Source: Streptomyces exfoliatus (GTDB lineage Bacteria > Actinomycetota > Actinomycetes > Streptomycetales > Streptomycetaceae). Taken from it: DNA of 50,240 bases. Of the stretch, positions 1 through 50,240 are shown in pieces. The notes under the pieces are model-generated. The model was not told where the DNA came from and did no database searches. It saw only the letters and a list, made by a program, of their open reading frames with translations. The stretch lies in NCBI RefSeq assembly GCF_000725545.1, contig NZ_JNZP01000039.1, positions 1 through 50,240 on the forward strand, given 5' to 3'. Positions within the stretch are counted from its first letter, which is position 1. Each line of letters opens with the position of its first letter. Made by a program: the position numbers and the translations under genes.

Positions 1-287
1 CCGGGGCTGGTCTCCTGCTGGCGGCGGCGGTGACGCTGTTCTGGGGGGCCCGCGGGTCCGGAAGCCTTTCCTGCGGATCATCCGATCGTTGGTTGATGAG
101 CGTCCTTGACTCAGCAGCCGTGGCGGCAGGCCGGCGGCCTTCGACTGCGAGGCCTACAGGAACGGAGCACCGTCGAGCGCTGAGTCGACCCGCTCAGGCA
201 ATGGCGTGGCCGGGCCACTGGATACGACAGTCCGAAAGAAGCCGTCTGGCTTTGGCCGCGCAGGTTCGCCGGGTCGTTCAGGCAGCG
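1..287. other. No supported gene at window start
   Basis: The first 60 bases encode a short hydrophobic stretch in one plus-strand frame that could be the end of a membrane protein cut by the window edge, but it is too short to assign. The rest shows frames on both strands with arginine/proline-rich translations typical of non-coding high-GC DNA. Confidence 0.3.
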
Positions 288-460
288 GCGGCGAGGGGGC
301 GTCCGCCCCAGCGGATGCCCCCTCGCCGCGGATGCGGGCGCGTACCTTGCGTTCGGCGGCCAGGACGTCGCGGTGGTGGGTTGGCGTTGCGCCAGCGCAG
401 GTAGGCGTGCAGGGCCCGGGTCTGCACGGTGTGGTTGGGGTGATCGCCTGCAGCGGGAAC
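288..460 (-). pseudogene. Transposase C-terminal fragment (family uncertain)
   Basis: Minus-strand translation gives HAYLRWRNAN in one frame and DVLAAERKVRARIRGEG in the next, which together resemble the C-terminal tail of a common Streptomyces transposase. The family resemblance is from memory. The match crosses a frameshift near 370 and has neither a start nor a catalytic domain, so it is a dead remnant. It opens the debris field that precedes the sulfur locus. Confidence 0.35.
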
Positions 461-540
461 GACCAGGTCGCCGGTGGTGGCGGCAGGCCTGGACCAACTG
501 GGCGATCACCGGAACGCGGTTCCCGCCGGCCGAGGTCGAC

Positions 541-774
541 ATGGCTCATTGGAAGAAGATCGCGGGCGGTCTGACGGGGATCTCGGCGGGGTCGCGGTCC
601 AACGTGTGGGGCGTGAACGCGGACGCGAGGATCTACCGGTTCACCAACGACGACGCCACCCTCTGGCACAACGTCCCCGGCGGCCTCACCGACATCAGCG
701 CAGCGGCCGACGGCACCGTCTGGGGCGTCAACGCCAACGCCGAGATCTACCGCTACACCGGCGACCAGCCCTAA
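541..774 (+). CDS. Tectonin-repeat (beta-propeller lectin-like) protein fragment
   Basis: The 77-residue frame starts at ATG 541. It contains two tectonin-type repeats, recognisable by the recurring pattern GGLT-IS-(A/G), V-WGVNA, A-IYR(F/Y)T. Tectonin domains normally form propellers with six or more blades and are found in lectin-like or extracellular proteins. Two blades cannot close a propeller, and no Shine-Dalgarno or signal peptide precedes the start, so this is probably the 3' end of a larger gene whose front was lost. A strong hairpin at 788-815 follows the stop, consistent with a genuine gene end. Confidence 0.55.
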   Translation: MAHWKKIAGGLTGISAGSRSNVWGVNADARIYRFTNDDATLWHNVPGGLTDISAAADGTVWGVNANAEIYRYTGDQP

Positions 775-787
775 CCGAGTAAGCCTG

Positions 788-815
788 CGCCCCGCCGCCC
801 GATGACGGCGGGGCG
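788..815 (+). terminator. Rho-independent-type hairpin after tectonin fragment
   Basis: Perfect 10-bp inverted repeat (CGCCCCGCCG / CGGCGGGGCG) with an 8-nt loop, 14 nt after the stop at 774. There is no long T-run, as is usual in Streptomyces. Confidence 0.6.
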
Positions 816-921
816 TTCCTGGCTACTGCTCCCCCAGCCCGGACAGCTGAAGCCCCGATTCCCGGCAATGGAACAGCGAGGACCGAGGCGGTGCGTCTGC
901 CCCGGTCCTCGCCGTGTGAAC

Positions 922-1015
922 TCAGGCGAGGCTGGCGTTCTCCGCCTGGGGGCCCTTCTGACCCTGGGTGACGTCGAACGTCACCTTCTGGCCCTCGAAA
1001 CGGCGGCCGCCGCAC
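922..1015 (-). pseudogene. Cold-shock protein C-terminal remnant
   Basis: The minus strand encodes FEGQKVTFDVTQGQKGPQAE followed by a short tail and stop, which is the conserved C-terminal third of CspA-family single-stranded nucleic-acid-binding proteins. The RNP1/RNP2 motifs and start codon are absent. Upstream the frame runs into unrelated sequence. It is a truncated gene and cannot fold into the five-stranded OB barrel. Confidence 0.75.
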
Positions 1016-1187
1016 GCCGCGGTCGCGGTATTGAGGGGGTGTGGGGTTAGCTCGACTGACAGACCCATCGGCGCGAGGTCGCCGGTCTGCAGCAGGACCT
1101 CCGTCGAGCGTTGACCGCTATACCCCAAGGCCGGCAACAACTCTGTCCGGCCGGCACGTCGGGGATGTACCGGCCGGACAGACGAGG

Positions 1188-2417
<1,230 letters not shown>

Positions 2418-2421
<4 letters not shown>

Positions 2422-3002
2422 GGCGTGCTCCGCAGCTCCGTGATCACCGTGCGGATGTCGGTGCGCGGCCCGCGGTTGTACGGCAGTTTCGACAGCAGGA
2501 CGCCCATGGCACACGAGTTGCTGACGGCGGCGTAGGTCAGGCCGGCGCCGATCGCTGTGCCGATCAGGTGCGCACCGGGGACGAAGATTCCGACGAGGCC
2601 GGTGGCAAGGACGAGCGAGCCTGCCACGAGCCGTACCTGGCGCTCCATGTCCCACCGCTCGGGGCCACGGTTGAGGGGTGCGTCGGCGGTCTCCCAGGCG
2701 ACGATGCCGCCCTCCAGGACGCGGAGGTTGGGCAGTCCTGCGTCGGCCAGGGCCTTCTCGGCCTGCGCGGCGCGCTGCCCGGAGCGGCACACCAGCACGA
2801 CGTCCTCGTCCAGGTGGGTCAGGAGCTCGGCCCGGTGCTCACGCAGGGTGTCCAGGGGGACGTTGTACGAGCCGGGGATGTGCGCGGTACGGAACTCGCC
2901 GGGCGTTCGGACGTCGAGCAGGCGGGGAGCCCTTCCTTCCTGGACGAGCCGGTGCAGGACGGTGGGGGCGAGGGAGGAGGCGGGCGCAGGGGTGGTGCTC
3001 AT
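2418..3002 (-). CDS. Membrane-anchored rhodanese (rhodanese + DUF2892)
   Basis: A 194-residue protein with an N-terminal rhodanese domain (about residues 10-110) bearing the six-residue active loop CRSGQR; the Cys carries the persulfide during sulfur transfer. It is followed by two hydrophobic helices (about residues 125-170) of the DUF2892 type that tether the domain to the membrane. ATG 3002 follows GAAGGAACCTC. The last codons overlap the TauE start, so the pair is one transcript. Operator site 2 at 3024-3047 sits directly upstream, so this gene has its own CstR-controlled promoter. Likely role: moving sulfane sulfur at the membrane next to the exporter. Confidence 0.88.
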
Positions 3003-3023
3003 GAGGTTCCTTCGAGTGACCGC

Positions 3024-3047
3024 ACATATACCCCGGGGGGTATATGT
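3024..3047. promoter_or_regulatory. CstR operator site 2
   Basis: ACATATACC-CCGGGG-GGTATATGT is the longest palindrome of the set (9-bp arms around the 6-bp centre). It is placed 22 bp upstream of the rhodanese ATG at 3002 and downstream of the dioxygenase stop at 3107. Confidence 0.82.
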
Positions 3048-3106
3048 GGGAGCTGGTGGGGTCCGGGTGGGTTGCGGGCCCCTGGAGGTGGTCGGGGCTG
3101 CGTCGC

Positions 3107-4495
3107 TCAGGCGTTCGCGGGCTCGGCCGACAGGGCCCAGGCGGCGTATCCGCCGAGGATGTCGGAGATGTCGGTGAAGCCGCGGTGGCGCAGGAGGCTC
3201 GCCGCGATGGAGGAGCGGTGCCCGCCGGCGCAGTGCAGGACGAGGGGCTGGTCGGCGGGCAGCTCGCCGCTGCGTGCGGGCAGTTCGCTCAGCGGGATGT
3301 GCAGGGCGGTCTCGATGAAGCCGTTCGCCTCGCGCTCGCCGCAGGTGCGGACGTCCACGACGACGGGAGGGTTGTCCCCGGCGAGGACGGTACGCAGGTG
3401 CGCGGCGGTCACACGGCTCGCCGGAGTGACGTCGGCGGCCAGCGCCTCCAGGGCGTCCTCGGGGTTGCGCAGGTATCCCGCGGCATGGTCGAAGCCGATC
3501 CGGGCGAGGCGGGTGACGACCTCCTCCTCCCGGTTCTGCGGCGCCATGACGAGCAGTTCGCCGGCCGGGTCGAGCACGGTGCCGGCCTGCTCGGCGAACC
3601 GTCCGTCGGCGGGGATGTTCACCGCGCCGCGCAGGTGTCCGGCGGCGAACTCCTGCGGATCGCGGGCGTCCACGACGACCGCTCCTGCGGTGCGCAGCTC
3701 GGTGAACTCTGCGAGCGTCAGCGGCCGGGGGGCCGCCGAGGCGTCGTAGCGGGCGCGGTCCTTGCGGTTCAGCTCGGCGTCGTAGGCGAAGTAGCCGGGC
3801 GCGGCCGCCTGGCCGGCGGTGACGAGCGCGACGAACTCCTCTCGGTCCATGGGCGCGCAGGCGTAGTTGGTCGCGCGCTGCTCTCCGATGGTGGACTGCT
3901 TCTCGGTCGACAGGTTCTTGCCGCATGCCGACCCTGCGCCGTGCGCGGGGAAGACGCGGACGGCGTCGGGGAGGCCCATCAGCTTGTTCTGGACGCTGTC
4001 GTGGAGCATGACGCCGAGCTCCTCGGCGGTGACGCCGACGGAGGCGAGCAGGTCGGGGCGGCCGACATCGCCGATGAACAGCGCGTCACCGGTGAGGACG
4101 CCGTACGGGACGGTGTCGTCGGCATGTTCGTAGACGAGGACGCTGATCGACTCGGGCGTGTGCCCGGGGGTCTCCATGATCTGCAGGGTGACGTCACCGA
4201 GGAGGATCCGCTCGTTCTCGGCGAGCAGGCGGATGGGGTACTCGGTCTCGGCCCGGCGGCCGTAGCCGATCCACGCGCCGGTCTCGTCCGCCATCTCCAG
4301 GTGTCCGGCGACGAAGTCTGCGTGGAAGTGGGTGTTGATCACGCCGACCACCGTCAGGCCGTGCGCGGCGGCGTCGGCCAGGTACTCGGAGACGTCCCGC
4401 CGAGGATCCACGACCACCGCTTGGCCGGTGTTCTCGTCGGCGATCATGTACGACGCCTGGGAGAGGCAGTCGAGGTAGTACTGGGTGAAGAACAC
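3107..4495 (-). CDS. cstB: CstB-like persulfide dioxygenase with pseudo-rhodanese and rhodanese domains
   Basis: A 462-residue three-domain enzyme. The N-terminal metallo-beta-lactamase fold (about 1-235) holds the ETHE1-type iron motif H56-x-H58-x-D60 with H65, followed by GDALFIGDVGRPD and FPAHGAG; these domains oxidise persulfides to sulfite. A first rhodanese domain (about 255-350) has APQNR where the catalytic loop should be and lacks Cys, so it is inactive. The second (about 365-460) has an intact CAGGHRS loop. This MBL/pseudo-rhodanese/rhodanese order is that of staphylococcal CstB, which converts persulfides to thiosulfate. GTG 4495 is chosen for its AAGGGA site. It probably shares a transcript with the rhodanese at 4604-4927, 108 bp upstream. 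Confidence 0.9.
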   Translation of the reverse strand: MFFTQYYLDCLSQASYMIADENTGQAVVVDPRRDVSEYLADAAAHGLTVVGVINTHFHADFVAGHLEMADETGAWIGYGRRAETEYPIRLLAENERILLGDVTLQIMETPGHTPESISVLVYEHADDTVPYGVLTGDALFIGDVGRPDLLASVGVTAEELGVMLHDSVQNKLMGLPDAVRVFPAHGAGSACGKNLSTEKQSTIGEQRATNYACAPMDREEFVALVTAGQAAAPGYFAYDAELNRKDRARYDASAAPRPLTLAEFTELRTAGAVVVDARDPQEFAAGHLRGAVNIPADGRFAEQAGTVLDPAGELLVMAPQNREEEVVTRLARIGFDHAAGYLRNPEDALEALAADVTPASRVTAAHLRTVLAGDNPPVVVDVRTCGEREANGFIETALHIPLSELPARSGELPADQPLVLHCAGGHRSSIAASLLRHRGFTDISDILGGYAAWALSAEPANA

Positions 4496-4603
4496 GGCAA
4501 TCCCTTCATGAGGAACGCGCACCCCGAAGTGGGTGCGAGAGTGCTGAGCTGTGGGGCGGTTGCCCGCCCGTCATGGCGGATCCGGCGCCTTCGGGGGCGG
4601 GGT

Positions 4604-4927
4604 TCAGGTGGCGTGAGCGGCCCTGCCGCGTACGAGCGGTCGGCCGGTGCCGGCCCAGCTCGCGGTGCCGCCCGCGACGGACACGGCATCCACACCGAGA
4701 GCCGCGAGGTGTTCGGCGGCCCACGCGCTCCGGTTGCCGCTCGCGCAGATCACGTAGACCGGACGGTCCCCTGGCAGCTCGCCAAGTACGGCTCCAAGCG
4801 CTGACAGCGGAGTGCTGAGCGCTCCCGGTACATGGCCGGCTGTGTATTCGTCGGATTCACGGACGTCGATGACGAACGCGCCGTCGACGAGATCGGCCGC
4901 GAAGGCGTCCACGCCTACTTCACGCAT
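4604..4927 (-). CDS. Single-domain rhodanese
   Basis: A 107-residue cytoplasmic rhodanese (thiosulfate/persulfide sulfurtransferase) with the intact loop CASGNRS after the predicted strand VYVI. The domain fills the whole protein and there is no signal peptide. ATG 4927 follows AAGGGG. It is first in the minus-strand transcript that continues into cstB and is preceded by operators at 4946-4961 and 5002-5017. With the two other rhodanese-bearing genes it gives three active rhodanese domains in one locus, suggesting a relay of sulfane sulfur to or from the dioxygenase. Confidence 0.88.
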   Translation of the reverse strand: MREVGVDAFAADLVDGAFVIDVRESDEYTAGHVPGALSTPLSALGAVLGELPGDRPVYVICASGNRSAWAAEHLAALGVDAVSVAGGTASWAGTGRPLVRGRAAHAT

Positions 4928-4945
4928 CGAGGTACCCCTTGTTCA

Positions 4946-5017
4946 ATACCCCCCTAGGTATTTACGTACTCGACGGTAAGCCAGCCTCACGGCGAAGTCA
5001 AATACCCCCCTGGGTAT
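4946..5017. promoter_or_regulatory. CstR operator sites 3 and 4 in divergent promoter
   Basis: Two copies of ATACC-N6-GGTAT at 4946-4961 (centre CCCCTA) and 5002-5017 (centre CCCCTG), 56 bp apart start to start. They lie in the intergenic region between the divergent rhodanese (4927) and MFS transporter (5234) genes, so one repressor could silence both directions. Confidence 0.8.
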
Positions 5018-5059
5018 CCTGAATCGCAGAGGCATCAGAGCAGGGCCGCTCGAAGCAAG

Positions 5060-5075
5060 ATACGGGTGGGGGTAT
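5060..5075. promoter_or_regulatory. CstR operator site 5 (one mismatch)
   Basis: ATACG-GGTGGG-GGTAT differs from the consensus at one arm position. It begins 58 bp after site 4, a spacing close to the 56 bp between sites 3 and 4, and is the site nearest the MFS gene. Confidence 0.65.
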
Positions 5076-5233
5076 TGTGAAGTGCAGGTATGAGGTTGCC
5101 GGAGTCGCTCAAGGCCGATACCGCACAGAAGAAGGAAGGCCTTGCGCAGGTCTGCGGCCGGTCCACCTCGCCAGCCCCTCCGTGCTTGGCCGGTGCCTTC
5201 CCCACCTCGTCAAGGCACGAAGGACATCCGCCC

Positions 5234-6511
5234 GTGAACACCACGCCTACGGCCACCATGCCGACCGACGCCGCGGCACGTCCTGTCCGGCTCGGCCTGC
5301 GGGAGAACTGGCTTCAGTTCTCCCTGCTCGTTCTCGTCAACGTCGCCGTGGGCGGCCTGGTCGGCCTGGAACGAACCACCGTGCCACTGATCGGCACCGA
5401 CACCTTCGGCCTGACGAGCGACCTGGCCGTCTTCTCCTTCATCATCGCCTTCGGCCTCACCAAAGCCCTCACAAACCTCGCAGCCGGAACGCTGACGGCC
5501 CGCTTCCGCCGCAAGCAGCTCCTCGTCGCCGGCTGGTTGATCGGAATCCCCGTACCCTTCGCCCTCGCCTGGGCACCGTCCTGGGGATGGATCGTCGCCG
5601 CGAACGTCCTGCTCGGCCTCAACCAGGGGCTGACCTGGTCGATGACCGTCAACATGAAGATCGACCTTGTCGGCCCCACCCGCAGAGGCCTGGCCACCGG
5701 GCTGAACGAGGCCGCCGGCTACACCGCTGTCGGTGTCACCGCCCTGCTCACCGGCTACCTCGCCACCTCCTACGGCCTACGCCCCGCCCCGGAACTCATC
5801 GGCGTCGTCTTCGTCGCCGCCGGCCTCGCCCTGACCCTCGCCGTACGAGACACCGCCGCACACGTAGCCCTCGAACTCGCCCAGCACACCAAGCCCCTGC
5901 CCAGCGGCGAGCGCACGGGACTGACCGCCACGTTCGCCCGCACCTCCTGGCACAACCGTTCCCTGCGCGGCGCCAGCCAAGCCGGACTGGTCAACAACCT
6001 CAACGACGGTCTGACCTGGGGCGTCTTCCCTCTGCTGTTCACCGACCACGGCCTGGGGTTGGCCGCCGTCGGCCTCATCAAAGGCCTCTACCCCATCTTG
6101 TGGGGCATCGGCCAGATACCCAGCGGACTCCTCGCCGACCGCATCGGCCGCAAAGCCCTCATCGTCACCGGCATGCTCGTCCAAGCCACCGGGCTCGTCC
6201 TCGCCCTCACCCTGCTGAACCACCCCCTCCTGGCGGGCATCCTGTCCGCCATCGCCCTCGGACTCGGCACCGCCATGGTCTACCCCGCCCTCATCGCCTC
6301 CGTCTCCGACCACGCCCACCCTGCGTGGCGCGCCAACGCCCTGGGCACCTACCGCTTCTGGCGCGACATCGGCTACGCCGCAGGAGCCCTCATCGCCGGC
6401 ATCCTCGCTGATCTCCTCGGCCTGAACGCCACCGTCATCGCAGCCGCCGCCCTCACCGCCGCCTCAGGGCTCCTCGCCGCCCGCTGGATCACCGACACCA
6501 CAAAGCACTGA
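5234..6511 (+). CDS. MFS transporter of the sulfur-stress locus
   Basis: A 425-residue, 12-helix major facilitator protein. The loop after helix 2 (GTLTARFRRKQLLVAG) is a diverged form of the MFS A motif, and a second copy, GLLADRIGRKALIVTG, begins the C-terminal half. GTG 5234 is preferred over the in-frame ATG at 5090 because GAAGGA lies about 10 nt before it and the 48 residues between are not membrane-protein-like. The gene diverges from the rhodanese/cstB transcript and shares its operator-rich promoter, so it is probably induced by reactive sulfur. The substrate is unknown; export of a sulfur anion or thiol conjugate is a guess from context. Confidence 0.85.
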   Translation: MNTTPTATMPTDAAARPVRLGLRENWLQFSLLVLVNVAVGGLVGLERTTVPLIGTDTFGLTSDLAVFSFIIAFGLTKALTNLAAGTLTARFRRKQLLVAGWLIGIPVPFALAWAPSWGWIVAANVLLGLNQGLTWSMTVNMKIDLVGPTRRGLATGLNEAAGYTAVGVTALLTGYLATSYGLRPAPELIGVVFVAAGLALTLAVRDTAAHVALELAQHTKPLPSGERTGLTATFARTSWHNRSLRGASQAGLVNNLNDGLTWGVFPLLFTDHGLGLAAVGLIKGLYPILWGIGQIPSGLLADRIGRKALIVTGMLVQATGLVLALTLLNHPLLAGILSAIALGLGTAMVYPALIASVSDHAHPAWRANALGTYRFWRDIGYAAGALIAGILADLLGLNATVIAAAALTAASGLLAARWITDTTKH

Positions 6512-6546
6512 CGGCCCGCGCCCAGCCGATACAGGGGTACGGTCGG

Positions 6547-6576
6547 TCCTCGACCTCAGCCGTCTGGGGTCGAGGA
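6547..6576 (+). terminator. Hairpin terminator after MFS gene
   Basis: 13-bp stem (one G-T wobble) with a CCGT loop, TCCTCGACCTCAG / CTGGGGTCGAGGA, 36 nt after the stop. Confidence 0.7.
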
Positions 6577-6882
6577 TGGGCGCTCGGCATCGGATGCACT
6601 GCCGACGTATCCGCCCAACCCGCCCTGTGGTTGCGGAGATGAACTGGCGAAGGCCGGTACCGCCCGCATGCGGTCGCTCGGCCTCGTCACTCTCTTTCTC
6701 ATGACTGTCAGGTCTGCGGTCATGGCATGGGAGCTGCGGCGCCGCGGCAGTCGGCACTCTGAGCGACCAGAGGTGCGCCTTGATGGATTCCTGGGGGTCT
6801 GGCACGCGCCCATGCCCCCAGGAATCCGCCTGTCCAGGAAGACGACGTTTGACGGCCTTGGCCCTTCGTCCGGTCCTAGCCT
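6577..6882. other. Intergenic stretch without a supported gene
   Basis: About 300 bases between the MFS terminator and the amidohydrolase remnant. Frames on both strands are short and give low-complexity translations. No promoter palindrome or repeat was recognised. Confidence 0.4.
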
Positions 6883-7290
6883 CTACGGGACCAGGTCGGG
6901 CAGGCTCGCGGAAGCGAGAACGCCGGCCCGATCGATGGCGATGCGTCCGTCCTTGAGCACGGCGTGCACATGGGCGGGGTCGGCGAGGGCGTCGATGTCG
7001 TCCAGCGGGTTCGTGCCGCAGATGACGAGGTCGGCGGCTTTGCCGGCGACCAGGCTGCCGGTGGTGTCACCCACGCCGCACAGATCGGCGGCGTCGGAGG
7101 TGGCCGCTCGGATGGCCTGGAGCGGCGTCATGCCGCCGATGCGGACGAGGAGTCCCAGCTCCCTGAGATTCTGCCCGTGGGGGGGCGATCAGGCCCGCAT
7201 CGGTTCCCATCGCGACACGGATTCCGGCTGCCACGGAACGGGCCACGGACTCCTGGGCGACCCAGTGCCAGTGCACGGCCTTCGCATGTA
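6883..7290 (-). pseudogene. Amidohydrolase (imidazolonepropionase-like) C-terminal pseudogene
   Basis: The minus strand encodes GIRVAMGTDAGL, then after a +/-1 shift NLRELGLLVRIGGMTPLQAI, GSLVAGKAADLVI and NPLDDIDAL, the ordered C-terminal signatures of metal-dependent amidohydrolases. The frame changes inside a run of seven C at about 7183-7190. The N-terminal half with the HxH metal site is missing. The gene is truncated and frameshifted; the C-run shift alone could be a sequencing error, but the missing 5' half cannot. Confidence 0.75.
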
Positions 7291-7575
7291 CGAACGCCAC
7301 ACTGCCACCCGACCACCTTGACCAAAGACATAGGGGGCCCCGGGGGGATACGGCAGCCGAGCCACACACCATGGCGCCCCGGACCATGACGACCGGGGCG
7401 CCGCCGCCGTGTGCTCGGCTGTCCGGCCTGCTCCAACGACCACCCGCGCACGCCCGTCACCGCCCGGACACCCGTGGGCACATGATCGAATTCCACGCGC
7501 CAACCCACCGGGCGTCATGCCGCTGAGGCCGGGTGGAGGTTCCACCATCCCGGCGTCTGCGGCAGGGTCGTTGGG

Positions 7576-8202
7576 TCACGCGGGCGACTGGCGGCCGGGC
7601 AGGGCGTGCGCGAGGAGGAACTCGGTCGCTCCCGCGATGGCCTCGGCGTAGGTGCTGTGGACGGGTTCGGACTCCTTGTCCCGCTGGTCTGCGGCGGTGG
7701 CGGTGTACCACCAGGCGTCGGCGTCGGCATCGTGGTGCACGACGGCCGTACCACCTGCGTAGTGGAGCGGAATGGACTCGCTGGTGGATTTCTTGACTAC
7801 GGCGTGGGGCCACTTCAGACGGGCGGACTGACGCTTGATGCCCCCCCAGGCGGCGCCGAGCTGGGCGTAGTTCGCTCCGCTGCGGCCGGCGACGGTGGCG
7901 GCGCTCTCCGCCAGTCGGTCGACGGACTGCTTGGCTTCGTACAGAGCCCGCAGAAGTGCCAGCTGCACATCGGGCGCTGCCATGAGCACGGGGTCGAGGG
8001 GCTTGCCGGCGGCGCGGTAGGCCAGCGCCCGGGTCGAGACCCGCTCAGCCAGGGCGCGGACAGCGTCGTGGACTCTCTCGTCCATGGTGAACGCGTCGTC
8101 CGTGGTGGGCTCGCTCCACGGGGGCTCCACCAGGGTCGTGACGGTGGTCCAGAAGTTCTCGTCGTTCTTGTCGGGAGTCGGGATCCCAGCCACATCACTC
8201 AT
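7576..8202 (-). CDS. Hypothetical protein, 208 aa
   Basis: A soluble, acidic, helix-rich protein of unrecognised family. The N-terminal part is charged (residues 1-60). A middle segment (60-130) is Ala/Leu-rich and could form amphipathic helices. The C-terminal third has a Trp/Tyr-rich stretch (HDADADAWWYTATAADQRDK) that looks like a beta hairpin, with AEAIAGATEFLL near the end. No signal peptide or membrane segment is present. ATG 8202 sits inside the inverted repeat at 8194-8231 and follows AGGTAGG at a long spacing. Amino-acid composition and consistent GC3 make it a real gene. Function unknown. Confidence 0.7.
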   Translation of the reverse strand: MSDVAGIPTPDKNDENFWTTVTTLVEPPWSEPTTDDAFTMDERVHDAVRALAERVSTRALAYRAAGKPLDPVLMAAPDVQLALLRALYEAKQSVDRLAESAATVAGRSGANYAQLGAAWGGIKRQSARLKWPHAVVKKSTSESIPLHYAGGTAVVHHDADADAWWYTATAADQRDKESEPVHSTYAEAIAGATEFLLAHALPGRQSPA

Positions 8203-8251
8203 GCGACAAGCCTACCTGTCGGATGAGTGATGCGACAGGAAAATCTGTCGC
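8194..8251. promoter_or_regulatory. Long inverted repeat over a start codon plus adjacent hairpin
   Basis: ATCACTCATGCGACA (8194-8208) and TGTCGGATGAGTGAT (8217-8231) are 15-bp arms with one mismatch and an 8-bp spacer, covering the ATG of the 7576-8202 gene. A second perfect 7-bp hairpin, GCGACAG-GAAAAT-CTGTCGC, follows at 8232-8251. Both share the core GCGACA. It could be an operator or an mRNA structure over the start. Confidence 0.5.
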
Positions 8252-9042
8252 CAGTGCCCTTGCGATCGGTTTCCTTGAACCCCGCAGGGCATGGCCCCGG
8301 TACGTCAGAAACCCGTCACGGGATGATTCAAGAGGGCTGGCTCTGGCTACTCACTGCTGGATGCCGGCCACGAGAGCGCTGACGCGGATCTCGTACCCGC
8401 GGCGGGCCTTGCCCTGCGCCCTCCCCCGGCCGTCCGAAGCCCGAACTGTGCGGAGGCACTGCTGTCTACGAACGAAGGCGGCGACGGCCTGGTGCTCGCG
8501 TGAGCGACCGGGCCGTGGTGGTTCGCAGCGCCCACCGGCCCGGACCGTGATCCCGCGCAGTTCGCGGGCGCCAGCGTCGTGGGGGGTGAAGAGCCGCTGC
8601 GCGTACGCCGGGGCAGGTGCAGGTGAGGCGGCGGAACCGCCCGTCGTCGGTGGTACCCACCGGTGCGATGCAGCCGAACCGGGCGCGTCTCGACGGTGAT
8701 GCCGCCGGTGGCCGCCGCCTCCCTCATGACCGCCACGCTCGGCCTCCTCACGGCCGGGCTCGGCACGGGCACGCTGTCCTGGCCGGCGCTGCCGGTCGCA
8801 TGGCTGGTGATCGGGGCGGCGACCTCGGCCGCCGGACCGGGGGTCGGCAGGACAGCACCCACAACAACGGGACCCGCCCAGGCCACGGCAGGGGCCCGGC
8901 CAGGGAGAAGCCCTCCACGCGAGCCCCAGGGGCGGTGCGCCACCGACGCCGACCGGAGTGCACCCCGACCACCGTCGCCGCCCTCACGGCGTCCGGAGCC
9001 GCATCAGCTACGCGGCCCGCACCGCTGGCTCTCACAACGGTT
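8252..9042. other. Long stretch without a convincing gene
   Basis: Nearly 800 bases with only low-complexity Arg/Pro/Ala-rich frames. One plus-strand frame (8699 onward) is hydrophobic for about 45 residues (LMTATLGLLTAGLGTGTLSW) but has no ribosome site and then becomes random. I see no domain match on either strand. Confidence 0.4.
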
Positions 9043-9058
9043 TGAGTAGCGCTACTCA
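9043..9058. promoter_or_regulatory. Perfect 16-bp palindrome upstream of small membrane protein
   Basis: TGAGTAGCGCTACTCA, 78 bp before the ATG at 9136. The full dyad symmetry suggests an operator for a dimeric regulator. No regulator gene is adjacent. Confidence 0.55.
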
Positions 9059-9135
9059 GGCGCCCAGGGCCGCTCCGCCGCACGATGGAACCGCCGTCGA
9101 CACGGCGGCACCGATCCACCCAGGAGGAACCAATC

Positions 9136-9468
9136 ATGCGAGACAGCCGCCCCCGCACACTCGTCCGGCTCACGTTCGCCAACCCCTCGCTGGTCTACCT
9201 CGGCCTGGTGGCCGCGGCGGCACTCCCCATGGTGTTCGCCTCAGCGACCGCAGACAGCAGCTTCGCGGCCGTCTGGATCCTCCTGATCACTGCGCCCACC
9301 AGCATGCTCCTGCTCCTCCCCGACTTCGCGAACGGCGACTCGGGCCTGGCAAGCGGGTACTTCCTCGCGGCGCTGACCCTTTCCGCGCTGTTCCACTCCT
9401 TCCTCCTCGGCCTCGCCTACCGGGGGCTCCGGGGAAACCCGGCACAGCAGGCCCGCACCACCACGTGA
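9136..9468 (+). CDS. Small membrane protein, SCO4225-family-like
   Basis: A 110-residue protein with three hydrophobic segments (about residues 20-38, 45-62 and 72-92) and a charged N-terminus. ATG 9136 is fixed by a strong AGGAGG 11 nt upstream. It resembles the small Streptomyces membrane family typified by SCO4225, an assignment from memory. A perfect palindrome at 9043-9058 lies in its promoter region, so it is probably a regulated single-gene unit. Function unknown. Confidence 0.75.
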   Translation: MRDSRPRTLVRLTFANPSLVYLGLVAAAALPMVFASATADSSFAAVWILLITAPTSMLLLLPDFANGDSGLASGYFLAALTLSALFHSFLLGLAYRGLRGNPAQQARTTT

Positions 9469-9779
9469 AAACCCTCCCCCGACTCCACAAAGCGTCATCC
9501 TCCACGCGGGTAACAGTGCCTGCCACCTGGACGACGACCGTGAGATGGGACAGCCTGCCCACGGGCACCTCCTCGGCCAGGCGCGCAGCTGGACGGCGGT
9601 CCGGCCGATCAGCTCCAGGGTGCCGGGGGTGGCAAGGACGTGTGGGCGTAGACCTTGGGTCCAGGCCTCTGGCGTAGCGCCGCGCGGGGTCGGCGGGGTT
9701 GCGCAGTGCGTGCCGCAGGGCGAGGTACTACGCAGCCGCCCCTTGGATCGGCTGGTTGAGGTTGTGATCCACTGCGCTC
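9469..9779. other. Decayed sequence between small genes
   Basis: The minus strand reads LRHALRNPADPARRYARGL and then LELIGRTAVQLRAW in another frame, which looks like pieces of one broken protein, but I cannot name the family. No intact frame is supported. Confidence 0.35.
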
Positions 9780-10157
9780 ATGAGCTTGTCAGTGGATGTC
9801 TTTGTGGTTGGTGCGGACGGTAAGAGGCAGGTGCAGGACGTTCCGGACGGGGACTCGGACTCCGCAGGCTTCGAGAGCTGGCGCAATCGTGTATGGGGGT
9901 CGGAAGTGGTGCGCTCGCTCGGAGCCGTCTTCTTGCCGGCCCTGGTGGAAGCGGACCTTCAGGTCGAGCCCGCGCAGGTCCCGGCGTTCCTGCGTGAGTG
10001 CCTCCTGCTCCGCGAAAACCTGGCGAGGATCGTCGCGGAGACGGAACCTGTGCGATCAGTCGAGGAGCACAGGGGCGCGATCTCCGCGCGATTGGCCATC
10101 ATCGAGGACGCCGCCAGGCGAGCGAGCGCGGTGGGAGGCGGAATCCTCATCTGGTGA
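9780..10157 (+). CDS. Hypothetical protein, 125 aa
   Basis: A soluble protein starting MSLSVDVFVVGADGKRQ, with a beta-rich opening (1-25), a Trp-containing loop, and a helical remainder carrying a heptad-like stretch (FLRECLLLRENLARIV). It ends GGGILIW. The pattern is that of a small Streptomyces protein family with an N-terminal strand pair, possibly immunity-like, but I do not recognise a named domain. The start has no clear Shine-Dalgarno site. It is followed directly by IS110 debris. Confidence 0.65.
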   Translation: MSLSVDVFVVGADGKRQVQDVPDGDSDSAGFESWRNRVWGSEVVRSLGAVFLPALVEADLQVEPAQVPAFLRECLLLRENLARIVAETEPVRSVEEHRGAISARLAIIEDAARRASAVGGGILIW

Positions 10158-10379
10158 CAGGCCCGCAGATTCCGCGCGGTTGATCCCGTCGGCAGCTTGT
10201 TCCCGCGGCCGAACGCCGACTCCCGGTCCAGAAGGGCCCCCGGGCAGATCCGCGCAACCTCCGCCAGCAGGACGACGTCCAGAAGTCGACGCGACCCAGC
10301 TGACTGGGGGCGTTCGGCGTCGGGAGCAGAGTGCCGAGCAGCAGGTCTCACCGCATCAGCAACTGTCCCTTTACATCCG

Positions 10380-10500
10380 TACGGGGCTGGGGACACCGAC
10401 GCCCGCGACGCCTTCATCATCGCTGACCAGGCCCGCATCCGCCGCGACGTGAGCATGCTCCGCCCCGGCGACGACATCGCCCTCGACCTGCGGCTCCTCA
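10380..10500 (+). pseudogene. IS110-family transposase fragment
   Basis: DTDARDAFIIADQARIRRDV matches the segment of IS110 DEDD transposases containing the second catalytic acidic residue (the usual form is KTDAKDAFIIADQAR). Only about 40 residues remain, with no start and no C-terminal serine-containing domain. It runs directly into the fragment at 10502. Confidence 0.75.
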
Positions 10501-10501
10501 C

Positions 10502-10783
10502 GTCCTGCAGGAGCTGGGTGCCTACGTCGGCGAAGTGCTCGTCCGGCAGGCGCGATTCCGCTGGGTCGACTTCGACGGCATGACGTCCGAACTGCTCCGG
10601 CTGCCCGTCGGCGTCCGTACGCCCGACGGACGGGCGTGGAACCCGCTCGGCAAGGTGGCCAACCGCTTCGAACTGGGCTCCGACGAATCCGCCTACGGGC
10701 TCTTCCTCCTGGTCCCGCGCCGCCCGAAGGACCTGCCGCTGCCGCGGGGGACGGCCGACAGCCTGCGACTGACGGCGGTGTAG
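10502..10783 (+). pseudogene. Truncated hypothetical protein C-terminus abutting IS110 debris
   Basis: The frame reads LQELGAYVGEVLVRQARFRW and continues to LRLTAV with good codon bias. The start GELGAYVGEVL-W is typical of the middle of small proteins that measure around 150-200 residues in Streptomyces, so the first half is probably lost at the IS110 junction. No start codon with a ribosome site is present. Function unknown. Confidence 0.6.
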
Positions 10784-10845
10784 GGACGTCGGAACCGGTG
10801 TGCGGACCCGGCCGGTTCAGGCCGGGCCCGCCGGTTCAGGCCGGT

Positions 10846-11670
10846 TCAGGCCCTCGCGTCGTCGGGCGCGCGGCGCGCGGCGAGAGCGGTCTGGAGGCGG
10901 CCGAGGGCCGGTTGCAGGGTGAGCGTGCCAGCGAGGGCCACGGCGAAGGCCGGGCCGGTGCCCAGGGGTTCGATCAGGACCGCGGCGAGGAAGCAGAAGG
11001 CGGCGAAACCCCACAGGCCCCGGAGGATGCCGCGCAGGGTGGCCGCGGCGGCGGCCGTTCCGCCCTGGGCGAGCGCGAAGGTGGCGACGACGCTCGTGCC
11101 GATGGGGAAGGGAGCGAGCACGCCCGTCAGGTCGGGGCCGAGCTGTGCGGCCGCCGTGGTGAGCGCCGTGACCAGGGCGGCTGTCGCCGCGGCGCGGGCC
11201 GGGAGGTCCCACCACGGGAGCGGGGCGGAGGGCCGGATCGGCGCGTCGGCCGGTGCGGTGCGGGTCAGGGCCCAGGTGCCGCAGGCCGTCGCGGCGAGTG
11301 ACAGGCACAGGGCGCCGACCGGCGGCACGGACAGTGGGGCGAGTGCGAGGTCGGCGACCAGGCACACCGCCCAGGCCAGTACGAGGGTGACCGCCCAGTG
11401 GCCGGTCCGCGGCATGCGCGACAGCGCGGCGAAGACGACGGTGAACAGGGCGAGGGAGACGAGTCCGAGCAGCGAGGCGCCGGCGGCCCGCGCGGCGAAT
11501 TCCGGGCCGTGTTCCAGGCCGGTGATGAGGAGGATCGGTCCTGCCACGATCGGCAGTGTGACCAGGGTGCCCGCCACGGTCGGCCCCCAGCGTCGTCCGG
11601 CCAGCGAGGAGGCGACCACGAGGGCGGGGGCCAGGAGCAGCTTCAGTATCAGTATCGACACCGGCGTCAT
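10846..11670 (-). CDS. Polytopic membrane protein, 274 aa
   Basis: About eight to nine hydrophobic segments alternate with short Arg/Gly loops. It opens with MTPVSILILKLLLAPALVVA, followed by SLAGRRWGPTVAGTLVTLP, a glycine-rich turn that recalls small putative permeases. ATG 11670 is preferred over an upstream in-frame ATG (11769) because the extra 33 residues are hydrophilic and precede a clear membrane start, though the ribosome site is weak. No ATP-binding, redox or transporter motif was recognised. It is alone on the minus strand and diverges from the ankyrin gene at 11768. Confidence 0.75.
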   Translation of the reverse strand: MTPVSILILKLLLAPALVVASSLAGRRWGPTVAGTLVTLPIVAGPILLITGLEHGPEFAARAAGASLLGLVSLALFTVVFAALSRMPRTGHWAVTLVLAWAVCLVADLALAPLSVPPVGALCLSLAATACGTWALTRTAPADAPIRPSAPLPWWDLPARAAATAALVTALTTAAAQLGPDLTGVLAPFPIGTSVVATFALAQGGTAAAAATLRGILRGLWGFAAFCFLAAVLIEPLGTGPAFAVALAGTLTLQPALGRLQTALAARRAPDDARA

Positions 11671-11767
11671 CCTGGCACATGCGTACTGGCCCCCTGTGGG
11701 CCGGTGTCCGCCCCGGGCAGGGGCCACGGCGGCGATCTCAGTGGTGGGCGAAACGGTTACCGGCAGC

Positions 11768-12094
11768 ATGACGGGTGAGGATCAGGGCTTGGGTCGTGAG
11801 GGCCGACAGGGGTGGACGCAGCTGCACGTCGCGGCGGATGAGCAGGATGCCGCAGCTGTCGGCTCTCTCCTGGCGGTAGGTGTGGAGGTGAACACGCCCG
11901 ACGGGCAGGGCAATACGCCTTTGTGGCTGGCCGTGTTCACGTATCGAGGCGATGGTGCGGTGTTGTCGCTGCTGGTCAAAGCCGGTGCCGATCCGGACAG
12001 GGACAACCTTCATGGTGTGAGCCCCCGGCGTCTTGCCGGCTGGCGTATCGGTTCAGATGTCGCGGAGCAGCTCGGAGAGCTTCCTTCCCCGTAG
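11768..12094 (+). CDS. Small ankyrin-repeat protein
   Basis: A 108-residue protein with about two and a half ankyrin repeats: GWTQLHVAADEQDAAAV-LL-GVEVN, then G-NTPLWLAVFTYRGDGAVLSLLVKAGADPDRDN, then HGVSPRRLAG. Ankyrin repeats mediate protein-protein contacts. No other domain is present, which is common for small Streptomyces ankyrin proteins associated with toxin-immunity or SUKH-type genes. The Shine-Dalgarno site is weak. It ends 16 bp before the IS110 remnant's C-terminal stop on the other strand. Confidence 0.78.
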   Translation: MTGEDQGLGREGRQGWTQLHVAADEQDAAAVGSLLAVGVEVNTPDGQGNTPLWLAVFTYRGDGAVLSLLVKAGADPDRDNLHGVSPRRLAGWRIGSDVAEQLGELPSP

Positions 12095-12109
12095 TGCAAT
12101 TTCTGCAGG

Positions 12110-12665
12110 TCAGGCTGCCTTTGCGGGCGGGGGTTCGTAGAAGGTTCCGTCGCGGAGCATGGCGAAACGGACGTCGGCCCGGTGCCTGGCGAGGCAGAGC
12201 AGGGCCTGGGTGTGGTGTTTACCCTGGGCGATCTTCTTGTCGTAGTAGGCCCGCGATGCCGGATCGCCCAGAGCCGCGTGGCCTCGCCGGCCAGATCGTC
12301 GTCGAAGCCGACGATCATCTCCAGCTCGGCAATCGTCTCGTCCTCGCCAGCGATCGCCCGCAGCGTGTGCGGCATCGCGCGGGCCGCGTCGGCGATGATG
12401 AACGCGTCCTTCGCATCGGTCTTCGCCTCGCCGGGGTAGAGGTCGGCGATCCGCCGCATCGTCAGCCCCGGCAGGTAGGAGACGGGGCAGCCCATGTCCC
12501 TCGCGACTGCCAGCGGCAAGGCCCCAATCGAGGCCGGCTGATCCACCACGACCAGCACTGTCCCGTGCTTGGCCTGCAGCTGGGCGAACAGCTCGGGTTC
12601 GGCGTCGGGTAGGCGCTTGTCGAACGTCTGGCCCAGCTCGAAGCCCAGGTCATCGAACGACGCCG
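12110..12665 (-). pseudogene. IS110-family element with internal deletion
   Basis: The minus strand carries the N-terminal DEDD region (HGTVLVVVDQPASIGALPLA, then GEAKTDAKDAFIIADAAR) and, about 200 bases later in a different frame, the typical IS110 tail HHTQALLCLARHRADVRFAM. The central half of the transposase, including the conserved serine region, is deleted, and the true start is missing. IS110 elements lack long terminal repeats, so the ends cannot be defined. The remnant abuts the C-terminus of the gene at 12668. Confidence 0.85.
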
Positions 12666-12667
12666 GA

Positions 12668-12973
12668 CTACGAACTGATCTTGGAGCTGGGATCGCTTAC
12701 TGCCACCCCGCCGCCGGGCTTGACAGTGAGAACTCCATGGTCGCGGACCGTCACTGTCCATGCTGACCGCTCGTCACTGATCGGCACCAGCAAGCGCCAA
12801 CCGCCCGCGAACAGGACCCGGAGTGCTCCCTGATCGGAAACGCTGACCTCGGCAACGGCTTGACGCAACAGCTCAGTCGCCTTGCCGAGGTTCGTCTGCG
12901 GCCACGCCGAAAGCCCGTATGCCCGCTCGTCCGCCACAAGTTCCGCCCCCGAGCACAGGATCTCGCGGTCCAT
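12668..12973 (-). CDS. Hypothetical protein, possibly truncated by IS110
   Basis: A 101-residue frame from ATG 12973. It has a beta-rich pattern (ALRVLFAGGWRLLVPISDE, AWTVTVRDHGVLTVKPGGG) resembling the C-terminal half of small Streptomyces proteins of unknown function. It ends within three bases of the IS110 remnant, so the natural C-terminus may be lost. An in-frame ATG 33 bases upstream is less likely because no ribosome site supports it. Confidence 0.5.
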   Translation of the reverse strand: MDREILCSGAELVADERAYGLSAWPQTNLGKATELLRQAVAEVSVSDQGALRVLFAGGWRLLVPISDERSAWTVTVRDHGVLTVKPGGGVAVSDPSSKISS

Positions 12974-13324
12974 GGCACAGGCCGAGCTTCTGAACAGCGA
13001 CTTCACGTTGTCTCACGGCCATGGCGCGCGGTTCAGTCCCACGGCCATGGCATATCGCGATCGGTTGCGCGCCGCCGCGTACCGAGTGTGTCGGCCGCAA
13101 CAGACGCGACGGCATCGTTGGCCCGCGGGTTTGCTGCGGGCCCCAGCTCGACGGATGTGGACGATGGCCCCGCCTCATGGCTGCATTTCACCAGGCGGGC
13201 TTGCTTTTACCGTTCGGGTGAACGAAGACAGCGGACTGCGAATCGGCGAGCCGGGATGGCGTCCTCTACTGGGATGGCATCGAGCTGGGATACGCGGGCG
13301 CCCGGGGTGTCAGGGTTGTGGTGC
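12974..13324. other. Intergenic stretch before LacI gene
   Basis: About 350 bases without a supported gene. CACGGCCATGGC occurs twice (around 13016 and 13041) as a short direct repeat. Otherwise nothing is recognised. Confidence 0.4.
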
Positions 13325-14368
13325 TCAGTTCATGGCTGCTGTGGGCTTGACAGCGTGCGGGGGCAGTTCACTGGAGCCGCGGATCACCAGACGGGTGGGG
13401 ACCATGATGGTCCGGACGCGGCTGTGGTCGCCGTCCAGGCGGGTGAGAGCGGTCTTGGCCGCTGTCTCACCGATGGTCGCGGGGTCTTGGGTGACAACGG
13501 TCAGTGCCGGTTCGAGGGTCTCGGCGAGTGGGAGGTCGTCGAAGGTGATCAGGGCGATGTCTTTGCGGCGTGCACGGGCGAGTTGTGCGATGACGCCGAG
13601 GGCCATCATGTTGTTTCCGGCGAAGATGGCGGTGGGCGGATTCGGCAGGCTCAACAGTGCTGTGGTCTCGGAGGCGGCCCCATCCTGGCTGTGGGCGCCG
13701 GACACCAGGGTTCGGTCGTAGGGCAGTCCGGCCTCGGCGAGCGCCGAGCGGTAGCCGGCGAGCCGTTCACGCCGGGTGTAGAGCTTGGCGGGAAGGTCTC
13801 CGATGAAGCCGATCCGGCTGTGGCCGCGGGCGATGAGGTGGGAGACGCCCTCGTGGACGCCGGTCCGGTTGGAGCTGACCACGCAATCGGCGGACAGTCC
13901 GACGCCCGGCCGGTCGAGGAAGACCACCGGCAGCCCTGCCGCGCGCGGTGCCTTGAGGTGACTGTGTTCGGCTCCGAACGCGGGGACGACCATCAGCATG
14001 CTGACGCGCCGGGCGAGGAACGTCTGGATCAACGCCGTCTCGCGGTCCGGGTCTTCGGCCGACGAACCCATGAGCAGAGTGAGGCCGCGACTGCGCACGA
14101 TGTCTTCTATGCCGCTGGCGACGGTTCCGAAGAAGGGGTTGCCCAGGTCCGGTACGACCAGGCCGACCGTGCTGTCGGGACCTCCGACGCGGATGTTGCG
14201 GGCCATCAGGTTCGGCTGGAAGCCGAGCTTCGCGACCGCGGCGAGCACGCGCTCGCGGGTCTGCGGAGAACTCGGCCCGTCCTCGTTGAGGACCCGGGAC
14301 ACCGTCTTGGCGCTGACGCCCACTTCCTTGGCGACATCGGCCAGTGTGGGGCGACGGTTCGCGGCCAT
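13325..14368 (-). CDS. LacI-family transcriptional regulator of the fructan locus
   Basis: A 347-residue LacI/GalR protein. Residues 1-60 form the helix-turn-helix and hinge (PTLADVAKEVGVSAKTVSRV), and residues 65-340 form the periplasmic-binding-like effector domain (TVGLVVPDLGNPFFG, then IFAGNNMMALGV, ITFDDLPLAETL). It closes the minus-strand sugar locus, separated from the ABC operon by a hairpin at 14393-14422. Paired 14-bp palindromes upstream of the importer/kinase and of the GH32 gene are its probable operators. The effector is likely fructose or a phosphorylated product, inferred from the neighbours. Confidence 0.9.
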   Translation of the reverse strand: MAANRRPTLADVAKEVGVSAKTVSRVLNEDGPSSPQTRERVLAAVAKLGFQPNLMARNIRVGGPDSTVGLVVPDLGNPFFGTVASGIEDIVRSRGLTLLMGSSAEDPDRETALIQTFLARRVSMLMVVPAFGAEHSHLKAPRAAGLPVVFLDRPGVGLSADCVVSSNRTGVHEGVSHLIARGHSRIGFIGDLPAKLYTRRERLAGYRSALAEAGLPYDRTLVSGAHSQDGAASETTALLSLPNPPTAIFAGNNMMALGVIAQLARARRKDIALITFDDLPLAETLEPALTVVTQDPATIGETAAKTALTRLDGDHSRVRTIMVPTRLVIRGSSELPPHAVKPTAAMN

Positions 14369-14392
14369 GTACCACCGTTCCTGTGCGTTCGT

Positions 14393-14422
14393 CGGGCCCG
14401 GCCCGGCCTGGGGCCGGGCCCG
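14393..14422. terminator. Hairpin between ABC operon and lacI-type gene
   Basis: 12-bp perfect stem CGGGCCCGGCCC / GGGCCGGGCCCG with a 6-nt loop. It lies 56 bp after the ATPase stop and before the regulator start, so it probably attenuates read-through into the regulator. Confidence 0.65.
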
Positions 14423-14477
14423 CTGTCCTGGCTATGCGGCGATCCTGCGTCCTGCGCGGCGTTGCCCCCGCAGTGAC

Positions 14478-15307
<830 letters not shown>

Positions 15308-15311
<4 letters not shown>

Positions 15312-16303
15312 CGTGCCTTCTTCCGGGAGATCTGGTCGACGGTCACGGCGAGGATGACCAGGACGCCGGTGATCAGGGTCTGGTAGATGGAGGCCACACC
15401 CATCAGCTGGAGACCGTTGCGGAACACACCGACGATGAGGACGCCGATGAAGGTGCCGAGGACGGCACCCCGACCGCCGAAGAGGCTGGTGCCGCCGAGG
15501 ACGACGGCGGTGATGCTGTCGAGGTTGTCGGTCTGTCCGGCCTGCGGGTCACCGACGCCGGTACGGGAGATCAGGAGCAGCGCGGCGATCCCGTAGACGG
15601 CTCCGGCCAGGGTGTAAAGGCCGATCGTCAGCCGGGAGGTGCGGATGCCGTTGAGGCGGGCCGCCTCGGGGCTGTTGCCCAGCGCGTACACGTGCCGGCC
15701 CCAGGACGTGCTGCTCAGCGCGTAGGCGAAGACCAGGAACAGGGCGATGGTGACGAGCGAGCCGTAGGTGATGTCGGTGTTGCCGAGCGGGAAGGTTTCA
15801 CCGAGGGCGGTCAGCGGTCCGGGGAGGTTGGTGATCGTCTGTTCGGCGGAGTAGATGTGGGTCAGGGCGAAGGCCACGTTCAGCATGCCGAGGGTGACGA
15901 TGAACGGGGGGAGCGGGATCAGCTGCACCAGCAGACCGTTGACCAGTCCGAAGCCCGCGCACACGGCCAGGCCGAGGGCGACCGCGACGAGCGGGGGCAG
16001 GCCGCCTTCGGCTGCCGTCTTGGCGATGACGATGCTGCCGAACGCCATGACGGCACCGCAGGACAGATCGATGCCGGCGGTGAGGATGATCAGGGTCTGG
16101 CCGATGGCCAGTGTGCCCACGACCATGACCTGCTGGACGATCAGCGAGAAGTTGCCGCCGGAGAGGAACTGCTCGGTCGTCAGGGAGAAGAAGACACAGG
16201 CCAGCAGCAGGGCGACGAGCGGGCCCGTGGTCGGTGTGGTGAGCAGCCGGCGGACCGTGGTCGGTCCCTTCAGCTGATCGTAGGGCAGGGGTGTGGCAGT
16301 CAT
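15308..16303 (-). CDS. Sugar ABC transporter permease (FrcC-like)
   Basis: A 331-residue member of the RbsC/FrcC (BPD_transp_2) family with about eight to ten membrane helices. The signatures AGIDLSCGAVMAFGS and VLGGTSLFGGRG with GTFIGVLIVGV are characteristic. ATG 16303 is set by AAGGACC; an upstream in-frame ATG would add 26 non-hydrophobic residues. It overlaps the ATPase start by four bases and lies 199 bp after the binding-protein gene, a gap long enough for a processing or attenuating hairpin that boosts binding-protein levels. Confidence 0.9.
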
Positions 16304-16502
16304 GATGGTCCTTGCCGGTGGTCGATGATCGGCGGAGCGGGGTTCGTCAGAGGGATGGCGGCGGGCTGTGCGCTGGGGCATGCCGCGAAGGGCCCCCTCC
16401 TACAGGTGCGGGCGGCCCGGCCTCGCGGGCGGGGAGACCGGATTCGGGCTGCTCGGCCGCAGGAGCGGTCTGTACGACCGAAGGCACACCCTGATGCCGG
16501 GC

Positions 16503-17510
16503 TCAGCCCCAGCACTTCTCCAGGCCGTAGGCGGTGTCCTTGGAGTCGACCCCCGTCTTTGCCGCGTCGGTGATGAGCGTGACGCCGGTGTCGGTGTAGC
16601 CGGATGCCTTCTTGCCGTTCTTGGCGAAGTCGGCGACCGCCTTGACGCCCTGGGACGCCATCTGGAGCGGGTACTGCTGGGAGGTCGCCGCGATCTTGCC
16701 CTCCTTGACGGCCTTCGTGCCGGTGCAGCCGCCGTCGACGGACACGACGAGCACCTTCTTCTCCAGGCCCTTGGCCTTGAGCGCGGTGTAGGCGCCCAGC
16801 GCGGCCGGCTCGTTGATCGTGTAGACGACGTTGATGTCCGGGGACTTCTGGAGGCAGTTCTCCATCGCCGTCTGGCCCTTGGCCTGGTCGCCGCCGGTGT
16901 CCTGCATGCACGCGATGTCGCCCTCCGCGACGCCGAAGCCCTTGAGGAAGCCCTGGTGGCGCTGCACGCCCACCGCGACGCCGGGCGCGAGGTCCAGCGT
17001 GGCGATCTTCGCCTCCTTGCCGGCCATGGCCGCCTTGGCGTACTGGCCGATGAGCTCGCCCGCCTTGACGTTGTCGGTGGCGAACAGGGCGTCGGTGGCG
17101 TCCTGCGGGTCGGTCGGGCTGTCGAGCGCGATGATCAGGACGCCCTTGGCGCGTGCCTTCTCGAGGGCGGGGACGATCGCCTTGGAGTCGTTGGGCGTGA
17201 TGAGGATGCCCTTCACCCCGGAGTTGACCATGTTCTCGATGGCGGTGACCTGGCCGGCGTTGTCGCCGTCGAACTTCCCGGCGGCGCTGACGAGTTCGAC
17301 GCCGTTGTCCTTCGCGGCCTGCTCGGCACCCTCCTTCATCTTCACGAAGAACGGGTTCGTGTCCGTCTTGGTGATCAGTCCGACCTTGACCCCGTCATCA
17401 CCGGACCCACCCTGCGCGCCGGAGCCGCAGGCCGTCAGGGTCAGCGCCGAGACGGTGGCGAGGGCGGTGAATCCGATGGAGGCGAAGGTGGTGCGGTTTC
17501 TGCGAAGCAT
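16503..17510 (-). CDS. Sugar-binding lipoprotein of ABC transporter (FrcB-like)
   Basis: A 335-residue periplasmic-binding-protein type 1 family receptor. It has a lipoprotein signal (charged MLRRNRTT, hydrophobic core, lipobox LTAC with the modified Cys near residue 28), so it is anchored to the outer face of the membrane. The mature part begins VKVGLITKTDTNPFFVKMKEGA and contains GILITPNDSKAIVPALE, IALDSPTDPQDATD and VVSVDGGC, characteristic of ribose/fructose binders. ATG 17510 follows AGGAG. It is the first gene of the importer operon, preceded by tandem LacI-type operators at 17601-17630. Confidence 0.9.
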   Translation of the reverse strand: MLRRNRTTFASIGFTALATVSALTLTACGSGAQGGSGDDGVKVGLITKTDTNPFFVKMKEGAEQAAKDNGVELVSAAGKFDGDNAGQVTAIENMVNSGVKGILITPNDSKAIVPALEKARAKGVLIIALDSPTDPQDATDALFATDNVKAGELIGQYAKAAMAGKEAKIATLDLAPGVAVGVQRHQGFLKGFGVAEGDIACMQDTGGDQAKGQTAMENCLQKSPDINVVYTINEPAALGAYTALKAKGLEKKVLVVSVDGGCTGTKAVKEGKIAATSQQYPLQMASQGVKAVADFAKNGKKASGYTDTGVTLITDAAKTGVDSKDTAYGLEKCWG

Positions 17511-17600
17511 GACTGATCTCCTGCTGGACGAGGGCGGAACGGCCGTGGATCGAGGTGCTGCAGAGCAAGGGAACTGCTGCTGGCGAACGCACTGGAGCGG

Positions 17601-17630
17601 TGTCATCGTTGACTGATGTCATCGTTGACA
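17601..17630. promoter_or_regulatory. Tandem LacI-type operators, importer/kinase divergent promoter
   Basis: TGTCATCGTTGACT at 17601-17614 and TGTCATCGTTGACA at 17617-17630, start-to-start distance 16 bp. They lie between the binding-protein gene (start 17510, minus) and the kinase gene (start 17810, plus), so one regulator could control both. Confidence 0.75.
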
Positions 17631-17809
17631 CCGCTTGCGGAGGATGATGAACTCCATCACCCGGAAACGTCAATGCCTTCCCGTCGTCACAAATCGGCAA
17701 CGCTGCCCGCCTGTACCGCCTCACGCCGAGAGCGCCGCCCTCCGTGAGCTTCCTCAAGGCCCCTTGAAAACGCAGCCTTCCCGCGCTGCCCACCTGGAGA
17801 GAACGAGCC

Positions 17810-18781
17810 ATGCGCCTGCCTCTGGTCACCGTCCTTGGAGAATGCGTCGCGGACGCCTTCACCGTCCCCGCGTCCATTCCGGGCGAGCTGTCCTTGCGGG
17901 TCCTGCCGGGCGGCGGTCCGGCGAACACCGCTGTGGCGCTCGCCCGCCTGGGCACGCCCGCCCGCTTCCTGGCGCGGCTGTCCGACGATGTTTTCGGACG
18001 CTTGTTCCGCGGGCACCTGGAAGCCTCGGGCGTCGACCTCACGGCCGCGATACGCGCACCCGAGCCCAGCACGCTGGCCGTCGCCGAACTCGACGCCCAG
18101 GGCCGGGCCGCGTACTCCTTCCACGCCCAGGGCACCGCGGACTGGCAGTGGACGGCCGATGAACTCGCCGCCGTGGACCTGACCTCCACGGCCTGCCTGC
18201 ACTCGGGCTCCCTGGCCCTGGTGCGCGAGCCCGGCGGCACGGTCGTGGAGGACTTCCTCTCCCGCGCCTCCGCCACGGCCACGATCTCCATCGACCCGAA
18301 CGTCCGGCCGCTGCTCGTGGCACCCGAGGTCTACCGCGAACGTCTGCCGCGCTGGTGCGCGACCGCGGACATCCTCCGCCTGAGCGAGGACGACCTGGAA
18401 CTTCTGCTGCCCGAGTGCACGATCGAGCGCGCCTGCGACACCTGGCACGCGGCGGGTGTCCCGCTCGTCGTGATCACCCGGGGGGAGCGCGGCGCGGTCG
18501 CCTCACTGAACGGCGTGCGCACCGCCGTGCCGGCACCTTCGACCGCTGTGGTCGACACCGTCGGCGCGGGCGACTCCTTCACCGCCGGCTTCCTGCACCA
18601 TCTCGGCGCCAAGGGGCTCCTCGGCGGGCGGCTGACGGATCTGCGGGTCGACGACGTCTTCGACGCCTGCGGTTTCGCCGCTCGGGTGGCGGCGCTGACC
18701 TGCGGGGTCGTCGGTCCGAACCCGCCGTGGGCCAGCCAGTTGCCGCAGCCGTCACCCGCGATCGGGCACAGTGCCGGCTGA
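17810..18781 (+). CDS. PfkB-family sugar kinase, probable fructokinase
   Basis: A 323-residue ribokinase/PfkB-family enzyme. Conserved motifs are the N-terminal GGGPANTAVALARLG and the C-terminal DTVGAGDSFTAGF, whose Asp is the catalytic base and whose GAGD forms the anion hole. GGAGAG precedes ATG 17810. It diverges from the importer operon and shares its operators, then the GH32 gene follows 209 bp downstream with a second operator pair. The likely reaction is ATP-dependent phosphorylation of imported fructose. Specificity cannot be read from sequence, so another ketose or hexose is possible. Confidence 0.88.
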   Translation: MRLPLVTVLGECVADAFTVPASIPGELSLRVLPGGGPANTAVALARLGTPARFLARLSDDVFGRLFRGHLEASGVDLTAAIRAPEPSTLAVAELDAQGRAAYSFHAQGTADWQWTADELAAVDLTSTACLHSGSLALVREPGGTVVEDFLSRASATATISIDPNVRPLLVAPEVYRERLPRWCATADILRLSEDDLELLLPECTIERACDTWHAAGVPLVVITRGERGAVASLNGVRTAVPAPSTAVVDTVGAGDSFTAGFLHHLGAKGLLGGRLTDLRVDDVFDACGFAARVAALTCGVVGPNPPWASQLPQPSPAIGHSAG

Positions 18782-18857
18782 ACCGGCGGCCTGAACGAAC
18801 TCGGACGAGGCCATTGACGTACGGCCCGGAGCGCGCACATCATCACTCCGCACTGGG

Positions 18858-18887
18858 TGTCATCGCTGTCACATGTCATCGATGACA
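18858..18887. promoter_or_regulatory. Tandem LacI-type operators upstream of GH32 gene
   Basis: TGTCATCGCTGTCA at 18858-18871 and the perfect palindrome TGTCATCGATGACA at 18874-18887, again 16 bp apart, about 100 bp before ATG 18991. Confidence 0.78.
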
Positions 18888-18990
18888 CCCGCTTCCGGGC
18901 CGTCCCCCACCGCCCGGCACTGCGAATCCCCCGGCGTCGTCCCACCGCAGCGGACGCGGGCACGACGACGCCCACAGCGCAGGAGAAACC

Positions 18991-21546
18991 ATGAGCCGAG
19001 CCCCCGCACTCCGCCGTATCCCGCGGCGCCTCGTCGCCACCGCGCTAGCCACATGCGCCCTCACCGTCACCGCCGTCGCCCCACGGGCGGCGGCGGAAGA
19101 CAGCCGACCGTACACGGAGACGTACCGCCCCCAGTTCCACTTCAGCCCCGCGAAGGAATGGCTGAACGACCCCAACGGACTGGTCTGGTACCAGGGCGAG
19201 TACCACCTCTTCTACCAGTACAACCCGAGCGGCAGCACCTGGGGCAACATGTCCTGGGGGCACGCTGTCAGCAAGGACCTGGTGCGCTGGCAGGAGCTGC
19301 CGCTCGCCATCCCCCACGACGACCAGGAGATGGTCTTCTCCGGCAGCGCCGTCGTCGACCACAACAACACCACGGGGTTCGGAACCAGCACGAACCCGGC
19401 GATGGTGGCCGTCTACACCAGCCACTCCAAGGACAGCGGCAAGCAGGCCCAGTCCCTCGCGTACAGCACCGACCGCGGCCGCACCTGGACCAAGTACGCC
19501 GGGAACCCCGTGCTCGACATCGGGTCGAAGGAGTTCCGCGACCCCAAGGTCCAGTGGTACGCACCCACCAAGAGCTGGTTGATGACCGTGTCGCTGTCCA
19601 CCGAGCACAAGGTCCGGTTCTACTCCTCCAAGGACCTCAAGACCTGGACGCACCTGAGCGACTTCGGCCCCCGGGGGGCGGTGGGCGGCGTCTGGGAATG
19701 TCCGGACCTGTTCCCGCTTCCCGTCGACGGCGACCCCCAGCGCACCAAGTGGGCGCTCGTCGTCAACATCAACCCCGGTGGCATCGACGGCGGTTCGGCC
19801 GCCCAGTACTTCGTGGGCGACTTCGACGGCACGAAGTTCACGCCCGATGACGACGGCTCCTACACGCCTCCGGCCGGAGTGGTGATGCAGGACTTCGAGG
19901 GAGCCGACTACGGCAGCTGGCAGACGACCGGCACCGCTTTCGGCAGCGGACCGATCCATGCACCGGCGCCCGACCCCTCGGGCACGAACGGCTTCGAGGG
20001 CAAGGGACTCGTCGACAGCTTCCACGGCAGCGACACCGAGACCGGCACCCTCACCTCCGCGCCCTTCACCGTCAACACCCCGTACCTCAACTTCAAGATC
20101 GGTGGCGGCCGTCACCCGTACGTCCCCGGCTCCGTGAGGGGCGACTCCCCCGCACCCGCAGGCAAGATCCTCGCCGACTTCGAGCAGGACACCTACGGCT
20201 CCTGGACCACCACCGGCACCGCCTTCGGCACCGGTCCGGCACGCGGCCCCCTCCCCGGACAGCACCCGGTGTCCGGACACACGGGCACCGGCCTGGTGAA
20301 CACGTTCCTGGGCGGCGACGCAACCACGGGCACCCTCACCTCGCCCGAGTTCACCATCACCGCCAAGCACCTCAACCTCCTCGTCGGCGGAGGCAACCAC
20401 CCCTCCGGATCCGACGCGCCCACCGCCGTCCGGCTCGTCGTCGACGGCAGGACAGTCCGCAGCGCCACCGGCACCGACTCGGAGTCCCTCAACTGGATCT
20501 CCTGGGACCTGAGCGACCTCGCCGGCCGGACCGCGCGCATCGAGGTCGTCGACGAGAACACCGGAGGCTGGGGACACATCCTGCTCGACCAGGTCATGCT
20601 GTCCGACACCCCCGCACGGCCCCGCTCGACGGAGACCACGGTCAACCTCCTCATCGACGGCAAGGTCCTCCACAGCGCGACCGGCGCGGACAGCGGAACT
20701 CTGGACTGGGCCTCATTCGACCTCCGCGCCCACCAGGGCAAGCAGGCCGTCATCCAGATCGTCGATATGAACACGGCCGGCTGGGGCCACGTCATGGCCG
20801 ACCACTTCGTCGCCGCCGACCAGCCGGCCCGCTCGAGCCTGCAGCGAGCCGACTGGGTCGACTACGGCAAGGACTACTACGCCGCCGTCTCCTGGGAGGA
20901 CAGCCCGGACGGCAAGCGCCACATGATCGGCTGGATGAACAACTGGCAGTACGGCAACAACATCCCGACCTCGCCCTGGCGCGGTGCACAGAGCATCCCG
21001 CGAGAGATGGCCCTGCGTACGGTCAACGGCCGGATCCGGCTGACCCAGCAGCCCGTGTCCACCGTGGCGTCGCTCCACGGCCCCCTGACCAGCGTGCGCG
21101 GCACCAGAATCGCGGAAGGTTCCGTACCGCTGGCAGCGGGACGGGCAGACGGCAAGGCCCTCGACATCAGGGCCACGTTCACCCTCGCCGACGCCACACG
21201 CTTCGGGTTCAAGGTGCGCACGGGCCAAGGCCAGGAAACCGTCATCGGCTACGACAGGGAGACCCAGGAGCTGTATGTCGACCGGACGCGTTCAGGAGCA
21301 GTGGACTTCCACCGCGACTTCCCCGGCGTCCAGCGCGCACCCTTGACGCCCAAGAACGGCAAGGTCGAACTCCGGATCCTGGTGGACTGGTCCTCGGTCG
21401 AGGTATTCGGCGGCCGAGGCGAGGCCGTGATCACGGACCAGATCTTCCCCAGCCCGGACAGCGACGGCATCCAGCTGTTCGCCGAAGGCGGCACCGCCCG
21501 CCTGGACAGCGCCAACGTCTGGCAGATGCACCCATACCGCAGCTGA
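18991..21546 (+). CDS. Secreted GH32 fructanase (levanase/inulinase-type) with nested inserted modules
   Basis: An 851-residue exported beta-fructosidase. The signal peptide ends near residue 35 (PRAAA). GH32 catalytic residues are Asp60 (nucleophile, in WLNDPNG), Asp184 (in FRDPK) and Glu236 (acid/base, in ECPDLF). After residue 297 the propeller is interrupted by about 320 residues of beta-sandwich-like modules and resumes near 618 (ADWVDYGKDYYAAVSW); the GH32 C-terminal sandwich with SSVEVFGG ends the protein. The insert is one module split in two (301-375 and 551-612) around a complete second copy (394-545). Levanases usually lack such an insert; it may bind polymer. The enzyme supplies fructose to the neighbouring importer and kinase. 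Confidence 0.92.
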   Translation: MSRAPALRRIPRRLVATALATCALTVTAVAPRAAAEDSRPYTETYRPQFHFSPAKEWLNDPNGLVWYQGEYHLFYQYNPSGSTWGNMSWGHAVSKDLVRWQELPLAIPHDDQEMVFSGSAVVDHNNTTGFGTSTNPAMVAVYTSHSKDSGKQAQSLAYSTDRGRTWTKYAGNPVLDIGSKEFRDPKVQWYAPTKSWLMTVSLSTEHKVRFYSSKDLKTWTHLSDFGPRGAVGGVWECPDLFPLPVDGDPQRTKWALVVNINPGGIDGGSAAQYFVGDFDGTKFTPDDDGSYTPPAGVVMQDFEGADYGSWQTTGTAFGSGPIHAPAPDPSGTNGFEGKGLVDSFHGSDTETGTLTSAPFTVNTPYLNFKIGGGRHPYVPGSVRGDSPAPAGKILADFEQDTYGSWTTTGTAFGTGPARGPLPGQHPVSGHTGTGLVNTFLGGDATTGTLTSPEFTITAKHLNLLVGGGNHPSGSDAPTAVRLVVDGRTVRSATGTDSESLNWISWDLSDLAGRTARIEVVDENTGGWGHILLDQVMLSDTPARPRSTETTVNLLIDGKVLHSATGADSGTLDWASFDLRAHQGKQAVIQIVDMNTAGWGHVMADHFVAADQPARSSLQRADWVDYGKDYYAAVSWEDSPDGKRHMIGWMNNWQYGNNIPTSPWRGAQSIPREMALRTVNGRIRLTQQPVSTVASLHGPLTSVRGTRIAEGSVPLAAGRADGKALDIRATFTLADATRFGFKVRTGQGQETVIGYDRETQELYVDRTRSGAVDFHRDFPGVQRAPLTPKNGKVELRILVDWSSVEVFGGRGEAVITDQIFPSPDSDGIQLFAEGGTARLDSANVWQMHPYRS

Positions 21547-21565
21547 CCACCTGCCCAGCCCGCTG

Positions 21566-21613
21566 ACGGTGTGGAGGCGGACACAGGTCCTCAACCGACC
21601 GCCTCCACACCGT
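21566..21613 (+). terminator. Terminator after GH32 gene
   Basis: 15-bp perfect stem ACGGTGTGGAGGCGG / CCGCCTCCACACCGT with an 18-nt loop, 20 nt past the stop. Confidence 0.75.
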
Positions 21614-21656
21614 TCCGCCCTGCCGGCCCCACCGGCAACAGAACGAAAGTCACCAC

Positions 21657-21950
21657 ATGAACAAGTCGCTGCTGGCCGAGTTCACCGTGCGCTCCGGAAA
21701 CGAGGAACACGTCGCCCGGCTGGTCCAGGACTACGCCGCCCGCGTCCGCGAAGAGCCCGGCAACCTCGCCTTCGAGGTGTACACGAAGGAATCCAACCCC
21801 TTGGCATACTGGATCTTCGAGGTGTACACGAGCGAGGCCGCATTCCAGGACCACTTGGCGGCCCCCTACAGCCCGCCCTTCAACACCGCGCTGCAACCCC
21901 TGATACGGGAGAAGGAATCCCTGCTCACCTTCCTGAGCCCACTCGGCTGA
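21657..21950 (+). CDS. ABM-domain (YgiN-like) monooxygenase-family protein
   Basis: A 97-residue dimeric alpha-beta barrel protein of the antibiotic-biosynthesis-monooxygenase family. Visible hallmarks are the first strand LLAEFTVRSGNEEHVARLV, the EPGNLAFEVY strand, WIFEVYTSEAAFQDHL and the closing helix. Members are cofactor-free oxygenases or small-molecule-binding proteins such as quinol monooxygenase. The start lacks a strong ribosome site. It is separated from the GH32 gene by a terminator, so it is probably not part of the fructan operon. Substrate unknown. Confidence 0.82.
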   Translation: MNKSLLAEFTVRSGNEEHVARLVQDYAARVREEPGNLAFEVYTKESNPLAYWIFEVYTSEAAFQDHLAAPYSPPFNTALQPLIREKESLLTFLSPLG

Positions 21951-22687
21951 CGAATCGACGCCGGCCCCGCCGGTCGTGCACCGCGGGCAGGCGGGTCGGG
22001 CGGGGCCTCCCCGAGATCGGCCGGACTGGCCGTTCGAGGCATCGGGCTGTGCCTCTCGGACGGCGCGGTCAGGACACGGTCCACACCGGGACCGGGCTCG
22101 GCCAGGCCGGCGAGACGCTGGGTGAAAGTGCCGAACGGCTGAGGGGTGGCACGCGTGCGCAGAGCGTTCCGCTGGCCCTCATCGAGCCCGTCGAGGCTGC
22201 TGGACAAGCCCAGGACCTCAAAGGGCGGCATCGGTAGCCGCCACCCCTCGCCGGAAGCGTCGACCTGCTGGCGCAGCTGGTCCGCTGCCTGCGGTGGCAT
22301 GAGGTCGAGCATGCACATGCCTGCGGCGAACGGGGCGCTGTCCACGTAGATCACGCGCTCCAGGCGGTCGCCGAGACGTCCGGCTGCCCCGGTTACCGGG
22401 GCAGCCGCGTAGCTGTGGGCGACCAGCGTGACGTCGCGCAGATCGTTCCGCTCGACGAATCCCGTGATGTCCGCGATGTGCGTGTCCAGGTCTGTCTGGG
22501 GGCCGACCTGGTCGGCGTGTTCGGCCAGGCCGGTCAGGGTCACCGGCAGCGCCGTGTGGCCGCGCTCCTGCAGAGCGCGGGCGGTGTCTTCCCACGCCCA
22601 CGCCCCGAGCCAGGCGCCGGGAACGAGTACGAGAACACGATGCGGGGCCGGCGGCCGCCACGGTGGTGCCAATCGCACGACCGTCAT
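21866..22687 (-). pseudogene. Alpha/beta hydrolase with replaced C-terminus
   Basis: The first 190 residues or so are a normal alpha/beta-hydrolase: oxyanion strand VLVLVPGAWLGAWAWED, nucleophile elbow VAHSYAAAPV (Ser in AHSYA), cap region WRLPMPPF. After GPGVDRVLTAPSERH the sequence becomes Arg/Pro/Ser-rich and runs antisense into the ABM gene, so the strand with the acidic residue and the helix with the catalytic His are missing. It is probably a truncated gene extended by read-through. The start lies in one copy of a repeat found three times between 22671 and 23238. Confidence 0.65.
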
Positions 22688-23238
22688 CGCCGCAGCCGTC
22701 CTCACCCTGGAGCGGCAGCGCTGACGAAGCTCATTGCCGTGGCAGGGTGAGGGCGGCCGCGGCGATGGCCGTCATGCGGTGGGGAAGCGCCTCACGACCA
22801 GACGAGCCGCCCTTCGGAAAACTTACAGACCGGGGAGTGTCCATCGGCGATCTTCGCCAGCATCTCCGCTACAGAGTCGAAATACTGGGCCATCGATTCG
22901 TACTCTCCCGTAACCGTGGGGTCACACGAACCAGCTGCCGACACGCCAGTCCCGTACGTCGATGAACTGCCGACCGGAGAACCTTGCAGGGATGCTGCTT
23001 CGAGCGTGCCTCCCACCCCTCCCCACGACTATCTTCCGACCCGAAGCACAGGGCCGGCTCCTCAGCGCGGTGGCCATCCGTCAAACGGCCGCATGCCCAG
23101 GCCGTCGGGTACACAGACCGAGCCCTTCTGCTCCTGCGCTTCCTCGCCGACCTCCTCTCGGACCCTCCGAGCCAGTTGCCCAGAGCCCGCTCACCCCCAC
23201 GCCATGACGTCAGTCATCCGTGCCGCCCTCACCCTGGA
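22671..23238. repeat. Three related ~42-bp repeats in both orientations
   Basis: Copies begin with CCAGGGTGAGG or GCAGGGTGAGG and run into a start-like GATGNCNGTCATG. Minus-strand copies lie at 22671-22711 and 23192-23238, and a plus-strand copy at 22743-22785. Each carries an ATG within the repeat, and one is the start of the hydrolase at 22687. Confidence 0.55.
22792..22926 (-). pseudogene. Small C-terminal fragment, possibly SUKH-type
   Basis: The minus strand ends MAQYFDSVAEMLAKIADGHS, then PVCKFSEGRLVWS and a stop. A helix followed by a short VW-ended strand is the usual finish of small SUKH/SMI1-like Streptomyces proteins. No upstream domain is preserved. Weak evidence. Confidence 0.3.
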
Positions 23239-23321
23239 GGGACGAAGCTGAAAACGCTTACTGATTCGCTGGCCGGGCGGGTCCGCCTCGGCCTCGGCCG
23301 ATGATGGCTGAGCGCCGAGCC

Positions 23322-23939
23322 TCACCCGAAGACGAGATACGAGGCTGGTACACCGCGCTCGTGGAGCAATGCCCTGAGCGACGAGACCGCATCGGATGCG
23401 GAGGTGATGGCGGCGACCTCCGCATCGCTGATCCGGATGGTCGGAAGCCAACCGTGCACGGGCGGGAGGAGATCCGCCAACGCGTCTCGGAAGGCGCGCT
23501 GCCGATGGCGGCCTCCGTCGCTGGGGAACAGCGGTGGTTTCGGCCGGCCGAAGCCACCGCCGGGCTCGCGCCCGGCAAGGGCCCGTGAGCGGGCCAGCCA
23601 TTGAGAGGCATCGAAGCCGAGCTTCACGCCTGCCGGATAGTGCTCCAGGGTCAGGGCGCGGGCCCCGGTGAAGTGCTGCTTCTCGTCGACCTCCAGGATC
23701 TGCTGGTCCCCATTCTCGTAGGTCAGCAGGACATCCAGGCGTCGCCGCTCACGAGAAGGGGCCCGTTCGGGAAGGACCAGCCCAGTGAGCGCGGCGTAAA
23801 TTGCGGACACCGTCTCCCACATGGCGAGGCACTCGATCCGCCCTGGCCGCAGCAGCCAGGCCGGACAGCTCTCTGATTCGATCTCCGCTTCCACCGCATC
23901 AGCCAGTAGACGGGTTATGCCGTCCTGAATCTCTTTCAC
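23322..23939 (-). CDS. Hypothetical protein with PD-(D/E)XK nuclease-like motif
   Basis: A 205-residue cytoplasmic protein. GTG 23939 is chosen for AAGGGGAG five bases upstream. After an N-terminal helical region (1-60) comes RRRLDVLLTY (Asp69), then ILEVDEKQHF, where Asp85-Glu-Lys87 after a strand forms the D...(D/E)xK pattern of restriction-nuclease-fold enzymes. A following helix-rich part contains SQWLARSRALAGREPGGG, and the C-terminal half has WLPTIRISDAEVAAI. The fold assignment rests on this motif alone. Neighbours are remnants, so context adds nothing. It might equally be a non-nuclease member of the fold. Confidence 0.7.
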   Translation of the reverse strand: MKEIQDGITRLLADAVEAEIESESCPAWLLRPGRIECLAMWETVSAIYAALTGLVLPERAPSRERRRLDVLLTYENGDQQILEVDEKQHFTGARALTLEHYPAGVKLGFDASQWLARSRALAGREPGGGFGRPKPPLFPSDGGRHRQRAFRDALADLLPPVHGWLPTIRISDAEVAAITSASDAVSSLRALLHERGVPASYLVFG

Positions 23940-24138
23940 GCCCACTCCCCTTCGCCCGATTGACCGCCCCGAGTATGCGTGACGCCTCTGACAACGAAGG
24001 GTGATGGGGGCCTGGGAGTGGGGAATCTGAGGGCTGTGGCCCACATTTCGTGACGATCACGTCCCGACGGCCCTGGTCTGGCCTGGCCCGCCTGGGCCGG
24101 CCCGCCGAGGGTCCCTGCGGCGCGCAATACTGCACGTC

Positions 24139-24465
24139 GTGGATCGCGAAGACCTTGCTGCTGCCCTGGAACGACATCCAACTCATGCCGCCGGTCACGC
24201 TGTCCTGGCCTTGCGGGCGGGCGCAGCCTTCACGGTGTGGGCCGAAAGAGTACAGCCCGCTCGTCAGTACCTCGACGTCTGGGCATGGCGAGCTCAATGC
24301 ATGGAGCAGGACGGTGTCGTCACCGGCCAGGACTTCGAACAGGGATTGCCAGCCCTCCGGCATGCGGGAGATGCCCCAGTCGTGTGGGGGCGAGTGGAGA
24401 AAGCCGAAGGCACGCACTTGTTCTTCCTGACCTCTGATCTGAGCTCATGCGTCGCCGTGTTGTAG
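24139..24465 (+). CDS. Hypothetical protein, 108 aa
   Basis: A GTG-initiated small protein, VDREDLAAALERHPTHAAGH followed by a mixed alpha-beta core (AFTVWAERVQPARQYLDVWAW) and a C-terminal strand pair (THLFFLTSDLSSCVAVL). The composition fits a folded soluble protein and codon bias is normal. No ribosome site is clear. No family recognised. Confidence 0.6.
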   Translation: MDREDLAAALERHPTHAAGHAVLALRAGAAFTVWAERVQPARQYLDVWAWRAQCMEQDGVVTGQDFEQGLPALRHAGDAPVVWGRVEKAEGTHLFFLTSDLSSCVAVL

Positions 24466-24507
24466 CTCGGAGTAGACAGCTCCAGCCCGGCGCCTGGACC
24501 AAGCGGG

Positions 24508-24650
24508 TCACGGTGGCTGGGCAAGGACGAGGGTCCGTAGCAAGGAGAAGGATGCCCGTCCGTATGACCTACGCTTGATCAGCTTGATGCGTGTGACTTG
24601 GCCTTCGACCACCCCTGAGCTCCAAGGGGAGGCTGAGGCCATTGACGACC
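24508..24650 (-). pseudogene. ISL3-family transposase C-terminal remnant
   Basis: PWSSGVVEGQVTRIKLIKRR followed by SYGRASFSLLR matches the conserved C-terminal end of ISL3 transposases (SSG-VEG-(V/I)-(R/K)IK-(L/I)KR, then YGRA-F-LLR). Everything upstream is missing. It abuts, and probably truncated, the HATPase gene on the same strand. Confidence 0.85.
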
Positions 24651-24764
24651 GCAGCCTGGCGAGGGTCGGCTGAAATTCACAACAGACCCGCGCGGTAATT
24701 TGATTGCCAGTGACACGTGCGGTACTGCTCGATCGGCACGACCGCACGGGTCGTCTTCCCCCCC

Positions 24765-25046
24765 AGGGTGGACCGATACCGTCACCCGCTCCAGGACGAG
24801 GCGGAAGCCCGTGACACCGCCACCGTGCCGCTGGGCGTTGGACACCAACTCGGACACGACCAGCAGCAGATCGTCGACCTGTGCCGGCTCCATCGGACGG
24901 ATGCCCGCCAGCCGTCGCCGGGTGGCCTCTCTGGCCTCGGTGGACGTCCGCACGGCCGCGGTCCGGCCGTCGCGGTCAGGTCGCCCACGACGGTCCGGAC
25001 GCGTGGGTGCACGGGACGGCCAGGCGTCACCCGGGGGCTGCAGCAT
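24765..25046 (-). pseudogene. HATPase_c (RsbW/anti-sigma-like) protein, 3'-truncated
   Basis: From ATG 25046, preceded by AAGGGGGAACC, the frame encodes TEAREATRRRLAGIRP, then VDDLLLVVSELVSNAQRHGG, the N-box helix (E-LVSNA--H) of GHKL ATP-binding domains found in Streptomyces anti-sigma/serine-kinase-like regulators. The match ends after VTVSVHPGGEDDP; the G1/G2 boxes are absent and ISL3 debris follows. It diverges from the DUF1206 gene. Confidence 0.75.
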
Positions 25047-25200
25047 GGTTCCCCCTTCTCCCGACTTCTGGGCATCTGCTCCTCTGTCGCCTTCCCCGGG
25101 TCGCGCGCCGGACACGCCGCGTGGGAGACCTGACTCGAAAGGGGTTGCGATCACCGGGCCGGGGGCAACCGAAGAACCCGGCCCGACGGAGGTGTCAGAC

Positions 25201-26034
25201 GTGATGACAGGAACATGGTCGCCCCGAGCGGCGGCGAGGAGAGCGGCCCGAGGTGACGCGGTGCGGGCGGGTGCCCGCGCGGGTTTCGTGGCGCGCGGAG
25301 TTCTGTACCTGCTCGTGGGACTGCTGGCGGTACGCATCGGCCTCACGGGGGCGAACGAGCAGGCCGACCGGGGCGGAGCCCTGACCGAGGTCGCCGCCAC
25401 ACCGTTCGGTGCCGTACTCCTCTGGGCGCTCGGCGCGGGGCTCGCCGGCATGGCGCTGTGGCGCCTGACGGAGGCCGTGTACGGGGCCGCCGGACCGGAC
25501 GGAGGCAAGGCGGCCAAGCGGACCCAGTCTGCCTTCCGCTTCGTCTTCTACGCCTTCGTTTCCTTCCTCGTCCTGTCCTTCGCCGCGGGCGCCAAGAGCA
25601 GCGGGGCCGGGTCGAGCGACCGGCAGAGCCAGGACGTCACGGGCCGTCTGCTCGGCCAGCCCGGCGGACAGTGGTGGGTCGGCGCGGCGGCGGCCGGCAT
25701 CCTCGTCGCGGGTCTCGTCATCGCGGGGCGCGCCGCCCTGCGGAAGTACCGCACACACCTGCCATGGGCGCGACTGTCGAAGAAGCAGCGCCGTCTCATG
25801 GACGGCACGGGCATCGCCGGCGGTGTCTCCCGCGGCCTGGTCTTCGCAGCCGTCGGCTTCTTCGCACTCAAGGCCGCGATCCAGTTCGACCCCGCCGAGG
25901 CCAAGGGCGTGGACGACGCGATCCGCTCGTTCGCGACGGCCCCGGCCGGACAGTGGCTGCTGGTCGCAGTTGCGGTCGGACTGGCGCTGTTCGGGGTGTT
26001 CTCCTTCGGCCTCGCCAGGTGGCGGAAGTTCTGA
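25201..26034 (+). CDS. DUF1206 membrane protein
   Basis: A 277-residue membrane protein of three homologous two-helix units: ARAGFVARGVLYLLVGLLAV, FRFVFYAFVSFLVLSFA and GGVSRGLVFAAVGFFALKAA, each with the RG--Y/FA--G pattern of DUF1206. The N-terminus and the loops between units are Arg/Lys-rich, facing the cytoplasm. GTG 25201 sits 8 nt after GGAGG; ATG 25204 is the alternative at 11 nt. In actinomycetes these proteins are often near stress and sigma-factor regulators, matching the adjacent HATPase remnant. Function unknown. Confidence 0.88.
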   Translation: MMTGTWSPRAAARRAARGDAVRAGARAGFVARGVLYLLVGLLAVRIGLTGANEQADRGGALTEVAATPFGAVLLWALGAGLAGMALWRLTEAVYGAAGPDGGKAAKRTQSAFRFVFYAFVSFLVLSFAAGAKSSGAGSSDRQSQDVTGRLLGQPGGQWWVGAAAAGILVAGLVIAGRAALRKYRTHLPWARLSKKQRRLMDGTGIAGGVSRGLVFAAVGFFALKAAIQFDPAEAKGVDDAIRSFATAPAGQWLLVAVAVGLALFGVFSFGLARWRKF

Positions 26035-26345
26035 GACCGGGGACGGAGGCCGGGGACAGTCCGCGCCACCGCCCGCGGCCGCGCTCGGGGCGTACCGTCA
26101 CGGCTCGTCCCTGGTGTGCCGGGCGGCCCGCACCAATCCTGCGGCACCTGGCCGTCCAGGTACTCGCGGATCGGGGCACGGATCAGCGGCACGCCGTCCT
26201 TGCCGCGCCGGACATGCTCGGCTGCGGGAACTTGGCTGACAGAGGTGCCTTGGGCGCCCTCACCGTGCTCCAGACACTCCTGGGCCGTGAGGAAGCGGCG
26301 TTGGGCGCCCTACGCCATCACTTCGAAGCGGCGCAGACCCTGTAA
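26035..26345. other. Stretch without a supported gene
   Basis: About 310 bases. The minus strand contains GVPLIRAPIREYLDGQVPQDW in a frame without a proper start, which may be a fragment of an unknown protein. The plus-strand frame is in phase with the following DUF2326 remnant but shows no resemblance to it. Confidence 0.35.
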
Positions 26346-26911
26346 GCGAGCGCCCGGCAAATCACCGGGAAGAGCGTAGAGCTCCAGCAAGCTGCGGACA
26401 CCGACCCGCAGGAGCACCGACAGCAGACGAACGAAGCGATGCTGCTCTTCTCCCAGTACGCACAGCGTCTCTAGGGAGAAGGCCGCGAGGCATACCTCGC
26501 CATCCAGGCAGGCCGCAGCAGCCTGACCATTGCACCGAGGGTCGACAGCGACGACAGCCGCGGCATCGCCAGCATGGTCATCTTCTGCTTCGACCGCACG
26601 CTTGCCGTCCTGGCCCACCGTCACGGACGCGGCCCGGACTTCCTCATCCACGACAGCCACCTCTACGACGGCGTCGACGAACGCCAGATCGCCAAAAGCC
26701 CGCACGCCCGCCGGTCGCGGCACAAGTGACGGCGAAAGAAGGGCTGCAACACATCGTCACCATCAACACCGACAGCCTCGGCGTCGCCGCCCAGCGGGGA
26801 TTCGACCCGGAGCCCTACATCCGCAGCCCCCGCCTCGCCGACGAACACGAGACCGGCGGCCTCTTCGGCTTCCGCTTCAAAACATCCACCGAGCAAGGAA
26901 GCCCGTTCTGA
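26346..26911 (+). pseudogene. DUF2326 (SMC-like ATPase) C-terminal pseudogene
   Basis: The frame reads NEAMLLFSQYAQRL, then an in-frame TAG at 26472-26474, then GEGREAYLAIQAGRSSLTIA, GIASMVIFCFDRTLAVLAHR and FLIHDSHLYDGVDERQIAK. After a shift near 26700 it continues KEGLQHIVTINTDSLG and GLFGFRFKTS. This is the ATP-binding-cassette head end of DUF2326 proteins, coiled-coil SMC/RecN-like ATPases seen in defence-associated gene neighbourhoods. The Walker A and coiled-coil half is absent. Three lesions (missing 5' half, nonsense codon, deletion) make it non-functional. Confidence 0.8.
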
Positions 26912-27183
26912 GACAGCAGTTCTCCAGCTGGGCTCGGCATACGAGCGGTTCAGAAGTTCTTCACCTCCGTACTGGAAGACGTCGAAGGCCGCCGCGTCGC
27001 TCGACGACGGGATTCCGCGTTCGGTGAAGCCCTGGGTGAGAGCGTCACCCCATGAACCGCGACGCCGTCTGCTGGGCGGCGCGGGGTTCGCCGGTGCTTT
27101 CAGTTGTCCACAGCCAAAATGAGACCGGCAGCGCGGTCCGGCTGTGGGCCCAACGGCGCGCGGGTGGCGCCGGTTCGCTGAAA

Positions 27184-27276
27184 GTGGCCGGCGCGGTGGT
27201 GCCGCAGGGCATGCAAATCCCGCCCGGTTCGCTGGTGGCGGGCGTCCCGGCCAAGGTCAGGCAGCCGGGCGAGCCG
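27184..27276 (+). pseudogene. Hexapeptide (gamma-carbonic-anhydrase-like) C-terminal remnant
   Basis: VAGAVVPQGMQIPPGSLVAG followed by VPAKVR is the last turn of a left-handed beta-helix hexapeptide protein of the gamma-carbonic anhydrase/PaaY type. The His ligands and earlier turns are missing. It lies in a short frame without a start of its own. Confidence 0.75.
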
Positions 27277-27432
27277 TGGCCGTCGGGGCGCCGCCGGAAC
27301 AGGAAGCGACTCCCCATCACCCAAGAAAATGTCACTCTTGGTAATGATTCAGATCATATCGTGACGGTTAGTGATGTCTATTGCGATGCTCGTACCCCGC
27401 CCCTCCCCTGAGAAGTAAGGAGTCACGTCGCC

Positions 27433-28302
27433 ATGCCGATGCTGCTGATCAAGGGCTCGTACCACATCCTCAACGCCCGGCCGGACGGGGACACCGTCCA
27501 TTTCACCCCCGACGATATGACCGAGTGGAACCTCGTCGAGGGGCCTCACAAGGTCGAACACAACGCGTCCGGCAGGGCCCGACTGCGGCTGGAGGCCATC
27601 GACGCGCTGGAGACCCACTACTCCCGGACCGGACCGGAGGTCCACCAGCCGCTGAAGTTCGGTCACGCCGCGCAGGACGAACTGCTGCGCTGGCTCGGCT
27701 TCACCAGCGTGACGCGGGACGCGAACGAGAAGGTCACCGCTGCCACCCCCACCAGCGTGCCCGGCTGGATCCTCACCCGTGGGGCGGCCAAGGATCACCG
27801 CTGCATCGCCCTGGCTGGCCGGGGCACACCCCCAGGCACGAGCGGAACGCAGATCTTCGTCGACGTGCCGATGCTCAAGACCACCGTCAACCACCACCTC
27901 CTCGCCACCGGCCTGGCCTACCCCACGTACTACCGCAGTCTCTTCCCCGACCTGCGCAACGAGCTGACGGCCGCGGTCCATCAGGCGCAGGCCGCCACGC
28001 CCGCCAAGGGGCTGTGGTCCGACGACGACACCCTCAACGGGGCGACCGTCACCGGGATGTCCTCGCTCACCGACGACACCGGCGCGGTGATCCTGCCGAA
28101 GCTCTTCCGGCGGCTGGTGGACTATCTCAACCTCGGCTCGGCAGACCTGAGTGGGTTCCCCACATTCCTGGACCATGCCCAGGACAGGTTCTGGATCCTG
28201 TCCACCGGCCAGCACACCACCGGCCTGGACGCGGTGGTCGAAGTCAGCAACAGCAAGGTGCGGATGACCCACCCTTCCGAAGACCTCGTCTTCGAAGACT
28301 GA
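27433..28302 (+). CDS. Staphylococcal-nuclease-like protein in a GMC oxidoreductase operon
   Basis: A 289-residue cytoplasmic protein, ATG 27433 preceded by AAGGAG. The first 130 residues fit the thermonuclease (SNase) OB fold: PDGDTV (Asp20), LRLEAIDALE (Arg52, Asp57, Glu60, spaced R-x4-D-x2-E exactly as in the SNase active site) and KDHR (Arg123). The mapping to SNase D21, R35, D40, E43 and R87 is mine. The remaining 160 residues are an extension containing FVDVPMLKTTVNHHLLATGL and TYYRSLFPDLRNELTAAVH, of unknown function. No signal peptide is present, unlike secreted SNases. It leads a four-gene operon (gaps of 16, 14 and 10 bp). Confidence 0.75.
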   Translation: MPMLLIKGSYHILNARPDGDTVHFTPDDMTEWNLVEGPHKVEHNASGRARLRLEAIDALETHYSRTGPEVHQPLKFGHAAQDELLRWLGFTSVTRDANEKVTAATPTSVPGWILTRGAAKDHRCIALAGRGTPPGTSGTQIFVDVPMLKTTVNHHLLATGLAYPTYYRSLFPDLRNELTAAVHQAQAATPAKGLWSDDDTLNGATVTGMSSLTDDTGAVILPKLFRRLVDYLNLGSADLSGFPTFLDHAQDRFWILSTGQHTTGLDAVVEVSNSKVRMTHPSEDLVFED

Positions 28303-28318
28303 GCAGGAGGCAGCCGCC

Positions 28319-28717
28319 ATGACCCACGCTGCAGACTTCCGCGCGCTGTCCGAACTGCTCACCGGAGAGCAGCCCCTGGACCAGGCGACGGCCGACGCGC
28401 ACCGCGAGCGCCTCGCCCGCCACTTCCCCGCCGACGTGGACCGTCTCATCGACGCCTACCGTGCCGCTGTCGGCCAGCCGGACCCCGGCGCCGCGCTTTT
28501 CACCGCCGTCAACGCGGACCCGGCGCTCGCGAGGCTTGCGCGGGAGACGCTCGCGATCTGGTACACGGCGCAGTTCACGCGCCCCGACAACACGCAGGAC
28601 GCGCCGGACACACCCTCGCGCTATCGCGCTGGGCTGGTGTGGAAGGTCATCAGCGCCCACCCGCTCTCCGCTGCCCCGGTTCCGGGCGGCTACGGCTACT
28701 GGACCCAGCACCCCTGA
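28319..28717 (+). CDS. Sugar-dehydrogenase small-subunit-like protein, no signal peptide
   Basis: A 132-residue helical protein resembling the gamma subunit of membrane-bound FAD sugar/sorbitol dehydrogenases (FRALSELLTGEQPLDQATAD, then LARETLAIWYTAQF and the C-terminal Trp/Pro-rich YGYWTQHP). The canonical subunit carries a Tat signal and exports the flavoprotein by hitch-hiking. Here the protein begins MTHAADFRALS with no twin-arginine or hydrophobic signal, so the pair probably stays in the cytoplasm. AGGAGG precedes the ATG. It sits directly before the GMC gene, as its partners usually do. Confidence 0.82.
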   Translation: MTHAADFRALSELLTGEQPLDQATADAHRERLARHFPADVDRLIDAYRAAVGQPDPGAALFTAVNADPALARLARETLAIWYTAQFTRPDNTQDAPDTPSRYRAGLVWKVISAHPLSAAPVPGGYGYWTQHP

Positions 28718-28731
28718 GGCAAGGAGACCTG

Positions 28732-30432
28732 ATGGACACCACCTACGACGTCGTCATCATCGGCGCGGGAGTGGCTGGGGCGATGTGCGCGTGCCGGATC
28801 AAGGAGGTGAAGCCGCAGGCGCGGATCCTGCTTCTGGATGCCGGCGACAACGACGTCGATGACGACCAGCGCCAGGCGTTCGTCGACGCCTACCAGGTGT
28901 CGACGGCCAAGAACGTCCCCTCCCCGTACGCGGCGCTGGGCAACAACAAGTTCGGCTACGCGCCCTCCTCGGACGGCACCAGTGACCCCGTCGCCATGAA
29001 CCGGTACTACGTGGAGAGCGGACCGGACCTGTTCAAGAGCGGCTTCCAGCGCATGGTCGGCGGCAGCACCTGGGCATGGCGCGGCAACACACCCCGGTTC
29101 CTGCCGACCGACTTCGACCTCAAGACCCGGTACGGCATCGCCGTGGACTGGCCGCTCACGTACAACGACCTCGAGCCGTACTACGCCCAGGCCGAGGTGG
29201 AACTGGGTGTGTCGGGAAACCGTGACGAGTGGGAGCCGCTCACCCCGCGCAGTACGGACTACCCCATGCCCGGCATCGCTGCCAGCTACGGCGACGAGCT
29301 CGTACGCGCCGCCCTGGCCGATATCGAGCCGATCGACGGCACTCCCGTCACCGTCCTCACCACTCCCCAGGCCCGCAACTCGGAGGAGTACCAGGGGCGC
29401 AGCGCCTGCCAGGGCAACTCCAGCTGTATCCCGATCTGCCCGTCCGGTGCGAAGTACGACGCCTCGGTCCATGTCCGCCGAGCCCGCGACGAGCTCGACG
29501 TCCAGGTGCGCACCGGCTGTACCGTCGCCCGCCTGGTCCCGCGGCCCGGCAACGTCTCCCCCACCGTCGTCTTCCGGGACTGGACCACCACCGAGCGGGC
29601 CGAGGAGCAGGTGAACGGCACGCACGTCGTGCTGGCCGTGAACGCCATCGAAACCCCGAAGCTGTGGCTGCTCTCCGGACTGGACAACCGCAGCGACCAG
29701 GTCGGCCGCAACCTCATGGACCATCTCGCCGAAGAGGTCGTCGGCCTGTTCGGCCAGCCCGTCTTCCCCTACCGCGGCCCGCAGTCGACGCTCAGTATCG
29801 AGACGTTCCGCGACGGGCCGTGGCGGCGCACCACCGGCGCGTTCCGCATGACGATCGGCAACGACGGATGGGGCCGCTTCGAATCACCGAGCTTGGCAGT
29901 CGACAAGCTGATGTGGGATCCGGCCGCCAAGAAGCTCAAGCACTACGGCACCGAACTGCAGGACGCGCTGGCCGAGCGGGTCACCCGCATGCTGCGCATC
30001 GGCTACTCCACCGAGCAGCTCCCCGACTCCGCCAACCGGGTCACCCTCTCCGACGAGAGGGACGGCCTGGACATTCCCCGCCCCAAGATCGCCTTCAAGA
30101 TCGACGACTACTCCAAGCGAGCCCTGGCCTACGGCCACTCCGTCGCCCGCCGTATCTGGCAGCACATGGAGGACACCGCCGGCGCGGAGGAGATCGAACC
30201 CCTGCAGCCGACGCTGAAGTTCAACGGAGCCGGCCACCCCATGGGCACCACCCGCATGGGAACCGACCGGGCGACTTCCGTGGTCAACGCGGACGGGCTC
30301 TCCCACGCCCACACCAACCTGTGGGTCGTGGGCCCGTCCGTCTTCCCCACCGGAAGCACGGCCAACCCCACGCTCACCCTGGCCGCCCTGACGCTGCGCA
30401 CCGCCGACAAGCTCGCCACCACCCTCCCGTGA
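28732..30432 (+). CDS. GMC-family FAD oxidoreductase (sugar/polyol dehydrogenase large-subunit type)
   Basis: A 566-residue flavoprotein of the glucose-methanol-choline family. The FAD-binding motif GAGVAG spans residues 11-16. The catalytic pair is His502 (GAGHPMGTTRMG) and Asn545 (STANPTLT). Cys226, Cys232 and Cys236 lie in a stretch like the Fe-S-binding cysteine region of bacterial FAD-glucose dehydrogenases (C-x5-C-x3-C, GNSSCIPICPSGAKY). AAGGAG precedes ATG 28732. No signal peptide is present. It probably oxidises a sugar or polyol and passes electrons through the cluster to an acceptor; no cytochrome c subunit is encoded nearby, so the acceptor is unknown. Confidence 0.9.
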   Translation: MDTTYDVVIIGAGVAGAMCACRIKEVKPQARILLLDAGDNDVDDDQRQAFVDAYQVSTAKNVPSPYAALGNNKFGYAPSSDGTSDPVAMNRYYVESGPDLFKSGFQRMVGGSTWAWRGNTPRFLPTDFDLKTRYGIAVDWPLTYNDLEPYYAQAEVELGVSGNRDEWEPLTPRSTDYPMPGIAASYGDELVRAALADIEPIDGTPVTVLTTPQARNSEEYQGRSACQGNSSCIPICPSGAKYDASVHVRRARDELDVQVRTGCTVARLVPRPGNVSPTVVFRDWTTTERAEEQVNGTHVVLAVNAIETPKLWLLSGLDNRSDQVGRNLMDHLAEEVVGLFGQPVFPYRGPQSTLSIETFRDGPWRRTTGAFRMTIGNDGWGRFESPSLAVDKLMWDPAAKKLKHYGTELQDALAERVTRMLRIGYSTEQLPDSANRVTLSDERDGLDIPRPKIAFKIDDYSKRALAYGHSVARRIWQHMEDTAGAEEIEPLQPTLKFNGAGHPMGTTRMGTDRATSVVNADGLSHAHTNLWVVGPSVFPTGSTANPTLTLAALTLRTADKLATTLP

Positions 30433-30442
30433 AGCAGCCACC

Positions 30443-31000
30443 GTGACCGTCACCACGCGGCTGACCATCGCCCGCCACGGACAAGCCCGGTGCAACGTCG
30501 ACGGCCGCGTCGGCGGCCCCAAGACCTGCACCGGGCTCACCGACCACGGACGCGACCAGATCGAACTGCTGGCCGCCCGGCTCGCCGCCCAACAGCGCAC
30601 CGGACCCGCCTTCGACGCCCTGTACACAGGCCCCAGGCCCCGCCTGCAGGAAAGCGGCCGCATCCTCGCCCACGCCCGCCCCGACCAGCCCTACGCACCC
30701 GGCTCGGACAGCTGGAACGGCTACCTCACCAGGGCAGCCACGCACCTGGCCGCCCTCCTCGAGCACCACCAGGGCCAGAACATCCTGATCGCCGCACACG
30801 GCGAAACCATCCACGCCGCCTACCATCTCCTGCTCCAGGTCCCCGTCCAGACAAGCGCGCACACGGGCCTCGGAACGAACCACGCCGGCCTGACCCGCTT
30901 CGAGCGCCACCACGACCAGTACGGAAACCAGTACTGGGTTCTCGCCGTCCTCAACGACACCGCCCACCTCAACGACCGTGCGACGCAAAGCGATCAGTGA
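30443..31000 (+). CDS. Histidine phosphatase (phosphoglycerate-mutase-like), short
   Basis: A 185-residue member of the histidine phosphatase superfamily: ARHGQARCN near the N-terminus (RHG with phospho-accepting His12) and the second catalytic His in ILIAAHGETIHAAYHLL. GTG 30443 lies 10 bp after the GMC stop. Typical members run 200-230 residues; the segment between GRILA and HARPDQPYAPGSDSW looks about 30 residues short, so an internal deletion is possible but the catalytic set is intact. It is the last gene of the SNase/GMC operon and may dephosphorylate a sugar phosphate related to the dehydrogenase substrate. Confidence 0.82.
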   Translation: MTVTTRLTIARHGQARCNVDGRVGGPKTCTGLTDHGRDQIELLAARLAAQQRTGPAFDALYTGPRPRLQESGRILAHARPDQPYAPGSDSWNGYLTRAATHLAALLEHHQGQNILIAAHGETIHAAYHLLLQVPVQTSAHTGLGTNHAGLTRFERHHDQYGNQYWVLAVLNDTAHLNDRATQSDQ

Positions 31001-31247
31001 CCGAGCCGAAGCCAGGAAGTGCCCCTCGTTCGCTGAGCCATCGATGCGCTGTAGCTGGTCATCCGCACAGGTTCAAGGCACGGGTCCGGTCCTGGCCGGG
31101 CGAGCGGCTTCGAGTCCGGCCTGCCCCTCCCCCAGCGTGAACCCCAGCCGCTGGGCGGCCTTGATGACCCGCAGCGCGGTCACTGACATCGCTTCCCGCC
31201 TGTCCGTTACTCCGGGCGCGGGGCGGAAGTGCCGGACAGGCGGGGCG

Positions 31248-31646
31248 TACCGTCAGGAGGAAGCGGCGTCCTCGCGGCTGGACCACCACCAGGCTCCGGC
31301 CACCGTGCGCCTGCGGGACCAAAGAGAGTCGGTCGCCCTCGATCGTGTGGCCCCAGAGCAGCGTCCCGCCCGGCGAGGGCAGGACCGAGCAGGGCACAGA
31401 GGTGGAGCCCGCCAGCCGACGGCTCCATTCCTCCCCATACGCACGCAGGCCCCGGGCACCACAGAAGTACACGTAGTCGGAGATCATGACGTCGCCGTAC
31501 GTAGCTGCCGCGGCCACATAGTCCGCTGGAAAGACGACTCCCCAGTCACGCGCGACCGCCTCGATCACAGCGGCGCCTTCATCCGCCGGCCCGACGGGAG
31601 GGCCCAGCAGTTCGGCCAGGCTCCAACCGCCCCGCGCCGCGAGGGC
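31248..31646 (-). pseudogene. SMI1/KNR4 (SUKH) family remnant 1
   Basis: The minus-strand frame encodes WGVVFPADYVAAAATYGDVM, the classic SUKH core (W-x-(L/F)P-DY-x3-YG), then ISDYVYF and LLWGHTIEGDRLSLVPQ. The C-terminal Trp-rich helix is replaced by Arg/Pro-rich sequence, so the gene is broken. SUKH proteins are immunity partners of contact-dependent or polymorphic toxins. It sits head-to-tail with a second SUKH remnant. Confidence 0.7.
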
Positions 31647-31668
31647 CGCCTCCTCCCCGGGGCGGGCG

Positions 31669-32280
31669 CGGGCGTCAAGGGCTCGCCATTCAGGTCGGCG
31701 TCGCCCTCGAAGGACCACCACAGCTCGCCGTCCCGCGTCAGGCAGGGCACGCAGCCGTCCACCATGCCGCCGTGGTCCAGTACCTCGGCCACCTCCGCCA
31801 GGTAAGCGGCGAGCGACGGCCAGCCGTCGCCGAAGTGGCCCGTTCCGTCGTGGCACGCGGCGCCCAACCGCCCCTGCTCCGGACCCTCGCGCATGTCGAT
31901 CACCTGCGCGTCCCCGTCGCCGTGGGCCCAGGGGATCCACCGAACGTGCCACCAGGGCTCTTCCGATGGCCCAGAGGACTCGCGGAGGTCTTCGTCGTCA
32001 CCCGCGATCTCCTCGCACATCCGTCAGTGGTCCACGATCAGCGCGACCGGCTGGGGCGGCTCGCCCGGAAAGAGGTTGCCCCACTCCAGCACGCCGTCGT
32101 GGCAGAGCAGAGAGTCGACCAGGTCGGCCGGAAAGCGCAGACCCATCACCTCCTGCGCCGCCTCGATCCGGCCCGGATCCGCGGGCGGTGCGAGGAGCTC
32201 GTACGAGGCGGGGCGTACACGGGCAGCCAGGCGTCTATACGGTCCCACGTCGAACGGACCGACGACACAAGGGAACTCAT
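31669..32280 (-). pseudogene. SMI1/KNR4 (SUKH) family gene with frameshift and nonsense codon
   Basis: Starting at ATG 32280 (TWDRIDAWL) the frame shifts near 32220-32235, then reads YELLAPPADPGRIEAAQEVM, LRFPADLVDSLLCHDGV and stops at a TGA (32024-32026). In the same frame it resumes RMCEEIAGDDEDL, then VRWIPWAHGDGDAQVIDMRE and PSLAAYLAEVAEVLDHG, the conserved middle and C-terminal parts of SUKH proteins (WIP-A--G-GD--V-D). TGG to TGA is the simplest explanation for the stop. Two lesions make it a pseudogene unless they are sequencing errors. Confidence 0.75.
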
Positions 32281-32541
32281 GGCGCCGAGCATGCCCCACA
32301 CCACCGACAACGACCTTGTCGGGGCACCAGCCTCAGCAGCAGAGACCGAAGAGGCCGTCCTCGTACGCCTACACGAGCGACAGCGAACCTTCACTGGAAA
32401 ACGACCCAGCCATCACCAATACAACGACACCCTCACAACCCACCCAGCCCTGCCACCAGGAACAATGCCACCCCGGCCCAGTGCAGAACGCTGTCGCCGT
32501 CCACTGGAACTCACACGTCGCCCATCAGGTCGAGTACCGCG

Positions 32542-32843
32542 ATGGCGGACAACCTGTGGGACTACAGCCCGACATGTGGGCACCGGACGGCCTGGACCTG
32601 ACCGGCTGGAGCGTGATGGCGACGGACGGGTTCGTGCGACGTGTGGACGAACACACCGAAGAAGTGGGCGACGCCTACCTGGTCCTGGACGGCGGAGCAT
32701 GGAACTTGGGAAAGCCGCTGATCCCCGCGAGCGCGGTCGTCCGGTGCGAACCCGAGGAGAGGACCATCCGGCTGGCACTCACGCGAGGGCAGGTCGAGGA
32801 CGCCCCGCAGCACCTCTCCGAGACCGATCGAGCCGACGGGTAG
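32542..32843 (+). CDS. PRC-barrel-like protein with an apparent N-terminal frameshift
   Basis: The main frame encodes LTGWSVMATDGFVRRVDEHTEEVGDAYLV and continues through LVLDGGAWNLGKPLIPASAV, a PRC-barrel (about residues 10-75) as in small Streptomyces stress proteins. The expected opening is present in a different frame at ATG 32542 (MADNLWDYSPT), so one base seems lost or gained near 32572. If the shift is real, translation would have to start at ATG 32574. PRC-barrels bind partner proteins, and small versions are often osmotic-stress-induced. A terminator shared with the convergent gas-vesicle cluster follows. Confidence 0.6.
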
Positions 32844-32901
32844 CACCGGGACGACGTCGTCGCGTACTTCGTCGAAGCCGCCCGCAGCAGGTGACCCGGG
32901 C

Positions 32902-32964
32902 GCCCCCGAACGCGCGGGGGCCTCTCACGCCGCCGGTCCGCTCCGCGGGTGCGGAGCGGACCGG
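32902..32964. terminator. Bidirectional double-hairpin terminator
   Basis: Two hairpins: GCCCCCG-6 nt-CGGGGGC (32902-32921) and a perfect 14-bp stem CCGGTCCGCTCCGC-GGGT-GCGGAGCGGACCGG (32933-32964). They lie between the convergent PRC-barrel gene and the last gene of the gas-vesicle cluster. Confidence 0.8.
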
Positions 32965-33007
32965 AGAGGGGTTGCGTGGGGGCGTGAGACCCTCACGGAG
33001 GGGGCGG

Positions 33008-33514
33008 TCAGATCCGCCCGCCGGCTAGCCGGGTGAGCGGGCCGACGGCGGGCCGGGCGGTCGCACGGCCGGCCGCAAAGGCGACCCCGGCGAGCCCCGC
33101 CGCCGCTCCCGCCGCGACGACCTTGCGGCTCTTGACGACCGTCCAGACCGTGGTGGCGGCCGACGCCACCTTCGCCGCGTTCGCCGTGACGGCTTCCCGG
33201 CCCGACTGCAGCCCGTCCGCCACCGCGCCCCCGGCCCGCTTCGCGGCGCCCTCCGCGCGGCCGGCGCCCGCGGCGGCGGTCTCACCCGCCCCGCGCGCGG
33301 TGCTCCCCGCCTCCCGTGCGGCGGACTTCGCGCCGCCCGTCGCCGACTTCGCCCCGTTCGAGGCCGCGGAGGCCTTCGAGCGGGTGCGCTCCGCGGTCGA
33401 AGCGGCCCGCTTCGAGGTCCGTGCGGTGGACTTGCTGCGCGACGAGGACGTCTTGGCCGACGATGTGGCGTCGGCGCTCTTGGAACTGTCGGAACTCCCG
33501 TTCGATGTAGTCAT
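33008..33514 (-). CDS. Low-complexity Ala/Ser/Lys/Arg-rich protein at end of gvp cluster
   Basis: A 168-residue protein whose first 120 residues are almost entirely Ser, Ala, Lys, Arg, Thr and Gly with clustered basic residues (KSTARTSKRAAS), followed by KVVAAGAAAGLAGVAFAAGR, a single hydrophobic segment near residue 140. AAGGAGG precedes ATG 33514. The basic low-complexity part resembles histone-like or nucleoid-associated tails; the hydrophobic segment suggests membrane or vesicle-shell association. It lies 77 bp after gvpK on the same strand, with no promoter-like palindrome between, so it is probably co-transcribed. Function unknown. Confidence 0.75.
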   Translation of the reverse strand: MTTSNGSSDSSKSADATSSAKTSSSRSKSTARTSKRAASTAERTRSKASAASNGAKSATGGAKSAAREAGSTARGAGETAAAGAGRAEGAAKRAGGAVADGLQSGREAVTANAAKVASAATTVWTVVKSRKVVAAGAAAGLAGVAFAAGRATARPAVGPLTRLAGGRI

Positions 33515-33591
33515 GGCATTCCTCCTTGCCTGTGTCGAGCAGATGAAACGAGCGGTCGGTCCGGCCTTTCCGTCCGGCGGCGCGGAACCGC

Positions 33592-33957
33592 TCACCGACC
33601 GGCCGGGTCCCGGGGCAGCAGCGAACCGAGGGGGCCGAGATCCAGGTTCAGGTCGTCCATGGTCAGGCCGTAGCGCGTGCACAGCTCCTCCATGCGCTCC
33701 TCCAGGATCATCAGCGTCATGCCGACGCGTTCTTCCTCCTCCTCGCCGAGGTCGCCCTGCTCGACCCGGTGGACGGCGGTGCGCTCCATCAGCTGGCGCA
33801 GCAACTCCACGATCGTCAGGACGAGTTTGATGAGGTCCCGCTCCACCGTGTCTGAATCCGTGGCGAGCCGCTGCGTCAGCGCATGGCCCGCGGCGGCGCC
33901 GTCCGGTGCCTTCACGAGCTCCTCCAGTCCGTGCCGCACCACGCGATCAGGGCTCAT
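33592..33957 (-). CDS. gvpK: Gas vesicle protein GvpK
   Basis: A 121-residue GvpK-family protein: LIKLVLTIVELLRQLMERTA followed by VEQGDLGEEEEERVGMTLM and a C-terminal LTMDDLNLDLGPLG. GvpK is an accessory protein needed for vesicle assembly, mostly helical. ATG 33957 overlaps the gvpS stop (ATGA). It is the last conserved gvp gene of the cluster, as in other streptomycetes. Confidence 0.92.
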   Translation of the reverse strand: MSPDRVVRHGLEELVKAPDGAAAGHALTQRLATDSDTVERDLIKLVLTIVELLRQLMERTAVHRVEQGDLGEEEEERVGMTLMILEERMEELCTRYGLTMDDLNLDLGPLGSLLPRDPAGR

Positions 33958-34211
33958 ACCGTGTCCTCCTCGGGGTGCTCCGGTGCGGCCGCGCGGGCCC
34001 AGGGCGCAGGGTCCTCGGCGGTGATCGACCGGATGACCGCCCGCAGGTTGATGTGGACGAGGTCCACGTCGGCGATGGACAGGACGAGGTCACCGGTCAG
34101 GACCGCGCCTCCGGTCAGCAGGCGGTCCAGCAGGTCGATCAGGGCGACCGGCGGCCCGGCGAGCCGGTCGCCCGGCTCGTGCCGCCCGTCGTCCACGACT
34201 TGGGTTCTCAT
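33954..34211 (-). CDS. gvpS: Gas vesicle protein GvpS (GvpA/J/M family)
   Basis: An 85-residue protein with the GvpA-fold core VALIDLLDRLLTGGAVLTGD followed by LVLSIADVDLVHINLRAVI: the helix-strand-turn-strand that builds the ribbed shell. It is shorter than GvpA and lacks the C-terminal extension. ATG 34211 overlaps the gvpL stop. GvpA-like paralogues such as GvpJ, GvpM and GvpS are minor shell or nucleation proteins. Confidence 0.88.
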   Translation of the reverse strand: MRTQVVDDGRHEPGDRLAGPPVALIDLLDRLLTGGAVLTGDLVLSIADVDLVHINLRAVIRSITAEDPAPWARAAAPEHPEEDTV

Positions 34212-35101
34212 CGGGGCGCCGTACCTCCCTCGCCGCCCTCGGTGACGGGCGAGGCGAAGGAGTACGGCGCCCACGGTCCGGTGACCTCCACCCTGACCCC
34301 CGCCACCCCGCTCCCGGCCGCCTCCACCTCCGCGCGGAACCGCGCCTCGGCGTTCGCGGGCACCAGATAGGCGTGGTTGGCGACGTTCATGCCGCGCTCG
34401 CCGGACAGTTCGCCCTGCTGCGTACGGTGGGCGACGGAGGCCCGAGCGGTCTCCAGCACCGCCCGCGTCACCTGACCCCTAACCTCCTCGGCCGCCCGGT
34501 ATAGGTCCTCGGTGCCGCGCCGCTGCCGCCTGCGCTGCTGGAGGTACGCCCTGCCCGGGCTCGTCGGCCCCGACCCGTGCGCCGCTCGGTGCTCCGGGGC
34601 GGGGGGCGAGGCGGCGGGGTCCACGAAGACCTTCACTCCCAGTTCGACGTGACCGTCCAGCCACGTCAGCATGTCGGTGAAGCCGCCCCGGTGCGCGAGG
34701 AGCATCCCGGTCACCCCCTCCACGTCGGAGTACACCGTGGCCAGGCGGAGGGGGAGGACGGCGGTCCGCGCGAACGCGGCGTCGACGACGGCGTGGTGGG
34801 CGCGGGCGAGCTCTTCGAGCCCCGGGAGGTGTTCCAGCCGGCGGCGCAGCGGCTCCTCGCCGAAGGCCGCGGCCGGTACGTCCGACACCAGGGCCACCAG
34901 GCCGCCCTCCGCGACCAGCCGCACGTCGTGCCCGTCCACCCCGCCTCCGGGTCCCGCGAGCGGTGCGAGCGTCCCGTCGTCCCGGCCGATGCCGTAGACG
35001 TACACGCGCATCTGGGACTGGGGCTGGTCGCGGGTCCGGTCCCGGGCCCGGACGTGGGCCGTGGCTTCGGTGCGGTTGTCGGTCCGGTCGGTCGTGCTCA
35101 T
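34208..35101 (-). CDS. gvpL: Gas vesicle protein GvpL (GvpF/L family)
   Basis: A 297-residue GvpF/GvpL-family protein. ATG 35101 follows GGAGGAGG; a 30-residue hydrophilic N-terminus precedes the domain. Conserved parts are MRVYVYGIGRDDG, RLVAEGGLVALVSDVPA, HHAVVDAAFARTAVLPLRLA and the closing GPWAPYSFA. An Arg/Gln-rich loop (YLQQRRRQRRGTEDLY) lies between the two halves. GvpF/L are thought to act as nucleation chaperones for GvpA. It overlaps gvpJ and gvpS by four bases each. Confidence 0.9.
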   Translation of the reverse strand: MSTTDRTDNRTEATAHVRARDRTRDQPQSQMRVYVYGIGRDDGTLAPLAGPGGGVDGHDVRLVAEGGLVALVSDVPAAAFGEEPLRRRLEHLPGLEELARAHHAVVDAAFARTAVLPLRLATVYSDVEGVTGMLLAHRGGFTDMLTWLDGHVELGVKVFVDPAASPPAPEHRAAHGSGPTSPGRAYLQQRRRQRRGTEDLYRAAEEVRGQVTRAVLETARASVAHRTQQGELSGERGMNVANHAYLVPANAEARFRAEVEAAGSGVAGVRVEVTGPWAPYSFASPVTEGGEGGTAPR

Positions 35102-35505
35102 CGTGCCTCCTCCGTCCCGTCGTCCGTGACGGCCCTCTGCCCGCCGTCCCGCAGGCGGGCGAGTTCGGCGCGCAACAGCTCGTTCTCGTCGACCAGTTGC
35201 CGCTCCCGCCGGGACCCGCCGTCGAGGGGGGCGGGCGCACGCGCCCGGGAGGAGAGCGAGGGATCGTGCTCCCACCAGTCGATCCCCATCTCCTTCGCCT
35301 TGTCGACCGAGGCGACCAGCAGGCGGAGCTTGATGGTCAGCAACTCGATGTCGAGAAGGTTGATCTGGATGTCACCGGCGATCACGACGCCCTTGTCGAG
35401 CACGCGTTCCAGGATGTCCGCGAGGTTCGCAGACGAGCCCTGTCGGCTGCTCGGCGGTCCGGCGTGCGACGAGGCCGGCAGGCGGCCCGCGAAGGACTCG
35501 GACAA
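35098..35505 (-). CDS. gvpJ: Gas vesicle protein GvpJ (GvpA/J/M family)
   Basis: A 135-residue minor shell protein with the GvpA-like core NLADILERVLDKGVVIAGDI, then LLDIELLTIKLRLLVASVDK, followed by MGIDWWEHDPSLSS and a charged C-terminal helix rich in Arg/Glu. The start is TTG 35505, supported by GGAGAGGGG at good spacing; no ATG or GTG is closer. It begins 73 bp after gvpZ. That gap contains a short tandem repeat of GGTCAGA (35562-35582). Confidence 0.9.
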   Translation of the reverse strand: MSESFAGRLPASSHAGPPSSRQGSSANLADILERVLDKGVVIAGDIQINLLDIELLTIKLRLLVASVDKAKEMGIDWWEHDPSLSSRARAPAPLDGGSRRERQLVDENELLRAELARLRDGGQRAVTDDGTEEAR

Positions 35506-35578
35506 GGTATGCCCCTCTCCTGTCTAGGTGCTTCTGCTGTCGGTCAGCGGCAAACCGCAAGCGGTCAGAGGTCAGAGG

Positions 35579-36628
35579 TCAGCGGCGGTCGGGGTCCTCG
35601 TCCTCGTCATAGAACTCGGCTTCCTCCTGGTCCAGTTCGTCTTCCTCCTCGTCGGGTCCGTCTTCGTCGTCCTCGTACGCGTCGTCCTCGTACCCGTCGT
35701 CCACGGGTTCGGCGGCGTCGATGCCGTCGCCGTCCCCGTCCGCGTACTCCTGCTCCTCCTCGACGGCCTCGTCGTGCCCCACCACGACCTCGCCGTCCCT
35801 GATCTCCCCGCGCCACCCGTCCTCGGCCTCCCCGCCCCGCAGCATGAGGAACGCGCGATAGCGCTGGAGGTCCAGGCGGGCACGCCTGCCCGGGACGCGC
35901 CAGACGTTCCCCAGCTTCTCCAGCAGCCCCCGGGGGAAGTACTCCAGGACGAGGAGGACCCGGGTGAGGTCGTCGGCGAGCCGATGGAAGGTGACGACTC
36001 CGCGGACGGTGCCCTTCGCGCCTTCCGTGATCCAGGCCATGCGCTTGTCCGGGATCTGCTCGGTGATGTGCGCCCGCCAGGTGCGGGTCGCGCCGGCGAC
36101 CCGCACCGTCCAGTCGGTCGTCGTGTTGTCCTCCGTCGCGACGGCGACGACGCCCTTGGCGAAGACGCTGAACTCATGGAAGCGCGTCCACTGGTCATAA
36201 GCCTCGCGCACGGGAACGCCCACGTCGACTTCCTCGACGATCGCCACGCGCTTCCCTGCGTCATCGTCCGACCCGCGGCCCGCGCCTGCGACCCCGACGA
36301 CCTCGCGGGCCTTCTTCTTCACGGACGCCTTCACCGAGGCCTTCACAGAGTCCTCGGCCGCGTGGGCTCCGGCGGTCAGCGCGGCTGCCGCCGGCGTCTT
36401 GCCCTCTTCGAGCGCCCGCCTGCCCCGCTCCAAGCCCTTCGCGAGACTGCCTCGCCCGGATCCCGGCTCGGCCCACCCCGCCACGGTCTCGCCGAGGCGT
36501 TCTCCGAGCCGCCTCAGGGCGGCCTCGGCGCGTGCCGTCAGGTACAGGCGGAGCTCTTCCCTGAGCCGTTCGACCGCGGGGCTGTCCAGCACGTCGTTCT
36601 TGATCCTGCTCACGGCCGAGTCACCCAT
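35579..36628 (-). CDS. gvpZ: GvpZ: SRPBCC-domain gas vesicle protein with acidic tail
   Basis: A 349-residue protein. Residues 1-100 are helical and Lys/Arg/Ala-rich. Residues 115-265 form a START/SRPBCC ligand-binding fold (EEVDVGVPVREAYDQWTRFH, then WTVRVAGATRTWRAHITEQIP and RVLLVLEYFPRG). The last 65 residues are almost all Asp/Glu (EEEQEYADGDGDGIDAAEP onward), a long acidic tail ending PDRR. The gene matches the Streptomyces gvpZ position between gvpY and gvpJ. ATG 36628 overlaps the gvpY stop by eight bases. The role in vesicle biology is unknown; the acidic tail may bind the basic proteins of the cluster. Confidence 0.85.
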   Translation of the reverse strand: MGDSAVSRIKNDVLDSPAVERLREELRLYLTARAEAALRRLGERLGETVAGWAEPGSGRGSLAKGLERGRRALEEGKTPAAAALTAGAHAAEDSVKASVKASVKKKAREVVGVAGAGRGSDDDAGKRVAIVEEVDVGVPVREAYDQWTRFHEFSVFAKGVVAVATEDNTTTDWTVRVAGATRTWRAHITEQIPDKRMAWITEGAKGTVRGVVTFHRLADDLTRVLLVLEYFPRGLLEKLGNVWRVPGRRARLDLQRYRAFLMLRGGEAEDGWRGEIRDGEVVVGHDEAVEEEQEYADGDGDGIDAAEPVDDGYEDDAYEDDEDGPDEEEDELDQEEAEFYDEDEDPDRR

Positions 36629-37124
36629 CGTCGTCGTTCCCGCCCTTGCGCGTACGGGATCCCGACGACTTCCGGGGGGCGCTGGTCCTCTTGCGGGGCG
36701 TCTGCGAGGAGCGGGTGCCGCCCGAGGCCGAGGACCGTCCGCGGCCCGAGGACCGGCTCGTGCTCTTCCCGCCCTCCGAGGACGCCTCCGCCTCGCCGTC
36801 CGCGCCGTCGCCGTCGCCATCGGACGGGCCTGCGAGCGCCTTCGTCCGCTTCTGCAGCGACTCCGCCAGGTGTGCGGTCCGCTTGCCGAGGGCCTGGGCC
36901 GCCGCGTTCTTCGTGGCCTCGACGACATCCCGGCGGACCTGTTCACTCAGCGCCCCCGTCGCCGGCGACGCGGCGATCAGCCGGCCGATCCGCCGGGGGT
37001 CGAGGTCCAGCTTGCGACCGGCGAGGAACAGCCCGACCCCCATGGCCAGCCGGGCCTTCCGCGTCCTGCCCAACAGGTAGCCGCCGACCAGCGCGGCGGC
37101 CACGGTGGTGTTCTTCGGCGTCAC
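36621..37124 (-). CDS. gvpY: GvpY: membrane-proximal gas vesicle protein
   Basis: A 167-residue protein with a hydrophobic N-terminus (AAALVGGYLLGRTRKARLAMGV... about residues 8-40), a helical middle (LSEQVRRDVVEATKNAAAQA) and a C-terminal low-complexity basic region with repeated Ser-Arg/Lys (SGRGRSSASGG, then RKRTSAPRKSSGSRT). Streptomyces gvpY genes encode such proteins, sometimes mis-annotated as DNA primase. GTG 37124 has GGGGAGG upstream. Its start overlaps the stop of the 15-codon frame at 37121-37168. Confidence 0.85.
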   Translation of the reverse strand: MTPKNTTVAAALVGGYLLGRTRKARLAMGVGLFLAGRKLDLDPRRIGRLIAASPATGALSEQVRRDVVEATKNAAAQALGKRTAHLAESLQKRTKALAGPSDGDGDGADGEAEASSEGGKSTSRSSGRGRSSASGGTRSSQTPRKRTSAPRKSSGSRTRKGGNDDDG

Positions 37125-37168
37125 CGGCGCACCTCCCCCTGCCGTGCCCGTTCCCTGCGTGTCGACAT
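37121..37168 (-). CDS. 15-codon mini-frame bridging gvpG and gvpY
   Basis: ATG 37168 overlaps the gvpG stop as TGATG, and its own TGA overlaps the gvpY GTG as GTGA. The peptide MSTRRERARQGEVRR is Arg-rich. Because both ends are exact overlap junctions, ribosomes finishing gvpG could re-initiate here and be delivered to gvpY. It may be chance, but the arrangement matches a translational-coupling device. Confidence 0.4.
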   Translation of the reverse strand: MSTRRERARQGEVRR

Positions 37169-37422
37169 CAACCGCTCTCCGTCCTCCCTCGGTACGCCTC
37201 GATCTCGTCGAGGCGGTCCAGGAGCTCGTCCTCCAGCCGGTCGAACTCCTCGGGTTCCAACCGGCCGCTTTCCAGGTCGTTCACCAGCGCCGCGAGCCGC
37301 GCCCTGACGGGTTCCGGGTCGTAGTACTCCCGCTCCGCGGCCTCCAGCACCTGGTCGACCACCCATGCCGTGCCGCGCAGCGGGGCGAGGGGCAGCGTCA
37401 GGATTCCGCTCAGCAGACCCAT
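37168..37422 (-). CDS. gvpG: Gas vesicle protein GvpG
   Basis: An 84-residue GvpG-family protein: MGLLSGILTLPLAPLRGTAW, then VVDQVLEAAEREYYDPEPVR and an acidic helix ending DRLDEIEAYRGR. GvpG is a small accessory protein needed for assembly. ATG 37422 follows GAAGGAGG. It lies 50 bp after gvpF. Confidence 0.92.
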   Translation of the reverse strand: MGLLSGILTLPLAPLRGTAWVVDQVLEAAEREYYDPEPVRARLAALVNDLESGRLEPEEFDRLEDELLDRLDEIEAYRGRTESG

Positions 37423-37471
37423 CGGCCCGCCTCCTTCGCCCCGCCGTCACACCCGCGTGCCGCGCAGCGGG

Positions 37472-38185
37472 TCATACGAAGCTGTACGGCGGGAGCGGGC
37501 CGGTCAGCGTGAAGGTGCACGCGTCGCCTCCGCGTTCCGCCTCCTTCCGCACCGCTCCGACGAACTCGTCCGTGGACCCGGCGGCGACGAGGAAGGACAC
37601 GTTGAGGAAGTGGCCGGTCCCCGGCTCGGACCGGGCGACGCGGGTGGCGACGGGCAGTAGCCGCCGCAGGGTGTCCTCGGCCTGTTCCGCGTTGTGGCCG
37701 GCCACCTCACGGGCCACGAGTTCGCCCAGGGCGACCCGGTCCTCCTGCGCACCGGCGCCCGACCGCGTCCGCTCGTTGAGCTCCCGGATCTCCTGCGACT
37801 CCGCCACGATCTCGCGCAGCAGGTCCTGCTCGTCCCTGGACGCCTTGAGGTGGAACTCCAGGTGGCCGTCCAGCTCGGTCAGCCGCGCGCGGTAGGCGTC
37901 ACCGTCGTGCTCCAGGACCTCGGCCACCCTGCCGTCGTCCGGGCCGAGCAGCCCGAACCGCATCGGGAGGGTCGCCCCGTCCGCCATAAGGGACTCCACC
38001 ACTGCCTCGTGGGCCAGCACGTCGCGCCGCTTGGCCCGGAGCCCTTCCTCGGCGTCGCTCACGACCGCGGCGAGGTCCCCCGCGGAGACCGTCCGCAGCG
38101 CGGCCGGCGGTTCACCGACTCCCTGGAGGCCTTCCAGGGACGTCGGGTGATCGGCCGAGACGATCGCGTAGACATAGGTCGGCAC
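37472..38185 (-). CDS. gvpF: Gas vesicle protein GvpF
   Basis: A 237-residue GvpF/L-family protein: VPTYVYAIVSADHPTSLEGL, LAAVVSDAEEGLRAKRRDVL, then ATLPMRFGLLGPDD and TGPLPPYSFV at the end. GTG 38185 follows GGGAGGAG and lies three bases from the gvpA stop, so both are translated together. GvpF contacts GvpA directly and is thought to be the nucleation factor. It is more compact than GvpL in this cluster and lacks the Arg/Gln-rich loop. Confidence 0.93.
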   Translation of the reverse strand: MPTYVYAIVSADHPTSLEGLQGVGEPPAALRTVSAGDLAAVVSDAEEGLRAKRRDVLAHEAVVESLMADGATLPMRFGLLGPDDGRVAEVLEHDGDAYRARLTELDGHLEFHLKASRDEQDLLREIVAESQEIRELNERTRSGAGAQEDRVALGELVAREVAGHNAEQAEDTLRRLLPVATRVARSEPGTGHFLNVSFLVAAGSTDEFVGAVRKEAERGGDACTFTLTGPLPPYSFV

Positions 38186-38187
38186 TT

Positions 38188-38625
38188 CTACTCCTCCCGC
38201 CGGGCGGCAGACGTCCGGCCGGAGGCGGACTTGCGCGCCGGCCGCTTCCTCGGTTCCTCCTCGGACTCCTCCCGCTTGCCCTGGAGGGAATCCGTGATCG
38301 CCTCGACGGCGCCGCTCAGCGCGCCCTTCGACTTGCCCTTCGCGCCGTTCTCCGTCACCTCGCCCACGATGTCCGTGAGCTGGGTCGGGGCCTTGCGCCC
38401 GGACTCCAGGTCGAGCCGGTTGCACGCCTCCGCGAAGCGGAGATAGGTGTCCACGCTCGCGACGACCACACGCACGTCGATCTTGAGGATCTCGATCCCC
38501 ACGAGGGAGACGCGCACGAACGCGTCGATCACGAGCCCTCGGTCGAGGATGAGCTCCAGCACGTCGTAGAGATTGCCCGAGCCGCTTCCGCTGCTCGTCG
38601 TACTGCTCTGTTGGACGAGTGTCAC
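38188..38625 (-). CDS. gvpA: Major gas vesicle shell protein GvpA (extended)
   Basis: A 145-residue structural protein. Residues 15-75 are the GvpA fold ([20 protein letters not shown], then [20 protein letters not shown]): a helix, a beta hairpin and a second helix that polymerise into the gas-permeable shell. Canonical GvpA is about 70 residues; here a hydrophilic tail of about 65 residues rich in Lys, Glu and Arg ([18 protein letters not shown]) follows, as is common in streptomycetes. GTG 38625 follows GGAAGGAG at eight-base spacing. Confidence 0.94.
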
Positions 38626-38704
38626 GCTGATACTCCTTCCGGTTCGGCGTCCGTCGACGCCAGGGGGCAACGTCGTTGCCAGGAGAGGGCAGTCTCCGCC
38701 GTCG

Positions 38705-39001
38705 TCAGCGGCGGTCGATCTGGCCGCGTGCGTAGCGGCGGATGCGTTCGTACGCGACCAGCCGGCCCTCGTGGTCGAGAGCGACGTGGTACGAGGCCAT
38801 CACGCTCATCGTGTCCGGGATCTTCGCCAGTTCGACGACCTCCACGTCGGCCGACCAGCCGTCCTCCGTCGCCCGCACGGACGACACGGCCCCCGGGTCG
38901 CACCGCAGCAGTTCCGCCAGCTGCGTGGACGCACGGCGCATCGCCGTCGCCAGGTCGATCGTTCCGGTCTTCCTGTCCTGCTCTCCATCGGTCGTGCTCA
39001 T
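38705..39001 (-). CDS. gvpO: Gas vesicle protein GvpO
   Basis: A 98-residue GvpO-family protein: [20 protein letters not shown], then [20 protein letters not shown] and [20 protein letters not shown], ending [11 protein letters not shown]. GvpO heads the cluster and is needed for vesicle formation. The start follows a weak GGCGGG. The 290 bp upstream, shared with the divergent gene at 39296, must hold the cluster promoter. Streptomyces gvp clusters are typically stress-sigma-factor dependent; I could not pick out an unambiguous -10/-35 pair. Confidence 0.92.
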
Positions 39002-39295
39002 AGTCCCGCCTGTCACACATGGAAGTCCGGCCGGGAAAGGCCCGGCCTCGGTCCGTGGTTGGTGACCGCGTGCCCGTCGCCCGACGTTGTATGCGCGAAA
39101 GACACGAATCATCCCGAACACGCGTTCTTGGGCCGCCGAACGCGGTGCCCGGACCTCGACGCGACGCCCTGCCCCGCCCTGATGCCCGGCCCCGCCACGA
39201 GAGTTGGCCGTGTGGGCCGGGGGATCCCGGGCACCCGGGCGAGGAAGGCCGGTCCGATCGGTCCGGCCCGGATGACCGTTGTAAAGGAGAGGCAG

Positions 39296-39568
39296 ATGAC
39301 GACGCCGTACGGCAACCAGCCCACCGGACAGCACTCCCACGGCGCGCCGGCGAGAGCCTCGGCCGGCAATGTCATGAGCATCACCGCCATCGTGATGGGC
39401 GTGGTCGCGCTCCTGTTCCTGCCCATCGTCTTCGGCGTGATCGGCCTGGCGCTCGCCGTCATCGCCAAGGCCGTCAGAAAGGAACGGCTCGCCGTGCCCG
39501 CCATCGTGGTGGCGGCGGTGGGCCTCGTCGGCGGCATGATCCTCGGTGTCATGGTCGCCGGATCCTGA
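39296..39568 (+). CDS. Small DUF4190-like membrane protein
   Basis: A 90-residue protein: a Gly/Gln/His-rich cytoplasmic N-terminus (MTTPYGNQPTGQHSHG), then two membrane helices (NVMSITAIVMGVVALLFLPI and AIVVAAVGLVGGMILGVMV) joined by a basic loop (KAVRKERLA). This is the DUF4190-type arrangement. ATG 39296 follows AAGGAGA. It diverges from gvpO across a shared 294-bp region, so the two may be co-regulated. Function unknown. Confidence 0.82.
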   Translation: MTTPYGNQPTGQHSHGAPARASAGNVMSITAIVMGVVALLFLPIVFGVIGLALAVIAKAVRKERLAVPAIVVAAVGLVGGMILGVMVAGS

Positions 39569-39683
39569 CCCCGTTCCACCGGCGTACCCGGCGACGGCCC
39601 CGCGCCCCGGACGGCGGGCCGGCTCCATCTCCGCGTCGGCGAACTTGCCCTGCAGAGCCGGTTGCATTGCGGTTCGCGGCACG

Positions 39684-40472
39684 ATGGTCGCCATGAACAG
39701 AGTCGTCGAAGCGATCAAGGATAACCCCGAGGTCTTCGCCGCGGTGGTGGCATTCATCGGGATCGGTGGGGGCATTCTCGGCAACTTCATCGGTGCGCGG
39801 ATCCAGCTGCGAGGCGGCCGTGCTCAAGCGGACGCCGCTCGGGATGCCGCTCGCATCACGGCAGAGGCACAACGGCTGGCGGCCCTGCGTGACGACCGCA
39901 GGCGCGAGATAGCCCAGTTCGTACAGAAAGCGCGAGAGACGGTGTCCTATGCGGAGACGTTGTACCAGCAGGAGGACCACGAGGGGGCTCACCAGGCGGC
40001 TGTCCGGACCGCGCACATGGAGCTGTCACGGAAGCAGGCGGAGCTTGAACTGATCGCCCCAGCCGACTTGGTGGCGCTGGCTCACCAAGTCGTCACAGCG
40101 GTGGAGAAGCGCATGGACCTCGCAGACGACCGCGCGCCAGCAGAGCGCGTTCGCCACAGGTTGGAGGCCATCCCCGTGATGTCACCAGAGCACGTCTGGG
40201 CGCAGCAAGCGCTCCGCGCACTGGATGACGCACGTGTCGCCAACCTCGCCCGCGACAAGAACGGATACGTGGCGTTCAGATCGGCGGCCCGTACGGCGCT
40301 GGAGGAGCTGCCTCACATGAGTGACGACGAAAGGCGCCTCTTGCTCGACGACACGTACCGGTTTCACCTGCGCGAACGGCGGCGGGACCAGGAAGAGAGC
40401 CTCAACGCCGCTCTTGGCGAGCTGGTGACGGCGGCACGCCGACTGCTGAAGTCCGAAGATGCCGATCAGTGA
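39684..40472 (+). CDS. Membrane-anchored coiled-coil hypothetical protein
   Basis: A 262-residue protein with an N-terminal membrane anchor (FAAVVAFIGIGGGILGNFIG, about residues 17-40) followed by a long Ala/Arg/Glu-rich helical region (RAQADAARDAARITAEAQRL and RREIAQFVQKARETVSYAET) that looks coiled-coil, then helices ending DEERRLLLDDTYRFHLRERR. Such one-helix-plus-cytoplasmic-coil proteins are frequent Streptomyces hypotheticals. There is no ribosome site; ATG 39684 and ATG 39693 are both possible. IS5 debris follows. Confidence 0.75.
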   Translation: MVAMNRVVEAIKDNPEVFAAVVAFIGIGGGILGNFIGARIQLRGGRAQADAARDAARITAEAQRLAALRDDRRREIAQFVQKARETVSYAETLYQQEDHEGAHQAAVRTAHMELSRKQAELELIAPADLVALAHQVVTAVEKRMDLADDRAPAERVRHRLEAIPVMSPEHVWAQQALRALDDARVANLARDKNGYVAFRSAARTALEELPHMSDDERRLLLDDTYRFHLRERRRDQEESLNAALGELVTAARRLLKSEDADQ

Positions 40473-40504
40473 TGATCCGATGAAACACCCCAGGGCCTGT
40501 GAAC

Positions 40505-40682
40505 AAGCCGCGTCTGCACAGGTAGGTGCGGCTCTTCCGCGCGTCGTATGCCCTGTCGGCGCGAACAGTGTACGGGCGCTTGCGTGGGCGCCCCGGACCC
40601 AGGTGAAGCACCCGGATGTTCTCCAGGGCCGATTCCAACCCGGAGGAGTCACCACGCTGACCGGCAGTGATCGCGATGGACA
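40505..40682 (-). pseudogene. IS5-family transposase remnant
   Basis: The minus strand reads GQRGDSSGLESALENIRVLH, then RPRKRPYTVRADRAYDARKS and RTYLCRRG, the segment of IS5-group transposases (DDE) with the conserved AD-AYD-R---YLRRRG motif. Start, first Asp and C-terminus are missing. Confidence 0.82.
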
Positions 40683-40802
40683 TGGGGCTTCTGGCCTTGC
40701 TTGATCGTGCGGTGCACCGGCCGGGTAGGTGGCGCTGCACCCCGAACAGGTGTGAGGCGGACGTGAGGCCCTGCCGAGCCGTGCGGCAGGGCCTCACCGT
40801 TC

Positions 40803-41114
40803 TCAGCGCAGGATCTCGAGCCGCACCCGCTCGTCCGGCATCGCGATGTCCCAGAAGCGGGCGATGCCGCGCGCGTTGCGGTAGACGTCTGTAACGCCGG
40901 TGATGGCCATGTCGCGGGAGGCCGCTCCCTTCGTCCCCAGCGACTGCATCGTCAGGGAACCCTGCTCGACCTCCATCGTGATCAGGCACTGCGAGGTCAG
41001 CTCCTCGCCCTTCAGGCGAATGACCTGGCAGTGTCCGCCCCCGCGTCCGACGCTCCGACCGTCCTTGACGGCGGCGCCGGAGTACACGTCCATGTCGCCC
41101 GGGCTCGGCCCCAC
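40803..41114 (-). pseudogene. Allene-oxide-cyclase-like barrel protein, N-terminus lost
   Basis: The frame encodes GDMDVYSGAAVKDGRSVGRG, then GHCQVIRLKGEELTSQCLI, GSLTMQSLGTKGAASRDMAI and VYRNARGIARFWDIAMPDER, the strands of the allene-oxide-cyclase/dirigent-like beta-barrel common in actinomycete secreted proteins. The signal peptide and first strand are in another frame upstream of 41114 (TAADLGPWG), so a frameshift near 41110 separates them. Without the shift it would be a normal secreted barrel protein of about 140 residues. Confidence 0.7.
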
Positions 41115-41225
41115 GGGCCGAGATCGGCAGCCGTGTATGGATCGTGCGGCCGCCGCTCAGGATCCCGGGGATCGTGTAGCGCATCCCATACGGCGACGCG
41201 GCTTCCAGTCCCGTCCCGGTGCTCA

Positions 41226-41298
41226 GACGAGCGCCTGCCCGACTGGCTCGACGCCGTCCGGCAGGACGACCTGCCCAGCCTCCACACCCTGGCTACCA
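41226..41298 (+). pseudogene. Possible ISL3 transposase scrap
   Basis: DERLPDWLDAVRQDDLPSLH resembles the helix before the ISL3 C-terminal domain (LP-WL--V---DLP-L--(F/L)A). Only 24 residues are recognisable, so this is tentative. Confidence 0.35.
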
Positions 41299-41499
41299 GT
41301 CGAGGAAAGGGTTCGCCACTACTTGAGTCTGGCGCACAGGGACGGCCTGGGCCCGCCCAACCGGGGGCGCTGTCGGGTGTCAGCAGCCGAACGGCCCCTG
41401 GTCTCGGCCATCAAGGCGGCGCCAGGGGCCCGTGCGGTGGTGCTAGGAGTCCCTAGACCGGCTGCGACCAGCAGCAGGATGCTGGCGAGGGAGGCACTC

Positions 41500-41870
41500 A
41501 TGAGAGGCGAGGTTTCCCCGCATGTCGGTGATGACGGCCGATCCGCTCGGGGTCGATGTCGCTGCGGGTGGTGAGGTAAAAACGGCGGCGCGGATGTCCT
41601 CGGCGCGCTGGAAGGGGTCCTCCAGCCCGCGAGGAAGCCCTTCGCCCTCGCCCTGGTAAGCGGCGTCGAACACGCGGGCGGCGATTCCTTCGCGGGACAG
41701 TCGCTCGGCGTAGATCGAGGCAGTCTGCTCCTTCACCCCGCACCACGGATGGCCGATCACGACGGCCGCCAGACGCTCGCCGGAGTAGCCGTCCGGCACG
41801 AAGAGGATGCCCGCAGGCCCCGGCTGGGAAAGCTGCCACGAATCTTCATGTGAACAGGACTTCCTCTTCG
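41500..41870 (-). pseudogene. Alpha/beta hydrolase (dienelactone-hydrolase-like) fragment
   Basis: The minus strand reads AAVVIGHPWCGVKEQTASIY, AERLSREGIAARVFDAAYQG and GLPRGLEDPFQRAEDIRAAV, the opening of a YcjY-type hydrolase, then after a shift at about 41570 FYLTTRSDIDPERIG. The nucleophile motif that should follow (G-C-A-S-G) is absent, replaced by unrelated sequence. A frameshifted and truncated gene. Confidence 0.75.
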
Positions 41871-42205
41871 GCGCGGTGACCGGCGCGCTTGCCGCGCCGA
41901 CGGACTCGGGAGCGGAATGCTGTCGCAACCGACAACGCCATGCGAGGCCGACTCGCCCCGGGAGAGGCTCCAGCCTCACGCCGCCGCATACCGTCACCAT
42001 CAGCAGCTTTTCCTGCGCGGGATGCGGCAACAAGGGAGAGCTCTCCCTGTCTCTCCGGTTGCGCACCCGCGCGCTGCACAGAGGGCACGGGTGCTCCTTG
42101 CATCCGGATGCGACTGTGCACGACCCGTCCAGTGGCGTGCGGAAGGGGCGAATCCAGTCAGACCTGGTGCAGGGCCTCCATGTCTTCACCGACCCCCCGC
42201 GAGGA
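41871..42205. other. Stretch without a supported gene before MarR gene
   Basis: About 335 bases. The minus strand contains HPCPLCSARVRNRRDR in a frame without a start, possibly a zinc-binding scrap. Otherwise nothing is recognised. Confidence 0.35.
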
Positions 42206-42661
42206 TCAGGCCCGGCGAGCCGATTCGGCCACGCGGTCGAGTAGGGCACGCAGCTGGGCCGCCTCCGGCGTGCTGAGCTCGCCGCTGATCTGCCGCTCGA
42301 TGCCGGCGATCGCCTCATCGGCCGCACGCAGCGCCGTCCGTCCGGCATCGGTGAGGTGCAGCTCTTGCACGTGCCCATGGCGGGGGTGCGCGCGACGTTC
42401 CAGCTGCTCGCGCTTCTCCAGCCGCGCCACCAGCGAGGCCACGGCCTGGGGGGTCACGTTGAGGCGGCGGGCCAGTTCGGCGCCGGTCAGCCCCGGCTCG
42501 GCGTGCACCGTCATCAGCAGCGTGTAGTGCGCGGCCATCATGCCCAGGGGCCGCAGCCGCTGCTCCTTCAGTGCCTGTACCGCCAGTTCCGCGCGGCGCA
42601 GCGCCCAGACCAGTCGGTCCAGCGCGTCGGCCCCGACGGGCTCCTCATCGTCTCCAGCCAT
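42206..42661 (-). CDS. MarR-family transcriptional regulator
   Basis: A 151-residue winged-helix dimeric repressor. The recognition region is LTGAELARRLNVTPQAVASL, then VARLEKREQLERRAHPRHGH with the wing residues and QELHLTDAGRTAL; flanking helices (residues 1-45 and 115-150) form the dimer interface. It diverges from the aldehyde dehydrogenase gene. The palindrome TATCAAGCGCTTGATA 26 bp from its start is its probable operator, giving autoregulation and control of the dehydrogenase/exporter pair. Ligand unknown; phenolic or aldehyde compounds are typical for the family. Confidence 0.88.
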   Translation of the reverse strand: MAGDDEEPVGADALDRLVWALRRAELAVQALKEQRLRPLGMMAAHYTLLMTVHAEPGLTGAELARRLNVTPQAVASLVARLEKREQLERRAHPRHGHVQELHLTDAGRTALRAADEAIAGIERQISGELSTPEAAQLRALLDRVAESARRA

Positions 42662-42683
42662 GCGAGAAGGATACGACAGCTCA

Positions 42684-42703
42684 TTGATATCAAGCGCTTG
42701 ATA
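42684..42703. promoter_or_regulatory. MarR operator: overlapping perfect palindromes
   Basis: TTGATATCAA (42684-42693) overlaps the 16-bp palindrome TATCAAGCGCTTGATA (42688-42703). A further TTGATA half-site at 42717-42722 is followed by CT. The AT-rich dyads stand out against the GC-rich background. Confidence 0.8.
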
Positions 42704-42949
42704 GTAGCCAATGTGGTTGATACTCTGAGGGTGCCGCGGAGCCGGGCGAATCGTGAGCTCGCCGGAAATCCCGCAGCTCAGGCCGATGTCACCGGGGCTT
42801 CCCGTGGCGCCGTCGGCACCCAGTGAAGTCCTTCCTTCCGACGCGCATCCGCCACCACCATGCGGCTCATCGCGTCGATCACCGCGTCCGCCCCCCTGGC
42901 CCTCAGGGGCTGATCGCACCGGCGTGCGCACGAGAGCAGGAGAAACCCC

Positions 42950-44488
42950 GTGACAAACAACGCTCCACTGATCACACGTGACGGAGTCATCGGATACGAC
43001 GCGGCTGAGATCATCACCGTCGATCAGGCGACCGGGGCCGAGTTCGCCCGCTACGCCGTGGCGGGCAAGGACGAGGCCACCACGGCCGTCACCGCCGCCC
43101 GCTCCGCCACCGGACCTTGGTGGGATCTCGGATTCGAGGGCCGCGCGCAACGGCTGCGCGCCTGGAGGCGCGAGATCGCCGTCAGCGGCGAGGAGGGAGC
43201 CGCCCTGATCCACGCGGAGAACGGCAAGCCCCTCGACGACGCGCGGGTGGAAGTACTCGGGGCCCTGGAGCATCTTCAGTACGTCATCGAAAACGCCGAG
43301 CGCGTGCTGGGACGCCGAGAAGTCCCGGCCAACCCCACCACGTCCAACCAGCGAGCCTGGGTGGAATACCAGCCGTACGGCGTCGTCGGCGTCATCGGCC
43401 CGTGGAACTTCCCCCTGCTCACCCCCGTGGCGATCGTCGCCGACGCGCTCGCGGCCGGGAACGCCGTCATCCTCAAGCCCAGCCAGATCACGCCCGGCGT
43501 CGCCGAGTGGCTCATCCAGACCTGGCAGCGCGCAGTCCCCGACCTGCCGGCCGTCCTGCAGAACCTCAACGGATACGGAGCCACCGGCCAGGCGCTCATC
43601 GCAGCCGGCCCGGACAAGCTGGCCTTCACCGGAAGCGTCGCCACCGGCAAGACGGTGGCCGCCCAGTGCGCGCAGACCCTCACCCCCGTCCTGCTGGAAC
43701 TCGGCGGAAAGGACGGCGCCATCGTGGCCGAGGACGCCGACCTGGACGAAGCCGCCAAGCACATCGTCTGGGGCGCGATGCAGAACACCGGGCACGGCTG
43801 CATCAGCCTCGAAGTGGCCTACGTCGTCGAGTCCGTACACGACGAGTTCGTCGAGAAGATCAGCGAGCTCGCCCGGCACGTCCGCGTCGGCAGCGACACG
43901 GACGCGGAGATCGGACCGGTCCCGCTGCCCGGCCAGATCCCGATCATCCGGGAACACATCGAAGACGCGCTGCAGCGCGGTGCGAGGGCCACTGTCGGCG
44001 GCCTCGACGCAGTGGGCGAGCGTTATGCCGCGCCCACCGTCCTCGTCGGCGTGACTCCCGACGCCCTCGCCGCGACGGAGGAGACGTTCGGGCCGACGCT
44101 GGCCGTCGTCAAGGTCACCGACACCGACGAGGCCGTCGCGCACATCAGCGCGGGCCGCTACGGCCTGGGCAGCGCCGTCTTCAGCCGCGACCGCGGCGAG
44201 GACATCGCCCGTCGCCTGCGCGTGGGCATGACCAGCATCAACGACGCCCTGGTGTTCTCCATGAACCCCGCGCTGCCCTTCGGCGGCCGGGGAGACAGCG
44301 GATACGGGCGCAAGCAGGGCGAGGAAGGACTGCGGGAATTCGCCTGGCCGCACTCGTTCACCGCCAAGACCGGCGCCGCCCACTTCTCGGCCTCGACCTT
44401 TGGCAGGCCCGCGGGCGCCATGGCGGCAGCCCTCGCCACCGTCCGCGACAGGATCCTTGCCGAGCAGGACACCGACACCACCCACTGA
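42950..44488 (+). CDS. NAD(P)-dependent aldehyde dehydrogenase
   Basis: A 512-residue aldehyde dehydrogenase superfamily enzyme. Catalytic residues are Asn153 (GPWNFP), Glu250 (LELGGKDG) and Cys284 (NTGHGCIS); the nucleotide-binding turn is FTGSVATGK, and PFGGRGDSGYGRK is present near the C-terminus. GTG 42950 follows AGGAG. It is the first gene after the MarR operator, with a 247-bp leader that holds no other gene. Oxidation of an organic aldehyde to the acid, or of a semialdehyde, is likely. The substrate cannot be read from sequence; the MarR control suggests a toxic xenobiotic-type aldehyde. Confidence 0.92.
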   Translation: MTNNAPLITRDGVIGYDAAEIITVDQATGAEFARYAVAGKDEATTAVTAARSATGPWWDLGFEGRAQRLRAWRREIAVSGEEGAALIHAENGKPLDDARVEVLGALEHLQYVIENAERVLGRREVPANPTTSNQRAWVEYQPYGVVGVIGPWNFPLLTPVAIVADALAAGNAVILKPSQITPGVAEWLIQTWQRAVPDLPAVLQNLNGYGATGQALIAAGPDKLAFTGSVATGKTVAAQCAQTLTPVLLELGGKDGAIVAEDADLDEAAKHIVWGAMQNTGHGCISLEVAYVVESVHDEFVEKISELARHVRVGSDTDAEIGPVPLPGQIPIIREHIEDALQRGARATVGGLDAVGERYAAPTVLVGVTPDALAATEETFGPTLAVVKVTDTDEAVAHISAGRYGLGSAVFSRDRGEDIARRLRVGMTSINDALVFSMNPALPFGGRGDSGYGRKQGEEGLREFAWPHSFTAKTGAAHFSASTFGRPAGAMAAALATVRDRILAEQDTDTTH

Positions 44489-44593
44489 GCACCCCGGCGG
44501 GGCTCGGCCGCACCCCTGGCCGGGCCCCGGGCCCCTTCGCTCCATGCCTGTCTCATCAGGTGACTCCCGTACGTGAATGAGGACCCCCTTCTC

Positions 44594-45655
44594 ATGCCCA
44601 CCCCCAACACCAACGCCTCCACCACCGTCGAACCGCGCCTGACGCACCGTCCGCTGGCGCCCGCCACCGCCGCCCCGCAGCACGGTGTCTCGGGAGCACG
44701 AGCGGTCCTGCTCCCGGTCGTCATCGTGCTGGCCATCGGCTCCATCTTCGTCAGCGTCTTCCTGTCCGCCTTCCACGCACCCGCGCCGCACGACCTTCCG
44801 GTGGCCGTCGTCGGCAGCACCGCACAGGCGGACCGGATCACCGACGGCCTGGAGCGTGGACTGCCGGGCGGCTTCGAGGTGAAGCACTACGCCGACGAGG
44901 ACTCCGCCCGTCAGGCGGTGCAGGACCGCACGGTCTACGCCGCCTACCTGATCGGCGACGGAACATCCGCCGAGCTGCTGTACGCCGGGGCCAACGGCCC
45001 CTCCGTGACCTCCACCGTCGCCGGGGCTTTCTCCGGCATCGCGCAGGCGAACGGCGACCGCCTCGACCAGCACGACGTCACCCCCGCCTCGGCCGGCGAC
45101 ACCCGCGGCATGTCGGTCTTCTACGCCGGCTTCGGCATCGTCCTGGCCGGCTACCTGTTCGGCATGATGACCTACCAGATGGCTCCCCGCCTGCCCTATC
45201 GGTGGAGGATGGCCAGCCTGGCCGCGTTCAGCGTCCTCGGCGGCATCGCCGTGGCGCTGATCACCGGTAGCCTAGGCTTCGCCGCGCTGCCCGGCCCCTT
45301 CCTGGGAATCGCGGGCATCACCGCGCTGATGGCCGCGGCCATCAGCAGCGCGACGATGGTGTTCCTGCGCCTGTTCGGCCGCGCCGGCGTGCCGCTGGCC
45401 TCCGTGGTGCTGCTCATCTTCGGCAACGCCACCAGCGGCGGCACGCTGCCCACCGCCTACCTTCCGGACTGGCTGCACCCGCTGTCCCAGATCCTCCCGG
45501 TGGGCGTCGGCGTCCGCGCCCTCCAGGGCCTATCCCACTTCGTCAACGACGGCCTGGTCATGGGTATCACCGTCCTTGCCGCATGGACCCTCGCCGCCGC
45601 GGCGGCGCTCTACTGGCGCGATACCCGCGCCCCCAGGGCTCAGCCCGCCGCGTGA
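44594..45655 (+). CDS. ABC-2/YhgE-like membrane protein
   Basis: A 353-residue protein with one N-terminal helix (AVLLPVVIVLAIGSIFVSVF), an extracytoplasmic domain of about 120 residues (LPVAVVGSTAQADRITDGLE onward), then five to six C-terminal helices (FYAGFGIVLAGYLFGMMTYQ, GGIAVALITGSLGFAALPG, plus others). This topology fits YhgE/Pip or DUF3533-type ABC-2 permeases. ATG 44594 is preferred over GTG 44573 because GAGG lies about 10 nt before it. It lies 105 bp after the aldehyde dehydrogenase and is probably in its MarR-regulated transcript, as an export or tolerance function. Confidence 0.82.
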   Translation: MPTPNTNASTTVEPRLTHRPLAPATAAPQHGVSGARAVLLPVVIVLAIGSIFVSVFLSAFHAPAPHDLPVAVVGSTAQADRITDGLERGLPGGFEVKHYADEDSARQAVQDRTVYAAYLIGDGTSAELLYAGANGPSVTSTVAGAFSGIAQANGDRLDQHDVTPASAGDTRGMSVFYAGFGIVLAGYLFGMMTYQMAPRLPYRWRMASLAAFSVLGGIAVALITGSLGFAALPGPFLGIAGITALMAAAISSATMVFLRLFGRAGVPLASVVLLIFGNATSGGTLPTAYLPDWLHPLSQILPVGVGVRALQGLSHFVNDGLVMGITVLAAWTLAAAAALYWRDTRAPRAQPAA

Positions 45656-45740
45656 CACTGGAAACCGGCCAGTGCTCGTCGGCGCCAGCGGCCATCTTCG
45701 GCGATCGACCACCTCGCTGTCGGCGACGTCCAGGCAGCCG

Positions 45741-45835
45741 GCCAGACTTCCGTGGCAACGGTCAAGATTCGGTGGCACGCGCTCAGGGTTCACTGTCAAA
45801 AGACACACGTGTCCTGTCTCATCGAAGTTTGAGTG
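45741..45835. repeat. Repeat-unit cluster, three minus and one plus
   Basis: Degenerate units of the form TG(T/C)CA-(C/T)(C/G)GAA-(C/T)TTGA(C/G)CG. Minus-strand units lie at 45741-45756, 45759-45776 and 45778-45797; a plus-strand unit lies at 45815-45835. The 20-bp periodicity and back-to-back orientation around ACACACGTGTCC are like the multi-unit termini of IS21-group elements. Confidence 0.6.
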
Positions 45836-45881
45836 ATCCAAGTCAGGCGGCCTCCGAGCTGTCGAGCGAGAGTCGCGACGA

Positions 45882-46190
45882 ATGGAACTGACCTGGTGGG
45901 ATTCCGGCATGACGGATTGGTCGCAACTCAGCCATGCTTACGGCTCTGCGGAAGACATACCGGTGTTGCTGGACCAGTCACATCGGAGCCGATCCCCGAG
46001 CGTTGGAACGATCTATGGTCAGCGCTCTGCCATCAAGGCATTGTCTACTCGGCCAGCTTCGCGGCCCTGCCATGGCTAGCCGACGTAGCCGGCAGTGATG
46101 ACCGAGAACAGGCGGTCAGCGCCCTGAACCTGGCGGGCGCGATCTTGGTGGGCTCCGACCAACCGCACAGGGCCGGCGACGTCCGCGCGC
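45882..46190 (+). pseudogene. Frameshifted hypothetical protein
   Basis: It begins MELTWWDSGMTDWSQLSHAY then GSAEDIPVLLDQ. The continuation IPERWNDLWSALCHQGIVYS, then ASFAALPWLADVA lies in a different frame, so a shift occurs near 45975. The joined sequence matches a widespread Streptomyces hypothetical family (W--LW--LCHQG-VYSA--AALP-L). The C-terminus is lost. Not functional unless the shift is an error. Confidence 0.65.
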
Positions 46191-46305
46191 AGCACGTCGT
46201 CGTGCCCGGACTGCGAAACAGGCTTCTCAGCAGCGGATCAGGTCAGTGCCGACCGGCCAGCTCCACCACCGCCTTCAGGCTCGCAGTCTTCCAGCATCGT
46301 GACCG

Positions 46306-46333
46306 GACCCCGGGCCTCTTGAGGCCCGGGGTC
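46306..46333. terminator. Strong hairpin next to repeat unit
   Basis: GACCCCGGGCCTC-TT-GAGGCCCGGGGTC is a 13-bp perfect stem with a very tight loop, 12 bp before the plus-strand repeat unit at 46345. Confidence 0.65.
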
Positions 46334-46344
46334 TCGCTGTCCTG

Positions 46345-46363
46345 TGCCATCGAACTTTGAGCG
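46345..46363 (+). repeat. Repeat unit at left of ankyrin gene
   Basis: TGCCATCGAACTTTGAGCG. It matches the reverse complement of 47464-47482 in all but one base, forming an inverted pair around the ankyrin gene. Confidence 0.7.
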
Positions 46364-46400
46364 ATGGGTGTGGCAGCACGGCGACGATGCTCTGTTCGCG

Positions 46401-47357
46401 TCAGTGACTCCAGTAGTCGCGGCGGGGCAGTTCGACCCACACATCGGGAGGTCCGATCACGGCACGCCTGTCGGTCAGCCGCAGTCCTGCAAAGGCGCAG
46501 GAGTAGGCCACGGCGCTGTACTGGTAGAGGTACGAAGCCAACACCTCCTCGGAGGTGTCGTTCTCGTGCGGTCCCCCGCCCGGGTGCAGGTCCCAGCCCT
46601 CGACAGTTCCATGACGGGCGATGCTGCCTTGGTTGCCGCTCTTGGGATTGGCGTACAGGCCGTAGCAGACCGTGTCGGCAGACAACCGGGTCAGCACGCC
46701 CGGCATCTGCGGTGCGTATCCCCAGGGCTGTGTCACGACGCAGCCGCGCGGCACGGACGTCACGCCGATGATCTGCAAGCTCTCGTCCATGCCGTACTCG
46801 TAGGGATCTTCCAGTAGTTCATCGATGACATCGTCCACCACCGGCGCTGCCTCCAGACGGCGCACCGCCTCGGCCGCGTCGATGCCGGCCACACAGGCCA
46901 GCCCCGTACCGTCGTAGTGGAATGTGCCCAGTGCTGTGGTGAGCCGATTGGCCTCTTCCGCTGCCGCACGCTCCGTGTCGGTCAGGCCTGCCCATTCCGG
47001 TACCGAGAACAGGCCAGGCGTCGGTCCAGCCAAACTCAGCCGCCCAGGTGACCAGCCGCCGATCGACAGCCGCCAAGGATCGGCCCCGGCAGCGGCGAGG
47101 GCTCGTGCGTTTTCCGGCTTCCTGGACACGACGGCCTCCCAGAGTGCCGTCACCCCGTTCTCCAGCGCGTCCACATACGGAACTCGACCAGCCAACTCCG
47201 CGACGACCTCCGAAGACCCGAACACTGCTGCGCGATGCAGCGGTCGGCCCCCGCTCCACTTCTCTGGATCGGCGCCTTCGTCGAGACGCCGGCGAATGTC
47301 GTCGACATCCGTCCAGTCCCAGCCCATGCCAGCCCAGCCGTCACTCTCCGCTGCCAC
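46401..47357 (-). CDS. Ankyrin-repeat protein bracketed by inverted repeat units
   Basis: A 318-residue protein. GTG 47357 is favoured by GGAGGGGG four bases upstream. Residues 15-90 hold about three ankyrin repeats (VDDIRRRLDEGADPEKW, GRPLHRAAVFGSSEVVAELA, NGVTALWEAVVSRKPENARA). The remaining 210 residues form an unrecognised alpha-beta domain with GVTSVPRGCVVTQPWGYAPQ, a segment typical of Streptomyces ankyrin hypotheticals. No transposase motif is present. It lies entirely between repeat units at 46345-46363 and 47464-47503, which face each other, so it looks like the cargo of a transposase-less cassette. Confidence 0.82.
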   Translation of the reverse strand: MAAESDGWAGMGWDWTDVDDIRRRLDEGADPEKWSGGRPLHRAAVFGSSEVVAELAGRVPYVDALENGVTALWEAVVSRKPENARALAAAGADPWRLSIGGWSPGRLSLAGPTPGLFSVPEWAGLTDTERAAAEEANRLTTALGTFHYDGTGLACVAGIDAAEAVRRLEAAPVVDDVIDELLEDPYEYGMDESLQIIGVTSVPRGCVVTQPWGYAPQMPGVLTRLSADTVCYGLYANPKSGNQGSIARHGTVEGWDLHPGGGPHENDTSEEVLASYLYQYSAVAYSCAFAGLRLTDRRAVIGPPDVWVELPRRDYWSH

Positions 47358-47463
47358 CGTTCCCCCTCCAACACGTCGCATGCTTCGCGCTACACGCTCG
47401 CACACGGGTCCGACACCGGGACCGACCAGCGCGATCAAGACTTCGATGACACGAACACGCATC

Positions 47464-47503
47464 CGCTCAAGGTTCGATGGCACACGGTCAAAGTTCCGTG
47501 ACA
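47464..47503 (-). repeat. Two repeat units at right of ankyrin gene
   Basis: On the minus strand, TGTCACGGAACTTTGACCG (47485-47503) then TGCCATCGAACCTTGAGCG (47464-47482), 21-bp period. They face the plus-strand unit at 46345. Confidence 0.7.
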
Positions 47504-47695
47504 CCGGACACGCGCTGTCGGGGCTGGGGGTTCGGCCCTGGTACCCGCGAGGACGCGCCATGCGCTCACCCGTACCCCACTCACCTGGTATTCCAGCAGG
47601 TCAGGCCGCAACACGCGCCGTGTCGCGCCCGTCGCCGCCGGCACCAAGGCCGTCGTGCTGTGCTTCGTTCAGGCCGCTCAGGCTCCGGTACAGCG

Positions 47696-48307
47696 TCAGG
47701 CGCTGCCCGTGGCCGCGCGGAACTCCTGAGTCATCAACGCCACCGAGCCGCGCTGTGCAGGGGCTGGGCCCAGCTCGCCCCACACCTTGTGCAGGCGGGC
47801 TCGCATCCGGTCGTGCATGGCGTCGCTGATGACGGCCCGGTGCTCCTTGGGCACCTCACGCACATCCCGGACGCCGATTACGGTGCCGTGGCGGGTGCCG
47901 ATCATCCCGATCTTGGTGACCTTCCAGCCGAGCTGCGGGTCCAGGCGGTGCTTCCCGGCCGCCTTCGCCGCCGCGGCGGCCGCGTCGAGGCCGGGCTCCG
48001 GCGCGGTGAGCACTTCGTCCTCTTCGCGTTCGGGCGGGGCGGTTTCGTAGGCGGTGCGGTAGTCGGGTGCCGGGCCGGACGCTGTCTCGTAGAGCCGCCA
48101 AGTCCTCCTGCACCACCGGCACCGAAGGGCCTGGCCTGGGCTCCCTCGACGGCGACCAGGTAGGTCTTCCGGCCCGGCCCCAGGCCGCACAGCCGTAGCG
48201 GACCGTCTGCTCGCGCTCGGCCGCCACACCTCGTGCCAAGGCACGCTGCGCACCGGAGCGGCACCGTTGCCGCCCGGCCCGTTGTCGATCAGTGTCCGTG
48301 AGCTCAT
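47696..48307 (-). CDS. Hypothetical protein readable only across several frames
   Basis: From ATG 48307 the sequence reads MSSRTLIDNGPGGNG and VPWHEVWR in frame A; AEREQTVRYGCAAWGR continues in frame B (48224-48174), GRKTYLVAVEGAQARP in frame C (48174-48127), SVPVVQEDLAALR in frame B again (48125-48087), then LYETASGPAPDYRTAYETAP to the end in frame A. The joined product (roughly 200 residues) is coherent, with a conserved-looking C-terminal domain (QLGWKVTKIGMIGTRHGTVI). Four shifts in about 135 bases suggest sequencing errors in GC-runs or rapid decay. Function unknown. Confidence 0.55.
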   Translation of the reverse strand: MSSRTLIDNGPGGNGAAPVRSVPWHEVWRPSASRRSATAVRPGAGPEDLPGRRRGSPGQALRCRWCRRTWRLYETASGPAPDYRTAYETAPPEREEDEVLTAPEPGLDAAAAAAKAAGKHRLDPQLGWKVTKIGMIGTRHGTVIGVRDVREVPKEHRAVISDAMHDRMRARLHKVWGELGPAPAQRGSVALMTQEFRAATGSA

Positions 48308-48378
48308 TTCGCTTGACATATGGTGCGCTCCGGACAAGCGTGGGTAGCAGGTATCGCGCCCGTGGAATCGAGCACATC

Positions 48379-48621
48379 ATGACCGGAACCGCGAAGACCA
48401 AGAGGATCGGTGCTGCGCTCGCCGCCGCGGCGGCGGCTTTCGCACTGAGTCTCGGCGGAGCCTCGATCGCGGAGGCCAAGATCCAGCCGGTGGACATCTC
48501 CTGCACCAACAACGGCGGCCACGAGCCAGGCGGCCAGCAGCCGTCCTGCAAGGGCAGTTCACTGACTCAGGAGTCCGAGAACCAGAACCCCGCAGGCCAC
48601 GCTCCTCGCGGCCACAACTGA
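48379..48621 (+). CDS. Small secreted protein
   Basis: An 80-residue protein with a clear signal peptide (TKRIGAALAAAAAAFALSLG, cleavage near SIAEA-K) and a 45-residue mature part containing two cysteines (ISCTNNGGHEPG and PSCKGSSL) that can form one disulphide, rich in Gly, Asn, Gln and His. TTGACA at 48313-48318 could be part of its promoter. It diverges from the gene at 47696-48307. Function unknown; small Cys-pair secreted peptides are common in Streptomyces. Confidence 0.78.
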   Translation: MTGTAKTKRIGAALAAAAAAFALSLGGASIAEAKIQPVDISCTNNGGHEPGGQQPSCKGSSLTQESENQNPAGHAPRGHN

Positions 48622-48973
48622 CACCCCCGCCCCTACCACCCTCTAGCGGCCCCTTCGATCGCGCCGTCGAGCGCGGTGGAGGGGCTGAACCAGGTGACGG
48701 ACGCCGGAACGGTGACGCCGGGTCCATCAAGATCTCTCGGCGGAACTGGCCTTGTCACCCGCCGGGTGAGCCGGGGCTCCAGGTGCCCGGCGCGGGGGCG
48801 GGGCGGGTTCACCGTCCAGTCGCCGCCGACGGCGCGCTCGACGGTCGTCATCGCCCGCGGGCCACAGGCGGCCGGGTCGGGCAGATCGGTGCGGCCGGGC
48901 CCCAGGGGGGCGTGGTGCTCCGCACCCGCCCGCGCCGGCCTGGCGGCCGTCCAGACCGGCGGACGGGGCGACG
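48622..48973. other. Stretch without a supported gene
   Basis: About 350 bases. A minus-strand frame (AMTTVERAVGGDWTVNPPRP, then RAGHLEPRLTRR) has acceptable composition but no start with a ribosome site and no recognised domain. No palindrome noted. Confidence 0.35.
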
Positions 48974-49579
48974 TCACGCAGGGACGCCGAGCGGCGGGTG
49001 CTCGAGCACGCGGGGCTTGTACTCGACCAGCTGGATGCGGCCATCGAAGGTGCGGTGATCGATCATCTCGAGAGCAACGTCCGGATAGCCGTCGTAGATG
49101 CGTTCTTCGCCCGTGGCCCCGGTGATCACCGGGAACATCACAACCCGGAAGCGGTCGACGAGTCCGGCTCGTAGCAGGGACCGGCACAGGCTGAGGCTGC
49201 CGATCGTGCTGAGGAGGCCCGAGCCACTCGACTTCATGACGCGGACCGCCTCGACCGCGTCGTCGCGGACGAGCGTGGAGTTGGCCCACGTCAGTGGCTC
49301 CTCGAGCGAGGAGGAGAACACCACCTTGGACGCCTGCGTGAGCTCGTCGACGGACGCCTCTTCCTCGGGCCTGAACTCGTCCTGGCCAGTCGGGACCTCG
49401 CCTGCGGCGAAGCCCGACATGAGGCGGTAGGTATTCGCCCCCATCACGTAGGTGGCCTCGGGCTGCCCGCCGAGCCACGCGAGGTACTCCGGGCCCTCAA
49501 GGCCCCAGAACCCAGGCCACCCCTCTCCCGATGCGTAGCCGTCGAGGGAGGTGATGAAGTCAACAAGAAGCTCCGACAT
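48974..49579 (-). CDS. Dihydrofolate-reductase-like (RibD C-terminal domain) protein
   Basis: A 201-residue single-domain protein of the RibD-C/DHFR-like family: MSELLVDFITSLDGYASGEG, then YVMGANTYRLMSGF, KVVFSSSLEEPLTW and GSGLLSTIGSLSLCRSLLRA, with LVDRFRVVMFPVITGATGE near the C-terminus. These enzymes bind NADPH and reduce small substrates; most stand-alone members have no assigned substrate. ATG 49579 follows AAGGGAAGGA. It stands alone on the minus strand. Confidence 0.88.
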   Translation of the reverse strand: MSELLVDFITSLDGYASGEGWPGFWGLEGPEYLAWLGGQPEATYVMGANTYRLMSGFAAGEVPTGQDEFRPEEEASVDELTQASKVVFSSSLEEPLTWANSTLVRDDAVEAVRVMKSSGSGLLSTIGSLSLCRSLLRAGLVDRFRVVMFPVITGATGEERIYDGYPDVALEMIDHRTFDGRIQLVEYKPRVLEHPPLGVPA

Positions 49580-49738
49580 GACAGTGTCCTTCCCTTGGGT
49601 GTCACGAGCTTGGACTGGCCGGGAGCCACAAACTCATCGACCGCACCGTGGAGCAACGAGAAACCCATGACGCTGCAGCCGAACAGCTCGGCGGCGCGCC
49701 ACCCGCGGACGGCCCTTGCCAACCGCCACGCTCAGCCG

Positions 49739-49840
49739 GGCCAAGTACAACGCTCAGAAACCAACGGAAACGCTCAGTCACAGCGCTGCCCTGATGTGAC
49801 TGAGCGTTGTAGTTGGCCCCTGTGGCCAACTACAGCGCTC
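49739..49840. repeat. Competing inverted-repeat cluster
   Basis: Three overlapping dyads: TACAACGCTCA (49746-49756) with TGAGCGTTGTA (49801-49811), extendable to 49739 and 49818 with one mismatch; AACGCTCAGTCACA (49769-49782) with TGTGACTGAGCGTT (49795-49808); and a 17-bp stem 49802-49818 / 49824-49840 with a CCTGT loop and one G-T pair. The segment around 49801-49818 can pair with either neighbour but not both at once. Confidence 0.7.
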
Positions 49841-49882
49841 ATCGTCTCGGTGGCGCAGCTCCGTGCACACCGATGCCCAGCC

Positions 49883-50020
49883 TCAGGCGTTTGTCGACGG
49901 TTGGTGTGCGATGAGCTCAGCCTTCTGCAGCCACTCGATGTACCAGTGAGTGAACGTGGCCGGCCGGCCAGCCTGGTCGAGGAGCGGGACGAGGTCCGTC
50001 CTCGACCACGCCTCCCCCGC
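49883..50020 (-). pseudogene. C-terminal fragment, possibly SUKH-like
   Basis: The minus strand ends DLVPLLDQAGRPATFTHWYI, then EWLQKAELIAHQPSTNA and a stop. F-x-(D/H)WY--WL--A is the usual C-terminal helix of SMI1/KNR4-type proteins in Streptomyces. The upstream part is Arg/Gly-rich and not SUKH-like, so only the tail remains. Tentative. Confidence 0.35.
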
Positions 50021-50225
50021 GCCCACGCCCGCCCAGCCGGCCACGCCGCCCCGGACCCTCGTCGACGGGACCACGGGCGCCCGCCTTCCACCCATCCGTG
50101 GAACAGGGCGCCTCCCAAACCCATCGACAAGCGACGTCGCTACTGGGTTCTGGCACGGATCTTGGGGAGCCGTCGCGGAGAGTCATCGTGGCGTTCGATA
50201 ATGAGCTCCACACCTACAGTTCTGC

Positions 50226-50240
50226 TTCACTGAACTTTGA
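50226..50240 (+). repeat. Partial repeat unit at window end
   Basis: TTCACTGAACTTTGA resembles the core of the units at 45815, 46345 and 47485, cut off by the window edge. It may mark another element beginning just beyond. Confidence 0.35.

What the first reader, a model, noticed from the sequence alone, without database searches (positions are those of the whole stretch)
27433..31000. Four-gene operon joining an SNase-fold protein, a cytoplasmic GMC dehydrogenase pair and a histidine phosphatase
The sequence shows four plus-strand genes with gaps of 16, 14 and 10 bp. The first keeps the full thermonuclease catalytic pattern (Asp20, Arg52, Asp57, Glu60, Arg123), yet has no signal peptide and is followed by subunits of a sugar-dehydrogenase type. 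I know of no described system pairing a nuclease fold with a GMC dehydrogenase. One possibility is a redox- or metabolite-gated nuclease with the phosphatase acting on the same metabolite; another is that the SNase domain binds rather than cuts nucleic acid.
Basis: partly seen in the sequence, partly recalled or inferred. Interest (0 to 1): 0.72.

Follow-up and report, generated by a model that had tools for sequence, protein, structure and literature searches.

The report
Nuclease-fold gene paired with sugar-type dehydrogenase
A soil bacterium carries a small accessory gene row in which a staphylococcal-nuclease-like protein sits in front of a two-subunit flavin dehydrogenase that lacks the usual export signal; the pairing recurs in relatives and in one distant phylum, but what it does is still untested.

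Summary
In detail: four plus-strand genes (27433-31000), gaps 16/14/10 bp. Gene 1 (SN) has the staphylococcal-nuclease fold by structure prediction, an active-site pattern invariant in 89 of 89 homologues, and a C-terminal region matched to no solved fold. Genes 2-3 (SM-GMC) are the small subunit and FAD/3Fe-4S catalytic subunit of a dehydrogenase of the fructose/FAD-glucose dehydrogenase type, without Tat signal or cytochrome gene beside them: probably cytosolic. Gene 4 is a histidine phosphatase 37 codons shorter than its two full-length relatives.

The link is real but asymmetric. SN is a broad family, mostly alone: SM-GMC follows it in 3 of 80 loci. But the 5 genomes (of 297) with a full-length GMC orthologue all carry SN, adjacent in 4 (broken in one). 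Decayed SM/GMC scraps lie beside four lone SNs, so repeated loss is the simpler history. Two Methylobacterium plasmids carry SN divergent to a related SM-GMC pair. The phosphatase is optional.

Function is inferred: SN probably cuts a phosphodiester inside the cell and the dehydrogenase acts on a sugar-containing product; passenger linkage is a close rival. A new variant built from known parts, not a proven system.

The parts
27433..28302 (+). SN: SNase-fold protein, 289 aa, no signal peptide seen
27436..28020 (+). SNase (OB-fold) domain, residues 2-196, with D20, R52, D57, E60, R123
   Evidence: model range matched by VIA-align; residues invariant in 89 of 89 homologues
28021..28299 (+). C-terminal region, residues 197-289, conserved (PKLFRR core), no convincing match among solved folds
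28319..28717 (+). SM: small subunit of a GMC dehydrogenase, no Tat signal, no cysteine
   Evidence: PF12318 FAD-SLDH 31.9 bits; N-terminus; Cys count 0
28732..30432 (+). GMC: FAD/3Fe-4S dehydrogenase catalytic subunit, 566 aa
   Evidence: Pfam GMC N and C; PDB 6a2u glucose dehydrogenase E 4.9e-87, 7w2j fructose dehydrogenase E 1.8e-71
29407..29439 (+). predicted 3Fe-4S ligands Cys226, Cys232, Cys236 of GMC
   Evidence: align with BcGDH Cys212/218/222; C in 126, 125 and 125 of 126 GMC rows, the remaining row having a gap
30443..31000 (+). HP: histidine phosphatase (branch 1), GTG start, shortened
   Evidence: PF00300 65.5 bits
30671..30673 (+). place where 37 codons of the HP central insert are absent compared with relatives
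   Evidence: alignment with L032 and L036 HP; split match, residues 1-77 and 114-214 of the L032 protein

Best explanation
An accessory, probably co-transcribed cassette with core SN-SM-GMC and an optional HP. Supported by calls: SN has the SNase fold with an intact active-site pattern plus a C-terminal extension; GMC-SM is related to fructose/FAD-glucose dehydrogenases, keeps the 3Fe-4S ligand cysteines, and lacks an export signal, the inter-subunit disulfide cysteines and a cytochrome gene in the row; the three genes recur in one order in Streptomycetaceae, and SM-GMC has been lost beside some SNs. Inferred: that one ancestral cassette lost SM-GMC many times; that the pair is cytosolic; and the mechanism. 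SN would be a phosphodiesterase/nuclease working inside the cell by itself (hence the many lone SNs); where present, GMC-SM would oxidise a hydroxyl of a sugar-containing product that SN makes available, passing electrons from FAD to 3Fe-4S to an unknown acceptor, and HP, where intact, would first remove a phosphate. Proposed order: phosphodiester, phosphorylated product, dephosphorylated sugar or nucleoside, oxidised product. The substrate is not known.
For: Fold. Invariant active-site residues. GMC type and Fe-S ligands. No Tat signal or hydrophobic N-terminus on SM, whereas the small subunit of a cytochrome-partnered relative (Pantoea, L190) has both. Same order and short gaps in linked cassettes. 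Full-length GMC orthologues (64% or more) in 5 of 297 genomes, all 5 carrying SN and 4 adjacent (SN frame-split in one of the four), against SN in 47 of 297. SN and GMC pairwise identities r=0.92 (28 pairs, 8 actinobacterial cassettes). Relics beside SN: L050, L100, L109, L203. Distant occurrence in Methylobacterium. HP homologues elsewhere sit with epimerase, methyltransferase and APH-type kinase genes, a sugar-like context.
Against: 75 of 80 SN loci show no SM or GMC match nearby. The linkage may be one ancestral event in Streptomycetaceae plus one in Methylobacterium, few independent events. Correlated identities are also expected from plain vertical inheritance. The linked label is scattered on the SN tree, which a count of changes cannot assign to loss rather than gain. 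HP is absent from 8 of 13 cassettes examined and shortened here. Classical SNase needs millimolar Ca2+ (recalled), scarce in cytosol. No assay was seen.
Confidence: 0.4

Rival explanations
1. Passenger linkage: SN and SM-GMC do unrelated jobs, became neighbours on an accessory region and have been inherited together, decaying piece by piece.
For: SN mostly alone; linked label scattered over the SN tree, 9-10 changes, shuffled mean 11.6; decay relics; plasmid-borne copies and arm locations: 10 of 13 SN places on contigs over 7 Mb (those among the first 30 loci plus the split G191 copy) lie within 20% of a contig end, where 40% would be expected by area.
Against: All 5 sampled genomes with full-length GMC orthologues also carry SN, including one where the two are not adjacent; same gene order down to 50% SN identity; a separate divergent arrangement in Methylobacterium.
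Confidence: 0.35
2. Redox- or metabolite-gated nuclease: SN physically associates with SM or GMC and its cutting is switched by the flavin or Fe-S state.
For: Close linkage; intact SN active site; a conserved C-terminal region without a convincing solved relative that could be a docking part.
Against: The C-terminal region is also kept in SNs without a GMC neighbour (15 of the 19 rows), so it is not a GMC-specific dock; lone SNs would be ungated. No complex prediction was run.
Confidence: 0.1
3. Nucleic-acid-binding rather than cutting SNase fold, acting as a scaffold or regulator.
For: SND1-type proteins use SNase folds for binding (recalled); SND1 chains are among the fold matches.
Against: D20, R52, D57, E60, R123 invariant in 89 of 89, hard to explain without catalysis.
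Confidence: 0.1
4. Anti-phage or genome-defence module in which the dehydrogenase makes or senses a signal that arms SN.
For: Patchy, partly plasmid-borne.
Against: No PADLOC match for any of the four proteins at E up to 1; no SN match in 50,697 phage records at E<=0.01; no gene family within 3 kb of SN in more than 6 of 81 loci by a rough ORF caller.
Confidence: 0.05

Closest known systems
Staphylococcal nuclease (thermonuclease) family, PF00565
   Different: No signal peptide seen, about 21% identity, an extra 93-residue C-terminal region, below the Pfam cut-off in this sequence
FAD glucose dehydrogenase of Burkholderia cepacia (BcGDH, 6a2u) and fructose dehydrogenase (7w2j)
   Same: GMC catalytic subunit with 3Fe-4S ligand cysteines and a PF12318-type small subunit
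   Different: No Tat signal, Gln in place of disulfide-forming Cys213, no Cys in the window's SM, no cytochrome gene in the row, SN upstream instead
SM-GMC pairs inside biosynthetic-looking clusters (Roseibium, Sinorhizobium plasmids)
   Same: GMC 38-40% identical to the cyanobacterial relative P0155 used as query, preceded by a small gene 24-27% identical to SM without a Tat motif
   Different: Annotated neighbours are aminotransferase and kinase genes, not SN
Methylobacterium SN / SM-GMC-ferritin-like locus (two plasmids)
   Same: All three core genes adjacent
   Different: SN divergent, PF12902 ferritin-like protein in place of HP, GMC 45% and SN 40% identical

Membership tests
SNase family | OB/SNase fold | tested here: met
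   (predicted model)
SNase family | active-site Asp, Arg, Asp, Glu, Arg | tested here: met
   pairing with SNase numbering recalled
SNase family | Pfam gathering score | tested here: not met
   20.0 vs 21 for the window protein; relatives 24.0 and 24.9 pass
SNase family | Ca2+-dependent nuclease activity | not testable with these tools
   needs purified protein
FAD-GDH / fructose dehydrogenase complex | GMC catalytic subunit | tested here: met
FAD-GDH / fructose dehydrogenase complex | three 3Fe-4S ligand cysteines | tested here: met
FAD-GDH / fructose dehydrogenase complex | small hitchhiker-type subunit | tested here: met
   PF12318 above cut-off
FAD-GDH / fructose dehydrogenase complex | Tat signal on the small subunit | tested here: not met
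FAD-GDH / fructose dehydrogenase complex | multi-heme cytochrome c subunit in the operon | tested here: not met
   none among the four genes; rest of the genome not searched
Histidine phosphatase branch 1 | Pfam profile and RHG motif | tested here: met
   RHG seen in the translation
Histidine phosphatase branch 1 | complete central insert as in operon relatives | tested here: not met
   37 codons absent against L032 and L036
Known anti-phage system | match to a PADLOC model | tested here: not met
   no match at E up to 1

The most novel reading that the evidence does not exclude
The cassette is a nucleic-acid-to-oxidised-nucleoside pathway: an intracellular SNase releases 3'-nucleotides, a phosphatase frees the nucleoside, and a cytosolic FAD/3Fe-4S GMC dehydrogenase oxidises its sugar, making a signal, toxin or antibiotic precursor. 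A precedent for the last step, nucleoside oxidase, is recalled; only its title was seen, in a reference list.
Probability: 0.12. Interest if true: 0.75.

Novelty: new variant of a known kind. Interest (0 to 1): 0.45.

Why it matters
A large family of signal-less bacterial SNase-fold proteins with an intact active site has no role assigned in anything these searches returned. A recurring partnership with a defined flavin/Fe-S dehydrogenase is a concrete handle on its substrate: in the sampled genomes the orthologous dehydrogenase occurs only where SN does, not the reverse, which makes the order of dependence testable. It also points to a probably cytosolic branch of an enzyme class known mainly as exported, cytochrome-coupled dehydrogenases.

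Tried and rejected
A common neighbour for lone SNs: 80 loci plus the window were clustered by gene content with a rough ORF caller that misread some frames, SN itself being caught in 77 of 81. No gene family lies within 3 kb of SN in more than 6 loci; one six-locus block (first member L068) looks like synteny of related genomes.

Outside Streptomycetaceae: in one other actinobacterial family a penicillin-binding protein gene precedes SN in 2 of 3 fetched loci (L180, L181); the third, L182, has only 1 kb upstream and shows none. The weak G484 hit was not fetched.

Phage origin: no phage record matches SN at E<=0.01. Viral contigs: no relative of the GMC, by a scan that reaches close relatives only. 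Defence library: none.

Distant-type GMCs: 71 of 297 genomes have some GMC at E<=1e-40. Comparing the tables by eye, none of the distant ones (about 34-43%) lies within 5 kb of an SN, so only the orthologous subfamily is linked.

Weak SM or GMC-like hits downstream of SN in L042, L079, L084 and L088 (E 1e-4 to 0.008) were not counted as relics.

Known fold for the SN C-terminal region: none found; the isolated model is only moderately confident, so no new fold is claimed.

Literature: searches listed no paper on an SNase/GMC operon; only titles and abstract starts were seen there, in an open-licence library. The 1997 nucleoside oxidase paper is not held; what I know of it is recalled and is not used as evidence.

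Checks that missed: the active-site Asn check landed on its neighbour Pro546, so only His502 (H in 125 of 126, one gap) was checked. The adjacency probability printed is not used, because the genomes are related.
Full report
Observation. SN (289 aa) scores 20.0 bits with Pfam SNase, just under the cut-off; SM (132 aa) passes PF12318; GMC (566 aa) passes both GMC domains; HP (185 aa) passes PF00300. No NCBIfam model matches SN or SM, and none of the 25 (of 46) rows shown for GMC or the 15 for HP reaches its curated cut-off. The own genome has one SN; the only other hit is a 35-residue match at E 0.12.

The dehydrogenase. GMC is nearest to BcGDH (6a2u, E 4.9e-87) and fructose dehydrogenase (7w2j, E 1.8e-71) among solved structures. 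Passages of PMC6719666 name Cys212, Cys218 and Cys222 as 3Fe-4S ligands and Cys213 as the disulfide partner of the small subunit. The three ligands are C in the window and in 126, 125 and 125 of 126 GMC rows, the remaining row having a gap; the fourth position is Gln here. SM has no cysteine in 6 of 9 cassettes and one in the other 3. Passages of PMC9727119 describe the small subunit as a Tat hitch-hiker; here SM has neither twin arginine nor a hydrophobic stretch, whereas the Pantoea small subunit beside a cytochrome c gene has both. The azospirillum relative, also beside a cytochrome gene, shows no Tat motif at its annotated start, so the absence of a motif alone is not decisive. A cytosolic enzyme is therefore an inference.

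How widespread is the link. SN has 1656 relatives at E<=0.001 (120 listed) and 3003 with the Methylobacterium query (120 listed, candidates capped). A genome scan found 373 relatives and kept the best 80. Of those 80, SM and GMC follow SN in 3 (L032, L036, L038), GMC scraps lie beside 2 (L050, L109), and 75 show no SM, GMC or HP match; L041, L067 and L110 have under 400 bp downstream and can hardly be judged. A closer look at the 77 without an intact cassette adds an SM scrap in L100. In 297 Streptomycetaceae genomes SN is found in 47, some hits partial or distant. GMC at 64% or more, full length, is found in 5: next to SM and SN in G000, G069, G065 and G191 (the adjacent SN of G191 is split over two frames), and with SM but not SN in G211, which has SN on another contig. 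A sixth genome, G231, holds only the GMC end and an HP piece, with SN elsewhere. In the protein lists two further SN/GMC pairs have the same longest-contig length (P0009/P0122, P0029/P0123) and so probably share a contig; two more such pairs are L036 and L038 again. In 72,556 plasmid records SN occurs in 9. Five have SM-GMC beside it: S. yangpuensis, S. lavendulae, Kitasatospora NBC_01519 (two identical cassettes seen; a third listed place was not looked at) and two Methylobacterium plasmids. Four do not: HUAS 14-6, Embleya, Nonomuraea and NBC_01001, the last with an SM start 17 bp after the annotated SN gene. In a phylum-wide sample SN is in 7 of 396; regions fetched from four genomes of other families show no SM or GMC match.

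History. On a FastTree of 105 SN rows (12 labelled linked, two of them by shared contig length alone) the linked label needs 10 changes, 9 when protein rows of unknown context are left out; the shuffled mean is 11.6 and 29 of 500 shuffles were as low. Such a count cannot tell gain from loss. Because the same order and spacing recur and scraps persist beside lone SNs, repeated loss is the simpler reading. Identities of SN and GMC rise and fall together (r 0.92 over 28 pairs; 0.94 over 36 with Methylobacterium), as common descent predicts. Rough Nei-Gojobori dN/dS of the window against L032, L036, L038 and L168 is 0.38-0.51 for SN, 0.17-0.21 for GMC and 0.14-0.41 for SM; against the more distant L161, L163, L169 and L167 it rises to 0.66-0.75, 0.40-0.61 and 0.34-0.81, where saturation and high G+C make it unreliable. 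The 32 actinobacterial GMC rows form one side of a branch (support 93); Methylobacterium's GMC lies on a long branch elsewhere, so its pairing with SN may be independent.

The phosphatase. Of 13 GMC cassettes examined, HP is full length in L032 and L036, 37 codons short in the window, a scrap in L168 and L205, and not found in L038, L161, L162, L163, L164, L167, L169 and L170 (L169 and L170 identical); a further scrap follows the GMC remnant of L165. HP homologues are in 21 of 297 genomes at E<=1e-15. Ten loci with 47-54% homologues were fetched: an epimerase-type gene is near HP in 9 of 10, a methyltransferase in 8 of 10 (Pfam names from L197). So HP was perhaps recruited from sugar metabolism and is not a core partner.

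Mechanism. The asymmetry (orthologous GMC seen only in genomes with SN, SN common without it) suggests that SN supplies something GMC-SM uses. I prefer SN as phosphodiesterase and GMC-SM as dehydrogenase of a product, with passenger linkage as a close rival. Nothing here shows the substrate.

Noticed in passing
window 33592-35275, minus strand: Gas vesicle genes GvpK (33592-33957) and GvpL/GvpF (34208-35275) lie downstream of the operon; a DUF1206 protein (24700-26034) lies upstream.
   Followed up: partly
window 27052-27411, plus strand: An open frame just upstream of SN reads like the tail of a hexapeptide-repeat transferase or gamma carbonic anhydrase (recalled impression; no Pfam match), perhaps a gene remnant.
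   Followed up: partly
L167 4561-5796: Methylobacterium SM-GMC is followed by a PF12902 ferritin-like protein (123.9 bits), a different partner from HP.
   Followed up: partly
L169 and L170 (Kitasatospora sp. NBC_01519 plasmid): Two SN-SM-GMC cassettes of identical sequence on one 1.7-Mb linear plasmid, in opposite orientation and about 130 kb apart.
   Followed up: partly
L033: A second SN-like gene, 39% identical to the window SN, lies directly upstream of the matched SN.
   Followed up: no
P0152-P0172 and P0181: GMCs 56-63% identical to the window's occur in cyanobacteria (Acaryochloridaceae P0155, Chamaesiphon P0181) and unnamed sources, closer than Methylobacterium's; their gene context was not reached.
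   Followed up: no
L180 and L181: In another actinobacterial family SN follows a penicillin-binding protein gene and precedes a conserved 151-152 aa protein without Pfam match.
   Followed up: no
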